DNA from: Sedimentisphaerales bacterium
GTDB lineage: Bacteria; Planctomycetota; Phycisphaerae; Sedimentisphaerales; Anaerobacaceae
Direction of reading: 5' to 3'
DNA length: 64,000 bases
Assembly (NCBI GenBank): GCA_016932095.1
Contig: JAFGDN010000053.1
Span: 1-64,000, forward strand
In this document: positions 1 to 64,000 of the stretch, piece by piece
How positions within the stretch are numbered: position 1 is the first letter of the stretch
Layout: every line of letters begins with the position of its first letter
Notes under the pieces: model-generated
Seen by the model: only the letters and a program-made list of their open reading frames with translations
Told to the model about the DNA's origin: nothing
Database searches by the model: none
Translations under genes and position numbers: made by a program

Positions 1-1199
1 AAGACCTGCATACTGACAGCAATAACCCTCCGTATCTCAATGGCGCTTTGACCTTCAACGGGACTTCAGATTATATAAACCTGGGCAACATCATAGGGAC
101 CGGTGCATACACGAAAGCCGCCTGGATTAGAAGAGACGACAGCGAGACTTACAACAACATTATTTCCTCCGGCGACCCTCAGTCGCACGCTTTCTATGCC
201 CCCACTAATACGCAATTCAAGCTGACGGCCTGGCACGCTCCTTATAGCGCACAATATATAGCCCAGGACCCCAACGGGCTTGCACCCAACGTCTGGTATT
301 TCGTCGCTGTCACCTATGACCCTAATGTTGATTCTGGAACGCTGGTTCTGTATAAGGACGGCGACAAGGTAGATGACGTCAATCACGTCCCGACGCTGGT
401 TTCAAGCCCGAATACATATATCGGCAGGTTCACAGACGGCACGAACGGTTACTGGATGAAGGGAGCAATTGATAACGCGATGGTATTCAACAGGGCGCTG
501 ACTGAAGAAGAAATAGCAAGTTTATATAACAAGGGTAAGGGAACAGAAGAGCTTTCCACCGCCGGCGGCCAGTGCCAGGTTTCCTACACGGCCAACGGCT
601 GGCACTTCGACGTAAATGAGAATTTTGAGGTCAAGGTCGATTATCACTACAGTGGTATAAGCGCCTCTTCCGGATGGATTGGTTTGAACGTCGGAGACGA
701 TTCCAATTCCGTTTCGATATCAGTCGGCTCAGACGGCAACCAGCCGTATTTCTACTACGAGGCCGTTGTCGAGGGCGACGTGGTATCTGAGCGTGAGCCG
801 AGGGCTTCAAACGACGGAACTTTGTATGTTTCGTTCGATTCGACCCTGAAGGAGTTCTACCTGAGCCATACCGGCTTCGGCAGCGAGTACGCATACACTG
901 CCTGGACTGACCCAAATCCAACGCAGAGCCAGTGGAGCCAGCCGGCTTATGTAATCGTGGGCGGCGGCTCATCAGGCGCCACTATTAATCCCGGCGAGGC
1001 GTATATTGACAATTTCGAGATGGCAAAGGCGGGTCTTATGAACTGGCCGCCCGCGACCGACCTCGATGAAAACGGCTATATCGAGCTATATGACCTTTCG
1101 GTAATATGCGAGAATTGGCTTGAAAATGGGCCTGGCGATATAGATAATAACGGGTATGTTGATTTTGTCGACCTGGCCGAACTTGGCCTGGCCTGGTAA
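1..1199 (+). CDS. Secreted LamG-type lectin/glucanase-fold protein with C-terminal dockerin-like domain (5' end missing)
   Basis: The reading frame is open from base 3 to the stop at 1199, so the gene starts left of the window; the TTG at 48 is an internal codon, not a start. The first ~170 visible residues form a LamG/concanavalin A-like domain (LTFNGTSDYINLG, then WYFVAVTYDP, YKDGDKVDD, MVFNRALTEEEI), typical of carbohydrate-binding beta-sandwiches. A second beta-rich module of about 150 residues follows (WIGLNVGDD, PYFYYEAVV, FYLSHTGFGS). The end is a dockerin-like pair of Ca-binding-type repeats (DLDENGYIELYDLSVICENW and GDIDNNGYVDFVDLAEL). The last ~200 residues closely match the end of the SGNH protein at 2331-3701, so whole modules are shared between these neighbours. 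It is probably an exported polysaccharide-binding or -degrading protein; the catalytic part, if any, lies upstream and cannot be seen. Confidence 0.85.
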   Translation, partial: DLHTDSNNPPYLNGALTFNGTSDYINLGNIIGTGAYTKAAWIRRDDSETYNNIISSGDPQSHAFYAPTNTQFKLTAWHAPYSAQYIAQDPNGLAPNVWYFVAVTYDPNVDSGTLVLYKDGDKVDDVNHVPTLVSSPNTYIGRFTDGTNGYWMKGAIDNAMVFNRALTEEEIASLYNKGKGTEELSTAGGQCQVSYTANGWHFDVNENFEVKVDYHYSGISASSGWIGLNVGDDSNSVSISVGSDGNQPYFYYEAVVEGDVVSEREPRASNDGTLYVSFDSTLKEFYLSHTGFGSEYAYTAWTDPNPTQSQWSQPAYVIVGGGSSGATINPGEAYIDNFEMAKAGLMNWPPATDLDENGYIELYDLSVICENWLENGPGDIDNNGYVDFVDLAELGLAW

Positions 1200-1225
1200 G
1201 TTTTAACGGCGTCTTTAAATATATC

Positions 1226-1266
1226 AGGATGGCCTGCGTAGAATCATAAAATGCGCAGGCCATCCT
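1226..1266 (+). terminator. Perfect 13-bp hairpin downstream of the LamG/dockerin gene
   Basis: The arms AGGATGGCCTGCG (1226-1238) and CGCAGGCCATCCT (1254-1266) are exact reverse complements around a 15-base loop. It begins 26 bases after the stop codon and ends 26 bases before the next start. No T tract follows, so it may be an attenuating or 3'-protecting hairpin and not a standard intrinsic terminator. Confidence 0.5.
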
Positions 1267-1292
1267 GTCGCTAAGGTGATTCATTAAGGATT

Positions 1293-2327
1293 ATGCAGGT
1301 AACCCGTGATTCATCATTTGATTCATTTAGAGGGATTGCAATAATCGCGGTCATAGCGACTCATTGCATATATCGTGTCGGCGACCCTGATAGCCCCGGT
1401 TTTCTTTATTATCGCCAACTGTTGAATTTCTGCGTACCGGTTTTCTTTTTTATGTCCGGATACTGGGCCTCAAAGGAGTCAATAGTCTCGCTGAACGGCT
1501 ATAAGGTATTCCTGACCAAGAAGTTTTTCAGGATTTGTGTCCCATATTTGTTCTGGTCGTTTCTATCACTCACAAGCCAGGCTTTGAAAAACCATAATTT
1601 CAGCGTGTCCGAGGCGGCGTTCAAACTTTTAACAGGCGGGGCAATTATGGGTTACTATTTTGTCATAGCGCTTGTGCAGCTTTATATTATGACCCCGTTC
1701 CTGCATTATATCAACCGCAGGTTGAACTGGTACGGGGTGATTCTGGTTTTAGGATTCAACCTGGTCGCCGTATTTGCCTTATATCTTTCGAGGTTGTTCC
1801 ACGTTATTCCTCATCTACCGATGGCGCTGCTGTTCTATTCCTGGATTATATATTACGAACTGGGATTATTTCTCGGGCCGCGTTTCAGCGAAATTCATGT
1901 CTCATCTATGGTTCGCGTCGCCGTTCTATTTGCCATACCGATTTGCCTGCTGATTTCTGTTTTCGAGGCATCGGTTCTGCTGCACCGGTACGGCAGGTCA
2001 GTTTTTATCGCTTTTCCGACGAAATATTCGTCCATGCTTTATGCTATAGTTGTGATTCTCGGATATATTTCCTGGAAAGAATATTTAACAAATTTACCGA
2101 GGCCGCTTGCGACGATAGGCCATTATTCTTTTGGGATATACCTGATTCATATGATTATTATGGGCTTGCTTCTTGAATTATTTCAGAATTTCGGCGTAAT
2201 CAGCCGGTTTCAGCCGATTTACCAGCTTGTGCTGGTGACGGCTACAACGGGCTTAAGCGCGGCGGTCATCCTTGCCGCCCGAAAGATACTGCCTGAACTA
2301 TTTTGTACCAAAATACTGGGGTTCTGA
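1293..2327 (+). CDS. Acyltransferase family 3 membrane protein (OafA/YrhL-like O-acyltransferase)
   Basis: The 344-residue product is an integral membrane protein with about ten hydrophobic segments. The N-terminal block SFDSFRGIAIIAVIATH is the family signature (the R and the H of the first helix are the conserved residues), and the PVFFFMSGYW block follows. Family 3 acyltransferases move acetyl or other acyl groups across the membrane onto sugars, lipids or peptidoglycan. The length is normal for a stand-alone member. The start is an ATG with AAGGA just before it. It lies 4 bases before an SGNH esterase and downstream of a LamG protein, so O-acylation of an exported polysaccharide, balanced by esterases, is a reasonable inference. 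The substrate cannot be told from the sequence. Confidence 0.85.
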   Translation: MQVTRDSSFDSFRGIAIIAVIATHCIYRVGDPDSPGFLYYRQLLNFCVPVFFFMSGYWASKESIVSLNGYKVFLTKKFFRICVPYLFWSFLSLTSQALKNHNFSVSEAAFKLLTGGAIMGYYFVIALVQLYIMTPFLHYINRRLNWYGVILVLGFNLVAVFALYLSRLFHVIPHLPMALLFYSWIIYYELGLFLGPRFSEIHVSSMVRVAVLFAIPICLLISVFEASVLLHRYGRSVFIAFPTKYSSMLYAIVVILGYISWKEYLTNLPRPLATIGHYSFGIYLIHMIIMGLLLELFQNFGVISRFQPIYQLVLVTATTGLSAAVILAARKILPELFCTKILGF

Positions 2328-2330
2328 GCT

Positions 2331-3701
2331 ATGAAGATACGATTATTAAGATTCATTATTCCGATAACAATGTTTTTTATTTCTTCGGCGGATGCTTCTG
2401 GCGTCTTCGCGAAGAAAATAATGCCTCTCGGCGATTCCATAACGAGGGGCGTGTCGGGTTCGGACTTCGACTGGGGCTATCGCAAACCTCTATATGACCT
2501 GCTCGCAAACGGGGGTTACAGTTTTGATTTTGTCGGTAGCACAGCTAACGGTGATTTCCCGGACCCAAATCATGAAGGGCATGACGGATGGCGGGCAGAC
2601 CAGATATTAACGTATATAGAGGTCTGGATGGCTACATATCAACCCGACGTAGTGCTGCTTCATATTGGGACCAATGACATTATACAGGGTAATCAGGATG
2701 CGAACGAAGTAAACGCCATTTTGAACGTCATTGATGATTACGAGGCCGCCAATAATAAGGTCGTAACTGTAATTGTCGCTCTCATAATTAACAGGGTTCC
2801 TTATAGTTCAGCGACGACGCAATATAATAATGACGTCGAGATTATGGCCTCGAATCGGGTCGCCGGCGGGGACGATATTATAGTCGTTGATATGGAAGTT
2901 GCCCTCGATTATTCGATCGATTTGGTGGCCGATGGCATTCATCCCAATGACACCGGTTATGCGAAGATGGCTGCTGTCTGGTATGATGCGTTGACTGATT
3001 TTCCGAGGGACTCTCTTGATGAGACAGACCAGCGGCTCGAGTTGAGAACACAGGGCGGGCTGCTTAGCTCTTTGGTTTTTTATACGTCCAATGGCTGGCG
3101 GCTCGGTGTTGCTGGGAATTTTGCAATAAAGATTGACTTCCACTATGGCAGTATAAGCGAGGAGGAGAGCTGGATTGGATTGAACGTCGGCGACGACGCC
3201 AATTACGTGTTGATATCCGCCGGCTCCGATGGCGGCCAGCCGTATTTCTACTATGAGGCCGTTGTCGACGGAATCGCCACATCCGCGCAGGAGCCCAGGG
3301 CAATCAATGACGGGACGCTCTATGTATCGTTTAACTCAACTATGAACGAGTTCTACCTGAGCCATACCGGCTTCGGCAGCACAAACGCATACGCCCCCTG
3401 GACTGCTCCTAATCCGAATCCGACGCAGGGGCAATGGTTAGAATCGGTTAAGGTATCCATCGGCGGCGGCTCCTCTGGCACGATTCTTGGGCCGGGCGAG
3501 GCGTATCTCGATAACTTCGAGGTGGCAGAAGCGATACTTTTGGATTGGCCTCCGGCCACGGATTTCGATAGAAATGGCTATATTGAGCTATATGACCTTT
3601 CGGTAATATGCGAGAACTGGCTCAAAAGCGGCCTGGGCGATATAGATAGCAGCGGCCAAATTGACTTGTTCGACCTGATTGAGCTGGCCTCGGCCTGGTA
3701 G
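2331..3701 (+). CDS. Secreted SGNH/GDSL-family esterase with shared beta-module and dockerin-like C-terminus
   Basis: An N-terminal hydrophobic signal (residues 4-24) is followed by an SGNH hydrolase domain with block I PLGDSITRG near residue 34 (nucleophile Ser), block III HIGTND near 113 and block V DGIHPND near 201 (catalytic Asp and His). This family commonly removes acetyl groups from polysaccharides. Residues ~235-395 are a beta-rich module and residues ~410-456 a dockerin-like pair; both closely match the end of the protein at 1-1199. The SGNH domain is a paralogue of the one at 3869-5578. The gene follows the acyltransferase by 3 bases and is probably co-transcribed with it. Product: exported esterase, substrate unknown. 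Confidence 0.85.
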   Translation: MKIRLLRFIIPITMFFISSADASGVFAKKIMPLGDSITRGVSGSDFDWGYRKPLYDLLANGGYSFDFVGSTANGDFPDPNHEGHDGWRADQILTYIEVWMATYQPDVVLLHIGTNDIIQGNQDANEVNAILNVIDDYEAANNKVVTVIVALIINRVPYSSATTQYNNDVEIMASNRVAGGDDIIVVDMEVALDYSIDLVADGIHPNDTGYAKMAAVWYDALTDFPRDSLDETDQRLELRTQGGLLSSLVFYTSNGWRLGVAGNFAIKIDFHYGSISEEESWIGLNVGDDANYVLISAGSDGGQPYFYYEAVVDGIATSAQEPRAINDGTLYVSFNSTMNEFYLSHTGFGSTNAYAPWTAPNPNPTQGQWLESVKVSIGGGSSGTILGPGEAYLDNFEVAEAILLDWPPATDFDRNGYIELYDLSVICENWLKSGLGDIDSSGQIDLFDLIELASAW

Positions 3702-3784
3702 ATTGCCCAGAATCTGGCCAAAAACAGCAATTTGCTCCCGCTATGCGCTTTCAAAAAATTTTTCAAAAAAATCCGAGAAATTTC

Positions 3785-3813
3785 TTGCATTTTATTTGTG
3801 AATCTTATATAAT
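3785..3813 (+). promoter_or_regulatory. Sigma-70-type promoter for the second SGNH esterase gene
   Basis: TTGCAT (3785-3790), a 17-base spacer and a perfect TATAAT (3808-3813) place transcription start near 3820, about 49 bases before the ATG at 3869. An A/T-rich run with TTTTTC and AAAAAA tracts precedes the -35 box. The gene is therefore probably transcribed separately from the 1293-3701 pair. Confidence 0.75.
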
Positions 3814-3868
3814 ATCCGCGCCTATTAAATAGGGGACTGAGTAATGAGAGAGAGGAGACAGTTTTTTT

Positions 3869-5578
3869 ATGAAGCGTCTGGCTGTCGCGGGCGGTGTTTC
3901 AGCCGTTTTGAAATATCGGGTGTTGCGGCTCATTCTTCTCACATTGATTGTGTCATTTCTTTCAGGGGATGTCCTGGCCGCCGAGGTTATACGCATAATG
4001 CCTTTAGGCGATTCAATAACGAGGGGTTGGTACGGCTCTGCATACTACTGGGGTTATCGAAAACCTTTATACGACCTGCTCACCAACGGCGGGTATAACT
4101 TTGATTTCGTCGGGTGCAAAGTCATCGGCAGCTTCCCTGACCCAAACCACGAGGGACGCGACGGCTGGCAGGCCAATGAGCTTCTCAACGGCCGGCCAAG
4201 CGCGCCGACCGAAGGCAAGATAGCGGACTGGCTGGTTGCAGACCAGCCCGACGTAATTTTGCTTCATATAGGCACTAATGATGTTACCTGGAACGATATC
4301 AACTTTAACGACGTCAATGAGATTCTCGACGTGATTGATGAATACGAGATTGGCAGCGGAAAGCACGTAACGGTTATTCTTGCCCTTATAATAAACAGGA
4401 GGATAGACAGCCCCGCGCTAAAACGTTCTCAGACGACGCAGTTTAACATTGACGTTTATAATATGGCGATGAATCGGATTGCCGGTGGAGATGATATTAT
4501 TATAGTGGATATGGAGAACGAGCTGGATTACTCCATCGGCGTCGATATGGCAGACGAAGTACATCCAAACGACGCCGGTTATACGAAAATGGCAGATGTT
4601 TGGTATGATGCTTTGGTTGATTACTTTAACGGAACTGTTTTTTCGATTTCCGGTTACGTCCTTGAGGCGGATGGCAACACGCCCGTTGAAGGTATATTAA
4701 TACAACCCGACTATAACGACATCAACGCTGTTACCGATGCCAACGGCTTCTACGAGATAATGGTTGATTACGGCTGGACTGACGTCGCATCAGCGCAAAA
4801 GGAAGGATTCATTTTTGAGCCGAATAGCTTGGCTTATAACGATGTCAACGAGGATTATACCGAGATGACGTATATGGCCGAGCTTATGACTTTTAAGATT
4901 TCCGGTTTTGTGCTCGAACAGAATGGTATTACGCCCATAAGCGGGGTTAACGTCTCCGCTGACAACGGCGGCGGGTACTGGACAGGTAAATACGGCGGTG
5001 GTTCAACAACAACGGATGCAGACGGCTTCTACGAGGTTGTGGTTGATTATAACTGGTCGGGTAATATAACAACCGACAAATATGCATACGCGTTTGAGCC
5101 GAACTGCAGGCAATATGAGAACGTCAAACAGGATTATATCTCAGGCCAGGATTATACGGGAAACGCCCTCGGCTTGAGGATTTCGGGCTACGTCAGAAAC
5201 GGGTGCGATAAGCCCATTAAAGGCGTGCTTGTGCAAGCCGACAACGGCGGCAGCGAGAATACGACCGATTTGGACGGCTACTACGAGGTCTGGGTCGATG
5301 AGGGCTGGTCGGGTGCAGTAATCCTAAGCAGGCCAAATTACGCCTTTGAACCGAATGGGACCAGTTATGTCAACGTTGTCGACGACCAACCGGAGCAAAA
5401 CTATATCGCCGATAATTTTTACGACCTCAACTGTGACGGTTTTCTTGACTGGGGCGACGTACACGTAATGGCCGAAAACTGGATGTTAACCGGCCCGGGA
5501 ATTCCAGGCGATTTTGTCGTCGATGAGCGTATCGACTTCCTGGATTTCGCTATGTTCGGTTTAGCCGAAGATGATTGA
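3869..5578 (+). CDS. Secreted SGNH esterase with three carboxypeptidase-regulatory-like repeats and dockerin-like end
   Basis: The 569-residue product has a long N-terminal region with a hydrophobic signal (residues ~17-37, ending LAAEV). An SGNH hydrolase domain follows: PLGDSITRG near 47, HIGTND near 134, DEVHPND near 230. Three repeats of about 85 residues come next, each with the pattern ISG-V...G-P--GV----D...T-DADGFYEV-VD-GW, which is the CarboxypepD_reg/CNA-B-like fold. The protein ends in a dockerin-like segment (LNCDGFLDWGDVHVMAENWM). The repeats probably act as a stalk that holds the catalytic domain away from the anchoring end. It is a paralogue of the esterase just upstream but swaps the beta module for the stalk repeats. 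Substrate unknown; an acylated exported polysaccharide is likely. Confidence 0.85.
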   Translation: MKRLAVAGGVSAVLKYRVLRLILLTLIVSFLSGDVLAAEVIRIMPLGDSITRGWYGSAYYWGYRKPLYDLLTNGGYNFDFVGCKVIGSFPDPNHEGRDGWQANELLNGRPSAPTEGKIADWLVADQPDVILLHIGTNDVTWNDINFNDVNEILDVIDEYEIGSGKHVTVILALIINRRIDSPALKRSQTTQFNIDVYNMAMNRIAGGDDIIIVDMENELDYSIGVDMADEVHPNDAGYTKMADVWYDALVDYFNGTVFSISGYVLEADGNTPVEGILIQPDYNDINAVTDANGFYEIMVDYGWTDVASAQKEGFIFEPNSLAYNDVNEDYTEMTYMAELMTFKISGFVLEQNGITPISGVNVSADNGGGYWTGKYGGGSTTTDADGFYEVVVDYNWSGNITTDKYAYAFEPNCRQYENVKQDYISGQDYTGNALGLRISGYVRNGCDKPIKGVLVQADNGGSENTTDLDGYYEVWVDEGWSGAVILSRPNYAFEPNGTSYVNVVDDQPEQNYIADNFYDLNCDGFLDWGDVHVMAENWMLTGPGIPGDFVVDERIDFLDFAMFGLAEDD

Positions 5579-5632
5579 TAATCACACCGGCCTTTTTTGC
5601 CCGCGAAGTGAGACGCGATATAGCAATCGTCG

Positions 5633-6409
5633 CTATGTTCCCTTGGGAACGATATAAATTTCCACGCGTCTGTTCTGCGGGTTGCCCTTTCTGCCAAGCT
5701 CATTGGGAACGATTGGCCTGAATTCCCCGAATCCGCGGACGCTTACTCTTTCGGGCACAATGCCGTTGGCCGTCATAACGTCCGATACCGATATCGCCCT
5801 GTGCGCCGAAAGATACCAGTTAGTGGGATGCTTCGCCTTTGTCTCGGGTTTTAAGATGGGCAGGTCGTCGGTATGACCCGCGATGATAATGTCGAATTCC
5901 TTTGCCTGATCGGTATTGAGTATTTTACAAAGCGCCTTGACCGCCTCGGCGGCACCGGGGGCTACTTCATCGCTTCCTTTCTCGAAAAGCAGGTCGCTCT
6001 TGAATTTAACTATACCTCTCGCGGCGTCGAAGCTCACCAGGTCGCTGCCCTTCGCCCACTCTTCGAGCATTGAGGTCAATTCCGCTGGAAGCTGCGTTGC
6101 GCCCAGTAACTGTTTTTGCATCGCCTCAATCAACGCCTTCTTTTTTGAGAGTTCTTCTTCGAGGGCGGCTATTTTCTGCTGAAGCGCGCTCATTTCGATA
6201 CCGCTTCTCCCGCCCATTGCCTCGAGCTGTCTTTTCAACTGGTCGAGCTGGAGGTTGGCCGCCTGGACCTCGCTTTCAAGCTGGGCTATTCGTCTTTGCT
6301 GCGTTTGGTTTTGCAGTTTTAGGTCCCTGATCTGAGCGGAGTCGCAGCCGGCGGTGATTAGAAACAGGCCACATACGATACTGGTTACTGTAATTGTCGC
6401 GAGTCGCAT
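5633..6409 (-). CDS. OmpA/MotB-domain lipoprotein with coiled coil
   Basis: The signal peptide ends in the lipobox LITAGC (Cys 22), so the product should be a lipoprotein. Residues ~28-100 form a coiled coil (LQNQTQQRRIAQLESEVQAA). The C-terminal ~110 residues are an OmpA-like peptidoglycan-binding domain: IIAGHTDDLPI, then LSAHRAISVSDVM, GFGEFRPIVPN and the terminal NRRVEIYI, with the Asp and Arg that bind diaminopimelate. The likely role is to tether an envelope layer to peptidoglycan. The start ATG has AAGGA 7 bases upstream. It is convergent with the esterase at 3869-5578 and appears to be transcribed alone. Length (258 aa) suits a LysM-less Pal/OmpA-type lipoprotein. Confidence 0.85.
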   Translation of the reverse strand: MRLATITVTSIVCGLFLITAGCDSAQIRDLKLQNQTQQRRIAQLESEVQAANLQLDQLKRQLEAMGGRSGIEMSALQQKIAALEEELSKKKALIEAMQKQLLGATQLPAELTSMLEEWAKGSDLVSFDAARGIVKFKSDLLFEKGSDEVAPGAAEAVKALCKILNTDQAKEFDIIIAGHTDDLPILKPETKAKHPTNWYLSAHRAISVSDVMTANGIVPERVSVRGFGEFRPIVPNELGRKGNPQNRRVEIYIVPKGT

Positions 6410-6744
6410 TTTTTCATCCTTTCAAGCGTGTCTGGCTTAAAATCCTTTTTAATCATTTATAAACCGCCTCGCCCGCGCGAGCCGGCTTGCGGTCATATTT
6501 TAATCATTCTCTTGAAGCGGTCAATAGAATCAATTTTAATATGCCAGTCAAGAGTAAAGTGGAAAATATTTGGCATAGAAAAGGAACATGGTATCCTCCT
6601 AATGATGATAAGATATATGACGGATAGATGCTTGAAAGAGGTAGAACGGATATGGCGTGTTCCGGGGGGTATCCCCGGAACTCGCGGCAAAATCGAAAAT
6701 ATCCTTGAAAAAATACGGCCCCCAGAGAACCATCTTGTTATCCC
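6410..6744. other. Intergenic region (335 bases) with a strong hairpin
   Basis: No convincing gene is present between the M24 peptidase and the OmpA-like gene. It holds a perfect 9-bp hairpin, GTTCCGGGG (6659-6667) and CCCCGGAAC (6673-6681) with a 5-base loop, downstream of the peptidase gene on the minus strand. A weaker TATGCCA/TGGCATA inverted pair lies near 6540-6577. The hairpin lacks a T tract. The rest shows no feature I can name. Confidence 0.5.
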
Positions 6745-7809
6745 TCATTCGAGGTTTTTTGGGATTTTGCTCAATAAAACGGGGCCTTTTTCTGTTACTA
6801 GGACGTCGTCTTCGATACGCACGCCGAGTTTGCCGGGCATATATACCCCCGGCTCGATTGTAATGACGTTGCCTGCCTGTAACGTTCCCTCAGTTTTAGG
6901 CGATAATGACGGCATTTCGTGGACTTCAAGACCCAGGCCGTGGCCTGTCCCGTGGCCGTAAACGGGCAATCCCGATTTCTTTATGACCGTTCTTGCCGCA
7001 GAATCGACTTTTGTGATTTCAACGCCGGCCTTGATTTCCTTCAAGGCCGCCGCCTGTGCTTTTTGGACCGCCTTGTAAACCCTGTAATATAAACGGCTTA
7101 TTTTGCCCGATGTGAAACACCGCGTAATATCGCAGCAATACCCATTGAATCGGACGCCGAAATCTATAAGCACGGTATCATTCTTTCTTAGTTTCCTGCT
7201 TGTTGGCCTATGATGAGGACGGGACGCGTTTGCTCCGAAGGCCGCTATCGTTTCAAATGCGTGTTGACCTCCTGACTTGCGAATTTCCAAATCCAGGATG
7301 CCCGCCAGCTCATTTTCCGTCATACCGTGCTTTATTTGTCGTCGCGTATTTTCAAACGCGCGTGCCGCTATTCTCGCCGCCTCACGAATCGCCGCTATCT
7401 CGCTTTCATCTTTCGTCCGCCGGACCGTTTCGACGATATTACCTATAGCTTTAAGCCGACCTGGCAGGCATTTTTTCAGTTGCTCAAACTCGGCTATAGA
7501 AGCTGATTTTTCAACTGCTATTCGCATCCCTCGCCGGTTTTGCAACATTTCGGCAATCGTTTTAACCATTCCCTTTTTGCGCACGATAATTCGGCATCGT
7601 TTACATTCCTGTCTTGCCTGCTCGCTATACCTGCTGTCGGTAACAAGCGATACGCCCTTGGGCATCACAATCGCCCAACTGTCTTCGCCCGAAAAGCCCG
7701 TTATATATGTAACATTTGCGGACTTTGTAACTATAAGGCAGTCCGCTTTGACCTGCGTCATACCGTCCCGTATTCGACTATGCCGGTTTTTTAATGTTTT
7801 TACGTCCAT
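6745..7809 (-). CDS. M24 family metallopeptidase (Xaa-Pro aminopeptidase / Xaa-Pro dipeptidase type)
   Basis: The 354-residue product has a creatinase-like N-terminal domain (residues ~1-130) and a pita-bread catalytic domain. The five metal ligands are visible in order: VLIDFG (Asp), YCCDITR (Asp), GHGTGHGLGLEVHEMP (His), ITIEPGVY (Glu) and RIEDDVLV (Glu). The protein cleaves X-Pro bonds of peptides in the cytoplasm, using two divalent metals. The size matches the short bacterial PepQ/YqhT-type enzymes and not the ~440-residue E. coli PepP. It is read alone, away from its neighbours. Substrate preference (dipeptide or longer) cannot be decided from the sequence. Confidence 0.9.
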   Translation of the reverse strand: MDVKTLKNRHSRIRDGMTQVKADCLIVTKSANVTYITGFSGEDSWAIVMPKGVSLVTDSRYSEQARQECKRCRIIVRKKGMVKTIAEMLQNRRGMRIAVEKSASIAEFEQLKKCLPGRLKAIGNIVETVRRTKDESEIAAIREAARIAARAFENTRRQIKHGMTENELAGILDLEIRKSGGQHAFETIAAFGANASRPHHRPTSRKLRKNDTVLIDFGVRFNGYCCDITRCFTSGKISRLYYRVYKAVQKAQAAALKEIKAGVEITKVDSAARTVIKKSGLPVYGHGTGHGLGLEVHEMPSLSPKTEGTLQAGNVITIEPGVYMPGKLGVRIEDDVLVTEKGPVLLSKIPKNLE

Positions 7810-7967
7810 TTATGCCGTTCTTTTTAACCTAAATTGGCCTCGATTAACACCCCCCGACCCGAAAAATAATATATTTTTTATCGCGGATTTGGCTTTGCCG
7901 GGCTTCTTTTATATATTTTTTATAGAAGTATGAAACGGCTGGGGGAAAGCCGGTGTAGAATATAGAA

Positions 7968-8060
7968 CGTATGCCCTGCCCGGACGCGGGCGGGGCATAC
8001 GGCAAATTTTGTAAACGCCTCATAGTGCAAAAAAGACGGTGTCGGCCGTCTTATTTTTTT
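7968..8060 (+). ncRNA. Candidate small RNA ending in an intrinsic terminator
   Basis: The 5' part is a 14-bp stem with one G-U pair (arms 7968-7981 and 7988-8001, loop GGACGC). A less structured linker of about 30 bases follows, and then AAGACGG (8033-8039) and CCGTCTT (8046-8052) form a hairpin followed by ATTTTTTT. A possible -10 box TAGAAT lies at 7956-7961, giving a start near 7968; no good -35 box is seen. The flanking protein genes diverge, so neither needs a terminator here, which argues for a transcript between them. The terminator would also work on the minus strand, so the orientation is not proved. It resembles no RNA family I recognise. Confidence 0.4.
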
Positions 8061-8065
8061 ATGCC

Positions 8066-8094
8066 TTGCCCGCGCGCCTCTCACCTATTAGAAT
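8066..8094 (+). promoter_or_regulatory. Promoter of the rhomboid protease gene
   Basis: TTGCCC (8066-8071), a 17-base spacer and TAGAAT (8089-8094) predict a start near 8101, about 40 bases before the ATG at 8142. Confidence 0.6.
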
Positions 8095-8141
8095 GTTACC
8101 GTTTGAATCTTTTTTAATCACTTAGGTGAGATAATTCCTTT

Positions 8142-9320
8142 ATGCTGTTGCCCATTCGCACAAATGTAAGGCCATACAGAACCCCATACGCTAATTACGC
8201 CATCATAGCGGTCAACGTCGTCGCGTTTTTCCTCACCTATTGGCCGCATCCGAATCCCATCACCGGCACTGCCGAAATCCTCCGCTCCGGGGCAAACCAT
8301 TTGATGTTCACGCCCGTCAGGCCGCAACTGTGGCAGTTCATAACGTATGCCTTCCTGCATGGCGGCCTCCTGCATATCGCAGGCAACATGTTCTTTCTTT
8401 ACCTGTTCGGCAACAACGTCAACGATAAGCTCGGCAATTTCAACTATATCTGCTTCTATCTTGCCGGCGGCGTCTTCAGCGCGGTCGGCCACATGCTGCT
8501 CAACAACGCCCCCGTCATCGGCGCCAGCGGCGCAGTTGCCGCCGTTACCGGGGCATACCTCGTGTTTTTTCCCAAAACCCTCATTACCGTCGTTTACTGG
8601 TTTTACATCATCGGCACAATGGACGTCCCTGCGCTTTACTTTATCGCATTCAAAATGATTATCCTCGATAACGCTATCATACGCTACACTCCCAACGTGG
8701 CTTATGACGCACATCTTGCCGGCTATGCCTTCGGAATAATCGCGTCTATGGTCCTTTTAGCGACCGGATTGACTCCGAGCTCGCATTTCGACCTGTGGGC
8801 GATGCTTAAACAGTGGAACCGCCGGCGGCGATACCGCGACGCCATATCCACCGGCTACGACCCATACACGGGAATGGGAAGCGCCAAACAGGTTAAATCC
8901 CGTGAGGTTAAAAATTCTCAGTTTCTCCCCAATAACCCGCAAATCGTGCAGATACGCAGCGACATCGCCAATTCTATTTACCAGCACAAGACCCACGACG
9001 CCGCCGAGTCGTATCTTCGGCTGACAACCCTCGATGAAAATCAAATCCTTCCCCGCCAGCAATTGCTTGACATCGCCAACCAGTTGGCCAGCGAAGGCCG
9101 GCACGAGCAGGCCGCGAGCGCTTATGAAAAATTCCTCGCCCACTATGCCAATTACGAACATATCGAGCAGGTTGAGCTGATGCTGGGCCTGATTTACGCC
9201 CGCTACTTAGACAATCCGGAATCGGCCCTCAAGCATCTTTCAGCCGCCGAAAATCGCCTGACAAACCCCGACCAGCTCGCCCTTTGCCGAACCGAGCTGG
9301 CGAAACTGCAAAACAGTTAA
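8142..9320 (+). CDS. Rhomboid-family intramembrane serine protease with C-terminal tetratricopeptide-like tail
   Basis: The first ~215 residues form a six-helix rhomboid core. The motif HGGLLHIAGNMFFLYLFGNN carries the loop and helix-2 His/Asn residues, VIGASGAVAAVTGAY carries the catalytic Ser near residue 128, and AHLAGYAFGI carries the catalytic His near 190. Such proteases cut transmembrane substrates within the bilayer. The tail of about 170 residues is soluble and helical (AASAYEKFLAHY, ESALKHLSAAENRL), like degenerate TPR repeats, and may bind partners in the cytoplasm. The stop codon overlaps that of the convergent gene at 9317-10198 in a TTAA palindrome. The substrate is unknown. Confidence 0.85.
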   Translation: MLLPIRTNVRPYRTPYANYAIIAVNVVAFFLTYWPHPNPITGTAEILRSGANHLMFTPVRPQLWQFITYAFLHGGLLHIAGNMFFLYLFGNNVNDKLGNFNYICFYLAGGVFSAVGHMLLNNAPVIGASGAVAAVTGAYLVFFPKTLITVVYWFYIIGTMDVPALYFIAFKMIILDNAIIRYTPNVAYDAHLAGYAFGIIASMVLLATGLTPSSHFDLWAMLKQWNRRRRYRDAISTGYDPYTGMGSAKQVKSREVKNSQFLPNNPQIVQIRSDIANSIYQHKTHDAAESYLRLTTLDENQILPRQQLLDIANQLASEGRHEQAASAYEKFLAHYANYEHIEQVELMLGLIYARYLDNPESALKHLSAAENRLTNPDQLALCRTELAKLQNS

Positions 9321-10198
9321 ATTTTCCTCTGCACTTCTTTCTGCTCGATGTTTTGGCTATATGCAAGTCCGGGAAAGACGCTTTGTAATGCTCTGTCGAA
9401 ACTGGTCGTATATACAATGCAAATCGAAAACGTTATTGCCCAGTATAATTTAAATATATAATTACAAAATATGAAAATGACCAAAATGGCCATTAAACCG
9501 AAAATGACCTGAAAAGATGAGGCGTTCCGGTCAATAAAGCAGCGTTCATCGATGATTCTGAATCGCCACATAAGCAGCAATAATGCGCTATTAATTGCGT
9601 TCCATACCGGGAACAAAAGAAGCCAACCCTCTGAATTTTCGACCATATATTTAGCCGCTGCCAAGCCGATAAGACCGTTTGTCACGACCGCGAAAGCCAG
9701 CATAACTGTTTTCTCGGGTTGGGTCTTTTCTCTCGTTGTGAAGACGTGATATAGGCATAAACCAAGAGCACCCACGAACATTAAGATAAAAAAGAATACA
9801 CGCGGGTCATCAAACTCACGGATGAAGGTATAAATATCTCTGCGCATCAATCCATTCATGGAGAAAACCAGTATGAAAGTAACGGCTAAGAGAAAAACCG
9901 AAAGTTCATCGTATGTCGGAATAAACCAGCCGGCCTTTTCCCTGATAAGCTCGGCTTTTTCATCTCCTCTGTCCATATCCGACTCCGGTTTCTCCATAAA
10001 CGCCGGACTCGATAATGCCGCTGCTTCTCTTGCCCGTTGCGTCTGCTCCGAAATATCAGGATTGATTGCCGGCCGGCCTGCGGTTGTTTTTGGAACAACT
10101 ACACTGTGCTTACATTTCGGGCATTTGCCTTTCTTGCCCGTTCCATTGTCGGGCGCCAGTATCCTCTGCCCGCAATATATGCACTTGAATCGTATCAC
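9317..10198 (-). CDS. Zinc-ribbon membrane protein of unknown function
   Basis: The 293-residue product begins with a rubredoxin/zinc-ribbon-like knuckle: CIYCGQ near residue 5 and CPKCKH near 27, two CxxC pairs about 20 residues apart. A linker of about 50 residues and roughly six hydrophobic helices (from residue ~95 to ~275) follow. Zinc-ribbon plus membrane architecture is common in planctomycete proteins of unknown role. The start is a GTG that overlaps the stop of the upstream gene at 10195-11940 (GTGA, four bases), so the two are translationally coupled and probably act together. I do not recognise a function. Confidence 0.75.
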   Translation of the reverse strand: MIRFKCIYCGQRILAPDNGTGKKGKCPKCKHSVVVPKTTAGRPAINPDISEQTQRAREAAALSSPAFMEKPESDMDRGDEKAELIREKAGWFIPTYDELSVFLLAVTFILVFSMNGLMRRDIYTFIREFDDPRVFFFILMFVGALGLCLYHVFTTREKTQPEKTVMLAFAVVTNGLIGLAAAKYMVENSEGWLLLFPVWNAINSALLLLMWRFRIIDERCFIDRNASSFQVIFGLMAILVIFIFCNYIFKLYWAITFSICIVYTTSFDRALQSVFPGLAYSQNIEQKEVQRKI

Positions 10199-11940
10199 GA
10201 GCTTGTCCCTGAATCCTGTGACTGAGCAGATAACGGCTCAAATTTTGGTTTTCTTCCTTTGATAAAAATACTGACGAAAGCCCCCACGAATAAAAGCACA
10301 AAACTAAGGAGAACAAAGCCCCAGGATGACAAATCCCTTGCCAACAGATATACCTTCGGGCAAATCGGCAACCATGAAAAAACGGCCGCAATAAGGTCTC
10401 TTGGTCTTAACCAGAACATAATTGATATAACAGCAATCGCACCTGTTACACTAAGGTCTGTCCACCCAAGTCCTTTTGGTAAAAAATCGAACAGGAATCC
10501 TGCTATGGCCAGTGACGCGATAAGCGTAATCACTCTGGGCATTTTGGAACCGAATACGAGGCAAATCAGAAAGTTGCCGAGCCCGAAGACGCCGGCTGCT
10601 GCCCCAATAAGCGTCATATTGTATTTTTGTGCCAATGTTTGGAACCAGTCGGTCATGCAAAGACCAAATGCCAAAGCTAATATAGCTGAAAAGCACAATG
10701 CCGCGCTTTTATGAATCACACCCAAGGCAAGCAAAACCGTTATAATTCCGGCGCCGCATAATTGCCAGTTAAGGGGTTGCGTCTTTTCCGGAGAATAACC
10801 GATCGTAAGCAGAACACCCAGCGCATAGATAAGTGCGATGTATGAATAGTATTTCTGTTTGTGATATCTCGCCAAACAAGTGAAAACAATTGCGATAAGC
10901 GCAAGGAACACAGGTGGATACCAGAAAATTTCAAGTGATGCGGCCGGTCCAGAGATAAATTTTTTGTTTGCCGCCGCGAAAATGGTTAGAAACAGGGGAA
11001 TGACAGAGATAACGATTTCAGTGCGAAGAGGATGTTTGCCTGAGCAGCGAATTAATTGCAGCATCAGAATCGAGCCGACGGCTATGAGCGGGATAAAATC
11101 GCCGAAAACGTAATCGACCGCAAACATATATGCAATCCCGTACTGGTGATAAGACACGGCCGTCAACAGCACAAGCGTAAATATCCATACCATAGCCGGT
11201 GTTCGCAAAAATGGTGTATCTTTGTCCTCTATCGGTCTTGTTCTCGCTGCCTCCACGATGACTATCGCCGCACCCGTCAACATTACAAGCCAGCCGATCA
11301 ACCAGTGGTTTCGCCTTATTTCGTCTGTTGCTGTCTTGGCAATCATCGGACCGGCCATCAGAGAAGGGGTCAAAAAGTTCCAGGCCAGTATCAGGCTTAT
11401 TCCGACAAAGGATAACACGCCCAACCGAAACGAGACTAATCGCCGCATAACGTATAGCTTTACTAAACCGAGGATTGTGCAGATAACCCCCGTCCACAGG
11501 CATATCGTTGGTCCGCTTGCGGCAACTACGCCTAATGTCATACCAGTGCCTATTAGAAAAATACCCACAAGTATTACAAGCGAAATGGCATCGTCGGTGA
11601 CATTCTTCCATACGACGATAAGGACAAGCACGGCCAATAAAGCTATCTCGTAAATATTGAGGACAACAATACAGGGATAGATGTCGGCCAAAATGCTGCT
11701 TTTGGCTAAAAGCGGCCCGATGATTCGAGTTATTCCATATATTATGGAAAGCGCGCTTAGGCAATAAAGAATACTTCCTCCCGTTAAACTTAAAAAGCTA
11801 CCGAGAGATCCGCGATTGTCCCATGCGGACAATAACAGTTTGTCGAGCGATTGATTCCATATACTTGCGGGACGCTTCTCTCCGGGAATATTTACCTGTA
11901 TCGTGTTATTCGGACTGCCTGACGAATTAAGCGTATCCAT
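10195..11940 (-). CDS. Polytopic membrane protein of unknown function
   Basis: I chose the ATG at 11940 (MDTLNSSGSP) because GGAGGA lies five bases upstream; an in-frame GTG at 11952 overlaps that site. The product of about 581 residues has a soluble N-terminus of ~40 residues and then about 16-18 hydrophobic segments through to residue ~565, with short charged loops and a polar tail. No catalytic motif stands out. It has the even hydrophobic periodicity of a DUF2157-like or transporter-like protein, but I cannot place it in a family. It is the first gene of a two-gene unit with the zinc-ribbon protein downstream. Confidence 0.7.
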   Translation of the reverse strand: MDTLNSSGSPNNTIQVNIPGEKRPASIWNQSLDKLLLSAWDNRGSLGSFLSLTGGSILYCLSALSIIYGITRIIGPLLAKSSILADIYPCIVVLNIYEIALLAVLVLIVVWKNVTDDAISLVILVGIFLIGTGMTLGVVAASGPTICLWTGVICTILGLVKLYVMRRLVSFRLGVLSFVGISLILAWNFLTPSLMAGPMIAKTATDEIRRNHWLIGWLVMLTGAAIVIVEAARTRPIEDKDTPFLRTPAMVWIFTLVLLTAVSYHQYGIAYMFAVDYVFGDFIPLIAVGSILMLQLIRCSGKHPLRTEIVISVIPLFLTIFAAANKKFISGPAASLEIFWYPPVFLALIAIVFTCLARYHKQKYYSYIALIYALGVLLTIGYSPEKTQPLNWQLCGAGIITVLLALGVIHKSAALCFSAILALAFGLCMTDWFQTLAQKYNMTLIGAAAGVFGLGNFLICLVFGSKMPRVITLIASLAIAGFLFDFLPKGLGWTDLSVTGAIAVISIMFWLRPRDLIAAVFSWLPICPKVYLLARDLSSWGFVLLSFVLLFVGAFVSIFIKGRKPKFEPLSAQSQDSGTSS

Positions 11941-12027
11941 ATATTCCTCCACGTTCTTCCTGTCCCTGCAAATTTCAGGCAGAGATTATTAATATTTTGT
12001 TCTTTTCTTTTGGTTCTCAGTGGTAAA

Positions 12028-13128
12028 TCAGTAATCCACGAACACAATATCCTCCGGCAGCGCCACGACGTCTCGGCGTTTGGGGCCAAGCAGCTTGCGT
12101 ATTTCAGTAGAGTGTTTGCCTGCCAGCGACTTCAATTCCTCGCTATTGAAATTTGTTACGGCCTTGGCCTTATCGTTGAGCCAGATAACATCACCGGCCT
12201 CGAACGTTCCCTCAATCGACTTTATCCCGCTGGGCAGTAAGCTCTTTTTATTCTTAACAGCCCGGAGCGCGCCATCGTCGATATTTATTTTCCCTGCGGG
12301 GGAGCTGTTTAGAATCCACCGTTCTCGGTTGCTCAATTTTCGCTTGGGTAAAAACAGCGTCCCGATTGTCTCGCCGGCGATGATATGCTCGATGACGTTT
12401 TCAATTCTGCCGTTGGCCAGGACGATTCGACAAGCCGCGTTGGCGGCGATTTTGGCGGCCTCGATTTTGGTCTTCATACCACCCGCGCTGAATTTGCTGC
12501 CCTTAGTTCCCGCGCTTTTTAGAATCTCCTCGTTGATTTCAAAAACCGTATCAATCGGCTTTGCGTCTGAGTATTTCTTCGGGTCTTTATTGTAAAGCGC
12601 ATCTGTATCAGTAAGTATGATTAAAAGGTCAGCGTCGATTTTGCTTGCCACAAGGGCGCTTAGCCGGTCGTTATCGCCGAAAGCCGTCCCGATTTCCTCG
12701 GTTGATATGCTGTCATTCTCATTCAATACCGGCACAACGCCAAGTTTCAAAAGCGTTTCGAGCGAGTTTTGCAGGTTCAGGTAGGTCTTTCGATTATTGA
12801 GCACCTCCGCGGTAAGGAGCACCTGTGCGACCGTAACGCCGAACTGCTCGAACGCCTTTCGATATTCGGCCATTAAGAGCGGCTGGCCTATGGCCGCACA
12901 TGCCTGACGCATCCTCACTTCATTTGGCTTGGCCGCCAATTTCAACTGCCCCGCCCCCATCCCGATTGCCCCGCTGGTAACAATCACTACCTGCTTACCC
13001 ATCTTAAGCAGTGAATTCACCTGCCCCGCAACCTGCCCCACATACCCCGCATCGATACTGTCATCCTTCGAGAGGATGTTGGTCCCGATTTTGATTACGA
13101 CTCGTTTTGCCTTCTCAAAATTCCTCAT
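12028..13128 (-). CDS. proB: Glutamate 5-kinase
   Basis: The product (366 aa) catalyses the first step of proline synthesis, phosphorylation of glutamate to gamma-glutamyl phosphate. The amino-acid-kinase domain covers residues ~8-255: VVIKIGTNILS at the start, VTSGAIGMG (phosphate-binding loop), VPVLNENDSIS and LLIILTDTDALYNKDP. A C-terminal PUA domain of about 90 residues (GKINIDDGALRAV to the end) matches the normal 367-residue form. It is on the same strand as proA (14907-16202) but separated from it by two plus-strand genes, so the usual proBA operon is split. A CACAGAG nonamer array lies just upstream of the start. Confidence 0.95.
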   Translation of the reverse strand: MRNFEKAKRVVIKIGTNILSKDDSIDAGYVGQVAGQVNSLLKMGKQVVIVTSGAIGMGAGQLKLAAKPNEVRMRQACAAIGQPLLMAEYRKAFEQFGVTVAQVLLTAEVLNNRKTYLNLQNSLETLLKLGVVPVLNENDSISTEEIGTAFGDNDRLSALVASKIDADLLIILTDTDALYNKDPKKYSDAKPIDTVFEINEEILKSAGTKGSKFSAGGMKTKIEAAKIAANAACRIVLANGRIENVIEHIIAGETIGTLFLPKRKLSNRERWILNSSPAGKINIDDGALRAVKNKKSLLPSGIKSIEGTFEAGDVIWLNDKAKAVTNFNSEELKSLAGKHSTEIRKLLGPKRRDVVALPEDIVFVDY

Positions 13129-13160
13129 ATTTTTGCCACAGAGTTTTTATTTATTATAGC

Positions 13161-13187
13161 CACAGAGGGCACAGAGGACACAGAGAA
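13161..13187 (+). repeat. CACAGAG nonamer array, copy 1
   Basis: Three 9-base units (CACAGAGGG, CACAGAGGA, CACAGAGAA) lie in the proB/esterase divergent region, 33 bases upstream of proB, with a further lone CACAGAG at 13137-13143. Related arrays occur at 14189-14215 and 14880-14907. Confidence 0.85.
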
Positions 13188-13210
13188 TTTTTAACCACGC
13201 ATTAAGGTTT

Positions 13211-13238
13211 TTGACAACGCCGGCTTAACCGCTATAAT
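13211..13238 (+). promoter_or_regulatory. Consensus sigma-70 promoter of the esterase gene
   Basis: Perfect TTGACA (13211-13216) and perfect TATAAT (13233-13238), 16 bases apart, predict a start near 13245, about 35 bases before the ATG at 13280. Expression should be strong in the absence of a repressor; no operator is obvious. Confidence 0.85.
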
Positions 13239-13279
13239 CAAATAATCAGACGATAAGTTTTTTTGTAAAGGAAACAAGT

Positions 13280-14179
13280 ATGATAACCACATATTTGCCA
13301 ATCACACTCACTTTAATTTTGTCTGTTGCCGCCGCAGAACCGAATGTAGAATCCGCCAGTCCGCAAACCCCTGAAGGCCCGGCCATTTATCGTGATTTGC
13401 CTTACGTTACCAACGGGCACGAGCGACAAAAGCTGGATTTGTATATTCCGAAATCGCAGGAAAAGCTGCCGCTGATAATCAGGATTCACGGCGGCGCCTG
13501 GCTTGCGGGCAGTAAAGAAATGGAAGGACCGGGTGATTATGTCCGTAACGGTTATGCCGTAGCGAGCATTAATTATCGTCTCAGCCGGCACGCTGTATTT
13601 CCTGCCCAGATTGAGGATTGCAAGGCGGCCGTCCGTTTCCTGCGCGCCAGTGCGGAGAAGTATAACCTTGACCCGAACCGCTTCGCCGTCTGGGGGCCGT
13701 CAGCGGGCGGGCACCTGGCAGCTCTACTTGGCACAACAGGCGATGTAAACGAATTTGACGTGGGAGAAAACCTGACAGTTTCAAGCAAAGTGCAGGCGGT
13801 CGTCGATTTCTTCGGGCCGACCGACTTTCTTCAAATGCAGGCGCATCGCCTGCCGGGCGGCATGGACCATAACACTCCCGATTCGCCGGAGTCAAAGCTG
13901 CTCGGCGGCAACATTGCGGATAACCCCGAAAAGGCCGCCAGGGCCAATCCGCTCACTTACATCACAAAAGATGACCCGCCTTTTCTTATTATTCACGGCG
14001 CTCAAGACCCGCTTGTGCCGCATCATCAAAGCGAGCTGCTTGAAGCTGCCCTGAAAAAGGCGGGTGTCCCTGTAATATTTTACACCGTCAAAGGCGCCGG
14101 CCACGGCGGCTTCAAAGACCCCAATGTGCCGAAATTAACCAGGGAGTTTTTTGAGAAACACCTGAAAACTAAACAGTAG
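13280..14179 (+). CDS. Exported alpha/beta-hydrolase (carboxylesterase/lipase, BD-FAE/HSL-like)
   Basis: The product (299 aa) has a signal peptide (ITTYLPITLTLILSVAAA) and an alpha/beta-hydrolase fold. HGGAWLAGSK near residue 71 is the oxyanion-hole HGG motif, GPSAGGHLAALLG near 141 holds the nucleophile Ser, HGAQDPLVPHHQS near 243 the acid Asp and GAGHGGF near 274 the catalytic His. This set is typical of feruloyl/acetyl-xylan-type esterases widespread in planctomycetes, where they deacylate plant or algal polysaccharides. AAAGGA lies 6 bases before the ATG. It stands between proA and proB on the opposite strand. Exact substrate unknown. Confidence 0.9.
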   Translation: MITTYLPITLTLILSVAAAEPNVESASPQTPEGPAIYRDLPYVTNGHERQKLDLYIPKSQEKLPLIIRIHGGAWLAGSKEMEGPGDYVRNGYAVASINYRLSRHAVFPAQIEDCKAAVRFLRASAEKYNLDPNRFAVWGPSAGGHLAALLGTTGDVNEFDVGENLTVSSKVQAVVDFFGPTDFLQMQAHRLPGGMDHNTPDSPESKLLGGNIADNPEKAARANPLTYITKDDPPFLIIHGAQDPLVPHHQSELLEAALKKAGVPVIFYTVKGAGHGGFKDPNVPKLTREFFEKHLKTKQ

Positions 14180-14188
14180 GTTCCTCAC

Positions 14189-14215
14189 CGCAGAGAACGC
14201 GGAGAACGCAGAGAA
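14189..14215 (+). repeat. CGCAGAGAA nonamer array, copy 2
   Basis: Units CGCAGAGAA, CGCGGAGAA and CGCAGAGAA begin 10 bases after the esterase stop codon. They are a sequence variant of the CACAGAG arrays on either side, with the same 9-base period. Confidence 0.85.
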
Positions 14216-14224
14216 TTTTTTTTT

Positions 14225-14260
14225 GTCATTCCCGCGAAAGCGGGCGGGGCAAGCCCCGCC
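14225..14260 (+). repeat. REP-like GTCATTCCCGC element fused to a GC-rich hairpin
   Basis: GTCATTCCCGCGAAAGCGGG (14225-14244) contains the CCCGC-GAAA-GCGGG hairpin. It runs directly into the hairpin GGCGGGGC-AA-GCCCCGCC (14243-14260). The first part recurs in the opposite orientation at 50341-50365, before the capsid gene. Confidence 0.75.
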
Positions 14261-14329
14261 AATATTTAATTCCAAATTGTGTTCATTGCACTAATTAAGT
14301 TAATCTCGCTTTCAGTCGATTTAATCAGT

Positions 14330-14818
14330 ATGAGATTCTTAGATTTCATATTGCGAGGTATTCTGGCCTGGCTCACAGGGCTGTTTTTCTACATGATAGC
14401 GATAATGATGACTACATATGATGGCATGATTTCTATGATTTGTCAGCCAATCATGGGAGCGATAATGACCAGCGTCGCACTTGCTTTGATTATAATTATT
14501 GGCTCTCCCCTGTTTATTAATCGGGTTTGGAGAAGGTGGGAAAAAATCTGGTGGTTCTCATTAGTTCTTATATTCATAAGTTTTTTATTGTTATTTTTAT
14601 CGTGGTACCCCTTCAAAGAAACTGTTATAGATCCAATCGATAAAATATCTGTGCAGACATTTAATGCACCTATATCGTTATGTGGCTGGATGGGTATGAT
14701 GTTTGGTATTTTCTATTGTCCTGCGTTTTCAATTCAATGGCTCTTTAGAAGATTTCAAAAATTGGTGGTCGATATAAAAAGCAAAGATAAGGTGATATGT
14801 GATAAACCGGCGGGGTAA
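14330..14818 (+). CDS. Small polytopic membrane protein of unknown function
   Basis: From the ATG at 14330 the product is 162 residues (a GTG at 14279 would add 17). It has four hydrophobic segments: around residues 8-28, 35-55, 75-95 and 115-135, with a basic tail (KSKDKVICDK). Neither start has a good Shine-Dalgarno. The gene is visibly more A+T-rich than its neighbours, which hints at transfer. Its last codons overlap a terminator-like hairpin at 14809-14826. No family recognised. Confidence 0.55.
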   Translation: MRFLDFILRGILAWLTGLFFYMIAIMMTTYDGMISMICQPIMGAIMTSVALALIIIIGSPLFINRVWRRWEKIWWFSLVLIFISFLLLFLSWYPFKETVIDPIDKISVQTFNAPISLCGWMGMMFGIFYCPAFSIQWLFRRFQKLVVDIKSKDKVICDKPAG

Positions 14819-14826
14819 ACCCCGCC
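14809..14826 (+). terminator. GC-rich hairpin over the stop codon of the membrane protein gene
   Basis: GGCGGGG (14809-14815) and CCCCGCC (14820-14826) pair perfectly around the loop TAAA, which is the stop codon region itself. A short TTTTT follows at 14832. It may terminate the transcript; it resembles the hairpin at 14243-14260 and may be the same repeat. Confidence 0.5.
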
Positions 14827-14879
14827 CTGCATTTTTGTGAATCATGTGCTTTTTTGCGGCTAACCTTTTCTTTTTTTAT

Positions 14880-14907
14880 TTCTCTGTGACCTCTGTGGCT
14901 CTGTGGC
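14880..14907 (-). repeat. CACAGAG nonamer array, copy 3, at the 3' end of proA
   Basis: Read on the minus strand, CACAGAG units recur with a 9-base step immediately after the proA stop. A further CACAGAG (14917-14923) encodes the His-Arg of the C-terminal HRVL residues of ProA, so the repeat has entered the coding end of the gene. Confidence 0.8.
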
Positions 14908-16202
14908 TACAAAACTCTGTGGCTGAATTTCCTTCGGCCATCGGCGTAGTCGGCCACGATTTGGCCTGAGCCGAGGAGTTTCCATTTGTAAATTACAAGG
15001 CCTTCAAGGCCGACGGGGCCGCGAGCGTGAATTTTTGTCGTGCTTATGCCGACCTCAGCGCCCAATCCATATCGATACCCGTCGCTGAAACGTGTGCTGC
15101 AATTCCAGAATACGCCTGCTGAATCAACCAAATCGAGGAATCTTTCCGCCGTCTCCTGAACCTGCGTAACAATCGCGTCTGTGTGGTGTGAGCCGTAGTG
15201 GTTTATGTGCTCGATGGCTTCATCGACACCATCGACAACCTTGAGCGACAGGATGTAATCGAGATATTCCGTCCACCAGTCCTTCTCCATAGCCGGCTTT
15301 ACTTTTATAATCGAGCGGGTCTTTTTGCAGCCGCGAAGTTCGACATTTTTGGCGTCGAAAACGGCCTTGACCTTCGGCAGAAATTCTTTAGCGATTTTGC
15401 TGTCAACAAGAAGCGTCTCAACGGCATTGCAGACCGCGACATACTGGCATTTCGAATCGACGGCGATTTTGACCGCCATATTGATATCGGCCTGACCATC
15501 GACGTAAACGTGGCAAATCCCTTCCGCATGGCCTAAGACGGGAATATTTGTATGGTTCATTATATAGCGGACAAATTCATTCGACCCGCGGGGGATTACC
15601 AGGTCAATATAGTCATCCTGTTTTAGCATTTCAGCGACGTGCTGTCTTGTCTCAAGCAGTTGAATCCAGCCAACAGGTATTTTCTCGCTTCTGCCTTCTG
15701 CCTTCTCACTGGTTGCGTCAGCAATAACCTTCGCTAAAATCTTATTTGTATTTGCTGCTTCTGAACCGCCCTTTAATAAAACCGCGTTTCCGCTTTTCAG
15801 GCACAGGGTTGAAATCTGCACAAGGGCATCAGGCCTTGATTCAAAGACGACGCCGATTACCCCGATAGGACAGCTTACCTTGTAAAGGTTAAGGCCCATA
15901 TCGAGTTCGGTAGCCGATAATGTTTTGCCGACCGGGTCGTCCAATTTAATTAAGCTTTCGATTCCTGCGCAAACGTCTGCGATTTTGCCCTCATCGAATT
16001 TCAGCCGTTTGAGAAGCGGCTTTACAATTTTATTCTTTTCAGCTAAGCGTAAATCCTTTTGGTTTGCTGCGATTATTTCTGAACTTCGGCTTTTCAATTG
16101 CTCTGCTATTTTCGAAAGCGCAGAATTTTTCATATCGGTCTTTACGGCCGATAACAGAATCGCCGCCGACTTCGCCTTTTTCGCCTTTTCTGATATACCC
16201 AT
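14907..16202 (-). CDS. proA: Glutamate-5-semialdehyde dehydrogenase (gamma-glutamyl phosphate reductase)
   Basis: The product reduces gamma-glutamyl phosphate to glutamate semialdehyde with NADPH, the second step of proline synthesis. I chose the ATG at 16202 (MGISEKAKKAK), preceded by GGAAG; the open frame continues upstream to 16376 but would cross the tRNA gene. Marks: SRPDALVQISTLCLKSGN, LKGGSEA, the catalytic Cys in VCNAVETLLV, and STRFSDGYRYGLGAEVGIST near the end. Length is 431 residues against 415-420 in the family. The surplus is explained by a translated heptamer array (residues ~165-174, SEKAEGRSEK) and a repeat-derived C-terminus (HRVL). Confidence 0.95.
   Translation of the reverse strand: MGISEKAKKAKSAAILLSAVKTDMKNSALSKIAEQLKSRSSEIIAANQKDLRLAEKNKIVKPLLKRLKFDEGKIADVCAGIESLIKLDDPVGKTLSATELDMGLNLYKVSCPIGVIGVVFESRPDALVQISTLCLKSGNAVLLKGGSEAANTNKILAKVIADATSEKAEGRSEKIPVGWIQLLETRQHVAEMLKQDDYIDLVIPRGSNEFVRYIMNHTNIPVLGHAEGICHVYVDGQADINMAVKIAVDSKCQYVAVCNAVETLLVDSKIAKEFLPKVKAVFDAKNVELRGCKKTRSIIKVKPAMEKDWWTEYLDYILSLKVVDGVDEAIEHINHYGSHHTDAIVTQVQETAERFLDLVDSAGVFWNCSTRFSDGYRYGLGAEVGISTTKIHARGPVGLEGLVIYKWKLLGSGQIVADYADGRRKFSHRVL
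15681..15708 (-). repeat. Heptamer array inside the proA coding sequence
   Basis: Four 7-base units on the plus strand read TTTCTCG, CTTCTGC, CTTCTGC, CTTCTCA. On the coding strand they are translated as the polar segment SEKAEGRSEK, between the helix DAT and IPVGWIQL. Confidence 0.85.
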
Positions 16203-16310
16203 TTTTCTTCCAGCTTTACATTCAGGTAATCTGACTTTATAATTAGACGAGACGTTGACGAGTATAAATAATAAATAGAAAATAATAAATAGAAAATCCG
16301 CCTTCGGCAC

Positions 16311-16381
16311 GCGGGTGTAGCTTAGTGGTAAAGCTCCAGCCTTCCAAGCTGGTAATGTGGGTTCGATTCCCATCACCCGCT
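16311..16381 (+). tRNA. tRNA-Gly (anticodon UCC)
   Basis: The acceptor arms GCGGGTG (16311-16317) and CACCCGC (16374-16380) pair exactly, with discriminator T at 16381. The D arm reads TAGCTTAGTGGTAAAGC, the anticodon loop CTTCCAA gives anticodon TCC, and the T arm carries GGTTCGATTCC. The 3' CCA is not encoded. The reading frame of proA extended upstream runs into it on the other strand, which is chance. An octamer-derived terminator follows. Confidence 0.97.
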
Positions 16382-16389
16382 TTCAAAAA

Positions 16390-16478
16390 GAGCGTAAGAG
16401 CAAAAGAGCATAGGAGCACAAGAAAAAAATTTGTGCTCTTTTTTTACTTGTGCTCTTTTGACTTGTGCGCTTGTGCTC
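16390..16478 (+). repeat. Octamer array after tRNA-Gly
   Basis: GAGCNNNN units repeat every 8 bases from 16390 to 16421. Complementary TTGTGCTC or TTGTGCGC units lie at 16431, 16448, 16463 and 16471. The two halves are inverted relative to each other. Confidence 0.85.
16414..16445 (+). terminator. Intrinsic terminator of tRNA-Gly built from an octamer array
   Basis: GAGCACAA (16414-16421) and TTGTGCTC (16431-16438) form an 8-bp stem with a 9-base A-rich loop, followed by seven T (16439-16445). The left arm is the last of four 8-base units that begin with GAGC at 16390, 16398, 16406 and 16414. TTGTGCTC-like units continue at 16448, 16463 and 16471. Confidence 0.85.
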
Positions 16479-16607
16479 TAAACACTTTTCAAAACCCAAC
16501 TCAAGTAACAGCAAGCACTTAAATCTTATTTCCTCACAAGGGTATTGCCAGACCAAACGTCCTATAAGAAAATTTGCAAAATTTTTTCAAAAAAATTGTT
16601 TTTTATG

Positions 16608-16660
16608 TTGACGAAGTGGCAGCAAGTGGTGATAATTCCCTACAAGTGGTTAATTAGTGG
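16608..16660 (+). promoter_or_regulatory. mraZ promoter with MraZ-type operator repeats
   Basis: TTGACG (16608-16613), exactly 17 bases and GATAAT (16631-16636) form the promoter. AAGTGG boxes start at 16614, 16624 and 16644, and a TAGTGG box at 16655, so they lie on one DNA face with a 10-base step (one position, 16634, is skipped). MraZ proteins of other bacteria bind tandem (A)AAGTGG-N3 or TGGGN5-type boxes with the same period and repress their own dcw operon. Two boxes fill the -35/-10 spacer, so binding should block polymerase. Confidence 0.85.
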
Positions 16661-16670
16661 GATTGAGAAC

Positions 16671-17144
16671 ATGCTGTTATTAACAGGCGAATACGAACAT
16701 ACAATCGACGACAAGGGCAGAGTCCTCGTCTCGAACAAGCTCCGCAATCAAATCGACACGAAAGAGCACGGGGGCAATTTTTACTTAGTCGTCGGGGCTA
16801 ACGGCATTTTGTGTCTCTATCCCGAGAAATGTTTCGAGCGTTTGTCGGCCGCAATGGCGCAGAAAAACGCCGCGCCCGACGAGACCGTTGCTTTCGAGCG
16901 AATGAACTTCGCTTTGGCAGGGAAGGTCGAGTTAGACAGCCAGGGACGGCTGCTTTTAACAGAAAAGCTGCGCAAAAGAACCGGCTTGAAAGATAACGTT
17001 ACTTTGGTAGGTGTGCGTGACCACATTGAGCTTTGGAACACCCCCGACTGGGAGCAGTATGTGGCCGATAATATGGCCCAGTTTCAGAAGCGCGTGGCCC
17101 AGGTTCGGCAGGAAGTTCTGCAGAAGCAAAATCAGGACGTTTAG
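16671..17144 (+). CDS. mraZ: MraZ transcriptional regulator of the dcw cluster
   Basis: I chose the ATG at 16671 (MLLLTGEYEHTIDDKGRVLV) over the upstream in-frame ATG at 16545, because the latter would lie ahead of the promoter. The 157-residue protein has two AbrB-like SpoVT/MraZ domains, each with the DxxGRxxxP-like motif: DDKGRVLVSNKLR near residue 14 and DSQGRLLLTEKLR near 88. MraZ forms rings and binds tandem repeats in its own promoter. Here such repeats lie just upstream. A charged coiled tail (QKRVAQVRQEVLQKQNQ) is longer than in E. coli MraZ. Confidence 0.95.
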   Translation: MLLLTGEYEHTIDDKGRVLVSNKLRNQIDTKEHGGNFYLVVGANGILCLYPEKCFERLSAAMAQKNAAPDETVAFERMNFALAGKVELDSQGRLLLTEKLRKRTGLKDNVTLVGVRDHIELWNTPDWEQYVADNMAQFQKRVAQVRQEVLQKQNQDV

Positions 17145-17165
17145 AAAGGGGTCAAAGGTGGAGAT

Positions 17166-17375
17166 ATGATTGATTTGCATCCGAACCATTGTGAAGTAGT
17201 GAAGGAAACGCTGGCAGGCAGAAGGACAACCGACGAGCAGACGCTTTCGTCGGTAGCAGTCCTCAGCGAACGGCTGGAGCGGGTGAAAAAGCTGGGGCAG
17301 AGATTTTCACGTATCGAGTTTTCTCCCTCGGTTAAAGAGCTAAAAAGCCGGTCCGGCAGGATGGTAACCGTTTAG
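17166..17375 (+). CDS. Small soluble protein between mraZ and rsmH
   Basis: The 69-residue product (start MIDLHPNHCEVVKETLAGRR) is polar and largely helical, with no membrane segment or signal. It lies 21 bases after mraZ and 20 bases before the rsmH frame, on the same strand, and GGTGGAGAT precedes its ATG, so it is probably a real operon member. I do not recognise the family. In standard dcw clusters mraZ and rsmH are adjacent, so this gene is an addition. Confidence 0.65.
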   Translation: MIDLHPNHCEVVKETLAGRRTTDEQTLSSVAVLSERLERVKKLGQRFSRIEFSPSVKELKSRSGRMVTV

Positions 17376-17395
17376 CCCATCCCGCAAAGCGCAGG

Positions 17396-18328
17396 GTGAG
17401 GTGTCTTGTATTTTATATAAAAGTGAATGGTGCGGCGACGGAACATATACCGGTTCTTGCTGATGCACTGGCCGAACGAGTTAAGCTACCGCAGGATGCG
17501 GTGGTCGTCGATACGACCGTTGGCAATGGAGGCCACAGCTTAATGTTCGGCAAAGGATTGGGCCCAGAGGGAGCAATTATCGGCCTGGATGTGGATATAG
17601 ACGCTATCCGAAGGGCCCAGTCCGCTTTACAGCAGTTAAAATGCAGGGTGTTCCTGCTTAACTCGAATTTTTCTGACGTCAAAGATGCTGTTTTGCGGCA
17701 GGGTTTTGAAAAAGTCGATTTTATCCTCGCGGACCTCGGCGTCTGCTCATCCCAGCTTGACGATTCTCTTATGGGACTTAGCTTTCAGCGCAATATGCCT
17801 CTCGATATGCGTTTGGATAAAAGATTAAAGACCACTGCTGCCGATATAATTAACAGGACAGATGAGAAATCGCTCGCCGATTTGATATATAAGTTTGGCG
17901 AAGAAAGGGCGTCCCGGCGAATAGCGAAATGTATAGTCGAGCATCGTCGCCGGGAAAAAATTACAACGACGGGTCAGCTTGCCGCGATTGTGTCTGCCGC
18001 GATGACAGGCCGAGGCACAAAAAAGTGGACTCGAATTCACCCGGCAACGAGAACTTTTCAGGCGCTGAGAATCGCAGTAAACGATGAGCTTGGCAACCTG
18101 GCGGCACTGCTCGAAACGGCGCCCCAGATTCTGAAAAAAGACGGCCGGGTCGCGATTATCAGTTTTCACAGCTTGGAAGACCGGCTCGTCAAAACAAGTT
18201 TTCGTGAAAATGAAAAACAGGGCGTTTACAGGATATTGACGGAAAAACCTGTTGTGGCAGACCATAACGAGGTGTTGCGGAATAGACGTGCAAGAAGCGC
18301 AAAATTAAGAATCGCTCAGAGAAATTAA
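17396..18328 (+). CDS. rsmH: 16S rRNA (cytosine-1402-N4)-methyltransferase
   Basis: The product transfers a methyl group from S-adenosylmethionine to N4 of C1402 of 16S rRNA in the ribosomal P site. Diagnostic blocks: EHIPVLADAL near the N-terminus, VVDTTVGNGGHS (SAM loop), LGVCSSQLDD, FQRNMPLDMR, the TFQALRIAVNDEL block and IISFHSLEDRLVK near the end. The length (310) is normal. The start is uncertain: GTG at 17396 or GTG at 17423 (followed by NGAATEHIPVL); neither has a good ribosome site, but the upstream gene ends only 20 bases before. Confidence 0.95.
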   Translation: MRCLVFYIKVNGAATEHIPVLADALAERVKLPQDAVVVDTTVGNGGHSLMFGKGLGPEGAIIGLDVDIDAIRRAQSALQQLKCRVFLLNSNFSDVKDAVLRQGFEKVDFILADLGVCSSQLDDSLMGLSFQRNMPLDMRLDKRLKTTAADIINRTDEKSLADLIYKFGEERASRRIAKCIVEHRRREKITTTGQLAAIVSAAMTGRGTKKWTRIHPATRTFQALRIAVNDELGNLAALLETAPQILKKDGRVAIISFHSLEDRLVKTSFRENEKQGVYRILTEKPVVADHNEVLRNRRARSAKLRIAQRN

Positions 18329-18353
18329 CGGGAAAGGAAAAGGGAGTTTCGTT

Positions 18354-19223
18354 ATGACATCGGACGCAAAGATTGGGTTGTTGCTGGGGCTGGTATTCAT
18401 ATTTATCATCGCCTTCGTAATCAACGGCCTGCCGGGCCTTCACAATAAGGACGACGGCAATACCCTGACCAAGAATATGGTCGGTTTGCAAAACAGCCAG
18501 ACGGGTCTCGGCGCCAACGAGCGCAAGCTGGTTCTCGAGGCAACGCCGGGCGCGGCGCAACCCGTCGAAAACGCGTCTCCGTCGCCTGAGCAAGCCGGCG
18601 ACTCTGACGATATTCGTTTTTCAATGGCATTACCAGAGGGCACGCCCACAACCACCGACGCCACTGCCTCGTCAAAAGCAGTAACCGAGCCGGTTACAGT
18701 GCCGGTCGATTCCACCGTGCCGGTTCAGCCGGCCACAGCGAAAGTGCACGTCGTGCAGGATGGCGACACGCTCGGTTCGATTGCCAAAAGCGTTTACGGT
18801 CCTGTCGAAGGCAACAAGCTGGCGACTATTAACGCAATATTTGAAGCCAATCGCAAAATACTCGCTTCCGCCGATTCACTTCAGGTTGGGCAAAAACTTA
18901 CGATACCGCCTTTATCCGGCTCAAACGTTTCTTCGCAGACGCCGGCAAACGTCCTTTCCGGGCGGGACTTTACAAAGGCAGAATCGGTCGGGAAAAGACA
19001 TTTAACAGCCGGCGCAGATACAACAGCAGCGAGCGACAAGGCGAATTCTTCGAAATCGGCCCGAATTTACGTCGTCAAGGAAGGCGACAGCTTGTGGCGC
19101 ATCGCCGCCAATCAGCTCGGCGACGGCAATCGCTATAAGGAAATCGTCCGACTCAACAGCAACAAACTGTCCAGCGAAGACGACATTCAGGTTGCTATGC
19201 AATTGAGGATGCCGGCCAAGTAA
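18354..19223 (+). CDS. Membrane-anchored protein with two LysM domains
   Basis: The product (289 aa) has one N-terminal transmembrane helix (LLLGLVFIFIIAFVINGL, residues ~9-26), a disordered Pro/Thr/Ser-rich linker, and two LysM domains: residues ~125-180 (VHVVQDGDTLGSIAKSVYG) and ~235-289 (IYVVKEGDSLWRIAANQLG). LysM binds the glycan strands of peptidoglycan. The strong Shine-Dalgarno AAAGGGAG precedes the ATG. It stands between rsmH and ftsL-ftsI, where no LysM gene is found in standard dcw clusters, so it probably works in septal or lateral wall synthesis. Confidence 0.85.
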   Translation: MTSDAKIGLLLGLVFIFIIAFVINGLPGLHNKDDGNTLTKNMVGLQNSQTGLGANERKLVLEATPGAAQPVENASPSPEQAGDSDDIRFSMALPEGTPTTTDATASSKAVTEPVTVPVDSTVPVQPATAKVHVVQDGDTLGSIAKSVYGPVEGNKLATINAIFEANRKILASADSLQVGQKLTIPPLSGSNVSSQTPANVLSGRDFTKAESVGKRHLTAGADTTAASDKANSSKSARIYVVKEGDSLWRIAANQLGDGNRYKEIVRLNSNKLSSEDDIQVAMQLRMPAK

Positions 19224-19252
19224 AGACCGGCCTTTGAATATGGGTGCAGGTT

Positions 19253-19510
19253 ATGCGTCTGGGTTTTCGACTTGTTTTTGTTGCATTTTTCTTCACCTCG
19301 GTGCTGCTCGCCGCAGCTTATATCCGCAATGCTAACGACAGAATATTTTATAAAATATGCTCCGCACGCGTTTCACAGAACCGACTAAGGCAGCAGCTCA
19401 CGGCCAAACAGCTTCGTCTCGAAAATCTGATTAACCCCGCCAGCGTATCCCGGCAGGTTGATTCCGCCAACGGTTTACCAGCCGGACCGGGCGGTCAAAT
19501 ATCAAGATGA
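19253..19510 (+). CDS. FtsL-like small bitopic membrane protein
   Basis: The ATG at 19253 (MRLGFRLVFVAFFF) is preferred to the GTG at 19244. The 85-residue product has a single membrane helix (residues ~5-24) and a basic periplasmic helix with heptad character (SQNRLRQQLTAKQLRLENLI). Size, topology and place directly before ftsI are those of FtsL, a coiled-coil divisome scaffold. FtsL proteins share little sequence, so the call rests on form and position. Its stop overlaps the ftsI start (ATGA). Confidence 0.6.
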   Translation: MRLGFRLVFVAFFFTSVLLAAAYIRNANDRIFYKICSARVSQNRLRQQLTAKQLRLENLINPASVSRQVDSANGLPAGPGGQISR

Positions 19511-21234
19511 AAAACAACCGAATATCAACTTTTTTGTTTGCCCTGCTCATAGCCGTTTTCCTGGCCCTTGCCGCGAGATGTTTTTACCTGCAATATTATA
19601 AAAATGAGCAATATACATCACAGTGTACGCAACAGAAGCAGGCGGTCGCCACGCTCATACCCCAGCGTGGGGTTATTATGGACTGTCGCGGAAGGGTGCT
19701 GGCCGGAAGTAAAGAGGTACAGATGGTCTTCGCCGAGCCGCGCATATTAAAAGAAGTCAAAGAAACTTCCTGTGAGCTTGCCCCCGTCCTCGATATGGGC
19801 GCCCATATCATCTGCAAGCTCATCACCGACAGCGCCAACCCCGGCTTTGCGAGGATACGCACCGACGTCGATTACAACCAGGCCGCCCAAGCCCGAAAAA
19901 TATACGGCGTAGGCGTGGAATCGAGCTGCCAGAGGCATTACCCGATGGGACGGCTCGCCTCGCACGTCGTCGGCTTCACCAGCGCCGATAACAGGGGTCT
20001 GGAAGGCATAGAGTTCGCATACGACAGCGACCTGGCCGGCTCGGTCGGGCGAAACGTCTTTATCGCCGACGCCCATCGGCGGCCGATTCGCCTGAAAGAC
20101 CACGAAACAAAAGTCGCCGACGGCGTCGGAATCATTCTCACCCTCGACGCCACCATTCAGCAGTTCGCGAGCGAAGCGCTGCTCGAACAATATTTAAGTT
20201 ATCGCGCCGAGTCCGCGATTGCCATTGTGGCCGAACCCAAAACCGGCGCAATTCTTGCTATGGTAGCGCTGCCGGATTTCGACCCTGAACATTTCAATAC
20301 AGCAGACCCCGATACCCTTCGTAACCGCGCCATAACCGACCAGTTCGAACCCGGCTCGCTCATCAAGCCGATAGTTATGGCAATCGCGCTCGACGACAAG
20401 GTCGTCAGTCGCAACGATACGATTTTCTGTGAAAACGGCTCATATTGCGGCAAGGGCTTCGGCTGTATCGGCGAATACCGCGATGGCTTTGGTAATTTGA
20501 GCGTCCGCGACATGCTTGTCAAGTCAAGCAATATCGGTATGGCAAAAGTCGGCCAGCGAATGGGTAAAGACAAGCTCTATAACGGCCTTAAACTTTTTGG
20601 TTTCGGCAGCCAGACCGGTATCGACCTGCCGGGGGAGGCCCCGGGGCTTCTCTGGCCTACGCCGAAATGGACCGGCTACAGCGTTACCCGGATACCCTTC
20701 GGTCAGGAAATCACCGTTACCGCCCTGCAGCTTGTCCGCGGCTTTTGCATCCTCGCCAACGGCGGCAGGCCCATCAGGCCTCACGTCGTCAAGGCCGTGG
20801 TTGATAATCAGGGTGATATCGTAAAATTGACAAAAGCGCCGCCGCCCGTGGGCTTCTGCGTTGACCCCGATGTTGCCAAATGGATTGTTACCGAGACCCT
20901 GACCGGCGTCATCAACGAGGGAACCGGCAGAAGAGCGAAGCTTAAAAAATGGCAGGTCTTTGGCAAAACCGGCACCGCCAACATCGCTAAAACCGGCGAA
21001 AGGGGTTATGCCGAGCACGAATATGTGGCCTCATTCATAGGCGGCGCTCCCGCTGAAGACCCTGCTGTGATTGTCCTCGTTTCGGTCCGCAAACCCGATA
21101 TTTCCTTAGGCAAGGGCTACACAGGCGGCACAGTCGCCGCACCAGTCGTCGGTAAAATCTTAGAAAGAACCCTCACTTACCTCGAAAACAGCCGCCCCGC
21201 CACCCTGCCGAAAACCTATCTCGCCGCCAATTAA
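19507..21234 (+). CDS. ftsI: Penicillin-binding protein, FtsI/PBP3-type transpeptidase
   Basis: This class B PBP crosslinks peptidoglycan. One membrane helix (residues ~7-26) is followed by a pedestal with the conserved PQRGVIMDCRGRVLA. The transpeptidase domain has the SxxK motif GSLIKP (Ser284, Lys287), SSN (340-342) and KTGT (487-490), all intact. It overlaps the FtsL-like gene by four bases. FtsI identity over other class B PBPs rests on its place in the mraZ-rsmH-ftsL cluster. The usual followers (murE, murF, mraY, murD, ftsW) are absent: the cluster ends at the hairpin at 21239-21257. Confidence 0.9.
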   Translation: MKNNRISTFLFALLIAVFLALAARCFYLQYYKNEQYTSQCTQQKQAVATLIPQRGVIMDCRGRVLAGSKEVQMVFAEPRILKEVKETSCELAPVLDMGAHIICKLITDSANPGFARIRTDVDYNQAAQARKIYGVGVESSCQRHYPMGRLASHVVGFTSADNRGLEGIEFAYDSDLAGSVGRNVFIADAHRRPIRLKDHETKVADGVGIILTLDATIQQFASEALLEQYLSYRAESAIAIVAEPKTGAILAMVALPDFDPEHFNTADPDTLRNRAITDQFEPGSLIKPIVMAIALDDKVVSRNDTIFCENGSYCGKGFGCIGEYRDGFGNLSVRDMLVKSSNIGMAKVGQRMGKDKLYNGLKLFGFGSQTGIDLPGEAPGLLWPTPKWTGYSVTRIPFGQEITVTALQLVRGFCILANGGRPIRPHVVKAVVDNQGDIVKLTKAPPPVGFCVDPDVAKWIVTETLTGVINEGTGRRAKLKKWQVFGKTGTANIAKTGERGYAEHEYVASFIGGAPAEDPAVIVLVSVRKPDISLGKGYTGGTVAAPVVGKILERTLTYLENSRPATLPKTYLAAN

Positions 21235-21238
21235 AAAT

Positions 21239-21257
21239 CCCCAGCTTTATTCTGGGG
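21239..21257. terminator. Bidirectional terminator between ftsI and the zinc-ribbon gene
   Basis: CCCCAG (21239-21244) and CTGGGG (21252-21257) pair around CTTTATT. Reading minus, the stem is followed by ATTTTTAA, a good T tract for the 21260-22015 gene; reading plus, CTTTA follows. Confidence 0.75.
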
Positions 21258-21259
21258 CT

Positions 21260-22015
21260 TTACGGCCCGGCCGTCCATTTTAATGTGTCAATTTCTTCGG
21301 TCTTAACAAAGGCGACGTGGCCATCGCAAAACAAGACGTTGCATCCCTCTTCCTGGTGATTTCCAATCGACAAAAGCTCCGGCCCTCCCGACTGGTTCCA
21401 ACCGGGTTTCGACTCGAAAAGTAAAACCATATCAGCCGGGGCTTTCGCGCCCAGCTCCTCTACGTTTTTGTTCATCGAATAATTGCACGGGCCTTTGCTG
21501 GCGCCTCTGCAGCGGAACTGATTTGGGTCAACATCTTCATATTCAATCAGCAAATCACACCACTGTTCGCAGGACGGGAATTTATCATTATTATCACCCG
21601 AGTAGAGCAGCATTGCTTTGCCGAGACCGGCTAAATTTTCCCCGCAATTCATTCGATACACAATCATTCTTGTCCTTGCCAGCGCAGGCATCATAATCCC
21701 CATTACCAGCGCCACAAAAGGCAGCGCCACCACCGGCGTTACAATGCCCGCGACGGCAAACCCTGTGCCCTTAAGCTGCCCCTTACTTTTGGTAATCATA
21801 ACAAGTGAAATGATTCCGAGGATAAAAGCAATCGGTGCAGTCAGTAAAAACGTGCAGAAGCTCAGTATGCCGAACACCATCGATGCTATCGCCATTCCGC
21901 TTGTTTTCGCCGCCGGCGCAGGCGATGCTGTTTTCGCCGCTGTAATTGCCGAACCGCAACCGCGGCAAAAACTCGCCCCATCAGGATTTTCAACTCCACA
22001 TTTCGGACAAAACAT
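21260..22015 (-). CDS. Zinc-ribbon, DUF4190-like membrane protein with prepilin-type C-terminal motif
   Basis: The product (251 aa) starts with a zinc ribbon (FCPKCGVENPDGASFCRGCG, two CxxC pairs). A DUF4190-like double hairpin follows (MAIASMVFGILSF, IAFILGIISLVMI). A third hydrophobic stretch (VALPFVALVMGIMMPALART) leads into a domain like DUF1559 pseudopilins, with ENLAGLGKAMLLYSGDNNDK and the terminal VLFCDGHVAFV, the H-x9-DG-type motif typical of planctomycetes. AAGGGGAAC precedes the ATG. It is the last gene of the minus-strand mre/mrdA unit. Function unknown; the combination suggests an envelope protein. Confidence 0.8.
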   Translation of the reverse strand: MFCPKCGVENPDGASFCRGCGSAITAAKTASPAPAAKTSGMAIASMVFGILSFCTFLLTAPIAFILGIISLVMITKSKGQLKGTGFAVAGIVTPVVALPFVALVMGIMMPALARTRMIVYRMNCGENLAGLGKAMLLYSGDNNDKFPSCEQWCDLLIEYEDVDPNQFRCRGASKGPCNYSMNKNVEELGAKAPADMVLLFESKPGWNQSGGPELLSIGNHQEEGCNVLFCDGHVAFVKTEEIDTLKWTAGP

Positions 22016-22054
22016 AAAGTTCCCCTTTCATTTATAGCTTTTTAAACGCAGTTT

Positions 22055-24157
22055 TTATAAATCACCAATATATCCTGCCTCGACGCAAAATTGCAAGACA
22101 TCTCTGGCCAGGGGCGCTGCGTCTGCTGAACCCTGCTGGCCTCCCTCGACGACAATCGCGATTGCGATGGCTTTGCCGTTATTATCTTTGGCAAAGCCGG
22201 CAAACCAGGCGTGGTCAGGCCGCTCGGTCGAGCCGGTCTTGCCGTATATCTTTACTCCGCGAGCAGAAAAAAATGATAATGAACGCGCGAATTCCCTGTA
22301 GGCCGTGCCGCCCGATTCCGCGACAACCGCTCGCATCCCGTCATAAATTACCGCCAGCGTCGCCGGCGTGATTTCCATCTCGACTGTCTCTGCTTTGGCG
22401 GCACAGGGGTCTGTAATCAATCTCGCCGGCCTATAAACCCCGTCTCTGGCCAAGCACGCCATTGCGTTGGCCACCTGTAACGGTGTTACCCTGATGTTGC
22501 CGTGCCCTATCCCGAACCATCGTTTCTCGCCCGGCTCCAGGGGCGGAACCTGCTCAAAACTGGTTATTGTTTCTTTTGCAGGCATATTCGAAATCTGCCC
22601 CTGCATTTGTCTTAAATCACGTGAATCATCGCCGGCCTGTAAATCGGCCAACGTCCTATGCCCATACCCGAATCGGTATAGCCAGCTTTGAAGGGTAAGC
22701 TCATCTGTCCTGTCGGCCAAGTGGGAAAAATATATGTTGCAGCTTCCCTTTATAGCGTTGCGTGCGCTGTTTGACCACAGCGTATCGTGACCGACCCCAT
22801 TGTTCCTGAGGTATATCCAGCAGCTCGGCCAGCCCTGCGGCGCCCTGTGGGCGGGACAGTTTATGACCTGGTTTACCGAGATTTGCCCCGATTCGAGACC
22901 AGCCGTCAGAATCACCGGCTTAATGACCGACCCGGGCGGGTATTGCTCATTTATTGCGCGGTTACGCAGCGGCTCACAGGGGTCTGCCGCCAGTTTGCCG
23001 TAATTTTGCCTGACGAAGTTCAAATCGTAGCTCGGCAGGGATACAAGGGCCAGGATATCGCCCGTGCCGGCATCGATTACAACTCCCGCCGTCGGCGCGT
23101 CGCAATTGGGATTAAAAACACAATCGGTAAAATGATTTTCAATCTGCCGCTGCAGCTCGATATCGAGCGTCAACCGAACGTCTTTTCCGAATTCCGGCTC
23201 AGTCCTGCTTACCAATTCGCGGTCAATATCATAAACAAGCTCCCCGCGTTTACCCCGCAGAATTTGCTCGCAGGTGAATTCCACGCCGTCTTCCCTTCCG
23301 CAAACCTCGTCATCGAGATAGCTCGAAAACCTGTCGCCGGCGAACTGACGCTTGTCCTGTTGGCTCGGCGGCCCCACCCAGCCGATTACCTGGGCCGCAA
23401 CCGAGCCGTATGGATAAAAACGTTCGCCCTTTGCCAGCACCTCAACGCCGTTGAAGTCCAGAAATTCCACCCGCGCAGCGAACACATCGTCCTCGGTCTT
23501 CAATTCGACCATGGGCCAAACCTTTTCGGTTTCTGCTATGTCGTTGACTTTGGCAATCAGCTTCAGTCGCTGCGGCGGGTCGGGAAACCTGCTCTCGAAA
23601 TCCTCGACTGCCTCGCTGAACGGCACATTGTTGAGGTTTCTGTCGTATTTTTCGAGTATCTCGTCGCCGGGCCTGTTCCTCGCCCAGGCCAGAAACGTCC
23701 GCAGGTTCCAGATTCTGTCGTTGATTTTCTGGAGACGCTGCACGACCTCCTCCCGCGACATTCCGAACTGCTCGCATTTGACTATCAGAAGCTCAAGGTC
23801 ATTGAGCCGATTCTCAAATTCCTCCCGTATTTCCGCCATATTGGCGTCCGGGTTTTTGTCTATTGCCTGCACTGCCATTGACTGTCGAACACGCTCATCA
23901 AGAAACCTGCTCAGCTCATAGTTGATTCCCAGCCAGAATTTCAAATCATCGCCGGCCGTTACTTTTTCCTTCCTGTCCAATATCCTGCCCCGCAGCGTCC
24001 GAACCTGCCGGTTTACGCCCCGTTGAATCTTCAGCTGCGCAACCTGCTCCCTGTAAAAAGACGTCGATAGAAGCTGCATATCCGCCAGCCGCAGCACGCA
24101 CACGACCAGCATCGCTGCGATGATGATAACCAGAATTATAATCCGCCTGCCGTACAT
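22055..24157 (-). CDS. mrdA: Penicillin-binding protein 2 (elongation-specific transpeptidase)
   Basis: The product (700 aa) is a class B PBP for lateral wall growth. It has an N-terminal membrane helix (IIILVIIIAAMLVVCVLRLA), the pedestal block RTLRGRILDRK, then the transpeptidase motifs PPGSVIKPV (SxxK, near residue 410), GSCNIYFSH (SxN as SCN, near 472) and KTGSTERPDHAWFAG (near 639). A helical insert of about 110 residues after the N-terminal block makes it longer than E. coli PBP2 (633). It directly follows mreBCD, as in many elongasome operons, but rodA is missing. No good Shine-Dalgarno is seen. A heptamer array fills the gap to mreD. Confidence 0.92.
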   Translation of the reverse strand: MYGRRIIILVIIIAAMLVVCVLRLADMQLLSTSFYREQVAQLKIQRGVNRQVRTLRGRILDRKEKVTAGDDLKFWLGINYELSRFLDERVRQSMAVQAIDKNPDANMAEIREEFENRLNDLELLIVKCEQFGMSREEVVQRLQKINDRIWNLRTFLAWARNRPGDEILEKYDRNLNNVPFSEAVEDFESRFPDPPQRLKLIAKVNDIAETEKVWPMVELKTEDDVFAARVEFLDFNGVEVLAKGERFYPYGSVAAQVIGWVGPPSQQDKRQFAGDRFSSYLDDEVCGREDGVEFTCEQILRGKRGELVYDIDRELVSRTEPEFGKDVRLTLDIELQRQIENHFTDCVFNPNCDAPTAGVVIDAGTGDILALVSLPSYDLNFVRQNYGKLAADPCEPLRNRAINEQYPPGSVIKPVILTAGLESGQISVNQVINCPAHRAPQGWPSCWIYLRNNGVGHDTLWSNSARNAIKGSCNIYFSHLADRTDELTLQSWLYRFGYGHRTLADLQAGDDSRDLRQMQGQISNMPAKETITSFEQVPPLEPGEKRWFGIGHGNIRVTPLQVANAMACLARDGVYRPARLITDPCAAKAETVEMEITPATLAVIYDGMRAVVAESGGTAYREFARSLSFFSARGVKIYGKTGSTERPDHAWFAGFAKDNNGKAIAIAIVVEGGQQGSADAAPLARDVLQFCVEAGYIGDL

Positions 24158-24192
24158 ATATTATTGTGTGCGGCTTGATTTTTGTGCGTTCT

Positions 24193-24227
24193 TCAATCCG
24201 CCGTCCGAAATCCGAAATTTTCAATAA
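24193..24227 (-). repeat. Heptamer array between mreD and mrdA
   Basis: Five 7-base units on the plus strand read TCAATCC, GCCGTCC, GAAATCC, GAAATTT, TCAATAA. The array begins at the base next to the mreD stop codon. Confidence 0.75.
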
Positions 24228-24731
24228 TCAACGTCGCCTGCGACGCGGGCTTTTTATCCGCATCGACCAGTCCAAAAGCATAAACAGAAAAGGCCCCGTG
24301 ACCGCCGAATAAACAGATGTTCCGAGAATCGCCCCGACGCTCATTGCCGCCCCGCTGCGATTCGCTGCAAAGGTCAAAAACCGCGACAATGCACTGCCGC
24401 AAAAATTGATGAGAAATATGGTAAGCGCCTGGTAATGAATTTTCCTGATTGCAATGACGCGGTGCAGATACGCAAGGGCCGTTCCGAAAAGTCCGAAACT
24501 GATTATCCGCGGCCCCATTGGGAAACCCGTCGCCACAATGTCGGCCGCCAAACCAATTATAAATGAGCAGATAATCGCCTCCCGCAACGCGCAGTTAATC
24601 GCGAAAAACACCATCAGAATCAGCAGTAAATCCGGCGTAACGTTAAATCGCGTTACTGCGACAACATCCACCCAGTTTAACTGCACCAGTGCGGCTGTCA
24701 AAACCACCACCGCAAATCGCGGCCACGGCAT
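24228..24731 (-). CDS. mreD: Rod shape-determining protein MreD
   Basis: The 167-residue product has five to six hydrophobic segments and a basic tail (MRIKSPRRRRR). The motif PDLLLILMVFFA near residue 33 and the short loops are typical of MreD, a membrane partner of MreC and PBP2/RodA. It lies between mreC and mrdA in the canonical order mreB-mreC-mreD-mrdA. MreD is poorly conserved, so order and topology carry much of the call. Confidence 0.88.
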   Translation of the reverse strand: MPWPRFAVVVLTAALVQLNWVDVVAVTRFNVTPDLLLILMVFFAINCALREAIICSFIIGLAADIVATGFPMGPRIISFGLFGTALAYLHRVIAIRKIHYQALTIFLINFCGSALSRFLTFAANRSGAAMSVGAILGTSVYSAVTGPFLFMLLDWSMRIKSPRRRRR

Positions 24732-24767
24732 CCTAAAATCTCCTCAGCGGTATGTCCTGTTTCAATT

Positions 24768-24795
24768 AAATTGAAAATTGTAAATCGAAAATCAT
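24768..24795 (-). repeat. Heptamer array between mreC and mreD
   Basis: Four 7-base units read AAATTGA, AAATTGT, AAATCGA, AAATCAT. The mreC stop codon (24792-24794) lies in the last unit. Confidence 0.8.
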
Positions 24796-25595
24796 TTGGC
24801 CGGGTTCATTATTATCACAGCCACGTCATTTAACCTGGCGGTATCGCAAACGGGCTTTACGGTTATTTCCCAAAGCGACGCGTTCTTGTCGTCCCTTTTG
24901 CATTGCTGCACCGCTCCGGCAATCATGGCAATATCAAGCAATCCCGGCTTTCTGCGCACAAGAACAGGGTCGCCCACCTTAATCTTGTGCTTAGCGGGCA
25001 CCATTTTTATCTTCGCCAGGTTTTTACCGTCGCCCTGCATCAGCATATTTGCTTCTATGCCGGCTATATTGACCTGAACCGCCGACGATGTGTCGGTCAG
25101 CAGCCGGACCTTGGCCGTCCTTGCCGAAAGGTCCGTTACAATCCCGATGACGCTGTTGTCGCCTATTACATAAAATCCCTTTGCCAGCCCGTCGTCGCTT
25201 CCCCTGTTTATGATAAGCTCGCATCTCTGGCCTTCAGTTGAAGAGGTGATTATTTCCGCAGGCGCCAGCTTTGCCCCCTCAAAACCCCTCAGCCGCGTGC
25301 GAATTCCCGTCAATTGCCGGATTTGCTCATTTTTCCGGCGCAGCTCCTCTTCGAGGTTCACAATATAATTTTGATACTGCGACTCCTTACGGGCCGACTC
25401 ATCCTGCACCGCAACGCTGGTCCTGGCCGACAGGGACATATTTTTCCCGATATTCAAAGGCCAGCGGAAAATCCTCGCAAACGCGAATTGAAATTTGCTT
25501 GTTATCTTCGCGGGGCAAAACAGCAGGATAAATCCCGCCAGCAAAAACCATACGAACAACATCCTTGAGGTGATTCTGATTCGCTTCCTTGCCAT
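24792..25595 (-). CDS. mreC: Rod shape-determining protein MreC
   Basis: I chose the ATG at 25595 (MARKRIRITSRMLFVWFLL) with AAGGA six bases upstream; an in-frame ATG at 25619 lies inside a repeat array. The product (267 aa) has one membrane helix (residues ~10-28), a coiled coil (YQNYIVNLEEELRRKNEQIR) and the periplasmic double beta-barrel domain (PAEIITSS, INRGSDDGLAKGF, VIGIVTDLS, VGDPVLVRRKPG). MreC scaffolds the elongasome and activates PBP2. It sits directly after mreB. The Shine-Dalgarno is itself part of the heptamer array. Confidence 0.95.
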   Translation of the reverse strand: MARKRIRITSRMLFVWFLLAGFILLFCPAKITSKFQFAFARIFRWPLNIGKNMSLSARTSVAVQDESARKESQYQNYIVNLEEELRRKNEQIRQLTGIRTRLRGFEGAKLAPAEIITSSTEGQRCELIINRGSDDGLAKGFYVIGDNSVIGIVTDLSARTAKVRLLTDTSSAVQVNIAGIEANMLMQGDGKNLAKIKMVPAKHKIKVGDPVLVRRKPGLLDIAMIAGAVQQCKRDDKNASLWEITVKPVCDTARLNDVAVIIMNPAK

Positions 25596-25596
25596 C

Positions 25597-25638
25597 TCTC
25601 GTCCTTCGTCTCTCGTCACTCGTCTCTCGAATTTCGAG
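25597..25638 (-). repeat. Heptamer array between mreB and mreC supplying the mreC ribosome site
   Basis: Six 7-base units read TCTCGTC, CTTCGTC, TCTCGTC, ACTCGTC, TCTCGAA, TTTCGAG. On the minus strand the junction of the first two units makes AAGGAC, six bases from the mreC start. Confidence 0.9.
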
Positions 25639-25666
25639 GGCCGAGTTACGAATCACGTTTCCCGGA

Positions 25667-26719
25667 CTACCACCCCGATTCGCTGTGCTCCATTGTGTCC
25701 TTCCATGACTCGAGGTTTTCCATATAAACGCTCGTGCCTCGCGCAACGGCTGTCATCGGGTCGTCAACGCGAATGACCTTCAATCCTGTCGCGTTGCCGA
25801 GCACCGTATCCATCCCCCGCAACAGCGACCCGCCGCCGCAAATATGAATCCCGTTCTCAATAAGGTCGGCCGCCAGTTCCGGCTCCGCTTTTTCGAGCGT
25901 TCTTGTTACCGCGTCAATTATCGCCGCTATCGGCTCCTTTAGCGCCTCGCGGATTTCTTCGCTGGTTATGACGATTTTCCTCGGCAATCCCGAAATCGTG
26001 TCTCTGCCCGATACTTCCATCGTCAGCTCTTCTTCCAGCGGCGCCGCTGAGCCGATTTGAATTTTGACCTTCTCCGCCCGCGGCTCGCCCACAAGCAGGT
26101 TATACGTTCGCTTGAGATGATTGATGACCGCCTCGTCCATATCGTCGCCGCCGACGCGGATTGATTCGCAGGTGGCAATATCTGCCAAGCTCATTATCGC
26201 CACTTCGGTCGTCCCGCCGCCGATATCCACAATCATCGACGCCGTCGGGTCGGTAATCGGCAGGCCAGCCCCGATTCCAGCGGCCATCGGCTCGTCAACC
26301 AGATAAACCTTTCTCGCCCCAGCCCTTTCGGCGCTGTCGATGACCGCCCGGCGCTCCACGGCCGTAATCCCGCTCGGCACCGCTATGACAACCCGCGGTC
26401 GAATCAATTTCCCCCTGCCGTGGACCTTGCGAATAAAATAGCTCAGCATCGCCTCTGTGATTTCAAAGTCGCTGATTACGCCGTCTTTGAGGGGCCTTAT
26501 CGCGCTGATTGAGCCGGGGGTCTTGCCTAACATCTCGCGCGCGACAAGACCGACAGCCTCGCCGTTATTTAGAACGATATTGGTGCCCTTTCGGACAGCA
26601 ACTACCGATGGTTCGTTAAGAACAATGCCTTTGCCGCGGACACAAACGAGAGTCGTACAGGTACCGAGGTCGATACCCATATCCATACTGAACCAGCCCA
26701 ATACATTATCCAGCAGCAT
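25667..26719 (-). CDS. mreB: Actin-like cell-shape protein MreB
   Basis: The 350-residue product is an actin-fold ATPase that guides lateral wall synthesis. Marks: MGIDLGTCTTLVCVRGKGIV (phosphate 1 loop), NEPSVVAV, IVDIGGGTTEVAIMSL (phosphate 2), the ICGGGSLLRGMD adenosine block and PMTAVARGT near the end. The sequence is full length and well conserved. CGGAG precedes the ATG. In Planctomycetota mreB is kept in only some groups, mainly those that retain rod shape or peptidoglycan elongation, so an intact mreBCD-mrdA set points to a peptidoglycan-elongating lineage. Confidence 0.97.
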   Translation of the reverse strand: MLLDNVLGWFSMDMGIDLGTCTTLVCVRGKGIVLNEPSVVAVRKGTNIVLNNGEAVGLVAREMLGKTPGSISAIRPLKDGVISDFEITEAMLSYFIRKVHGRGKLIRPRVVIAVPSGITAVERRAVIDSAERAGARKVYLVDEPMAAGIGAGLPITDPTASMIVDIGGGTTEVAIMSLADIATCESIRVGGDDMDEAVINHLKRTYNLLVGEPRAEKVKIQIGSAAPLEEELTMEVSGRDTISGLPRKIVITSEEIREALKEPIAAIIDAVTRTLEKAEPELAADLIENGIHICGGGSLLRGMDTVLGNATGLKVIRVDDPMTAVARGTSVYMENLESWKDTMEHSESGW

Positions 26720-26797
26720 TACCGACTCCGTTCTTTCCTATGACCATTTACGGGTCATATTCTATCGCATCCTGCTCGCCGGTTCAACAGGGAATTG

Positions 26798-26947
26798 TTA
26801 TGGAATTTTGAATAAAGTGCCGTACTGGAAATAACACTTGCAGGCGACAAAAATCACCGTCGCCAATAACAGTCCAAAAGCTATTGCTAAAATGACGGTA
26901 TAAATATTGCTTGCTGCTGTTTTTTTTACCGGTCCGTTCGGACTCAT
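26798..26947 (-). CDS. 49-residue single-pass membrane peptide upstream of mreB
   Basis: The start MSPNGPVKKTAASNI has AAGGTG six bases before the ATG. A single hydrophobic helix (VILAIAFGLLLATVIFVA) is followed by a short end with two Cys (CKCYFQYG) and the last residues LFKIP. It lies 28 bases after the coiled-coil gene and 78 bases before mreB, all on the minus strand, so it is probably an operon member and may be an elongasome accessory peptide. No family known to me. Confidence 0.7.
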   Translation of the reverse strand: MSPNGPVKKTAASNIYTVILAIAFGLLLATVIFVACKCYFQYGTLFKIP

Positions 26948-26975
26948 TTTTTCACCTTAATATATACTCGATACG

Positions 26976-27848
26976 CTATAATTCAGTCACAGCGTTATCA
27001 CCCGCCCTGGGCTGCTGCTGAATAAGGTCGAGCACTCCCACGGCCCTGTCGGTATCAACGTCTGTGATTGACAATTCGCAGATATACTCATCGCCTCGCG
27101 TTATGTGGAACTTTGTTCCTTTCATCACGCCGTCCGCTGAACCGATTGACACCGTTGCCATCGCATTTCTGACGTCCACCTCAGAAACCAGGCCTTTCAG
27201 AGGAACCTGCCTGTCCACTGGTGGAATCGCTATTGCCGGCCCCCTTTCAGGGGTAACGGGCAAACCGGCCGCTGCGACCCCTCTTCCGGCCCCGAGCAAT
27301 CTGTCTAACCGTGTTTGAATATCCGCCTTTTCCTCCGTCAGGCGACGCTTATCCGTCTCTAACGTTTCTATTATGGCCGTCTTTTCCATCAATGCCTGGC
27401 TTTTTTCCTCCAGCTCCCTGCCCATCTTTATCTGCTCGGCCTTTAACTGCTTCACTTCCTCGAGAGCGGCATTGAGCGTCTGGGTCTGCTTGTCCGCCGT
27501 CTCGCTAAATGCCTTGGTTACGGCCGCGAAATCGTTGGTTCTTTGAACCAAATCGGCATTCTGCCTCTCGAGTTCGCCGAGCTTGCCCCGCAGCTCGTCG
27601 GCCTTTGCCTTTTCCGAAGCAATCCTGCCGGTCAGCGATTTCTCAAGGTCGTCTTTTTGCTGGTTCTTTTCATTGAGCTGGCTGGTCAAGCTTTCCTTTG
27701 ATTGCTCGAGTGCGTCCCGTTCCGAGATAATCCTGCTGTACCTGGTCTTGTAGTTGTCTGCGTTGGCCACGTACGTTACAACGATTGCGCAAAGGAAGAT
27801 TGAAGTTATTGTTAAGAGGACTATAAAGACCTTCGTGAGATTACTCAA
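26976..27848 (-). CDS. Membrane-anchored coiled-coil protein upstream of mreB
   Basis: The start is a TTG with AAAGGAG seven bases upstream. The 290-residue product has an N-terminal helix (VFIVLLTITSIFLCAIVVTYV), a long coiled coil (residues ~38-185, rich in Glu/Lys/Gln heptads), and a compact C-terminal domain (LVSEVDVRNAMATVSIGSADGVM cut short here at the glycine-rich turn; later FHITRGDEYICELSI). The C-terminal pattern of a beta-barrel with an S-G-D-G turn recalls the MreC barrel. Position before mreB and topology like MreC suggest an elongasome scaffold. I know no named family. Confidence 0.7.
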   Translation of the reverse strand: MSNLTKVFIVLLTITSIFLCAIVVTYVANADNYKTRYSRIISERDALEQSKESLTSQLNEKNQQKDDLEKSLTGRIASEKAKADELRGKLGELERQNADLVQRTNDFAAVTKAFSETADKQTQTLNAALEEVKQLKAEQIKMGRELEEKSQALMEKTAIIETLETDKRRLTEEKADIQTRLDRLLGAGRGVAAAGLPVTPERGPAIAIPPVDRQVPLKGLVSEVDVRNAMATVSIGSADGVMKGTKFHITRGDEYICELSITDVDTDRAVGVLDLIQQQPRAGDNAVTEL

Positions 27849-28014
27849 GATTCGCTCCTTTCACCAATTTGCCCGCCTTTTACTAAATTCTCTTGCAAGG
27901 TTTCATTATACCCCGCCTATTATACCCTGTAAACACCCTTATTTTACGAATTTTTAGCTCTTACGTCAAGTTAATTTTGGTAAAATCGGCTTTTTCGCGA
28001 TATATCGCCTATCC

Positions 28015-29040
28015 TCACCGTCCGATATTGTCGTCGCCGCCAATTAAGAAAACCGCTTTAGCGGCAGCGATTTTAACAAATTGCGATTCACTTTTCAATA
28101 GCTCAGGCAAAAACTTTTTCAGCCCCCTCGTCTTTATTTGACCTATCGCTAATGCCGCGAGCGTTTCAATACGCTCTTTGGTATCTCGGTCCGCACCGCC
28201 GGCAGTCCCTTGTGTTAACGCCTCAATCACAACGTTTTCCCCTGCCTGGTCGCCCAAATTGCCAAGCTGTTCGGCTGCGATAAGACGAACCTCAACCAGG
28301 TCATCGTCAAGCATTGTTATTATCGCATCTTTTGCCTGGCCGGTAGCCAGCGCCCCCATTGCTCGAACGCCCAGCACCCGGTCATCGGCATAAGCGCTTA
28401 TGAGTAACGCCCAAATCTTCTGATAGATTCGCTCATCTCCCAAGCGGGCTATCGCCTCAATTGAATTAAGCCGGACCCGGTCATCCGAGGATTCGTCTCT
28501 CATTGCTTCGTAAAGAAGGGGTATTGTTTTTTTATCGCCAATTTTGCCTAAAAGCATCGCCGCATTGGCCCGCACACGCAAATCCCGACTGCTTAAATCC
28601 CTGCCAATCAGTTCGACCGACGTTCCCGGCGCCAGCTTTCCGACGGCGTATGCAGCCGCAAGACGAACGTTTTGGTCTTTGTCCTTCAAAAGCTCCATTA
28701 CCGCGTTTTTCGCCGGAACATACCTCATATCGCCGACAGCCACCGCCGCTACGAACCTCACCGGCACAAACTCATCCGCCAGCAGTTTTTGAACGTCGGG
28801 CATAAAAATGCCGGCTTGTTTTAACGGCAGTCCCGATACCGCCTCTATCGCGTTTGCCCTAATCCTCGGGTCGCTGCCAGCAAGCGCCTCTTTGATAATC
28901 CGCCCTGCCTGTTCCTCAAGAGCGTCGTTCTTTTCCTCCGGCGCCGAACTGTTCACCGAAGATTGTGGCCCACAGCCGCAAAATTGCGTCGGCAGTGCGA
29001 TTAGCAATATAAGCCCGGCTGTAAATATTTTATTTCTCAT
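28015..29040 (-). CDS. HEAT-repeat lipoprotein
   Basis: From the ATG at 29040 the product is 341 residues. The signal ends TQFCGCG with Cys in lipobox-like context. Then come about eight HEAT/PBS-lyase-type repeats (DPRIRANAIEAVSGL, EFVPVRFVAAVAVGDM, DQNVRLAAAYAVGKL, DLRVRANAAMLLGKIGD, DDRVRLNSIEAIARLGD). Such repeats make a curved helical solenoid for binding other proteins. It lies 21 bases after lnt on the minus strand, which is apt because Lnt completes lipoprotein acylation. Partner unknown. Confidence 0.85.
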   Translation of the reverse strand: MRNKIFTAGLILLIALPTQFCGCGPQSSVNSSAPEEKNDALEEQAGRIIKEALAGSDPRIRANAIEAVSGLPLKQAGIFMPDVQKLLADEFVPVRFVAAVAVGDMRYVPAKNAVMELLKDKDQNVRLAAAYAVGKLAPGTSVELIGRDLSSRDLRVRANAAMLLGKIGDKKTIPLLYEAMRDESSDDRVRLNSIEAIARLGDERIYQKIWALLISAYADDRVLGVRAMGALATGQAKDAIITMLDDDLVEVRLIAAEQLGNLGDQAGENVVIEALTQGTAGGADRDTKERIETLAALAIGQIKTRGLKKFLPELLKSESQFVKIAAAKAVFLIGGDDNIGR

Positions 29041-29064
29041 CAAGCTGATATTTGCTCACTTTCC

Positions 29065-30777
29065 TTATGGTTTCGGTTTTAACATTTTTTGAAAGATAAA
29101 CCGCTCGGCAAGCCGGGTTATTATGATTCCAGCTAAGCACAACTGGCAAGCGAAATCCAGCCAAAACCCGTATCTGCTGAAAAATGTTATCCTTGAATCA
29201 ATTGGAACCATATCGGCAAACCAGCCCTTAACGCCCTGCCTGTCAAACGCATTTTCCGGAAGGTTGCCGGCGGCGTAACCGTTTCTTATCTGCCCGAGCG
29301 AGTCAATCATACAGCTTATACCTGTATTGACGCAACGCAGCACCACCACCCTGTTTTCTATCGCCCGAAACACGCATATCGCCGTATGCTGAGCAAGCTC
29401 ACTGCTCGGCAACACCTTGTCATCCTTAAATCTCACGAACCACCCGTCATTACTTATATTAACAAGCCAGTCGATGCGTTTGCGGCCATCCTTGTCTAAA
29501 ACGAATCTTCTGACCATGTTCGGCACGGCGTCTTCGTAACAAATAATAACGCTGAAGCGATATGCCGCGCCGTTTTTACCCGCCATCTCGAAAGCCGTAT
29601 ATGTCTTACCAGCATCTAATGTGTAATCGAAATCGTAAGGCGAAAATTTCAGCAGCAGGTTGTGAATAAGCGGAATATTTTTGAAGGGCAGGTATTCGCC
29701 GAAGGGCACGAGGTGAATCTTGTAGTATTTCTGCGGCGACCGGCTGCCGTCGGGCTTATAGAGGAACGCCGAATTGAACTTTTCCGTCATTTTGATATCG
29801 CGGTTTTCCTCGATTGTGTGGTTTCCCCCATACGCCCCGACGAGCACATACGCCCCCTTTTGGGCGTGCACGCTTATCGTTTTATCGAAAATTTTATACG
29901 AATGTGATTCATCGAGCAGTCGTAACACCTGCGGTTCGAGTATCGCCTGCACCATTGTCTCGGGCCATACGATTAGTTCTGCGCCGCTTTGCAGACAAAG
30001 CTCACCTTCATTTAGCGCCTCATCGAAAATCTGCTGTTCCGCCTCAAACGATTCCTTCACCGACTGCGGCACATTGGTCTGCACCGCCCCAATCATAGGT
30101 CCCGACGTGATGAACCTATCCGATTGTCCGATTCGCCATTTGCCGTATATCAATGCTCCAGCAACCGCAGCAACAACGATTAAAATTGAGAATTTAGAAT
30201 TGAGAATTGAGAAACGCCAATCCTGCTTTTTTTCTAAATTCATAGCTGAGATTACCAATTGCGCGATTACCCCATTGGCCATAGCGACCAGAAACGACAC
30301 GCCCGCCGCCCCGAATATATCTGCTATTTGAATCAGGGCGGTATTGTCATACTGGCTGTGGCCAAGAAAGTGCCAGAAAAAACCGCCAAAAAACAATCCC
30401 TGTGACTTTTCCATTCCGACAACAAGTATCGGCACAGCTATAACAAGCGGTATTTTCCTGTTTATGCACCATCGCAGCGTTAAGGCCAGGAGCGGCCAAA
30501 GCAGCCCCAGATACATACAGGCCGCAATCCACCCCGCAACTGTCACAAAACTTATCCAGTAAATATTGCCCAGCCAGAAACACGTCCCGACGATATATGA
30601 CGCGAGATATAACCGGGATGGTTTACTTTTCGACGAACATACCAGGATAAACGGCACATACGCCGCCCATGCCAACGGCCACCACCCAATAGGCGCCTGC
30701 GCCAGCGTCAGCATTGCCGCAGTTAAGATAAACGCGGCTAAAGGACTCGCCATTTTGCGTATATTTGTGTGGTTCAC
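29065..30777 (-). CDS. lnt: Apolipoprotein N-acyltransferase
   Basis: The product (570 aa from the GTG at 30777; an ATG eight codons on is possible) adds the third acyl chain to lipoproteins in the inner membrane. An N-terminal block of about seven helices is followed by a nitrilase-like domain with the catalytic triad: Glu in VWPETMVQ (~270), Lys in the YKIHLVPFGEYLPF region and Cys in VIICYEDAVPN (~412). The GTGA start overlaps the stop of the upstream DNA methyltransferase gene. A heptamer array is translated as FSILNSKFSIL between membrane helices (residues ~189-199). Confidence 0.92.
   Translation of the reverse strand: MNHTNIRKMASPLAAFILTAAMLTLAQAPIGWWPLAWAAYVPFILVCSSKSKPSRLYLASYIVGTCFWLGNIYWISFVTVAGWIAACMYLGLLWPLLALTLRWCINRKIPLVIAVPILVVGMEKSQGLFFGGFFWHFLGHSQYDNTALIQIADIFGAAGVSFLVAMANGVIAQLVISAMNLEKKQDWRFSILNSKFSILIVVAAVAGALIYGKWRIGQSDRFITSGPMIGAVQTNVPQSVKESFEAEQQIFDEALNEGELCLQSGAELIVWPETMVQAILEPQVLRLLDESHSYKIFDKTISVHAQKGAYVLVGAYGGNHTIEENRDIKMTEKFNSAFLYKPDGSRSPQKYYKIHLVPFGEYLPFKNIPLIHNLLLKFSPYDFDYTLDAGKTYTAFEMAGKNGAAYRFSVIICYEDAVPNMVRRFVLDKDGRKRIDWLVNISNDGWFVRFKDDKVLPSSELAQHTAICVFRAIENRVVVLRCVNTGISCMIDSLGQIRNGYAAGNLPENAFDRQGVKGWFADMVPIDSRITFFSRYGFWLDFACQLCLAGIIITRLAERFIFQKMLKPKP
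30184..30211 (-). repeat. Heptamer array inside the lnt coding sequence
   Basis: Four 7-base units on the plus strand read AATTGAG, AATTTAG, AATTGAG, AATTGAG. They are translated on the minus strand as the repeated peptide FSILNSK-FSIL just before a membrane helix. Confidence 0.9.
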
Positions 30778-31820
30778 GAACTTTTCCCTGCGTCACGGAG
30801 TGATTCGATATTCGCTTTCAACGGCCCAAGCTTCATCCTGCTGTTTAACGCGACTAATCGCCTTTCGATAACCTGCGGCTGGAAGGGATTTTGACGCTCG
30901 CTGATTCGTTTATTTAACTTGTCGGTGAACAATCTCAGTAAAAACGGGTCTTTTGTCAAACGTTCTACGGGAACTTTATTTTCATGATAAAGCCACTTCA
31001 ATTCAGCATCTAAATTCTCGCTCCATTTTCTTTCTCCCTCGCCCTCAATCGGATAACCTTCCGATTGTTCAAGCCGTTTGAGGGTTCCCTTAACATATTT
31101 CCTGGATATCTCAATACCGGTATATTTGCGTTTCAATTTATGTGCGACTATCGCTGTCGTGCCTGAACCACTGAACGGGTCGAGCACCCAGTCGCCTTCA
31201 TTGGAGCTTGCCCTTATTATCCGTGCGAGCAAACTCTCCGGCATCTGGCAGGGAAAGTTAATTCGCTCATCGAATGTTCCACATAGACGCGGGTATTCGT
31301 CCCATACGTCATCCGGTATTTTGCCCGCGGGGTTGGCGCGCTTGTCAGCGTAGATTTTCTGCCTGTCCGAGATAATCCTCACGATTTCGTCGTTGAAAGT
31401 GAAATGCTTTTCGTCATTGACGAAATAGAAAATATGTGTATGGGCACGGGCGAATTTATTTTTTGTCTGCTGGCCGAAGGTGTAGTGCCAGATGAGCCAG
31501 TTACGCATAACTAATGTTAATTCTCTTGTGGCGATGATTTTCACATCTGCAGCGTAGTCGTCACCTATGGCTATATAAAACGAGCCGGCGGGTTTCAGCA
31601 CTTTTTTACATGCACTCATCCACTCCCGCGTCCAGGCGACGTATTTTTCCCCTTCGACCTCATCGTTGTATTTGTCGTATTTGTACCCGATATTGAAAGG
31701 CGGGTCGGCGAATATCAAATCCGCGAACGGCTCGCGGATTTTACCCAGCAATTTCACGCAATCTCCGCAAATTATCTGGTTCGACAAGCTCACCATAAAC
31801 CGGTTCTCAAATTCCTGCAT
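30774..31820 (-). CDS. Site-specific DNA methyltransferase (N6_N4_Mtase type)
   Basis: The 348-residue product methylates an amino group of adenine or cytosine in DNA. Motif IV is ADPPFNIGY near residue 40 and the SAM-binding motif I is DPFSGSGTTAIVAHKLKR near 218, the order of beta-class enzymes. The C-terminal ~110 residues (KWSENLDAELKWLYHENKVP, RISERQNPFQPQV) are a helical extension, probably for target recognition. No restriction enzyme is adjacent, so it may be an orphan regulator. The start region is odd: residues 8-15 (FMVSLSNQ) are encoded by a dispersed repeat, and ATG 31820 or 31796 could be the start. Confidence 0.88.
   Translation of the reverse strand: MQEFENRFMVSLSNQIICGDCVKLLGKIREPFADLIFADPPFNIGYKYDKYNDEVEGEKYVAWTREWMSACKKVLKPAGSFYIAIGDDYAADVKIIATRELTLVMRNWLIWHYTFGQQTKNKFARAHTHIFYFVNDEKHFTFNDEIVRIISDRQKIYADKRANPAGKIPDDVWDEYPRLCGTFDERINFPCQMPESLLARIIRASSNEGDWVLDPFSGSGTTAIVAHKLKRKYTGIEISRKYVKGTLKRLEQSEGYPIEGEGERKWSENLDAELKWLYHENKVPVERLTKDPFLLRLFTDKLNKRISERQNPFQPQVIERRLVALNSRMKLGPLKANIESLRDAGKSS
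31778..31805 (-). repeat. GGTTCGACAAGCTCACCAT dispersed repeat at the start of the DNA methyltransferase gene
   Basis: The bases match the TTCGACAAGCTCA word also found inside dinG at 42930-42942. On the coding strand it encodes MVSLSNQ and could supply the start codon. Confidence 0.65.
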
Positions 31821-31835
31821 AGCGGCATTTTATAA

Positions 31836-31863
31836 ACTAAAAACCCAAAACTCAAAACTAAAA
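31836..31863. repeat. Heptamer array in the divergent DNA methyltransferase/prepilin region
   Basis: Four 7-base units read ACTAAAA, ACCCAAA, ACTCAAA, ACTAAAA. Confidence 0.8.
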
Positions 31864-31880
31864 ATTGATAACTCATTACT

Positions 31881-31895
31881 GCCGATATTATCGGC
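31881..31895. promoter_or_regulatory. 15-base palindrome in a divergent promoter region
   Basis: GCCGATA-T-TATCGGC is a perfect palindrome with 7-base arms between the divergent methyltransferase and prepilin genes. It could be an operator for either; its centre also resembles a -10 box. Confidence 0.4.
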
Positions 31896-31922
31896 CCTTG
31901 AATGAAAATGTTTTGATTGATT

Positions 31923-31951
31923 TTGCATCCTGTCCGGTCGATTCATATTCT
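31923..31951 (+). promoter_or_regulatory. Promoter of the prepilin-like gene cluster
   Basis: TTGCAT (31923-31928), 17 bases and TATTCT (31946-31951), with GGAGG at 31972-31976 and the ATG at 31980. The leader would be about 22 bases. Confidence 0.55.
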
Positions 31952-31979
31952 ATATGATAGTGGAACTGTCTGGAGGATT

Positions 31980-32447
31980 ATGCGCACAATAAAAACAAAT
32001 CGATTCAGAAGGGGAATGACCCTCATCGAAGTAATGCTGGCGGCATCGGTTATCATCATTGCTGCGCTTGGAACGCTCTGTTACGAGTACCTTTGCATCG
32101 ACCACGTCCGCTTCGCAAGGGCGCAGATGACCGCCGCCCGAATAGCCCAGCTTTTGATTGAGGACTGGAAGAGCAACGGCGGCGATGACGACTACAGCCC
32201 CGAAGACCTCGATATGGGTTTTACCCTGCCCCCTGAAGTCGGCCAGGGCGATTTTATGACCGTTGTTGACGGCCTGCCTCTTTACATAACTATGGACCAA
32301 AGCCAGGTTGACGAGGACGGTTTCACGGGCGTTAAACTGAACAAGATAACCGTCAACATTCAATGGAGGAAGAATTTCAGCGCGGGCGCCGTTGCCGCCG
32401 ACGACCCTTCTGTTACTTTCGATACATACGTCAGACGAGACCAGTAA
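31980..32447 (+). CDS. Type IV prepilin-like protein (type II secretion/pilus minor pseudopilin)
   Basis: GGAGG lies 3 bases before the ATG at 31980, which fixes the start (MRTIKTNRFRRG). The prepilin peptidase site is RRG|MTLIEVML, with Gly at -1 and Glu at +5 of the mature protein, followed by a hydrophobic helix (AASVIIIAALGTLCYEYLC). The mature domain is about 140 residues. It is followed by a second prepilin one base after its stop and by a PilX-like gene, so the three form an operon of minor pseudopilins. No assembly ATPase or platform protein is near. Confidence 0.85.
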   Translation: MRTIKTNRFRRGMTLIEVMLAASVIIIAALGTLCYEYLCIDHVRFARAQMTAARIAQLLIEDWKSNGGDDDYSPEDLDMGFTLPPEVGQGDFMTVVDGLPLYITMDQSQVDEDGFTGVKLNKITVNIQWRKNFSAGAVAADDPSVTFDTYVRRDQ

Positions 32448-32448
32448 A

Positions 32449-33159
32449 ATGGCAAACAATAAAAACAATAAATCGAAAATCAGACGCGGACTCGTCCGCC
32501 ATAGCTTTAGCAAAGGCGGATTCACCCTCATCGAGATTGTAATAGCGATGAGCGCATCACTTGTCGTGGTTCTGTGCGCCGGCGTCCTTGTCCAGAACGG
32601 CCACCGAAGCTGGGCCAGGGCGTTCAATTACGCAAACTCAAAGGCACAGCTTGACGCCCTTGCCACTACAATCACATTCGGCTCTATGGGAAGAAAATCC
32701 AACAGATTGGATTATCGCCTTTATACTATCGAGTCAGGCAAGTTTATCCCCGCCGTTGCCTCGCCTGCAGGCCCCGACCTCGTTGTCAAAGGCGAGGCCG
32801 TAGAATTTCATTACTGGGACGCCGACCTCAACAGCGCTTTTATGAACGTTGATATAAAGGGCACCGCTTACGCGATTTTCTACCTCGACGGCAAAAAGCT
32901 GATGCTCGACCTCGGCCCATTACCACCGGGCGGAATTGACGCCGCAGGCAATAAACTCGAAGGCGCTTATGTTACCACGCTTACACTCGCGGAAAACGTG
33001 CAGGCCCTCGAATTCAGCCATACAACTCGAAACACCGACAGCGACGGCAAGGGCTGCGTCCGTTTGAATATGACTATTCAGGACCCAAACGAAAACACCC
33101 CTACCACAGTTACGGCCGCGACGCTTATGCGCAATACCTGGGGACTTGGCGAGGAATAA
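32449..33159 (+). CDS. Type IV prepilin-like protein (PilW/GspJ-like)
   Basis: The ATG at 32449 follows the previous stop by one base. The leader is long and basic (MANNKNNKSKIRRGLVRHSF), then the cleavage site KGG|FTLIEIVIAMSASLVV with the +5 Glu. The mature domain of about 210 residues is beta-rich with a late pattern (VQALEFSHTTRN) like the GspJ/PilW group of minor pseudopilins. It is coupled to the genes on both sides. Confidence 0.85.
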   Translation: MANNKNNKSKIRRGLVRHSFSKGGFTLIEIVIAMSASLVVVLCAGVLVQNGHRSWARAFNYANSKAQLDALATTITFGSMGRKSNRLDYRLYTIESGKFIPAVASPAGPDLVVKGEAVEFHYWDADLNSAFMNVDIKGTAYAIFYLDGKKLMLDLGPLPPGGIDAAGNKLEGAYVTTLTLAENVQALEFSHTTRNTDSDGKGCVRLNMTIQDPNENTPTTVTAATLMRNTWGLGEE

Positions 33160-33165
33160 CGAACA

Positions 33166-34881
33166 ATGAACCGTGCAACAAGAACAAAAAAATGCAATGG
33201 ATTTGCTCTTCCGCTTGTAATTATTGTAGTCATCATTCTGGCGGCCCTTGCCACCGGACTTCTGTTCGCAAGTTACCTCGTGCGAGTCCAAGCCGTTAAG
33301 GCAAAGTGTGAAACCGAGGCGATGCTCGCCGCTGAGGCCGGCTTCGAGAAGGGAATCTTCTGGATGACACGGCAGAAAGACATCCTCGGCGCTCTCCAGA
33401 GCGGCGCAAATGAGGGAACCATCGATTTTGACGGCAGCTCCTGCGAATATATCGTCGATTTTGACGATTTCATCGGCGCTCAGCCCGTTTTTAGAATCAT
33501 CTCCACCGGCACAAGCGGCGTCTCAAAGAGAGTCGTGGACGTCCAGGTCATTCAGGAAATCACCGGCTGGGTTATGGGCAAGTGTCGTATCCCGACTGGT
33601 CCGACTTCCACCGGGCAAGTCAACTTCGCCAGCGGCGAAATCCTCGATATCCCCATTCACATCAATAACCTTAATGATACGCCGGACGAACGAGATATAT
33701 ATATTTCCGGCAGCCCTCGCTTTCTGCAGAAAGTTGAAATGGGCGAATCGAGAAGAACCGCCGGCAACTTCGACAAGTACAGCACCATTATGTCGTTCTT
33801 TGAAGAAGCCATCTATTTTGACCAGCCAAACGTTCGAATCACCGACGAGGACTCCGTTACCAGCAAAGTCAATCGCTTCCGAGACAGCACCGACCCCGCC
33901 TTCCGATTTACACCCGAAGGTAATGCACAGGTTTCCAACCCGCAAAGAGCAGTTCAGCTCGAGTTTTATGTTCAGGACGGCATCGGAAAAGTCCGCATCA
34001 CCAATAACTGCACCGTCCTGGGGTATCAACGCAACACGACGCATGATTACAAAATCAAACCTGGCTCAAACCCGCAAACGTATCAGACATATTATGTTTA
34101 CGCTTATCATTATGCCCCGTCAAACCAGGCCCCTGTAACCGTTAACATCGAGGATACTTACGTAACGCAGACATTCGGCACCAAGCAAAGCGACCCAGGC
34201 GGTCAAATCTTCGTCGATGGCAACGTCATCATCGGCTCTGAACTATACGACCAGATGACCGTAAAGGGCACAATGACCGTCGTCGCAACGGGAAATATCT
34301 GGATTGGCGATTCTATTGTCGTTGACGGCCCGCGCGACGCAACAACTCAACTGCCTAAAGATGAAAATCCGAACATCCTCGGCCTCATCGCACAGGGCGT
34401 CGTCAAAGTCGTTGACCCCGGCTTCTCAGCTTATTCATCGGGACTGTCAAACTATTACCCCGGCCAGGCCCCAGCCTCCGTTCCCGATAAGCAGTACCCC
34501 TCTTTGCCGGCGTATAATCATAGTTATAAACCCATTGGCAACGGCTCCGGCACAAACCGCGTGCTGCCTCGCTCCGTGATAGTTGAAGCCGCTGTTACTG
34601 TCGGCGGCGGCGGCTGGGGAGCTGAAAACGTCGCAAAGGGCAGCAGTTACGGCGGCAGAAAAGAAAACTCGACGACCTACAAACAGGACTTCCTGATTCT
34701 GAGGGGGACCATTTCAGAAAGTATCAGGGGCGTTGTCGGTATCGTTAATTCTGATGGTTTCATCAAGCAGTATTACCTCGACAGGCGTTTGCTCACGGGA
34801 ATTCTGCCCGGCGACCTCTGGTTCGGCGGCAAATACGTCCCGGCGCCCGCCGGCTGGCACGACTACCGCCCCGAAGAATAA
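33166..34881 (+). CDS. PilX/GspK-like pilus assembly protein
   Basis: The product (571 aa) begins with a basic segment and a hydrophobic helix (NGFALPLVIIVVIILAALAT) without the usual +5 Glu, as in PilX/GspK-type tip pseudopilins. The AEAGFEKGIFWMTRQ segment follows, typical of PilX N-terminal helices (the AE-G pattern). The rest is a large beta-rich domain with a repeated I-V-G-N-V-x-I pattern (GQIFVDGNVIIGSELY, TMTVVATGNIWIGDSIVV) like parallel beta-helices. It starts 6 bases after the previous gene. Probably it caps a short pseudopilus. Confidence 0.75.
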   Translation: MNRATRTKKCNGFALPLVIIVVIILAALATGLLFASYLVRVQAVKAKCETEAMLAAEAGFEKGIFWMTRQKDILGALQSGANEGTIDFDGSSCEYIVDFDDFIGAQPVFRIISTGTSGVSKRVVDVQVIQEITGWVMGKCRIPTGPTSTGQVNFASGEILDIPIHINNLNDTPDERDIYISGSPRFLQKVEMGESRRTAGNFDKYSTIMSFFEEAIYFDQPNVRITDEDSVTSKVNRFRDSTDPAFRFTPEGNAQVSNPQRAVQLEFYVQDGIGKVRITNNCTVLGYQRNTTHDYKIKPGSNPQTYQTYYVYAYHYAPSNQAPVTVNIEDTYVTQTFGTKQSDPGGQIFVDGNVIIGSELYDQMTVKGTMTVVATGNIWIGDSIVVDGPRDATTQLPKDENPNILGLIAQGVVKVVDPGFSAYSSGLSNYYPGQAPASVPDKQYPSLPAYNHSYKPIGNGSGTNRVLPRSVIVEAAVTVGGGGWGAENVAKGSSYGGRKENSTTYKQDFLILRGTISESIRGVVGIVNSDGFIKQYYLDRRLLTGILPGDLWFGGKYVPAPAGWHDYRPEE

Positions 34882-34949
34882 ACTTTCAGACCTTCCAACG
34901 CTTCGCCAAAAAGCACTCCTGAGTATTCTCATTTAATTGCAGGGCAGGG

Positions 34950-34977
34950 TTTACCACGCCTCCGTTGCCGTTATAAT
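34950..34977 (+). promoter_or_regulatory. Promoter giving a leaderless pseudouridine synthase mRNA
   Basis: TTTACC (34950-34955), 16 bases and a perfect TATAAT (34972-34977). The expected transcription start is 34984-34985, at the GTG start codon of the next gene. Confidence 0.65.
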
Positions 34978-34984
34978 ATGGATT

Positions 34985-35716
34985 GTGACGACAGAGCGAT
35001 TACAAAAAATCTTGGCGGCGGCCGGTATTGCTTCCAGGCGAAAATGCGAGGAGCTTATCCTCGAAGGAATGGTTCGCGTCAACGGCAAAGTCATTGACAC
35101 ACTGCCCGCCTTTGTGAATCCCGATAAGGACGTAATCAACGTCGGCCAAAGACGGCTCAGACCACAGCCCAAAGTTTACTTCCTGCTCAATAAACCCAAA
35201 GGCGTGATTTGCACAAATTTCGACCCGCAGCACAGAACAAAAGCAATCGACCTCGTCCCGACCCGGCAACGAATCTTCTGTGTCGGCCGGCTTGATATCG
35301 ACACCACGGGCCTGATTATCCTAACCAACGATAGCGAACTCGCCAATCGCCTGACCCACCCCAAATACGGCATAACCAGGACCTATATCGCCGAGGTCAA
35401 AGGCCGAATCGAAGGCCCACAGGCGGAAAAACTCAAACACGGCGTCTGGCTGGCTGAAGGCAAATCCTCCAAATCCGCCGTCAAAATCCTCAAACGCGGC
35501 TACGAAAACTCACTTATCGAGGTTACGATTACTGAAGCCCTTAACCGCGAGGTTCGCCGAATGTTAGCCAAAGTCGGCCTGCCAGTCAAATCTCTCAAAC
35601 GCATTCGCATAGGCAAAATCGACGCCCGCGGCCTCGGAATCGGCAAATTCCGACCCCTCTATCCATCCGAAGTCGCCTATCTTAAAAAATCTGCCGCCGG
35701 AAGCACAAAAGGTTAA
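34985..35716 (+). CDS. rRNA pseudouridine synthase (RsuA/RluB/E/F family)
   Basis: The product isomerises uridine to pseudouridine in ribosomal RNA. An S4 RNA-binding domain (ERLQKILAAAGIASRRKCEE) is followed by the catalytic domain with LLNKPKGVICTN, the catalytic Asp in GRLDIDTTGLIILTND, and ITEALNREVRRMLAKVG. About 243 residues from the GTG at 34985; I prefer this start because the -10 box ends 7 bases before it and there is no ribosome site. The frame stays open upstream to a TTG at 34937, which would lie ahead of the promoter. RluB-like by the layout, but the target base is not certain. Confidence 0.9.
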   Translation: MTTERLQKILAAAGIASRRKCEELILEGMVRVNGKVIDTLPAFVNPDKDVINVGQRRLRPQPKVYFLLNKPKGVICTNFDPQHRTKAIDLVPTRQRIFCVGRLDIDTTGLIILTNDSELANRLTHPKYGITRTYIAEVKGRIEGPQAEKLKHGVWLAEGKSSKSAVKILKRGYENSLIEVTITEALNREVRRMLAKVGLPVKSLKRIRIGKIDARGLGIGKFRPLYPSEVAYLKKSAAGSTKG

Positions 35717-35795
35717 AAAAAACGTATTGGAACACAGCGAGCAAATTGAAATCATCGCTATGCCACGTCGATTATAGGACTCTGATAAAAACGCC

Positions 35796-35824
35796 TTGCA
35801 TTTGAACAGCAAAACGTGTATAAT
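35796..35824 (+). promoter_or_regulatory. Promoter of the HTH membrane protein gene
   Basis: TTGCAT (35796-35801), 17 bases and a perfect TATAAT (35819-35824), start near 35831, leader about 54 bases. It has the same -35 hexamer and spacing as the promoter at 3785-3813. Confidence 0.8.
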
Positions 35825-35884
35825 AAATTAACGAAGAAAAAGAAAAATGACGTATAAAAATTACTCTTCGGGGAACGTGTAATT

Positions 35885-36943
35885 ATGGCCGGTATGTTCT
35901 ATTCATCAAAAGAGGTTAGTGAAAAATTAGGTAAAAGCGAAGCAGACATTCGGGAACTTGTTAAGCTGGGCCGTTTACGTGAATTTCGCGATGGGCCGAA
36001 CCTGCTTTTCAAGGTTGATGAAGTCAACGCCCTGATGAGCGACACAAGCGCAATGGGTATTAAAAAGGAGGAAGAACAGCCCGCCGAGCAAGCGGCGCAA
36101 ACCGAGGCCGAGGCGGAAGAAATTCTGCTTGCACCTGAGACGCCCGAAAAGCCGGCAGGCGAGGAGATTCAGCTAACCGACGCCGACACCCAGATTGTCG
36201 AGGAAGGTATAAAGGTATTGGGCGAAACCGACACCGTATCATCGTTGAAGGAAAGCGGCGATGAGACCTTCGGACTGGGAGATACGAAATCCGCAACGCC
36301 GGCGTCGCCCGCCAAAGAGGCGTCACTCGAAGAAATTGAAAAAGACGTCAGTTTGGACACATTCGGCTCCGGCTCAGGCCTTCTCGACCTGTCACTACAG
36401 GCCGACGATACGTCGCTGGGCGGGATTTTAGACGAGATTTACACAACCGGAGCGGACGGCAAGCCCGCCGAGGTCGCCAAAGAAGCCACGGGAGCGGCGC
36501 CGTCAACGGAAGATTCTGCGTTGGAAGTCGCCGCAGAAGCCGACCAGTTGCTTTCAGAAGCACAATTCCCTGAGACACCGGTTGCGCCGGCAATGTCACC
36601 GGCTGTAATGGCCCAGGCATACGCCGAGGTCCCCCCTGACTCGTTAAGCAACGCACTGGGCGTTATGCTTATCATACCGCTGCTGGCCGTCATTTATACG
36701 GCGATAGTAACCCTGGCTGCCTTCAGTGAAAACGGTATGCCATCGATGCTTTCAATTGTTAAGAGCGTTCAGGGCTTTATCTGGTATATCGCCATCGGTA
36801 TGGCCGTCGCGTCAGGCGCGATAGTCGGCGTAGGAGCAATGATGGGCGGCGAGAAAAAACCCAAGGCCCCCAAAGCACCTAAACCGCCCAAAGTCAAAAA
36901 ACAAAAACCGCCAAAACCGGTGAAAGAGAAAAAGAGCAAATAA
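35885..36943 (+). CDS. Helix-turn-helix (HTH_17/MerR-like) protein with two membrane helices
   Basis: The product (352 aa) begins with an excisionase/MerR-like winged helix (FYSSKEVSEKLGKSEADIRE, then LVKLGRLREF and LLFKVDEVNAL). A long acidic low-complexity linker (residues ~55-255) follows, then two hydrophobic helices (LGVMLIIPLLAVIYTAIVTL and FIWYIAIGMAVASGAIVGVG), and a tail of Lys-Pro repeats (KPKAPKAPKPPKVKKQ). A DNA-binding-type domain on a membrane-anchored protein suggests tethering of DNA or a protein partner to the membrane; it may not bind DNA at all. Such proteins are seen in Phycisphaerae, but no function is known to me. Confidence 0.8.
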   Translation: MAGMFYSSKEVSEKLGKSEADIRELVKLGRLREFRDGPNLLFKVDEVNALMSDTSAMGIKKEEEQPAEQAAQTEAEAEEILLAPETPEKPAGEEIQLTDADTQIVEEGIKVLGETDTVSSLKESGDETFGLGDTKSATPASPAKEASLEEIEKDVSLDTFGSGSGLLDLSLQADDTSLGGILDEIYTTGADGKPAEVAKEATGAAPSTEDSALEVAAEADQLLSEAQFPETPVAPAMSPAVMAQAYAEVPPDSLSNALGVMLIIPLLAVIYTAIVTLAAFSENGMPSMLSIVKSVQGFIWYIAIGMAVASGAIVGVGAMMGGEKKPKAPKAPKPPKVKKQKPPKPVKEKKSK

Positions 36944-37362
36944 AAAACCAACCAAAGACGTAAGGATTATTCTCTTACACAAAATTCGGCAACCTCTCTC
37001 CAAAGTAGTCCATTGAAGGAAAAGGGCCTTCATTTGCGCACTTAATTCCCCTGCTATGGGTGCAACTCTAATTTGTAGATGGTTGACTATATCGCCGAAC
37101 AGTTGTTCCTGAACTGCCGATTGACAGTTTACACAACCGATACTCGTCCCGTGAGATAGCATATCCACGAAACTATCTGCCATTTTTAATATTTTATCTT
37201 ATGGGACGAGCCGCATAACCGCAACTTTTCAACACACCCCGCCGAAGTTAGCCAAAAACTCGAATCGCACCCCATTATTTCTTTATTCAAAAAACAGCGT
37301 TGAAGTATGGCAGGCGTACGTATATAATAACGGGTTCATGCGATTTGAGGTCTAAATTCAAG
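36944..37362. other. Intergenic region and dxs leader
   Basis: No convincing gene. A minus-strand frame (36960-37183) reads partly protein-like but has no ribosome site and runs into the antisense of the HTH gene. CTCGTCCC (37143-37150) and GGGACGAG (37202-37209) form an inverted repeat. The dxs promoter is at 37300-37328. Confidence 0.5.
37300..37328 (+). promoter_or_regulatory. Promoter of dxs-nadK
   Basis: TTGAAG (37300-37305), 17 bases and a perfect TATAAT (37323-37328); start near 37335. This rules out the TTG at 37300 as the dxs start. Confidence 0.75.
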
Positions 37363-39393
37363 ATGCAGAGAGTAAATTCAGGGAAGCAAACAAGAGGCAC
37401 CGGTAAAGTTAAGCCGGTCCCTGCCCCTTCACCCCCCGAGAGACCAGGTATCGAGCAAGGCGTTCCCGACAAGGTTGGGGCAGTCAGGGATGAATGGGCA
37501 GGCATGGCTCTACTTGCGGGGGTAAATGGGCCAGGGGATTTAAAAGCCCTATCGACAGCTCAATTAAAGCAATTGGCGGATGAGATACGCCGGCTTATTC
37601 TGGAGACGGTCAGCGAGACGGGCGGACATCTTGCGAGCAACCTCGGGGTGGTCGAATTGACGCTTGCATTGCACTACGTGTTTGACTTCGGGCAGGATAA
37701 GCTTCTCTGGGACGTTGGTCATCAATGTTACGCTCATAAAATAATCACGGGCAGGAAGGAGCAATTCCGAAATCTGCGTCATACCGGCGGGATAAGCGGT
37801 TTCCCGAATCCCGAGGAAAGCCAGTACGACCAGTTTGTCGTAGGGCACGCGGGGACGTCTATCGGGACGGCCATAGGGATGGCGCTTGGCAGAGCTAAGC
37901 AGGGAAAACGCGAAAAGATTGTAGCTCTGGTCGGCGACGCGAGCATTGTCAACGGGACAAGCTTCGAGGCGCTTAATAATCTCGGGCTGGTAAAAAGACA
38001 GCTTTTGATTGTGCTCAACGACAACTCAATGGCGATAGACCCCACCCAGGGCGCGGTCGCCAAATACCTTTCGAAGATTCGACTCAGCCAGACATACGAG
38101 GATTTGCGCAGGACCACGAACGATATTCTTTTACACGTGCCGTTTGTGGGCAAGACCGTCGAGGAAGCAATAGAGAAAATAAAGAAGAGCATTCGTATGG
38201 TTTTACCCGCCAGCCAGTTGTTCGAGAGTTTGAATATACCCTATTTCGGGCCCGTTGACGGGCACGATATCGGCTCGCTTATACAGTTATTTGGCGCGTT
38301 AAAGCAGGTTGAGCATCCCGTTATTCTTCACTGTCATACGAAAAAAGGGATGGGTTTTAAGCCGGCGGACAGCTTGCCGAGCAAATACCATTCGACGGGG
38401 CCGTTCAAAATAAACGGCGAGACAACAGAGGGGCATGTTGAAAGCGACAGAAAGAGCTTTACGGATGTGTTCGGCGAGGAACTGACGAATTTGGCCGAGA
38501 AAGACAAGAGGATTATCGCGATAACCAGCGCGATGTGCGACGGGACGGGCCTGATGGAATTTCGCAAGCGGTTCAGCGACCGGTTTTACGACGTCGGGAT
38601 AGCGGAAAGCGCGGCGGTTGAGATAGCAGCCGGAATGGCAAAAAGCGGGCTGCGCCCGGTGGTCTGTATTTACTCGACTTTTCTGCAGAGGAGTTTTGAC
38701 CAGATATTTCAGGAGGTATCTTTGCAGAATCTGCCGGTGATATTTTGCATTGACCGGGCAGGGGTGGTTGGCGCCGATGGGCCGACGCATCACGGGCTGA
38801 TGGACATCGGTTTTTTGCGTATGATGCCCAATCTGGTGCTTGTAGCGCCGGCGGATGCGGTTGAAATGAAGGGTGCGCTGGAATTCGCCATAAGCGTGGA
38901 GCGGCCTGTTTGTATAAGGTATCCGAAAGACATAATCACGGGCATCCGGGTTACGGAGGCAACCGCGGAGCCATTTGAGTTAGGCAAGTGTGTAACAACC
39001 AGGAGCAGTCAAAACGCCCGCGCGACGATAGTCAGTTACGGCAGTGTTCTCGCAGAGGCGATGACCGCGGCGAAGAAGCTGGCGGAAGAGGGATTTGAAG
39101 TTGACGTAATAAACGGACGGTTCGCAGCGCCCGTTGACGGGAAGATAGTGCAACTTCTGGAATCCGGCAAGCCGGTGATTACGGTTGAAGACCATGGAAA
39201 TTCATGCGGGTTCGGCTCGGCCATTCTGGAAGCAGCAGGACAGCGAACGAGAGGTTTTGAAAGCAGCGGAAAAGTGCGCATACTGGGGGTACCGAGACGG
39301 TTTATAAGACACAATTCGCGGGTCAGCCAGCTTATGGAGACGGGAATAAATGCCGATAAAATAACGGAAGCGGTGAAACAAATGCTTACGTGA
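37363..39393 (+). CDS. dxs: 1-deoxy-D-xylulose-5-phosphate synthase
   Basis: The product condenses pyruvate and glyceraldehyde 3-phosphate with thiamine diphosphate, the first step of the MEP isoprenoid pathway. Marks: GGHLASNLGVVELTLALHYV, WDVGHQCYAHKIITGR, the cofactor site GDASIVNGTSFEALNN (Ala in place of the third Gly of the usual GDG), GPVDGHDI and the transketolase-type pyrimidine domain. GAGGT lies upstream of the ATG at 37363. A later ATG at 37504 (MALLAGVNGPGDLKAL) fits the usual N-terminus better, so the first 47 residues (Pro/Gly-rich) may be untranslated. nadK follows by 9 bases. Confidence 0.93.
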   Translation: MQRVNSGKQTRGTGKVKPVPAPSPPERPGIEQGVPDKVGAVRDEWAGMALLAGVNGPGDLKALSTAQLKQLADEIRRLILETVSETGGHLASNLGVVELTLALHYVFDFGQDKLLWDVGHQCYAHKIITGRKEQFRNLRHTGGISGFPNPEESQYDQFVVGHAGTSIGTAIGMALGRAKQGKREKIVALVGDASIVNGTSFEALNNLGLVKRQLLIVLNDNSMAIDPTQGAVAKYLSKIRLSQTYEDLRRTTNDILLHVPFVGKTVEEAIEKIKKSIRMVLPASQLFESLNIPYFGPVDGHDIGSLIQLFGALKQVEHPVILHCHTKKGMGFKPADSLPSKYHSTGPFKINGETTEGHVESDRKSFTDVFGEELTNLAEKDKRIIAITSAMCDGTGLMEFRKRFSDRFYDVGIAESAAVEIAAGMAKSGLRPVVCIYSTFLQRSFDQIFQEVSLQNLPVIFCIDRAGVVGADGPTHHGLMDIGFLRMMPNLVLVAPADAVEMKGALEFAISVERPVCIRYPKDIITGIRVTEATAEPFELGKCVTTRSSQNARATIVSYGSVLAEAMTAAKKLAEEGFEVDVINGRFAAPVDGKIVQLLESGKPVITVEDHGNSCGFGSAILEAAGQRTRGFESSGKVRILGVPRRFIRHNSRVSQLMETGINADKITEAVKQMLT

Positions 39394-39402
39394 AAAGGGT
39401 TT

Positions 39403-40272
39403 ATGGGCAGAACAGCCGGAAAAAGACCGTTGAAGCTGGCGTTTTTAGGAGACCACAGGAAAGAGCACATAGCTGAGGCGATTGGCAGCTTTTCGGACTT
39501 CATAAAGGGCAAAGCCGAGGTCGTGGCAAGCTGCCGGACGAACGAGTGCACGCAAGAAATCCTGCGTGGAGCGGATTACGCCGTGGTGTTTGGGGGAGAC
39601 GGCTCCATCATTTCGGCGGCGAGGCAGTTGAGCCGGGCAGAGGTTCCAGTAATAGGGGTCAACGTCGGCAAGCTTGGCTACTTAGCGGAATTCAGCGTTG
39701 AGGAGCTCAAGGAATTTTTCCCCCGGCTCAGGCGCGGCGAGGCGCCGATAGAGAAGCGAATGATGCTCGTTTGCCGTATATTTCACAATGGCAAGGAGAG
39801 TTTCAGCTCAACGGCTGTCAACGACGTTTACGTAACGGCTGGACCTCCTTTCAGAATGATAGAACTCAAGATGTCAGTGGATGGTCAGCATTTGGGCGAG
39901 TGCATAAGCGACGGTCTTGTGGTATCGACGCCGACGGGTTCAACGGCGTACGGATTATCGGCAGGAGGGCCGATTTTATCGCAAAAAATGGAGGGGATGG
40001 TGATTACACCGATTTGCCCGCACAGCTTGAGTTTCAGGCCGATTGTGATTCGAGCAAACAGTGTAGTCGAGATTCGAGGGATACGTCTCAATGAAGGAAC
40101 AACCGTTTCAATAGACGGGCAGATTTGCGAGGAATTGTCCACAAATGACGTGGTGCAGGTGCAGCGAAATATGAAGCATTTCCTGATTGTAAACAATCCG
40201 GTTCGCAGTGAGTGGGATACGCTGTCGATGAAACTGCGATGGGCGGAAAAGCCCAAATACCAGGGAATTTAG
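39403..40272 (+). CDS. nadK: NAD kinase
   Basis: The product (289 aa) phosphorylates NAD to NADP. Motifs: FGGDGSIISAARQ (the GGDG catalytic loop), GVNVGKLGYLAEF, TAVNDVYVTAGPPFRMIELK, and STPTGSTAYGLSAGGPI (NAD-binding). Normal length. It starts 9 bases after dxs, so the two are co-transcribed; Dxs products enter an NADPH-consuming pathway, but this link is an inference. Confidence 0.95.
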   Translation: MGRTAGKRPLKLAFLGDHRKEHIAEAIGSFSDFIKGKAEVVASCRTNECTQEILRGADYAVVFGGDGSIISAARQLSRAEVPVIGVNVGKLGYLAEFSVEELKEFFPRLRRGEAPIEKRMMLVCRIFHNGKESFSSTAVNDVYVTAGPPFRMIELKMSVDGQHLGECISDGLVVSTPTGSTAYGLSAGGPILSQKMEGMVITPICPHSLSFRPIVIRANSVVEIRGIRLNEGTTVSIDGQICEELSTNDVVQVQRNMKHFLIVNNPVRSEWDTLSMKLRWAEKPKYQGI

Positions 40273-40313
40273 CAGAATATGAACCCGTGGAAGTTCCTAG
40301 AGTAGTTAATCTT

Positions 40314-41891
40314 ATGAGAAGCCGAAATCCAATATATATTGCCGTAATATTAGCGATTGCCTTTGCTGCGACGGGATTTGCGATTGAAAACCCTGTGGCA
40401 AACAATCCACTGGGGTTAGGCACAGTCCCGCAAACGGCGTATAAATCCGGGTTGATACCGAGTATCAAACCAATAGATACGAGGGGAAATCTTGTTATTA
40501 CAGGCAACGTTACCGGGGGGATGCAATTTCGGGGCATTGTTCCATACAGCAGCGTAACGGATTTTTCGATTGACCGCCGGTATTTAGCGAATACATCCGG
40601 GGGGATTGACTCGTTTCTAAAACGGACGGAAGGTTCACAATCCACCACGCAGGCAAAAGGAGGGCTTACGCCTTTTTATTCGCCTTCGATGACGGTCACA
40701 AAAACGATACCCGGAAGCGGAGGTATGATTACGTCGCAGAGCGTCAGCGGCTACACGGCACCACAATATTCGGGCGTCAGCATGCAAAGCGAGCAAACCC
40801 CTCGATTCGAATCAGGGCAAGCGGGATTGTATCAGAGAAGGTTTGCGCCACAACTTCTCCAGAGGCCGTTATCGACGAATCCAATGGATATTGAGAAGTC
40901 GGTTGTGACAGATGTTTCAAAATATCCACTGGGAGGTGAACAAGCTGCAGAGGAACGGCTGCTGGAAAATTTCTGGAAGCAAATGGGCGTTCAGATAACG
41001 CGAAAAACAGAGTCGCAGGCAGAAGAGGCGAAACAAATAAGCGGCATTGAGCCGAACATAGGGTCATACCTAGAAGGTTTGCAGGCAAGGCAGAGAGATA
41101 CACTGGGTAAAGGATTAAGGGAGCAGCCCGAACAAGTAGAGATTAGCGGATTGGAGGGGATTAGACAACGAGATGTATATGAGAAGATGAAGATACAATT
41201 AGGCAAGCCGGTGATAGTTGAGGGGATGCCTGAGAAAGGCGAAGAGCAGGTAACGGGTCAGTTCCCCGGCTTAATGGGGCAGGATTCGGCGAGCACGGGA
41301 CAAGCGTCTTCTTCGCTGCGATACGAAGGGCAGGCGGAGCCGAACGCGGCCTTATCGACAAAATCGGACGCTGGCGCAGCGGAAATGATTCTGGACACAT
41401 ATAAAAGCTTTGCCGCATACAATAACGACAGATTTAACAGGAGTATAAGGGCGGCGGAGCATTATATGAAACAGGGAAGGTTTTACAGGGCCGCCGACGC
41501 ATATACGGTTGCGACGGTCTATAAGCCGGAAGACCCACTCGGATACGCGGGCAAGAGTATAGCGCTGTTTGCGACGGGCGAATATATGAGCAGCTCGCTG
41601 TTTTTGGCCAGGGCGATGGAGATTTTTCCCGAATACCCTAAAATCAAGGTTGACCTTATTGAAATGATAGGCGATAAAGACACGGTTGAAAACAGGATAG
41701 TCGAGGCAAGAGAGTGGCTCGAAAAGAGCGGGTCGGGCGAGCTGGCGTTTTTGTTAAGTTACATTTATTATCAATTAGACCGGCTGGAGTTTGCCCGGCA
41801 GACGATAGAGTTTGCCGAGAAGAAACTGCCCGATTCGCAGGTGGTAGCCGCAATGAAGAAGGCGGTTAATGAGCGGTTAGGGAAGCACTAA
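40314..41891 (+). CDS. Exported protein with TPR-like C-terminal region
   Basis: I chose the ATG at 40314 (MRSRNPIYIAVILAIAFAAT), which starts a clear signal peptide ending GFAIE; the frame is open further upstream into nadK. The first ~330 residues are low in secondary structure and rich in Gln/Ser/Gly. Residues ~370-520 resemble tetratricopeptide repeats (NRSIRAAEHYMKQGRFYRAA, DAYTVATVYKPEDPLGYAGK, LEFARQTIEFAEKKL). It lies 41 bases after nadK. It probably mediates protein contacts in the periplasm. No family known to me. Confidence 0.75.
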   Translation: MRSRNPIYIAVILAIAFAATGFAIENPVANNPLGLGTVPQTAYKSGLIPSIKPIDTRGNLVITGNVTGGMQFRGIVPYSSVTDFSIDRRYLANTSGGIDSFLKRTEGSQSTTQAKGGLTPFYSPSMTVTKTIPGSGGMITSQSVSGYTAPQYSGVSMQSEQTPRFESGQAGLYQRRFAPQLLQRPLSTNPMDIEKSVVTDVSKYPLGGEQAAEERLLENFWKQMGVQITRKTESQAEEAKQISGIEPNIGSYLEGLQARQRDTLGKGLREQPEQVEISGLEGIRQRDVYEKMKIQLGKPVIVEGMPEKGEEQVTGQFPGLMGQDSASTGQASSSLRYEGQAEPNAALSTKSDAGAAEMILDTYKSFAAYNNDRFNRSIRAAEHYMKQGRFYRAADAYTVATVYKPEDPLGYAGKSIALFATGEYMSSSLFLARAMEIFPEYPKIKVDLIEMIGDKDTVENRIVEAREWLEKSGSGELAFLLSYIYYQLDRLEFARQTIEFAEKKLPDSQVVAAMKKAVNERLGKH

Positions 41892-41901
41892 AAAAAGAAA
41901 G

Positions 41902-41990
41902 GAACAGAGGACGGAAGACAGAGGGCAGAAAACAGATACCCCGGCTTCGCTTAAAAGCTACACCGAGGCAAGGAGGGGACGGAAAACAGA
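41902..41990 (+). repeat. Heptamer arrays upstream of dinG
   Basis: Five units at 41902-41936 read GAACAGA, GGACGGA, AGACAGA, GGGCAGA, AAACAGA. Two more (GGACGGA, AAACAGA) at 41977-41990 end one base before the TTG start of dinG. Confidence 0.85.
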
Positions 41991-41991
41991 T

Positions 41992-44043
41992 TTGATTCCA
42001 GTAACATCTGCTTTGAATATAGAGGAGGTTTTTGGGCCGGGAGGGGCGATAAGCCGGGCGTTTAAGGGTTATGAACGGCGACTGGAACAGGTGAAGATGG
42101 CTAAAGTGGTACAGGAGGCGTTAGGGGGCAAATATCACTTAGTTGTGGAGGCGGGAACGGGAGTCGGGAAAAGTTTGGCATATCTTGTGCCGGCAATAGA
42201 GCGGGCGGTTATTCAATCAAGCAGGGTAATCATAAGCACTTTCACTATCAGCTTGCAGGAGCAATTGATAAACAAGGATATTCCGTCGCTGGGAGAGAGC
42301 TGGCCGTGGAGATTTAAGGCGGTTTTGGCGAAGGGAAGGGGTAATTACTTATGTAAACGCCGGCTGGAGTTCGCGATGCGACGGCAAATAGGGCTTTTTG
42401 ACCAGTTTGGCGATGCGCTTGCGGAGATAAGCGACTGGGCAAAGCAGACCAGAGACGGGTCTTTGAGCGATTTGCCGTTTATGCCGGACGCGAGGGTATG
42501 GGATGCGGTTAGAGCTGAGCACGGGAACTGCCGGGGGAGACGATGCGGACATTTCGCAAGCTGCTTTTGCCAGCGGGCGAGACGGGAATTAGAGAACGCC
42601 AACGTGATTGTTACCAATCACGCGCTATTATTCAGCGACCTTGCGCTGCGGGAGGATGATGTTTCGATACTGCCGGAGTATAAATGGGTGATTATTGACG
42701 AGGCGCATAACATCGAACGGGTGGCGGAGGAGCACTTCGGAATTGATATAAGCACGGGAGCGGTGAGGTTTTTACTGGATGGTTTGTATAATCCCCGGAC
42801 GCATAAGGGGCTTCTGGTTTACACTCAAGGGGGAAAATTGACTGATTTGGTCGTAAAAGCGGGAGAGGCGGCGGGAGAATTTTTCAGGAGGGTTCGGCAA
42901 TGGTATGAAAATAACGAAGAACGGGGCCCTTCGACAAGCTCAGTGCGAGGCAACGGACGATGTTATAAAAATTTTGTCGAAGACAATGTTTCAGGACATT
43001 TTAAGGAATTGCAGAGGGGGCTGGCTCAATTAGCGAAGCAGACAAAAGACGAGGATGAGCGGTTTGAACTGACGCGAAATATAAACAGGTGCTCTGCGTT
43101 ATTGCAGGATTTGGAGGCGTTTTTGCAACAGAGCAAACAGGATTATGTTTACTGGGTTGAGGTCAGTGAAAACAGGCGTGAGGCGATTCACCTGAAAAGT
43201 GCGCCGCTGAACGTGGGGCCGGACGTGAAGAGGTGCCTGTTTGACAAGTTCGAGTCGGTGGTAATGACAAGCGCGACTTTGAGCAGTGGTTCGACCCCCG
43301 ACAACAACATTCGAGGGCGGGCAAGCTCACCACGAGCGGTGGAAGAAAAGAACAGGGGCGGATTCGAATTTTTCACAAAAAGAGTGGGGCTGGAAGAGTT
43401 CAAAGGGCTTTGCGTCGGGTCGCCGTTCGATTATCAACGGCAGGTTACGATTTATATTGAGAAGGATTTGCCCGAGCCGAACGATGAGAAGTTCGTCGAG
43501 TCGGCATGTGAGGCGGTGAAGAAATATATACTTCAAACACAGGGGCGGGCGTTTGTGCTTTTCACGAGCTACCAGATGCTCGAAAATTTCGCGAAGCAGC
43601 TTGCGGAATGGTTGGAAGAGAACAACATAGAGTTATTGCAGCAGGGAGTCGGATTTGACAGGTCGTCGCTTTTGAGGAAGTTCAAAAGAGACGGCAGACA
43701 CATATTATTCGGGACGGACAGCTTCTGGCAGGGAGTGGATGTGGCGGGGGAGGCACTATCGAACGTGATAATCGTCCGATTGCCATTCGCGGTGCCGGAT
43801 ACGCCGCTATTGGCGGGGCGATTGGCTAAAATCAAGGAAGAGGGTGGGAACCCGTTCGTAGAATATCAGTTGCCTCTGGCGATAATCAAGTTCAAGCAGG
43901 GCTTCGGCCGGCTGATACGGACAAAGACGGACACGGGGATTGTTGTCATTCTGGATTCCCGTATATTGAGTAAGTTCTATGGAAGACGTTTTCTGGCGGC
44001 GATACCGAAGTGCAGGACGGAAGTCGTCGCTCGAGGCTCGTGA
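41992..44043 (+). CDS. DinG/XPD-type ATP-dependent DNA helicase
   Basis: A superfamily 2 helicase of 683 residues. Walker A AGTGVGKSLAYLVPAI is near residue 54 and the DEAH box IIDEAHNIERVAEEH near 235. Cys residues near 120 (NYLCKRRLEF) and 180-195 (CRGRRCGHFASCFCQRAR) fit the Fe-S cluster of DinG/XPD. Later motifs: FVLFTSYQMLENF, LFGTDSFWQGVDVAGEALS, and GFGRLIRTKTDTGIV (motif VI). The start is a TTG that follows heptamer units; AGGAGG lies 15 bases back. Three repeat-derived segments are translated: GPSTSSVRGNG (~311-321), STPDNNIRGRASS (~433-445) and the C-terminal VARGS. Confidence 0.92.
   Translation: MIPVTSALNIEEVFGPGGAISRAFKGYERRLEQVKMAKVVQEALGGKYHLVVEAGTGVGKSLAYLVPAIERAVIQSSRVIISTFTISLQEQLINKDIPSLGESWPWRFKAVLAKGRGNYLCKRRLEFAMRRQIGLFDQFGDALAEISDWAKQTRDGSLSDLPFMPDARVWDAVRAEHGNCRGRRCGHFASCFCQRARRELENANVIVTNHALLFSDLALREDDVSILPEYKWVIIDEAHNIERVAEEHFGIDISTGAVRFLLDGLYNPRTHKGLLVYTQGGKLTDLVVKAGEAAGEFFRRVRQWYENNEERGPSTSSVRGNGRCYKNFVEDNVSGHFKELQRGLAQLAKQTKDEDERFELTRNINRCSALLQDLEAFLQQSKQDYVYWVEVSENRREAIHLKSAPLNVGPDVKRCLFDKFESVVMTSATLSSGSTPDNNIRGRASSPRAVEEKNRGGFEFFTKRVGLEEFKGLCVGSPFDYQRQVTIYIEKDLPEPNDEKFVESACEAVKKYILQTQGRAFVLFTSYQMLENFAKQLAEWLEENNIELLQQGVGFDRSSLLRKFKRDGRHILFGTDSFWQGVDVAGEALSNVIIVRLPFAVPDTPLLAGRLAKIKEEGGNPFVEYQLPLAIIKFKQGFGRLIRTKTDTGIVVILDSRILSKFYGRRFLAAIPKCRTEVVARGS
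42926..42956 (+). repeat. CCCTTCGACAAGCTCAGTGCGAGG dispersed repeat in dinG, first site
   Basis: The word CCTTCGACAAGCTCAG is of a type often scattered through environmental genomes. Here it is translated as GPSTSSVRG within the helicase; the neighbouring helicase sequence resumes directly on both sides. The same core is at 31778-31805. Confidence 0.7.
43283..43345 (+). repeat. Nested dispersed repeats in dinG, second site
   Basis: GTGGTTCGAC (43287-43296) and CAAGCTCACCACGAGCGG (from 43322) look like two halves of a second TTCGAC(A)AAGCTC repeat. The element ACCCCCGACA...GGGCAAGC (43294-43326) lies across the junction. The latter recurs at 48146-48178 with 4 differences in 33 bases. Confidence 0.75.
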
Positions 44044-44060
44044 CTCGTCGCTCGTGGCTG
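44026..44060 (+). repeat. Heptamer array over the dinG stop codon
   Basis: Five 7-base units read GTCGCTC, GAGGCTC, GTGACTC, GTCGCTC, GTGGCTG. The stop TGA is bases 2-4 of the third unit and the last residues (ARGS) come from the first two. Confidence 0.9.
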
Positions 44061-44093
44061 GAACTAAAGAAGAACACCCCTAAAATCACAAGC

Positions 44094-44142
44094 ACCAAAT
44101 CCTAAATCCCAAACAAATTCTAATAACCAAAAACCAAAATTT
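44094..44142 (+). repeat. A/C-rich heptamer array
   Basis: Seven 7-base units, e.g. ACCAAAT, CCTAAAT, CCCAAAC, AAATTCT, AATAACC, AAAAACC, AAAATTT. Degenerate, similar to the array at 47456-47515. Confidence 0.7.
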
Positions 44143-44199
44143 CATACGAATCACGACTGTCATATCGCGTTTTTTTTGCCTTTTTTAGATGGATTCTTC

Positions 44200-44229
44200 T
44201 TGACAGGATAGTCCATAAGAGCTTATTAT
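44200..44229 (+). promoter_or_regulatory. Promoter of the first PEP-CTERM gene
   Basis: Perfect TTGACA (44200-44205), 18 bases and TATTAT (44224-44229); start near 44236, about 26 bases before the ATG at 44262. Confidence 0.7.
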
Positions 44230-44261
44230 ATTATCGTTGATTCGCTGGTGGGGGCGAATTG

Positions 44262-44960
44262 ATGAGAGAGCGAAAAATGAACAGAAGGAGAAGAGAATCG
44301 TTGCTTATGCTGGGTGTTACGATGGTCATTTTTACATCGGCCCAGGCGAGTGGAAAAGTTGTTGTGTCATGTCATGATATCGGTGGCGGCGTGGCTGAAT
44401 TGAGATATGATGCATCCGGAGAATCAGTTCTGGTTGGGGCGTTTGCACTCGATATTACGGTTGACGGCGGGTCGACTATTGAGAGCTTGTTTGATTATAT
44501 GGTTGGCGAGAGCACAAGCGAAGATCCGGGATACGGTATTTTTCCGGGCAGATTCCGAGAATTCATCGACCCTGATAATCCAAACTGGAACCACCCTGAT
44601 TACAATCCGCTTGCGTGGCCGGATGACCCGGGGGCATTGCCCGGCCTTGGAACATACGGGATAACGATTGAGATGGGTTCGCTATACGAAGGTGCTGAGA
44701 ATGCTCCTTTGGTTAGCGATACGCTGTTAAGATTTGCCATTGACTGGCATAGCGCCCTGGCAGTGAACGTCGAGATTTCCCTCAATGAGCTGCGAGGCGG
44801 AGTAGTAATGGAAGACGCAAGCCCGGCTGATGTTGATTTGGTAGGATGTGTGCTGGTGCCTGAGCCGGGGACGATATTGCTGCTGGGTTTGGGAGCGGTA
44901 ATGATAAATAAAAAAGCAAAGAGCAATCCCCGCCAAAGGCATGCGAGGACAGGCAAGTAA
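44262..44960 (+). CDS. PEP-CTERM sorting-signal protein, type with FxDxDP...DPGALPGLGT motif
   Basis: The product (232 aa from ATG 44262) has a basic N-terminus and signal helix (LLMLGVTMVIFTSAQAS), a beta-rich body of about 160 residues and a PEP-CTERM tail: VPEPGTILLLGLGAVMI followed by NKKAK. Such tails are cut by exosortase after transport, tying the protein to extracellular polysaccharide. GGGGG lies before the start. It shares FREFIDPDNPNWNHPDYN and DPGALPGLGTYGITIEM with the protein at 46534-47307, so the two are paralogues. No exosortase is in the window. Confidence 0.85.
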   Translation: MRERKMNRRRRESLLMLGVTMVIFTSAQASGKVVVSCHDIGGGVAELRYDASGESVLVGAFALDITVDGGSTIESLFDYMVGESTSEDPGYGIFPGRFREFIDPDNPNWNHPDYNPLAWPDDPGALPGLGTYGITIEMGSLYEGAENAPLVSDTLLRFAIDWHSALAVNVEISLNELRGGVVMEDASPADVDLVGCVLVPEPGTILLLGLGAVMINKKAKSNPRQRHARTGK

Positions 44961-44981
44961 AAATAAAGAAGCGAGAAAAAA

Positions 44982-45026
44982 GGCCGGGAGTCGCGTTACA
45001 TGCGGGACACACGGCCGTTTTTTTTT
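44982..45026 (+). terminator. Terminator of the first PEP-CTERM gene
   Basis: GGCCG (44982-44986) and CGGCC (45012-45016) pair over a 25-base loop, then G and nine T (45018-45026). Confidence 0.5.
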
Positions 45027-45068
45027 GTTCGTAAATAGTCCGGCAGGGGAGCTAAGAGAAAAAAGACA

Positions 45069-46313
45069 TCAGGCGAGGCCGGGCTGTGGAGCGGTTCCGG
45101 GCGCCCTGGCGGAATCTGGAGGAGATTCGGCACGGACTAATCCGAATGGTTTGAGGGCAGCGGCAATAACGTTTTTTTGCCTGTTATAGACGCGGCTAAA
45201 GGTCAGATTGACGGGCTTGGGCAACTGTTCCGAGTTAATCGCAATTGTATTACTCAATAAGCCGGTGATGATTTCGATTTGGGCGTTTGCGGTGTCGATT
45301 TTGGCGACCTTTGGCTGACGAAGGAGGCGTAATTTGACGAGGAACAGGGCGTCTTTGCCGGCTGTGAGCCAGGCCATTTCTTTTTTCTTAATTTTCTGGA
45401 TTTTACTCGCAGGGAATACCTTCAGGATTGGACTGCCCTGTTCGACAACGGCGGCGATTCTCGCCTTGATATGTCCCGGCGGCGAAAAATCGGTCCGGCC
45501 GAGGATTTTTGCGATAATCGGGCCAAGGTATAAAGTCCTGTAGTATATGACCCTGCGACGGACCCACTTGAAGATCGAAAGGCAAATGAGGAATAAAATG
45601 ATATTAATGACCATCGCAAGGTATGGACTGAAGGCGTAAATGGCAACGAGGGCGGCGGTGACGACCTTATTGGTGGATTCGAAAATCGCATCAAGGGCCG
45701 GGATGGGCGAGATCCAGACGAGCAGCTCGAAGAAGAATTTCACGGTATTTATAACAATGATATTGATGACGGAGGCGAGCATAAGCAGGGTGTTATTGGT
45801 AAAAGTTAAAATGCCGGCGGTATAGATGACCTGCTGCGTGGACGCGGTCGTGGCGGGTTCGGCGCCGACGGTGCCGAGATAGAAAATCGCCAGATACGAT
45901 ATGATACCGGCGTATGTTTCAAGCTGGTCGGCGGCCTCGGCAAACCCCTTCGAGACAGCGGTTATCTTCGGAAGCGATGTCGCGATTGAAAGCGCCAGGA
46001 ACACAATAAAGACAAGCGGATTATTCAGGGCCTTATTGTCCGTAATGAAACTATTTTCGGGAAGGACGCCTTTGCTTGAAAGGATGGACGCCCCCGACAG
46101 GCAGGTTATGCCGAAAAAGGGAGACAGGGCCACCGGGGCAAGCGGGGCAAGGACCTCGATGGAGGAGATTTTTTTTGCGATTTGGTCGCCTTTGGCCTTA
46201 TCGGCGTCGAGGGTGTTTTTGTCGTAGCCGCTCTGGGCGGAGCCGGCGTTTTGCGGAAAGACGGCCAAGGCCAGAAGTGCCAGAAAGACAATTATAAGAA
46301 GCGCCTTACGCAT
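45069..46313 (-). CDS. Exported polytopic membrane protein of unknown function
   Basis: AAAGGAGA lies five bases before the ATG at 46313 (MRKALLIIVFLALLALAVF), which is chosen over the frame start at 46328. A signal peptide ends GSAQSG. About six hydrophobic segments follow (LAPVALSPFFGITCLSG, NNPLVFIVFLALSIAT, YAGIISYLAIFYLGTV, TFTNNTLLMLASVINIIVIN, YLAMVINIILFLICLSI). The C-terminal ~140 residues are soluble and resemble a small beta-domain (LFLVKLRLLRQPKVAKI). No motif of known function. It is convergent with the first PEP-CTERM gene and lies before the second. Confidence 0.7.
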   Translation of the reverse strand: MRKALLIIVFLALLALAVFPQNAGSAQSGYDKNTLDADKAKGDQIAKKISSIEVLAPLAPVALSPFFGITCLSGASILSSKGVLPENSFITDNKALNNPLVFIVFLALSIATSLPKITAVSKGFAEAADQLETYAGIISYLAIFYLGTVGAEPATTASTQQVIYTAGILTFTNNTLLMLASVINIIVINTVKFFFELLVWISPIPALDAIFESTNKVVTAALVAIYAFSPYLAMVINIILFLICLSIFKWVRRRVIYYRTLYLGPIIAKILGRTDFSPPGHIKARIAAVVEQGSPILKVFPASKIQKIKKKEMAWLTAGKDALFLVKLRLLRQPKVAKIDTANAQIEIITGLLSNTIAINSEQLPKPVNLTFSRVYNRQKNVIAAALKPFGLVRAESPPDSARAPGTAPQPGLA

Positions 46314-46480
46314 TTTATCTCCTTTCATTCTTCAAAAAGAATCCTTAAACTCGCACCTCAAATTGTATCAGAACAGTATAGCATCGGCAAGGCGGTTTTC
46401 AATGCAAAAAGCAATCCAGCTTCGTCTGCGACTACGTCGTGACAAGTCCTGCTTCGCTGAACTACGCAGTGAAAAGAAAG

Positions 46481-46512
46481 GCCGGAAGAGGCAAGAGCCA
46501 AACATCCGGCCT
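46481..46512 (-). terminator. Terminator of the second PEP-CTERM gene
   Basis: GGCCGGA (46481-46487) and TCCGGCC (46506-46512) pair perfectly; read on the minus strand the stem is followed by TTTCTTTTC, 22 bases after the stop at 46534. Confidence 0.65.
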
Positions 46513-46533
46513 AATTCTCAATTCTAAATTCTT

Positions 46534-47307
46534 TTACGATTTTCTCCTTCTTAAAACCAAGCCGCCGAAAGCGAAAAGGAAAAGCGTGGCGGGTTCGGGG
46601 ACGATTACAGTGACATTGGCCGGCAGAACTGGCACTACAGAGGAAGAATCTTCGAGGACGATACCCCCTCGAATCGAATTAAGCAAGATATTCGCTATTG
46701 TTACCTCTGCGCCGTTGCCATTAAGCTGCAATAAAAAGAGGTCTCCGGACATTGCAGGGATAGGGTCGAAGTGGCCATTGAGAAAAACTGCATAATCAAA
46801 GAAATTTACTAAGCCGTCAAAGTCAAGGTCAGCCAATCCAGCGTCTGTAAGCCATTCGCTGCTGAAAATAGATGAGTCCTGGAGGTCTATTATACCGTCT
46901 GCGCTTAAGTCGGCAGGAGAACCGCCAGCGAGGTATGGGACAAGCATTGACGCCATTTCAATTGTTACACCGGAGGTGCCTAAGCCCCCCAGCGCGCCGG
47001 GGTCATACGCAGGCGCCACAGGAAGATATTGAGGGTCCTGCCAGTCAGGGTCTGACGGATTTATGACATCCCTGAAACTTCCGGGGTAATAGCTGAAACA
47101 CTGGGTGAGCGGCGTGACGTTGCTGAAAGTAACGCCATTACTAAGCTGAATATCCAATGCAAATGCGACGGGCGCAATCGTTCCGGTTGTCTGATAACCG
47201 ATTCGCAGTTTACCACCTCCGTCGTCTGTTGCAGTTATCGTGACATCTCCACCGGCAGAACTGGTCAACAAAACCAGCAACAACACGAGCAAAGAAATGC
47301 TTTTCAT
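46534..47307 (-). CDS. PEP-CTERM protein with dockerin-like insert
   Basis: ATG at 47307 (MKSISLLVLLLVLLTSSAGG) starts a signal peptide; the frame start at 47358 is too early. The mature protein (257 aa in total) has a beta-rich domain split by a dockerin-like segment (residues ~133-183: LSADGIIDLQDSSIFSSEWL, ADLDFDGLVNFFDYAVFLNG) and resumes (LFLLQLNGNGAEVTIANILL). It ends in the PEP-CTERM tail VPEPATLFLFAFGGLVLRRRKS. Compared with the paralogue at 44262-44960 the dockerin-like segment is an insertion in mid-domain. Exported, probably surface-anchored. Confidence 0.88.
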   Translation of the reverse strand: MKSISLLVLLLVLLTSSAGGDVTITATDDGGGKLRIGYQTTGTIAPVAFALDIQLSNGVTFSNVTPLTQCFSYYPGSFRDVINPSDPDWQDPQYLPVAPAYDPGALGGLGTSGVTIEMASMLVPYLAGGSPADLSADGIIDLQDSSIFSSEWLTDAGLADLDFDGLVNFFDYAVFLNGHFDPIPAMSGDLFLLQLNGNGAEVTIANILLNSIRGGIVLEDSSSVVPVLPANVTVIVPEPATLFLFAFGGLVLRRRKS

Positions 47308-47373
47308 CTCTCTTTTCCTTCTTATTTGGCCGAATCGGCCCCCCGCCAAAATAGCCATAAATGCATTTCAATC

Positions 47374-47403
47374 ATACTATGGGGACAACGCTCGGTTTGT
47401 CAA
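47374..47403 (-). promoter_or_regulatory. Promoter of the second PEP-CTERM gene
   Basis: Minus strand: TTGACA (47398-47403), 18 bases and TAGTAT (47374-47379), start near 47367. Same -35 and spacing as the promoter at 44200. Confidence 0.55.
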
Positions 47404-47455
47404 GATAAATGTGAGGAAAAATGGTATTTTTTTTACCGCAGAGCATTTATAAAAA

Positions 47456-47515
47456 TCTCAAGTCACAAATCCAAAAACACAAACAAATTCCAAGCACCGA
47501 AATCCCAATGTTCAA
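47456..47515 (+). repeat. A/C-rich degenerate heptamer array
   Basis: About eight degenerate 7-base units such as TCACAAA, TCCAAAA, ACACAAA, CAAATTC, CAAGCAC, CGAAATC, CCAATGT. ACAAATTC is shared with the array at 44094. Confidence 0.65.
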
Positions 47516-47562
47516 AAAGAGATTGCTTCGCTGCGCTCGCAAGGACAGCGGACGGGAGAGAG

Positions 47563-47590
47563 AATTTAGAATTAAGAATTTAGAATGAAG
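47563..47590 (+). repeat. AATTTAG heptamer array
   Basis: Four 7-base units read AATTTAG, AATTAAG, AATTTAG, AATGAAG. The same unit family as the array inside lnt (AATTGAG). Confidence 0.85.
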
Positions 47591-47790
47591 AAAGAAAATT
47601 CAAAGATAGCGAAAATAACGTAACTTCAGCATTATCAAGCGGTTATAAATCAGAATTCATCAGGAAAAGACGCTTTTTACACGTTTTTTCAGGTATTTTT
47701 CGGGCGTGATTTTTGTTGTAACTGCCTGCTGCGCAAGGGTTTAAATTCTGGACTCAAACGGTTGTTTAAAACATTTGTTTAAAACAATTG

Positions 47791-47923
47791 TTCGCCAAAA
47801 GCGCGCAAGTATCCAAAAGTAAAAATGGGAATTTTGAAAAAAATTTTTATTCCTTACGCCACAAGCACTTACGTCAATTTTGTGGTTTTTATAAATCGGA
47901 TTTTTCGACAAAAGCGCGCAAGT
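47791..47923 (+). repeat. Direct 20-base repeat pair before the phage module
   Basis: TTCGCCAAAAGCGCGCAAGT (47791-47810) and TTCGACAAAAGCGCGCAAGT (47904-47923) differ at one base and are 113 bases apart. TTGTTTAAAACA-type repeats lie just upstream. It may be a binding site for a regulator of the phage module or an attachment-site relic. Confidence 0.7.
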
Positions 47924-48022
47924 TCGCGCCTATAGAATGGAAAGACGCGCGAAGCGAAAAAGACGCTTCGCGAGAGAATAGAAAGTTGAAAGGTGAACAG
48001 GCGAGAAAGGAGAAATGAGGAT

Positions 48023-48050
48023 GACAGAAGGCGGAAGACAGAAGGCAGAG
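48023..48050 (+). repeat. GACAGAA heptamer array
   Basis: Four 7-base units read GACAGAA, GGCGGAA, GACAGAA, GGCAGAG, about 180 bases upstream of the portal gene. Confidence 0.85.
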
Positions 48051-48145
48051 AGAAATTCGTCAAACGGTTGCGGTTGCGCGGCTCGTATCGGTTGCGTAAA
48101 AGCGTCGATCGTCGATTCAGACGCAATCATTTACCGGTTGACGAA

Positions 48146-48178
48146 ACCCCCGACAAATACATTCGAGGGCAGGCGAGC
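48146..48178 (+). repeat. 33-base dispersed element shared with dinG
   Basis: ACCCCCGACA, then AATACATTCGAGGGCAGGCG and AGC. It has 29 of 33 identities to 43294-43326 inside dinG, and CCCCCGA/TCGAGGG make it nearly palindromic. It is 50 bases upstream of the portal gene. Confidence 0.8.
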
Positions 48179-48227
48179 AGCGTAACTGAAGAACGAAAAA
48201 CGCAACCAGAATTTGAGGGTATTTGAA

Positions 48228-49763
48228 ATGGCATTTGAGCTTTCGATATTTGGTCGGAACGGGAATGGCGAAGCACTGGACGCGGAGTACCTGGAGTGGT
48301 TAGTGGATGAGCGATGGCCAGAGATACAGACACATTTCGGAAAGCTGTGGGAATATTACGCTAACCTAATAGTGGATTTGCACCGGACAAGCACTCAGAC
48401 GGTCGAACATAAGGCGGGGGAAAGCGGGAAGTGCTACGTTCAGGCACAGGAGTATGGATTGCCGGCAAGGATAACAGGAGTGGCGAGATGCGCGGAGGCG
48501 GGAGTATTCGGGGGAAGGCCCATCGGAGACATACAGCGCAAGGAGGTTGTAATCGAGAACGATATATCGTGGCGGATAAACGCGGCGGTGGATTTTTTGT
48601 TCGGGAAACCGATAAGCGTGGTGTCCCGTGCTGCTGATGGTTCGAAACGCGCAGAAATTGACGGGATATTAAAGGCGGTGTTCTCGGCCAACGGCGGAAT
48701 CGGTTTTTTCCAGGATATGGCGGTGCTCGGGGGGGTCTATGGCTTTGTCGATTGTATGGTCAGGCCCGGTCGGGAAATCTATGAGCGAATTTCAAAATCA
48801 TCCACAGACCTCCGTTACGAGGTTGTGCCTGGATTGGCACAAGCAATCGGGCTGGAGCTGATAGAGGCGCCCCGGGCATTGCCTGTTCTGGATGAAAATG
48901 ATTACCGCAAAGTAATTTACTACGTGCAGCATTTTCAGCAGGCGAGAAACCACTTGGCCGGCAGTAAGGGTATATTATGGAGGCTGCTGGGCAAGGGGGC
49001 GGACCGGCGACAAGTTATATCAGTGACGGAGGTTACGTCGGCCCAGGCGTGGCAGAGATATGAAGACAAGGAGCTTGTCGCAGAGGGTGAAAATCCCTGG
49101 GGATTTTTACCGGTTGTTCATATTCAGAACCTGGCACAGCCATTTTATTACGAAGGTCAAAGCGACGTAGAACCGCTTGTGCCGATACAGGATGAACTGA
49201 ATACGCGGCTTAGCGACAGGGCCAGCAGGATAACGATGCAATCGTTCAAGATGTACCTGGGCAAGGGTATTGAGGGCTTCGCGGAGAAGCCGGTGTCGCC
49301 GGGAGTAATGTGGCATACGGACAATCCTGACGCATCAATAGAGGAATTCGGCGGAGACGAAGAAAACCCAAGCGAGAGCCATCATATAACGGAGATTCGA
49401 GAGGCGATGGACAAAATCAGCGGAGTTACGCCGTTAGTAGCGGGGGTAATACGCAGCAAGTTAGGCAACCTGACGAGCGCGGTTGCGCTGAAACTAACGC
49501 TGATGGGAATGCTGTCCAAGACGGAACGCAAGAGATTCACATACGGCGAGGGTTTGAAGGAAATTTCACGGATGGTCCTTGAGATTCTGGACAAGGCAAA
49601 CATTTACAGGACCAGCGAACAAGACAGGGATGTGGAGATAATTTTCCCGAACCCGCTGCCTGAGAACGTAATGGAGAAGTTAGAGGAGGCAAAGGCAAAG
49701 AAAGAGCTGGGTGTGCCGGCTGAGCAGGTGCTCAAGGAACTGGGGTACGGGACGAGTGTTTAG
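48228..49763 (+). CDS. Phage portal protein (SPP1 Gp6-like)
   Basis: The product (511 aa) is the ring protein at the capsid vertex through which DNA passes. I chose the ATG at 48228 (MAFELSIFGRNGNGEALD). Features of SPP1-type portals: an N-terminal block with WRINAAVDFLFGKPISVV, the conserved ENPWGFLPVVHIQNL near residue 290, EPLVPIQDELNTRLSDRASR, and the late SGVTPLVAGVIRSKLGNLTS with the long tunnel-type helix VALKLTLMGMLSKTERKRF. It is the first gene of the phage module. No terminase gene precedes it, which is unusual: terminase and portal are normally adjacent. Confidence 0.85.
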   Translation: MAFELSIFGRNGNGEALDAEYLEWLVDERWPEIQTHFGKLWEYYANLIVDLHRTSTQTVEHKAGESGKCYVQAQEYGLPARITGVARCAEAGVFGGRPIGDIQRKEVVIENDISWRINAAVDFLFGKPISVVSRAADGSKRAEIDGILKAVFSANGGIGFFQDMAVLGGVYGFVDCMVRPGREIYERISKSSTDLRYEVVPGLAQAIGLELIEAPRALPVLDENDYRKVIYYVQHFQQARNHLAGSKGILWRLLGKGADRRQVISVTEVTSAQAWQRYEDKELVAEGENPWGFLPVVHIQNLAQPFYYEGQSDVEPLVPIQDELNTRLSDRASRITMQSFKMYLGKGIEGFAEKPVSPGVMWHTDNPDASIEEFGGDEENPSESHHITEIREAMDKISGVTPLVAGVIRSKLGNLTSAVALKLTLMGMLSKTERKRFTYGEGLKEISRMVLEILDKANIYRTSEQDRDVEIIFPNPLPENVMEKLEEAKAKKELGVPAEQVLKELGYGTSV

Positions 49764-49791
49764 TTTCAAGAGTTGAGTTTTGAGTTAAGGA
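49764..49791 (+). repeat. Heptamer array supplying the scaffold gene ribosome site
   Basis: Units TTTCAAG, AGTTGAG, TTTTGAG, TTAAGGA start at the base after the portal stop codon. The last unit is the AAGGA(G) ribosome site of the gene starting at 49803. Confidence 0.8.
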
Positions 49792-49802
49792 GAAGAGCAA
49801 AA

Positions 49803-50327
49803 ATGGACGCGATAGAATCGCAAGGTGGTTTGTCAGAAGACAAAGAGGGTCAAGAAGAGACAAGCAACGTGAGGATGACGTCGGTCGCGGAATCAGTTCG
49901 CTATCACAAGAGGGCGCAGACCGCGGAAAAGCGAGCGGAAGAGCTCACGGGCGAGCTGGCAGAGGTAAAGGCCGAGGCAGGCCGGCTGGCGAATGAATTG
50001 AAGGCAACGCAGACGGAACAGGAGCTGGCAAGACGATTATCGGCTGAAGGGGCGAGAGATTTAGAGGCGGCGGTGCTGATAGCGAGGGACAGATTATCAC
50101 GTGACAGCAAGGCGGACGTAAACGGCGTTGTGGAGCAGTTGAAAAGAGAAAAGGGGTATTTGTTCAGTGAAAGGACAGCGGCAGCAGCCGCAGTAAGAAC
50201 ATCGCCGGCCAAAGAGTCCAGACAGAGTGGGGCGTCATCGGTTGAGAGGGCGGCAAGAAGGGCCGCAGAGACGGGCAGTAGAACGGATTTGCAGGAGTAT
50301 ATGAGAAAACGGAGAAGCGTTATTTAA
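49803..50327 (+). CDS. Phage scaffold-like coiled-coil protein
   Basis: From the ATG at 49803 (AAGGAGA 9 bases upstream) the product is 174 residues: acidic N-terminus, a central coiled coil (YHKRAQTAEKRAEELTGELA and following heptads up to residue ~85), a helical middle and a basic C-terminus (QEYMRKRRSVI). This form, its size and its place between portal and major capsid protein are those of phage scaffolding proteins, which shape the procapsid and bind capsid protein by the basic tail. No protease gene is seen to remove it. Confidence 0.75.
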   Translation: MDAIESQGGLSEDKEGQEETSNVRMTSVAESVRYHKRAQTAEKRAEELTGELAEVKAEAGRLANELKATQTEQELARRLSAEGARDLEAAVLIARDRLSRDSKADVNGVVEQLKREKGYLFSERTAAAAAVRTSPAKESRQSGASSVERAARRAAETGSRTDLQEYMRKRRSVI

Positions 50328-50340
50328 TTTCGGATTGAAC

Positions 50341-50365
50341 GGATTCCCGCTTCCGCGGGAATGAC
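50341..50365 (-). repeat. REP-like element between scaffold and capsid genes
   Basis: On the minus strand GTCATTCCCGCGGAAGCGGG followed by AATCC. ATTCCCGC and GCGGGAAT form perfect 8-base arms around 4 bases. The core matches 14225-14244, far outside the phage module. Confidence 0.8.
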
Positions 50366-50383
50366 AAGAAAGGAGAAAAAGAA

Positions 50384-51538
50384 ATGGCATTTACGGGAAA
50401 AGCGACATATTCGGCGGGGGCGACTTTGCCGGAATTAGCGGAAGACGTATCGGATTTAATCGGGATAATTTCGCCTTATGAGACGCCGTTGCTGGATGCA
50501 CTAGGCGACCCGATGAGGGAGGCAACGAGCACACATCACGAGTGGCTTGAGGATGAATTGCTGCCGAACAAAGACACGATAAACGACCAGTCGATAGCCG
50601 ACCCCGACGGAGAAACCCAGTTCGACGTGGACAACGGCAGCAGGTTCAGAGCGGGCGACCAGATACAGGTGGAGGGCAGCGAGGAGCTGATGCTGGTTAC
50701 GGACGTGAACGGAAATACGCTGACTGTGGCGCGCGGTTACGCAGGCACAACGGCTGAAAATATGGCCGACAATCAGGTGATAAACATACTGGGTAACGCT
50801 GCATTAGAAGGCGAGGGCAAACCTGGTGCGAGATTTACAAATCGCAGCCGATGCGGCAACTACACGCAGATATTCACGGCGACGGTGGAGGTATCGGGGA
50901 CGGACGTGGCGGCAAGCAAGCTTGGACTGGCCGACGAGATGGATTACCAGAAGCAGGAACGATTGCGCGAGCTGATTCGTGACCTTGAAAACACGGTTAT
51001 CAACGGGGGTCTGCCGGTATCCTATCAACAGGGCAGCGATACTGCAAGGCGGACATTGAAAGGAGTTGTGCAGCACATACAGACCAACGCATTCCGGACG
51101 GGCGACAGTGGCTTTCCGGCGGGCAACGACCTTGATGAGGCGAAAATTAACTACGTGCTGAGACAAATCTGGTCAAACAGCAGCAGCAAAGTTGACCTGA
51201 TTGTGGTCGGCGGGCATCAGAAGCGGAAAATCAACGGATTTGTGTCGAGCAGCAGAAGTTACGCGGCGGGCGATACGAAGTTTACCGACATAGTCAACAT
51301 TTACGAGAGCGACTTCGGGGTTTGCCGGATTGTAACAACGCGGTGGCTGCCGCAGGATGTGGTATTGCTGCTGGATTCGTCGAGGATAGCGGTTCTGCCT
51401 CTGGCGGGGCGAAGCTTTTACTTCAAGCCGTTGGCCAGCAGCGGCGACTATGAATGCGGCGAGCTGATAGGCGAGTATACGCTTGAGCTGAAGAACGAGG
51501 CGGCACACGGGGTCATTCGTGGGCTAAGTGTGAGCTAA
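50384..51538 (+). CDS. Phage major capsid protein (SU10/DUF5309 type)
   Basis: The product (384 aa) starts MAFTGKATYSAGATLPELAE, then LIGIISPYETPLLDALGDP, the characteristic N-terminal region of DUF5309/SU10-type capsid proteins (HK97-like fold). The middle has a small beta insert (residues ~75-115, FRAGDQIQVEGSEELMLVTD) and the end has the DVVLLLDSSRIAVLPLAGRS block. AAGGAG precedes the ATG by 9 bases. SU10-type capsids are found in podoviruses with elongated heads and in many uncultured phages. Full length; no frameshift. Confidence 0.85.
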   Translation: MAFTGKATYSAGATLPELAEDVSDLIGIISPYETPLLDALGDPMREATSTHHEWLEDELLPNKDTINDQSIADPDGETQFDVDNGSRFRAGDQIQVEGSEELMLVTDVNGNTLTVARGYAGTTAENMADNQVINILGNAALEGEGKPGARFTNRSRCGNYTQIFTATVEVSGTDVAASKLGLADEMDYQKQERLRELIRDLENTVINGGLPVSYQQGSDTARRTLKGVVQHIQTNAFRTGDSGFPAGNDLDEAKINYVLRQIWSNSSSKVDLIVVGGHQKRKINGFVSSSRSYAAGDTKFTDIVNIYESDFGVCRIVTTRWLPQDVVLLLDSSRIAVLPLAGRSFYFKPLASSGDYECGELIGEYTLELKNEAAHGVIRGLSVS

Positions 51539-51540
51539 AG

Positions 51541-51604
51541 AACAGCGAACAGCAGGCAGCGGACAGCGAACAGATAAAACTGAACGCTGTTCGCTGAACG
51601 CTGT
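51541..51604 (+). repeat. Inverted heptamer arrays after the capsid gene
   Basis: Five units (AACAGCG, AACAGCA, GGCAGCG, GACAGCG, AACAGAT) at 51541-51575 are followed, after 7 bases, by three complementary ones (AACGCTG, TTCGCTG, AACGCTG) at 51583-51603. They can fold into a long hairpin that ends next to AAGGAGG of the next gene. Confidence 0.9.
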
Positions 51605-51618
51605 CAAGGAGGTTAGAA

Positions 51619-52284
51619 ATGGTCAGGTTATGCAAAGACAGCGATATTTTGAGATATGAGCCAGCGTTAATCGGCGAGCTTCACCCGACAAACCAAGTTT
51701 TGGCGACGGGACAAGGCGGCGAGCTGGCAGGAATGACGTTTGAGGCCAGCGCAGCGGATTTCGTATCGGCGGAGATTGAGCCGGGCAATGTGATTTACCT
51801 TAGGTCTGCAGACGGGGTTTTGGACGGGATATTCGAGATAGCGGCTGTGGATTCGGCGACGCAGCTTTGCGTGTCGGTTTTGCGAGGGGATTCTGAAAGC
51901 GACCCGACAGCCCCGCCTGTGAGCGGGCCGGTGACAGATATTTTTTACCGGGTAAGCACGCTGCGGCCGCAGATAGAGACGGTGAGCTTGCGGCTGACAG
52001 AATATTTCGGGATTAGGCCAGGACGAACCGAAAGTGATTATTCAGCCGAGGATATTCTAAATTCGGATGTGATTTGCCGGGTGTGTGCTTATGGTGTGAT
52101 AGCATCGGCGTACGCAACAATGGAAAGTAACGCGGGCGAAGAGAGTTTTCGTGAGAAGCAACTGCATTATGAGCAGTTGTTTATGAAAGGAAAAGAAGGT
52201 TGCCGGCTGAGTTTGGACGCCAATGGCGACAATGTGGCGGACAGCATCAGATTCGGCGGGTGCGGACGGCTGATAAGAGATTAA
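51619..52284 (+). CDS. Phage head-tail connector-like protein
   Basis: The product (221 aa) has a beta-rich N-terminal half (YEPALIGELHPTNQVLATGQ, VIYLRSADGVLDGIFEIA) and a helical C-terminal half (LRPQIETVSLRLTEYFGIRP, ICRVCAYGVIASAYATMES, KQLHYEQLFMKGKEGCRLS). The helical half recalls gp6/gp15-type connector proteins, and the place after the capsid gene agrees. The ribosome site AAGGAGG lies 7 bases before the ATG. The identity is inferred from position and shape. Confidence 0.55.
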   Translation: MVRLCKDSDILRYEPALIGELHPTNQVLATGQGGELAGMTFEASAADFVSAEIEPGNVIYLRSADGVLDGIFEIAAVDSATQLCVSVLRGDSESDPTAPPVSGPVTDIFYRVSTLRPQIETVSLRLTEYFGIRPGRTESDYSAEDILNSDVICRVCAYGVIASAYATMESNAGEESFREKQLHYEQLFMKGKEGCRLSLDANGDNVADSIRFGGCGRLIRD

Positions 52285-52295
52285 AAAATTGATAA

Positions 52296-52688
52296 TTGAT
52301 TATTGTGGTGCGAGGTATGGGCGTGAATTTAGACGGTTTAGCGTTGTTTGAAAATTGTGTGTCGCAATTTGAGGTTGGCAGTTTTACACGTGAGCATCTG
52401 GAGAGGACGGCGGCGGGACTGGATGGCGTGATGAGTATCGACCTCGGCGGGCGAGGCAGGAAGATTCGTCAGAAAGGCGAACTGAGGGCCAGAAGCAAAA
52501 CGGAGCTTAACGACAGGGTCGCGGTTATTTCGGCGTTTATGGATGGCCAGACGCATACTTTGGCAACATCGGACACAGAGATATTCGAGAACGTGCGTAT
52601 TGACTCCATAAGCGTCAAAAATGAGAGAGCAAGCGGAGCGGGAGTAATTGCGGACTATGAGATAGTTTATATGCAATTGACGGTGTAG
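52296..52688 (+). CDS. Phage tail/baseplate-associated protein
   Basis: The product (about 123-130 aa; ATG at 52317 or TTG at 52296) has the layout of phage tail-associated beta proteins: DGLALFENCVSQFEVG at the start, DGVMSIDLGGRGRKIRQKGE in the middle (a G-G-R-G-R loop), and a late ATSDTEIFENVRIDSISVKN followed by a tail of beta strands (DYEIVYMQLTV). Gene order supports a tail role. No good ribosome site decides the start. Confidence 0.5.
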   Translation: MIIVVRGMGVNLDGLALFENCVSQFEVGSFTREHLERTAAGLDGVMSIDLGGRGRKIRQKGELRARSKTELNDRVAVISAFMDGQTHTLATSDTEIFENVRIDSISVKNERASGAGVIADYEIVYMQLTV

Positions 52689-52690
52689 CG

Positions 52691-53470
52691 ATGGGACGAA
52701 TCAGCAACGGAATAGACAAAGTTCAGGTGTTCGAGCTGCCTGCAGGAGTATGGGTTGACGGCGGGATAGTCGCGGGGCAGAGGGTATGTTTGGTGAGGTG
52801 GCGGTCGGAGTGGACAGACAAAATTCACCAGGTATATGTGAACGGCAAGTTTGCCGGGGCGACGGTTGACGGTCGGCAGAGGCAAATGGTGGTGCAGACG
52901 CCGAACTGTTTTGACATAGCGGTACGAATCGAAGTGTTTGCCATTGAACCAGAGGAGACGGATAGTGATTTCGGCGATACTCTGGTGCAAGGCGAAGGGG
53001 GCAGCAGCCGTGTTAAGCTGAGTTTATTGCGAAGTCAGCGATTGCCGGCAGGTGCGAGGTTCAGGGTTTACTATGACGGAGGGACCGGCCAGATTGACTA
53101 TGTAAATCCGATAGGCGAAAAAGCAGTGTGGGCAAGCCGACAGGATAAGGCGGGTTTAGGTTTAGCGAGATTCGGAGAGGGCGATTTCGGTTACGAGTGG
53201 TCAGCAGGAATCGGATTTGGCAGAGGAAGTTTCGGGGCAGGCGATTTCGGGGTTGACGCCGACGTTATTGAATGGATTAGCCCTGCGCTGGAGGCGGGAG
53301 CTTATATGTTTGCCGTAAAGGTTATCGACGAGAAAGGAAATGAAAGTGCGGCCAGCGAGACAAATGAAGTAGTTGTAATACCGTCGGCAAGGCCGGCGAA
53401 AGAGACGAATTTATTGTCGTTTGATGAAGAAACAAATGAGCTTATGCTTGAGATTATTGATGAACAGTAA
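52691..53470 (+). CDS. Fibronectin-III-like phage tail protein 1
   Basis: The product (259 aa) has an N-terminal beta part (FELPAGVWVDGGIVAGQRVC) and two fibronectin-like segments. Segment RFRVYYDGGTGQIDYVNPIG and the later GAYMFAVKVIDEKGNESAAS are matched by the protein at 55087-55776, so the two are paralogues. A Gly-rich run (GEGDFGYEWSAGIGFGRGSF) lies between. Probably a tail fibre or tip adapter. It starts 3 bases after the previous gene. Confidence 0.6.
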   Translation: MGRISNGIDKVQVFELPAGVWVDGGIVAGQRVCLVRWRSEWTDKIHQVYVNGKFAGATVDGRQRQMVVQTPNCFDIAVRIEVFAIEPEETDSDFGDTLVQGEGGSSRVKLSLLRSQRLPAGARFRVYYDGGTGQIDYVNPIGEKAVWASRQDKAGLGLARFGEGDFGYEWSAGIGFGRGSFGAGDFGVDADVIEWISPALEAGAYMFAVKVIDEKGNESAASETNEVVVIPSARPAKETNLLSFDEETNELMLEIIDEQ

Positions 53471-53482
53471 AGGAGCTAAATT

Positions 53483-53923
53483 ATGGCGGAAGTATATCCG
53501 AATGACAATGAGCTGTTGAATCTGCAGACAGACGACGAGACGGGCGTGGAGTATATAGCGACCGGACAGGCGCCTTATTATCTGCAATTTCGCAAACTGT
53601 TGTATCGGCTGCTGTTGTCGGCCAGGCGGGCCAACGACCTGCGGGTTTATGATGAAGGCGGGCTTGATATAGGCGTAAAAAGCGGGAAATTCTGGTGGGG
53701 GACCCAGCTTGTCAATTACACGGGGTCAACCGGCAATACACTGGAAGACGACAAGCCGGGCATTTACTTATACCTGACAAGCGCTGGAGCTCTGGTAACG
53801 AATGAATACAGCGGCTTTCCCGATATGGCGACCACGCCGCACGTTCGACTGGCGATAGTAACCACGTCAAATGGGGACATTACGTCAATTGAGGACTGTC
53901 GAGTTTTTATGAGAATTGGATAA
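53483..53923 (+). CDS. Tail fibre-like/adapter protein
   Basis: The product (146 aa) starts MAEVYPNDNELLNLQTDDET and has the compact helical-beta layout of receptor-binding protein N-terminal or connector domains (YYLQFRKLLYRLLLSARRAN, then LDIGVKSGKFWWGTQLVNYT and YLYLTSAGALVTNEYSGFPD). AAAGGAG precedes the ATG. It lies directly before the beta-helix protein, so an adapter role is inferred. No family known to me. Confidence 0.55.
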   Translation: MAEVYPNDNELLNLQTDDETGVEYIATGQAPYYLQFRKLLYRLLLSARRANDLRVYDEGGLDIGVKSGKFWWGTQLVNYTGSTGNTLEDDKPGIYLYLTSAGALVTNEYSGFPDMATTPHVRLAIVTTSNGDITSIEDCRVFMRIG

Positions 53924-53968
53924 CGACAACCAAAAAAGACAAAAAGTAAAAGACAAAAGGAAAAAGAA

Positions 53969-55087
53969 ATGATTTACGTGAACGATTCGAACAGAGTGTG
54001 GCACGTGGCCAAGAGCGGCAACGACGGCAACAGCGGTCACGCGGGACAATATCCGGTCAATCTGACCAGCGACGCCAAACTGACGATAAGCGCGGCTGTT
54101 AGCGCGGCTGCTGACGGCGACACTATTATTATCTGGCCGGGCGATTACGCTGAGGCAGTAAACGCGTCGAGCAAAGCGCTACGGATGATCGGGATGCATC
54201 GAGGACAAACGCGAATTGTTCCTTCAAGCGGAACGCCCCTGCAAATAGGCAACGATTCTTATGTTGCAAACCTCAGCGCTGTCGCCTCCAGTGGAACTAT
54301 CGGCATAAACATACCCAACAAGACCAACATTACGATTGAGAATTGCTACGGATACGGCCCAACCGACGGCCTGTATATATCGGCATCGACGCTGAACAAT
54401 TATAACATCAGGTTGATTAACTGCACTTTTGAATCACCCTGGGACGGAGCAAATATGAACGGCGCCACGGGTGTTTTTCTTGAACGCTGTATGTTCAAAT
54501 GCACCGGCGGTTCACAAGTTTCTCACGCCCTGCAATTGCCGGGAAGCGGCGTTTATCACAATTGTATTTTTTGGACGAAAAGTTCCACAGCTTCATCAAA
54601 TCCTCTTGGAGGAATCGAACTTGGCAGCGCCGCCGAGATAAGAGCAATTTTTGAGTCCTGCTACATTTATGCAGAGGCAAATGCCAGCAGGACAGGCGAT
54701 GTCTTCGGCGTAAAAGTCAATCACTCCGCCAGTGCAGCAACATTAAACAACTGCAACATTCTCACAATCGGCCCCGGAGCAAGCGGAGGGCCAAAGGACT
54801 TGTATCAGACCAACGGTCAAATAATTGTAAACGGCAGCAGGTTTTTGACGCAAAGCGGAACGATAATTCAGGATGGTTGCGGCTGGGCAAATGCGGTCAG
54901 ACAGGAAGCGGCAGCAGTCATCGATATGGATGAGGCGTTGCAGAAGGCAATCAAGATGCTCGTTAATAAGGCGGTGCAGGACAAGCTCACTGGCGCGATT
55001 CAGTATTATGACGACGACGGACAAACGGTGCTACTGACGCATACGCCGAGCGAGAACGAGTCGAGTTTAACAAGGGCGGTGAGCTAA
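53969..55087 (+). CDS. Right-handed beta-helix protein (tailspike-like)
   Basis: The product (372 aa) has the start VWHVAKSGNDGNSGHA typical of DUF1565-like beta-helices. Repeating coils of the parallel beta-helix follow, with stacked N and C positions (NKTNITIENCYGYGPTDGLY, NIRLINCTFESPWDGANMNG, GVFLERCMFKCTGG, AIFESCYIYAEANA, AATLNNCNILTIGPG). The end is a short helical or trimerising tail (MDEALQKAIKMLVNKAVQDK). Phage tailspikes and pectate-lyase-like enzymes share this fold; no catalytic residues are evident. It probably binds a host glycan. Confidence 0.75.
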   Translation: MIYVNDSNRVWHVAKSGNDGNSGHAGQYPVNLTSDAKLTISAAVSAAADGDTIIIWPGDYAEAVNASSKALRMIGMHRGQTRIVPSSGTPLQIGNDSYVANLSAVASSGTIGINIPNKTNITIENCYGYGPTDGLYISASTLNNYNIRLINCTFESPWDGANMNGATGVFLERCMFKCTGGSQVSHALQLPGSGVYHNCIFWTKSSTASSNPLGGIELGSAAEIRAIFESCYIYAEANASRTGDVFGVKVNHSASAATLNNCNILTIGPGASGGPKDLYQTNGQIIVNGSRFLTQSGTIIQDGCGWANAVRQEAAAVIDMDEALQKAIKMLVNKAVQDKLTGAIQYYDDDGQTVLLTHTPSENESSLTRAVS

Positions 55088-55776
55088 TGGATTTGACGTT
55101 GCGGAAAGAGGCGTTGTTCGCGGGACAGACAGCGAACGGATTCAGGACGGGGACGGCGATGACTCTCGGCTGGTTCTGGATGAAAGTAAATGGCTGTCGA
55201 TTTGTATATCGTGGCGGGAGTATGAAGACGATTGATTTCGACAGGGTGTTAGTTGTCGCGGGGCCGGATGAAAACGAGATTGGCCTGCCAAGTTATTTAT
55301 CACACGAGCCGGGAGAGGTTTATTATTACGTCGTTCGATGCGCAAACAAATGTGGGCAAATTGAGCAGACGTTGCAGGCGGCGGTGAAGGCGGCTATAGA
55401 CAACGACGGTGAACTTCGAGAAGCAAGGCCAAATGGAGTGTTCGGGCTATTTGGTCGCCAGCGGCAAGATGGGAAGGTTGAGATTGTTTGGTCATACAAT
55501 CCAATCGAACAGAAAAGCTCTCCAGCGGAAATGAGGATTTACAGTAACGCAGGGTCGGGCGAGATTGACTTTCAGCAGCCGATAGATTCTGTGCCATATA
55601 AAGGGCGAAATTTTTACAGATTCGAGTCAGAGGCGCTCGGCGATGGTCGGTATCAGTTTGCGGTAAGGGCGGCAGACATAAGAGGCAATGAGCGCGACGA
55701 TATGAAAAAAATCGAAATCGAGGTTCAGAACAAAACGGTTGGGGCGATTGAGATTTTGGAAGCACGTGGCTTATGA
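55087..55776 (+). CDS. Fibronectin-III-like phage tail protein 2
   Basis: The product (229 aa), overlapping the previous stop by one base, matches the layout of the protein at 52691-53470: EMRIYSNAGSGEIDFQQPID and GRYQFAVRAADIRGNER correspond to RVYYDGGTGQIDYVNPIG and AYMFAVKVIDEKGNESA. The N-terminal ~70 residues differ. The stop overlaps the start of the next gene (ATGA), a sign of one operon. It is likely a tail component. Confidence 0.6.
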   Translation: MDLTLRKEALFAGQTANGFRTGTAMTLGWFWMKVNGCRFVYRGGSMKTIDFDRVLVVAGPDENEIGLPSYLSHEPGEVYYYVVRCANKCGQIEQTLQAAVKAAIDNDGELREARPNGVFGLFGRQRQDGKVEIVWSYNPIEQKSSPAEMRIYSNAGSGEIDFQQPIDSVPYKGRNFYRFESEALGDGRYQFAVRAADIRGNERDDMKKIEIEVQNKTVGAIEILEARGL

Positions 55777-57593
55777 CGAACAGAGTTGACTTTTATCAGG
55801 GGCACACAAGCAAACTGACGATTCCGGCGGGGGCAGCGGTTGTGTTTGTTGAAGGCGGGTTGTGTCCGTATTTAGAGGTTTTGGAAATAGTTCAGGCAGG
55901 TTCGTCTGAGTATGGCTCGGCTCGATTAAGATACAACCCCGCGGCGGACTCGGGCGGGCAAATTTTAAGCGTCGAGGATATTGAACGCGAGATAGGGATT
56001 GATACGCCCGTCAGTATCAAGTGGATACACAATAATCTTTACCCGGCGGCAGGCGCTGAAGGAATCGTCATATTTGCAGGACAGGTCGAGCGATTCGACA
56101 AGACGCTTGAGGGCGTTGAAATCATCGTGAGGGATTATAGCGCGACACTCGAACGGATAACGGTTGTGGGACGACGGGTGCAGGACATCAACGGCAGGGT
56201 CGTTTGTCTCGACGTAACAGGGACGATATTCAACGAGGCGGGTCAGCCCAACGCTACGAATGAGCTGATTGAATACGAAGGTAAATTGACCCGGCTATTC
56301 GCAGCGGACAGCAGAGACGCAAAGCCGTGGGACTGTGCGGACGTGATTCGATACCTGCTTTGCGAGTATGTGCCGACGGGACAACTAATAATACCCGATG
56401 AAAGTCGGCTGCGTGCGATAATGCAAACACAATCGGTTCGGAACCTCGACGTTACGGGCTTGAGCATACTGGAGGCGACTGAGCGGGTCGGCGAGCAGGC
56501 AGGGATTGAATTTAAGTTTGTGCCGACGAGCGAAGAAAGCGGGCCGCGTCAGGCCATTGTGTTTTATAAAAAGGGAGCGGGCAGACAAGTTGAGCTGAAT
56601 TTGCAAAAAGCAGGACAGCAAATCAGCGTCTCAAAGACCAACGTCATCAAGGCATCGAGCAGGGGCGGCTTCTGGCCGGCGACGCACAGGTATATCGGGT
56701 TAGGCGACTATAAGGTTTTCGAGGCGACATTCTATCTTGTCGAAACCTGGCGGCCGGAGCAGGAGAGCGTCGATTACGACCTGTACTCGCCTTCGACGAA
56801 TCCGAATTTTGTCGAGGTCAAGAACGTATTTAGGCGGTTTGCTCTCAATGAGGCGGGTGATTATTCAGACCAGCCGTATGAACAGGGGCCGGCGTATGAC
56901 TTTTTGCGGATTTTCGGGACGGACAAATACGTTCACAGACGAAGGAGATTCTGGCCGGCGTTGTCTCGCGACGCAGAAGGCAAATCGCTCGGATATTTTT
57001 TGGAGGTTTCATACGACGAAGGCGAGCACTGGCGGCTATATATGCACGCCTTCGATATTCTGCTGGATGAGTGCGGAATATGGCTCGCCAGCGACCGATT
57101 GGACATTAACACCTGGGTTGCGGCGATAAAGAGCGTGCTGAAGTTCCGGATAACCGCGTCGGTCGTCAGCGACCAGCGACTGACGTGCTCGTCAGCGGAT
57201 GGCCCGGTCGGGTCAACTGTGCCGGTGGTAAATCGGATTATCTCGTTACCCAACAGATTCAAGTTCAGAAAAGTTACCGGTAAAAGTCAATTCAGCAGCG
57301 TTGTAAATGACTCAATCGGCAGCCCCGACGAGGCGGATGATTCGACGGCCCTGTATCAGTTTATCAGGCAGCGGGCGCAGGCAAAAGCGACGGCGATTGA
57401 GACGTTTGACATTCAGACGCCTCATTTGGCTCTCGGCTTTGAGGTCGGAGACGTCGTAAAAACAAATCCCGACGACAGGGATATATTCTCGACGGGCAGC
57501 GACAACAGAAGCACGTCTGTAATCGAGAAAGTCAGGATGAACTTTGAAAAACAAGCGACCGAACTAAGAGTGGTTCGACGGAGAATGCTATGA
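55773..57593 (+). CDS. Large phage tail/baseplate protein
   Basis: The product (606 aa) begins MTNRVDFYQGHTSKLTIPAG, and then shows long beta-rich domains (YSATLERITVVGRRV, FLEVSYDEGEHWRLYMHAFD) and a late helical segment (ALYQFIRQRAQAKATAIETF) with GFEVGDVVKTNPDDRDIFST near the end. The DVTGTIFNEAGQPNATNELI and later blocks suggest a baseplate hub or tail-assembly protein of the gp27/Mu P-like sort (the GFEVGDVV pattern is frequent in hub proteins), but this is not proved. No tape measure gene is present. Confidence 0.5.
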   Translation: MTNRVDFYQGHTSKLTIPAGAAVVFVEGGLCPYLEVLEIVQAGSSEYGSARLRYNPAADSGGQILSVEDIEREIGIDTPVSIKWIHNNLYPAAGAEGIVIFAGQVERFDKTLEGVEIIVRDYSATLERITVVGRRVQDINGRVVCLDVTGTIFNEAGQPNATNELIEYEGKLTRLFAADSRDAKPWDCADVIRYLLCEYVPTGQLIIPDESRLRAIMQTQSVRNLDVTGLSILEATERVGEQAGIEFKFVPTSEESGPRQAIVFYKKGAGRQVELNLQKAGQQISVSKTNVIKASSRGGFWPATHRYIGLGDYKVFEATFYLVETWRPEQESVDYDLYSPSTNPNFVEVKNVFRRFALNEAGDYSDQPYEQGPAYDFLRIFGTDKYVHRRRRFWPALSRDAEGKSLGYFLEVSYDEGEHWRLYMHAFDILLDECGIWLASDRLDINTWVAAIKSVLKFRITASVVSDQRLTCSSADGPVGSTVPVVNRIISLPNRFKFRKVTGKSQFSSVVNDSIGSPDEADDSTALYQFIRQRAQAKATAIETFDIQTPHLALGFEVGDVVKTNPDDRDIFSTGSDNRSTSVIEKVRMNFEKQATELRVVRRRML

Positions 57594-57883
57594 ACAACGA
57601 ATTACAAACAACAAACGGCGTAAGCGAGGTAACGCGGCTGGCCGGCGCAGGCGGCGGGTCAGCAACCTTCGCGGCCAGGATTAAAAGCAATTACGCCTAT
57701 AACGTATATATGATTCGCTTCGTTGAGTTACTGGCCGAAGGAACTACGCCCACTGAAATCGGCGGAGAGCTCAAGGCGACCAACCTCGCGGAGGATTTTA
57801 CTCAAACGGGTCAATTGGCCGTAGGCATATACGTGCTGGTCTGCACGGCGGGAGACAAATGCGTTTTCTACGCGGAACCGTAG
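57590..57883 (+). CDS. Small phage module protein
   Basis: The product (97 aa), overlapping the previous stop by four bases, starts MNNELQTTNGVSEVTRLAGA and is beta-rich (FAARIKSNYAYNVYMIRFVE, TGQLAVGIYVLVCTAGDKCV). No domain is known to me. It is coupled to the hub-like gene and is likely part of the particle. Confidence 0.55.
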   Translation: MNNELQTTNGVSEVTRLAGAGGGSATFAARIKSNYAYNVYMIRFVELLAEGTTPTEIGGELKATNLAEDFTQTGQLAVGIYVLVCTAGDKCVFYAEP

Positions 57884-57884
57884 A

Positions 57885-57912
57885 AAACGGAAGACAGATG
57901 ACGGAGAACAGA
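57885..57912 (+). repeat. Heptamer array supplying the ribosome site of the membrane coiled-coil gene
   Basis: Units AAACGGA, AGACAGA, TGACGGA, GAACAGA begin one base after the preceding stop codon; the third and fourth provide CGGAG, 8 bases before the ATG at 57915. Confidence 0.9.
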
Positions 57913-57914
57913 AA

Positions 57915-58172
57915 ATGGCGAGACAAAACGGAAAAACGTGGCGGCTGAACAGGACGGTCAACCTGTCGGTATTGGTGCAGTTGGCGCTTTTGGCGTCGCT
58001 CATAGTGGGAAGCTGGGTAAATTTGCAAAGGCAATTGGACTCGCTTCAGCGGGATGTAACGAGCTTACTCGAAAGCCAGAAACACTCAGCCAACAAGGTC
58101 GAAACACTTCAGGAAAAGGTAATTTCGCACGAGTTCCGATTGAAGCATCTCGAAAAGGGATTGCATGAATAA
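57915..58172 (+). CDS. Small membrane coiled-coil protein (holin/spanin-like)
   Basis: The product (85 aa) has a basic N-terminus, one membrane helix (LSVLVQLALLASLIVGSWV) and a coiled coil (LQRQLDSLQRDVTSLLESQK onward). Phages often carry such proteins (holin-like, or i-spanin-like) in the lysis region. With no endolysin nearby, lysis is unproved. The lipoprotein at 60300-60881 could be its partner, if it works as a spanin pair. Confidence 0.6.
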   Translation: MARQNGKTWRLNRTVNLSVLVQLALLASLIVGSWVNLQRQLDSLQRDVTSLLESQKHSANKVETLQEKVISHEFRLKHLEKGLHE

Positions 58173-58192
58173 TGAGTTTTTTATTACGTCGT

Positions 58193-58224
58193 TCGTATTT
58201 CGCCATTCGATATACGAAATACGA
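58193..58224 (+). repeat. Inverted repeat at the left edge of the inserted genes
   Basis: TCGTATTTCG (58193-58202) and CGAAATACGA (58215-58224) are exact reverse complements, 12 bases apart, between the coiled-coil gene and the methyltransferase. No T tract follows. Confidence 0.6.
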
Positions 58225-58245
58225 TATTCACTCGACGATTTTGAC

Positions 58246-58308
58246 ATGAAAATCAAATTCAATTTCAGGAGGAAAATTATGAGAAGGTTGATGGAGGGTA
58301 AAAAATGA
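58246..58308 (+). CDS. Possible 20-residue basic leader peptide
   Basis: The frame MKIKFNFRRKIMRRLMEGKK ends with a TGA that overlaps the ATG of the methyltransferase gene (ATGA at 58305). A perfect AGGAGG (58268-58273) lies before an internal ATG at 58279 (MRRLMEGKK). Nine of 20 residues are basic. It is either a real coupled leader peptide or the remnant start of an interrupted gene. Confidence 0.35.
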   Translation: MKIKFNFRRKIMRRLMEGKK

Positions 58309-59213
58309 CAGAAAGCATCGTAAGCCAAATAAAAGATAAGCTGTGTCCCGATGGTATCTGGCGGCTGTCGGATATTATGAAAAGCATATTAAAGCGGCAA
58401 ATAAATCGCATGCCTAAGGGTAATGCATCTGACGAAGAAGCAATGTACCCAAGCACAGCAGCAGGAATGCGCGAATTTTTATCGACCTTTTTCAGCAGGC
58501 ATTACTTTCAGATTCAGAATAGTTTAATGGATTATATCGATTCGGAAGATTTTGAGGACATAATCAGTAACGGAGAAATACGAATACTCGATATTGGCTG
58601 TGGTCCGGCCGTGGGCGTTTTGGCAGTGACGGATATTATCAGGAGCCTTTTGGAAAATCAAAGCAATTCAGTGCTTCGCCCGGTTCGATTTGTTTACGTT
58701 TTAAACGATACATCAAAAATATGTTTATCAATCGGACAACGAATGCTCAATGAGTATTTGGATTTATGCAGGGTTTCCAAAATTGGTACAGGTGAGCAAA
58801 AAGTTTTGACACTCACGAACGATTTTCCCAATAACATAAAGCAGTTGGAGCGAATAGAGAAAAACTACGGAACGTACCATTTGATGATGTTTTCTTATGT
58901 TATTAGGCCTTTAGTGGATGAAAATGGAACCTCTGGTCTGGCAAAGGACATCGTTAAAGCCGAAAAGCTTTGCGAATCTCGCGGCAGAATGTTGATACTT
59001 CAAGACCAATACAGAGAATCGCTTCTGCGTATGTTAGGTAAACAAATAAATGCTTCTGTCGAGAATAAAGAGCTGACTCAGGAAATTTTTCCAAAAAGAG
59101 GGACGGCAGATACGCATACTTACTCTTATTATCAGTGTTTATATAAGCCACGCCATAATTCAGCCGAGGCAGTTACAGGTCGAGCTAAAGCAGTGGTTTT
59201 TGAGAGCATTTGA
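58305..59213 (+). CDS. SAM-dependent methyltransferase-like protein within the phage module
   Basis: The product (302 aa) has a class I SAM-binding motif, ILDIGCGPAVGVLAVTDII near residue 95, followed by a beta strand with VLNDTSKICLSIGQRM. A helical N-terminal region of about 90 residues precedes it. The C-terminal third has no further motif that I know; the acidic D of the second motif is replaced by N. The gene is more A+T-rich than the phage genes and its last 54 bases overlap the antisense radical SAM gene. It is not a known phage gene; the substrate cannot be guessed. Confidence 0.65.
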   Translation: MTESIVSQIKDKLCPDGIWRLSDIMKSILKRQINRMPKGNASDEEAMYPSTAAGMREFLSTFFSRHYFQIQNSLMDYIDSEDFEDIISNGEIRILDIGCGPAVGVLAVTDIIRSLLENQSNSVLRPVRFVYVLNDTSKICLSIGQRMLNEYLDLCRVSKIGTGEQKVLTLTNDFPNNIKQLERIEKNYGTYHLMMFSYVIRPLVDENGTSGLAKDIVKAEKLCESRGRMLILQDQYRESLLRMLGKQINASVENKELTQEIFPKRGTADTHTYSYYQCLYKPRHNSAEAVTGRAKAVVFESI

Positions 59214-60260
59214 GACATTATGAGATTCTCTGCACAAGCTGACAGGGACAGTTTTATTGAGGCCTCGAATAGTATCAATGATATGGGAATAAAATTCGAT
59301 ACGTTTATCTTCAGGGTAACGCAATTTACCGTCGGAGGCAAGGACCGTAAGGTTTTGCTTTTGGAGCGATTCTTTGGTTTCGACGGGATATGCCTGGGCA
59401 GCGAGGCGGGAATGGCCCGGGACGAGGCGGAGCATTCCGATGGTGATATTTTCGGGTTCGGTAGAAGTGAGCATTTTTTGAATCATCTTAGCATAAGAAT
59501 TTTGCCAGTCAGAATGCAGTATGCCCGGGTCAATTCGGAAACGGATACGGTAGCCGTGATTTTGACAAAGACGAGCAGCTTCAATTCGCTCGTCGAGGCC
59601 GGCAGTGTCCAGTTCGTATTGCCTGATTGCCTCGTCGCTGTTGATGCTCCAGGAAACGACCGTCTGATTATTAGATTTAACGGAAAGCAGATTGTTTATA
59701 TTTGCGCTTTTGGTGAGCAGCATAAGATATGCGTTTGGCAGACGCGAGAAGAACTCGATAAGCTTAGGTGTAAGATTAGTAACGTGGTCAAAGGCAAGCG
59801 AGTCGAGCATTTCGCCCATATTGAAGCTTATTTTTCGTCCCAACAGCCTGGCGTCGGCGAGCTTAGCGATTTGCTTAAACATTGTGTCGTAGTTGATATT
59901 GATTTTTATAAATGGGTGGTGTTTGCGATAAACAAGCGCAAGATAACAGTACGTGCAGCGATAAGGACAACCATTGGAAATTGGAATGAGTTTGTAATAA
60001 GGCCGGCAGCAAATACCAAAGCCGAGCTTCCCGTTAAATTCATTAATGAACGAATATGTTTGACCAATCATCAGAGTTCTTTTACTTTCGACAAGCGCTT
60101 GACCGAAAGAATGTCTGGCGGGCGGGGTATATCGCTGACGGCTGATAGTTTTGACCTGAGCGGAGGGAAAAAGCTTAACAATCCGTTGTGCTTCGCAGGT
60201 CTCGGCGATTCTATCCCAAAGCAAAATCGTATTCGGTTTGAATTTTCCGGCTGTATCCAT
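59160..60260 (-). CDS. Radical SAM protein of the spore photoproduct lyase type
   Basis: The 366-residue product (ATG at 60260, MDTAGKFKPN; another ATG at 60266) carries the 4Fe-4S motif NGCPYRCTYCYLALVY (CxxxCxxC) near residue 95, and the family pattern GCPxxCxYCYL typical of SplB-like DNA photoproduct lyases. Other marks: INSDEAIRQYELDTAGLDER, IRFRIDPGILHSDWQNSYAK and MLRLVPGHSRL. The C-terminal end holds more Cys (CFSSTCNCLG). It may repair UV thymine dimers or act on another nucleic-acid lesion. It is the only minus-strand gene in the phage region. Confidence 0.8.
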   Translation of the reverse strand: MDTAGKFKPNTILLWDRIAETCEAQRIVKLFPSAQVKTISRQRYTPPARHSFGQALVESKRTLMIGQTYSFINEFNGKLGFGICCRPYYKLIPISNGCPYRCTYCYLALVYRKHHPFIKININYDTMFKQIAKLADARLLGRKISFNMGEMLDSLAFDHVTNLTPKLIEFFSRLPNAYLMLLTKSANINNLLSVKSNNQTVVSWSINSDEAIRQYELDTAGLDERIEAARLCQNHGYRIRFRIDPGILHSDWQNSYAKMIQKMLTSTEPENITIGMLRLVPGHSRLAAQAYPVETKESLQKQNLTVLASDGKLRYPEDKRIEFYSHIIDTIRGLNKTVPVSLCRESHNVSNALKNHCFSSTCNCLG

Positions 60261-60299
60261 AAACATTATTATTTTAACTGAAAAACGGAGGAAAGAAAG

Positions 60300-60881
60300 A
60301 TGAGAAAAGCGACAGTGGTAATGGCAGGATTGTTATTTTTCACGGGCTGCGAGAGCTTGCGGTTTGCGCCGAGCGAGGAGCAGAAGCAGAACGCCTGGGT
60401 GCATAATCGCACGGTGGTAATAGCGGCGCAGACGGCCAAGGATGAATACGCGTCGGAAAAGCTACAGGCCTTGACGGATTTAAGCCGGCTGCAAAGCAAG
60501 GCGTTTGTGGCGTATTGCGGACTACCCGATGAGCTGCCGGAAGCCGAGACGGCTGATGAGGTGCTTAAAGAGTCGAACGTGCAATTGGCAAAGACGGCGT
60601 TCGAGCAATCGAGCGCCAGGCCCGACGGCTGGCAGGTCGCTGATTCAGCGATGGAACTGGGGATAGCGTTAGCAGGCCTTTTCGGCGGGGTTTATGCGAC
60701 CAGAATCATACGCTTTTTGCAGGAAGCCAAGGCGAAGTCGAACGCGTTAAAGGAAATCGTGCTGGCCAACGAGATTTTCAAAAAGACAAATCCCGACTCG
60801 GCCGATGCGTTCAAAGATGCCCAGCGAAACCAGTCGCCGCTGACGCGGCAGATTGTCGCAGAAGCCAAAAGCGGAAATTAA
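60300..60881 (+). CDS. Lipoprotein, possibly the outer partner of the phage membrane protein
   Basis: GGAGG lies 11 bases before the ATG at 60300. The signal ends LLFFTGC (lipobox Cys 18), then a mostly helical domain (VVIAAQTAKDEYASEKLQAL, KTAFEQSSARPDGWQVADSA) with one hydrophobic patch (LGIALAGLFGGVYATRII) near residue 128. In composition and codon style it resembles the phage genes before 58172 and not the two genes between. It may be an o-spanin or particle-related lipoprotein; the role is unproved. Confidence 0.6.
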   Translation: MRKATVVMAGLLFFTGCESLRFAPSEEQKQNAWVHNRTVVIAAQTAKDEYASEKLQALTDLSRLQSKAFVAYCGLPDELPEAETADEVLKESNVQLAKTAFEQSSARPDGWQVADSAMELGIALAGLFGGVYATRIIRFLQEAKAKSNALKEIVLANEIFKKTNPDSADAFKDAQRNQSPLTRQIVAEAKSGN

Positions 60882-60997
60882 GGAAGATATTATGTGAATG
60901 GACGCAGGATTGAGGCAACAGGTTGTAATTTGCCCATAGTCAACACTGACACCCTCATTTTAACATCAAAAACGCTTGTTTTCCTGAAACCGGCTGG

Positions 60998-61097
60998 TTT
61001 CCTATATAGGAAAACGGCCAAAAATAAGAAAAAACTATTGAGCCTTTCCTAAAAATGCGATATATCCTATATAGGAAAATAGCCCTTTTTAGGAAAG
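60998..61097 (+). promoter_or_regulatory. Operators and promoter of the AbiE-like operon
   Basis: TTTCCTATATAGGAAA (60998-61013) is a perfect 16-base palindrome; TCCTATATAGGA (61065-61076) is a second copy of its core. CTTTCCTAAAAA (61044-61055) and TTTTTAGGAAAG (61086-61097) are exact 12-base inverted arms around it. A promoter TTGAGC (61038-61043), 17 bases, TATATC (61061-61066) lies within. The right arm contains AGGAAAG, the ribosome site of the first gene (4 bases before its ATG), so binding could affect both transcription and translation. AbiEi antitoxins are known to bind inverted repeats and repress their own operon. Confidence 0.75.
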
Positions 61098-61101
61098 TTG
61101 T

Positions 61102-62178
61102 ATGCGACTCAAAGAAAACGAAATAATAGAACAGTTTGAGAGGCAAATTGATAAATATGCCCCTCTAAAAATAAAAAGCATCGAACGTGAAGTTCCATTA
61201 TCGCAAGGTATGAAGGTTGATGCGATTATTGAATTCTGCGTCGGTGAGGGTCCCTGCTTTAAAGCGTTGGTCGAAATTAAATCAATTGCATCACCAAAAG
61301 AAATTATTTCGACGGTTGTTCAACTTGCTTTTACTGAAAAGAAATCTAATGAAAAGGAAATGGTTCCGCTTTTAATTGTTCCTTACATGGGAGCGGAGCA
61401 GATACAGATTCTTCAGCGCGACGGCATCTCCTGGATAGACCTTTGCGGTAATATGGTCATTCGAGCGCCGGGAGGAATATACATCGAGCGAACCGGAAGA
61501 AAGAACCTGTTTCCCGATACTTCGCCAATCAAGAAAATATTCGAGGGAACATCATCGTTAGTCAGCAGGGCGCTACTATTGAAGAAAGAACCATTTAAAT
61601 CTCTTAATAAAATTTACCGTTTTATTAATGAACGAGATGGTAATATAACTCTTTCAACTGTATCAAAAGTATTAGGCTCCCTCGAAGAAGAGTTGTTGGT
61701 ACGAAAAGATGAAAATGGCATATCGGTAATTGATCGGGAAAAACTTCTTAATAAACTTTTAGAAGGTTATGTTGATTATACAAAACGAAATAAGAATAAA
61801 ACTTATACTTTTGCGGTTCAAAAAAATCAAATCGGTGATTTTGCTTTTAATGATTTTAAGTGTGTAGCTTGCGGATTTTATGCCGCTAAACTTAAAGGGC
61901 TTGCAACGACCGACCGTATTACATTTTACGTAGAATCCGTAAAGGAGGCCCAAAAAGAAATTGAGCGAAGTAAAATAATTTTAAACCCTGATACTGAATT
62001 TGGTCAGTTAGACCTTATCGAAACCCGAAATCTCTGTGTATGGTTCAACGTTCAAGGCGAACCCCTTGATAAGATTGTTGATGATTTAGAGCTTTATTTA
62101 GAGATGATGATAGATACTCCCAGAGGGCCGAAGGTGGCGGAGATACTCGAAGAACGCATACTGAAGGGGCAGGTCTAA
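61102..62178 (+). CDS. AbiEi-type antitoxin with PD-(D/E)xK nuclease-like N-terminus
   Basis: The product (358 aa) has an N-terminal region with the pattern VDAIIEF...ALVEIKSI (Asp then Glu-x-Lys) of the PD-(D/E)xK fold, residues ~33-60. LIVPYMGAEQIQILQRDGIS and IDLCGNMVIRAPGGIYIERT follow, a block common to AbiEi-family antitoxins. A winged-helix-like segment (LNKIYRFINERDGNITLSTV) is near residue 170. The gene is A+T-rich and unlike the phage genes. It is followed by the nucleotidyltransferase with a one-base overlap (TAATG). Palindromes before it suggest autoregulation. Confidence 0.75.
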   Translation: MRLKENEIIEQFERQIDKYAPLKIKSIEREVPLSQGMKVDAIIEFCVGEGPCFKALVEIKSIASPKEIISTVVQLAFTEKKSNEKEMVPLLIVPYMGAEQIQILQRDGISWIDLCGNMVIRAPGGIYIERTGRKNLFPDTSPIKKIFEGTSSLVSRALLLKKEPFKSLNKIYRFINERDGNITLSTVSKVLGSLEEELLVRKDENGISVIDREKLLNKLLEGYVDYTKRNKNKTYTFAVQKNQIGDFAFNDFKCVACGFYAAKLKGLATTDRITFYVESVKEAQKEIERSKIILNPDTEFGQLDLIETRNLCVWFNVQGEPLDKIVDDLELYLEMMIDTPRGPKVAEILEERILKGQV

Positions 62179-62981
62179 TGGAAGATATTCTGCTCAATCA
62201 ATTGGCGGAGATTGCGAGGCCTTTCAATAAAATCGGTATTAAACCGGTTATATGTGGAGGACTTGGCGTCTATCTGTGCTTTCGGGACAGTAGCGGTGCC
62301 GCGCGCGGAATCATAAGAGCGACCAATGATATCGACTTTATGATTACTAAAGAGATGGTTTTAGAGGAATCACGCCGCAACGCCTTTGACGAGATAATCA
62401 CGGGAGAACTGGAATATGTTGTCAGCGAAAATGACAGGCATTTCCGTTTCATAAAAACTCCGGACAGACATTTAGATTTTTTAGCCCCTCCGATAGGAAA
62501 CTTTGAAATCAAAGAACACCGGGTAAAACTTGTAAAGTCGAAACTGCATGGCCGCCTTACAAACGAGGCCCTTTATATCGACGAGGATTTAAGAACGATT
62601 GAGCTTACGGACAAAATCGAAGTTCAGGTTCCTTCACCTACAAATCTTCTCATATTGAAGTTATGCGCATTCGATGACCGTGACAGGGATAAAGAAGCGG
62701 AACGCGCGCAGGCGCACGCCTTCGACACCTATATCATTGTGACGCTGGCCGGCTTGAAGGACTATCAGGAAGGACAAAGGTTTCTAGCTCGACATGGCGA
62801 TTGGGAGGTTATTCAAAGGGTCGAGTCGATAGTCCGGGATAAATTTTCTTCCATCGAACAGACCGGCTGGCAACGAGTCCTTGAGGCGAGCAACTTCTTT
62901 CCGGACAAGAACATTAACGAGAAGCGTGCCGAGCTTGAAAAAGCCAAAAATCGTCTCGTTCGATGGTTCACGACGCCGTAA
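62178..62981 (+). CDS. AbiEii-like nucleotidyltransferase toxin
   Basis: The product (267 aa) has the nucleotidyltransferase motif pair CGGLGVYLC (GG) near residue 27 and TNDIDFMI (D-x-D) near 51, and RHLDFLAPP (third Asp) near 98. AbiEii toxins use this fold to add nucleotides to RNA such as tRNA acceptor ends and stop growth. A helical half (PSPTNLLILKLCAFDDRDRD, then KEAERAQAHAFDTYIIVTLA) follows. Translation is coupled to the antitoxin by a one-base overlap. Such type IV pairs give abortive infection, apt for a phage-adjacent place. Toxicity is inferred. Confidence 0.8.
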   Translation: MEDILLNQLAEIARPFNKIGIKPVICGGLGVYLCFRDSSGAARGIIRATNDIDFMITKEMVLEESRRNAFDEIITGELEYVVSENDRHFRFIKTPDRHLDFLAPPIGNFEIKEHRVKLVKSKLHGRLTNEALYIDEDLRTIELTDKIEVQVPSPTNLLILKLCAFDDRDRDKEAERAQAHAFDTYIIVTLAGLKDYQEGQRFLARHGDWEVIQRVESIVRDKFSSIEQTGWQRVLEASNFFPDKNINEKRAELEKAKNRLVRWFTTP

Positions 62982-63055
62982 TAACTTGTTCCTTGAACAA
63001 CGCGAAAATAGTGTATCAACTTGCGAAGAAAAAGCCGTGCCTGCCGACGCCTGAA

Positions 63056-63724
63056 CTACTGCTCCGAAGCCATTGTGCTGATAAACGCATTCGCCTCGGC
63101 TATCGACGCGTCCATTTCCTTTATCAGCGACGCAACGTTTGACTCAATTGAAACAAGCTCTCCCTGAAGCGATGCGACGGCCTGGGCGTTTAGATTGTGC
63201 TTCAAAAACAGCACCTGGTCGCGAAATGCCGCAAGGACCGGCTCGATTTTCCGCTCGGCCTGCTTCATCGCCCCGATGAGCTGCTCGTATCTGCCCTGCG
63301 TCTGTTTGAGTTTCTGCTCGCTTGAGCGGCGCAGCTCCCTGTTGGAATACTGGTCAAGCTCGTTTTGCCATTCTTTGAACAGCGCCCCTGCGACGCTTTC
63401 CACGTCGGCTATTCGCTTCGATACGTCGCCTGCCCGCGCCTCGCTTTTATCAAGCTCGGACTTGAGCTGTTCGTATTTGGTCTTCAGCTCGCTGCCGGGG
63501 ACTTTTACAACCGAGGTGAATTTCTCAAGCGCGGTCTGGAACTGCTGCTTCGTTTCTTCCTGTGCGTCGCGGGCGTTCTCGACCCTGCCGACGAGGATAT
63601 CCCGTTTATGCTTTCCGAATGCCTCCATCGTTTTGTAGTACGCGCTCTGGCATCCGGCCGACAGGAAAATAAAGCTTGTTAGTCCGACGTGCAAACATAT
63701 TTTATACGTAATTATCTTTTTCAT
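63056..63724 (-). CDS. DUF2959 family lipoprotein
   Basis: From the ATG at 63724 (MKKIITYKICLHVGLTSFIF) the product is 222 residues. The lipobox is LSAGC (Cys 24). The conserved DUF2959 start (SAYYKTMEAFGKHKRDILVG) follows and the rest is helical, with coiled-coil stretches (ETKQQFQTALEKF, LKTKYEQLKSELDKSEAR). The family occurs in marine and sediment bacteria and has no assigned role; many copies are predicted to be envelope-stress lipoproteins. It follows the YqaE-like gene on the minus strand. Confidence 0.85.
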   Translation of the reverse strand: MKKIITYKICLHVGLTSFIFLSAGCQSAYYKTMEAFGKHKRDILVGRVENARDAQEETKQQFQTALEKFTSVVKVPGSELKTKYEQLKSELDKSEARAGDVSKRIADVESVAGALFKEWQNELDQYSNRELRRSSEQKLKQTQGRYEQLIGAMKQAERKIEPVLAAFRDQVLFLKHNLNAQAVASLQGELVSIESNVASLIKEMDASIAEANAFISTMASEQ

Positions 63725-63802
63725 CTTGTCTTTCCTGTTCAAGCCATACTCGGATTTCCGGGCAAATCAAAGCCAAATTGTAAAGTCGGTTCCGGCGACA
63801 AA

Positions 63803-63973
63803 CTATTTAGTGACTACCCACAGCGCGTGTATAAGACCCGGCAGAAAGAACAAAAGGCACAGGATGATGTTAATCAGCAGGTCTTTGCCGACTCCATTCT
63901 TAATCAGGACCGCCAGAGGCGGCAGGATAATCGCAAGAATTATTAGCAGTAGTTTGTTCTCGCTTGCAGCCAT
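63803..63973 (-). CDS. YqaE/Pmp3-family membrane peptide
   Basis: The 56-residue product (MAASENKLLLIILAIILPPL...; end LFFLPGLIHALWVVTK) has two membrane helices joined by a loop (VLIKNGVGKDLLINIILCLL), the layout of the Pmp3/YqaE family (stress-linked membrane peptides; PP-LAV...G and LPG-IHA-WV are family marks). AAGGAG lies 8 bases before the ATG. It is too short for a 60-residue threshold and easily missed. It is probably co-transcribed with the DUF2959 gene (78 bases downstream). Confidence 0.85.
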   Translation of the reverse strand: MAASENKLLLIILAIILPPLAVLIKNGVGKDLLINIILCLLFFLPGLIHALWVVTK

Positions 63974-64000
63974 TGTGTTAGCTCCTTAAAAGTAATTCTA

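Follow-up and report, generated by a model that had tools for sequence, protein, structure and literature searches.

Among repeats of 5-11 nt, many bacteria have heptamers most often, and an explanation by slippage/polymerase contact has been proposed for them (PMC4679880; PMC4692102; and work cited there). Cyanobacterial heptanucleotide repeats, such as the STRR of Calothrix and Nostoc and the repeats of the tRNA-Leu intron P6b loop, are degenerate tandem 7-mers that vary in copy number and lie inside functional genes, like the array described here in proA, a gene for proline biosynthesis in an uncultured planctomycete. In the Nostoc tRNA-Leu intron alternative repeat classes (Class 1 and Class 2) occur at one site (PMC3488679), as do different array types at the proA site. 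However, the intron repeats pair with each other in an RNA loop, whereas the proA array is translated as part of a protein and its genome holds many unit types. The Xanthomonas GGGAATC and Nostoc GGGGAYT heptamers likewise form arrays, mostly of about four units, that are dispersed, mainly intergenic, in some cases intragenic, and at a given position variable between related species; they are single G-rich motifs capable of G-quadruplex formation (PMC4692102). In contrast, many motifs coexist in the genome studied here, and the proA unit AAGGCAG has only GG, not the run of at least three G per unit expected of a G-quadruplex heptamer. Geobacter metallireducens also has elements of four tandem heptamers, with 49 copies within and between genes, but these follow one consensus (GGACCGG), interpreted as an element of RNA or regulatory nature, and the excerpted text of that report holds no analysis of in-frame polymorphism (PMC2700814). 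The dispersed tandem TAACTGA heptamers of Beggiatoaceae, for which translation and heptamer prevalence were discussed, are again a single motif, mainly found upstream of start codons (PMC4679880).

Like the STRR, the proA array consists of tandem units whose length is exactly 7 nt, has many dispersed and mainly intergenic counterparts in its genome and occupies a site that varies among relatives. It is a translated member of this known bacterial repeat class and not a new element. Unusual are the number of core enzymes that carry such arrays and the rapid turnover of the arrays between congeners; a partial literature search, not directed at planctomycetes, found no published report of heptamer arrays that are translated within core proteins of planctomycetes. 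A different kind of comparison had been drawn by the sequence-only reading, namely with Rickettsia palindromic elements. These mobile palindromes are longer, have a recognisable sequence and add in-frame peptides at tolerated sites of core proteins. The likeness holds for the outcome, in-frame insertions in housekeeping proteins (here ProA along with about ten further core proteins). The proA array itself differs: it is short, is not a palindrome and has no fixed sequence.

The proA gene lies in the window, the 64,000-nt stretch of DNA that was analysed as a whole. Its reading frame is intact, and the product matches two profiles over the whole length, TIGR00407 with 511 bits (cut-off 317, E 1.9e-153) and NF001221 with 554 bits (cut-off 289, E 2.5e-166). 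Sequence and translation bear out that a heptamer array encodes an in-frame decapeptide within ProA. Four 7-base units had been claimed, and the inner two are indeed perfect, while the outer two are degenerate. Tandem Repeats Finder (TRF) detected a core at 15688-15706 (period 7, 2.7 copies, 100% match), within a lag-7 segment at 15682-15706. The array is not alone in the window, where five lag-7 segments scored at least 12 compared to none in ten first-order shuffles; at this score the other periods from 4 to 12 gave none, except for two segments of period 9. Many genera (loci L033, L034, L036-L039, L041, L045, L048, L050, L053 and L056) also have a heptamer array of a different type, often ATTGATT, around 50-80 nt upstream of their proA, at the place where the window has its AAATAAT-type array (16264-16297). 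The inverted pair of arrays in the window could form a hairpin; L156 (6690/6754) holds a similar inverted pair, as does KdsB of congener G001 (L172).

Table 1. Genes and heptamer arrays in the window.
Feature	Coordinates	Strand	Remarks
proA, gamma-glutamyl phosphate reductase	14907..16202	minus	ATG at 16202; NF001221/TIGR00407 profile matches
Translated heptamer segment in proA	15681..15710	minus	30 nt; 15710-15681 reads AGT GAG AAG GCA GAA GGC AGA AGC GAG AAA, SEKAEGRSEK; units (A)GTGAG AAGGCAG AAGGCAG AAGCGAG
Intergenic array, AAATAAT/AAATAGA type	16264..16297		a short way upstream of proA; also kept in G002, a congener
Array TCTCTCG/TCACTCG in gene junction	25599..25637		equivalent site without array in G001, G002 and G003
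lnt, apolipoprotein N-acyltransferase	29065-30777
In-frame translated array in lnt	30184..30213	minus	FSILNSKFSI
Intergenic array, AAACTCA type	31831..31880
Intergenic array, AGAATTT/AGAATGA	47561..47596
Intergenic array, AGAAGRC type as in proA	48019..48051
Intergenic inverted pair of arrays (GAACAGC... / CTGAACG...)	51540..51603

We compared the length of the ProA segment from SEAxxTN to EMLx in about 105 other loci, with some genes counted twice; the sources range from members of the window's own family to other phyla. The segment has 43 residues in these loci, outgroup genera included, and 49 in the window species (G000), in line with the earlier view that ProA is longer than usual at this point. 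These six extra residues correspond to a net gain of 18 nt relative to congeners with an empty site. The one further exception is congener G001 (PLLM01000046.1, fen_1362) with 52 residues (+27 nt). A DNA comparison of the four congeners revealed that the G001 insert consists of CAGCGGG/CAGCGTT heptamers and occupies the same codons as the AAGGCAG-type array of the window, while the site is empty in G002 and G003 (ACT GCA AAA TCA GGG and ACT GCG AAA GCC GGA). Thus, the site exists in three states among four congeners: empty in two, of the AAGGCAG type in one and of the CAGCGGG type in one. The insertion, which had been predicted to be missing from most homologues, is absent from all that were compared, save for the independent-looking array in G001. 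Nor did the identical peptide turn up in distant ProA homologues lacking heptamer periodicity. Some relatives natively carry 'SEKAG' at this loop, hence the first array codons may be old.

In an alignment-based structure model the segment forms part of a loop that follows a helix (model residues 147-165) and precedes a strand (180-183). The model is of modest confidence (mean pLDDT 66; TM around 0.5 to ProA crystal structures) and the loop assignment therefore rests on local secondary structure and on alignment to solved structures, which also vary in length at this loop. Both the modelled helix-loop-strand arrangement and this length variation agree with the proposed insertion in a ProA loop.

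ProA had been treated as a lone case, a view that does not survive a look at the rest of the genome. In a sample of 793 kb (the window and 45 further stretches, 27% of the genome), lag analysis recovered 83 period-7 arrays, compared to 22 of period 9, 15 of period 10 and 0-4 for each of the periods 4, 5, 6, 8, 11, 12 and 13. Their density is far higher in non-coding DNA (54 in around 85 kb, or about 64 per 100 kb) than in coding DNA (29 in around 708 kb, or about 4 per 100 kb), a roughly 15-fold depletion per kb. Sampled loci of the window's family contain around 6-19 period-7 arrays per 100 kb and those of other phyla around 4, a figure that includes one misplaced congener locus. The 83 arrays fall into 46 consensus classes, and units grade into one another inside single arrays. 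The same consensus unit recurs at different loci in 73 pairs compared to 18 for shuffled units, an excess of about fourfold. The AGAAGRC type, with 11 overlapping matches in the window genome, was considered as a marker of a single clade and rejected, because it occurs sporadically in 5 of 199 genomes sampled phylum-wide; other members of the family use other heptamers.

Many core proteins of the genome carry such arrays in frame, among them ValRS, GyrA, MutL, CarA, TruA, PurQ, IspE (two arrays), KdsB (four arrays), class II RNR and Lnt. Families were assigned by Pfam, except for KdsB, which was named from its sequence. The protein analyses excluded arrays in doubtful ORFs (L128, L133 8541, L146 44 and L160 11446) and also the array at 16264 in the window, which lies in a read-through 5' extension of an ORF. 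In IspE, KdsB, PurQ, CarA, ValRS and TruA the corresponding loops of congeners are empty or contain other array types, and orthologous loops of IspE, KdsB, PurQ and TruA were also seen filled to different lengths. The IspE loop is filled in G000, G001 and G002 and empty in G003 and the outgroups; KdsB arrays of several unit types occur in 5 of 9 genomes and PurQ arrays in 4 of 8. The Lnt loop that carries the array is shorter in G001, G002 and G003. Net inserts relative to congeners amount to +15 nt in CarA and +9 nt in ValRS.

Three of these genes deserve separate description. The KdsB-like protein at L144 10581-11588 contains its four arrays, of different unit types, in one CDS, and parts of this CDS are common to G001 and G002 and missing from G003. 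ValRS (L133 12007-14889) carries the array peptide PSLVARRSSLA at residues 402-412. Variant forms of it occur in genera G017 and G032 and the congeners of the window species lack it, a pattern that could reflect retention of an old array, insertion on more than one occasion or gene transfer. In the MiaB-like gene at L163 16137-17789 the frame changes after the second array and the conserved C-terminal residues (VRVKITAVAEDG) lie in another frame, for which an assembly error is a possible cause.

We conclude that the proA segment is probably a heptanucleotide simple-sequence array, one product of a genome-wide process, in which selection keeps loop insertions that are stop-free, frame-keeping and mostly hydrophilic. 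The array would have arisen within proA after the genus split from its relatives, by a process that continually makes and erases degenerate 7-base arrays across the genome. Replication slippage or template switching with a preference for steps of 7 nt may underlie it, and arrays may in addition be copied from one another. Any stop-free heptamer would be readable in all frames, and since 7 mod 3 = 1, an array on one strand yields the same seven-residue repeating peptide in any phase; the net length change, in turn, would have to be a multiple of three. Selection would purge nearly all genic arrays and spare those that are stop-free, keep the frame, sit in permissive loops or linkers and are mostly oriented such that a hydrophilic peptide is encoded. 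Indeed, when the peptides that the two strands of an array could encode are compared, the one on the coding strand is the more hydrophilic for 18 of 22 genic arrays (two-sided sign test, around 0.004), the membrane protein Lnt being one of the four exceptions. Selection for in-frame insertion had been suggested previously, but the coding depletion and the frame change beside the MiaB-like array point to purifying filtering instead. Because of this frame change we also reason that the arrays do not themselves preserve the frame, but that selection does. In ProA the array is likely tolerated without benefit to the enzyme.

A mobile palindrome of the Rickettsia type inserted in proA would have led to the same outcome, a peptide gained in frame by a housekeeping protein. 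No inverted repeats were found in 15600-15800, however, the array folds no better than its shuffles (z -0.82, no unusual hairpin), and purines make up 88% of the coding strand in its core, with no fixed element sequence. The missing inverted repeat and the ordinary fold rule this candidate out for practical purposes, and of the comparison with Rickettsia only the in-frame peptide remains. It is also very improbable that the peptide was selected for a function in ProA, such as regulation, an oligomer contact or a binding tag. The frame is maintained and two congeners have inserts at the same loop, but the two inserts differ in length and share little sequence, two congeners lack any insert, and similar arrays in many unrelated proteins speak for loops that permit insertion and against a role specific to ProA. 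Somewhat more weight can be given to an insertion that was ancestral to the genus, was lost in G002 and G003 and had its units replaced later in one lineage, although we regard this history as doubtful. On a tree of seven proteins, (G000,(G001,(G002,G003))), with G000 as outgroup to the other three, a history of one gain, one loss and subsequent unit turnover is exactly as costly as one of two gains, and loss seemingly does occur at a KdsB loop that is filled in G000, G001 and G002 and missing in G003. Yet, every unit would have had to change in concert from AAGGCAG to CGGGCAG/CGTTCAG, and both unit types are found elsewhere in these genomes as separate arrays. Since the units of G000 and G001 differ, two separate gains are favoured.

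How the arrays reach their sites is a related matter. Net genic inserts (+18, +27, +15 and +9 nt) are multiples of three and not of seven, and in seven cases the array unit matched the empty site no better than the rest of the gene, a weak test for a local seed given 8-20% divergence. Hence, pure in-register slippage is insufficient. Both observations would suit very small mobile elements, that is, preformed heptamer blocks that are copied between loci by template switching, microhomology-mediated repair or a dedicated activity and came to lie in proA by chance. The recurrence of unit types at unrelated loci and the adjacency of differing array types in one loop, as in KdsB, fit this as well. 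Against it stand the lack of a fixed element, of defined ends and of inverted repeats, the gradation of units within single arrays, and a number of consensus classes that is diverse for a single mobile family, so that we consider such elements possible but rather unlikely. Slippage with adjusted ends and import of array pieces are both compatible with the data, and the recurrence of the same unit at separate loci speaks slightly in favour of copying to some extent or of a strong preference for certain sequences.

The over-representation of heptamers in bacteria is known. In the lineage studied here, sites in ProA, IspE, KdsB, CarA, PurQ and ValRS are empty in some congeners and filled in others; these natural before-and-after pairs make the origin of the insertions, by local slippage or from an imported block, as well as their turnover and cost, directly testable. 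A bolder idea, which we hold to be unlikely at present, is that a DNA-writing or template-switching activity with a 7-nt step is at work in the lineage and seeds arrays of many sequences throughout the genome. Translated independently of phase, these arrays would keep supplying essential enzymes with loop insertions. The arrays described here illustrate how a microsatellite without palindromic structure can remodel many core proteins at the same time.
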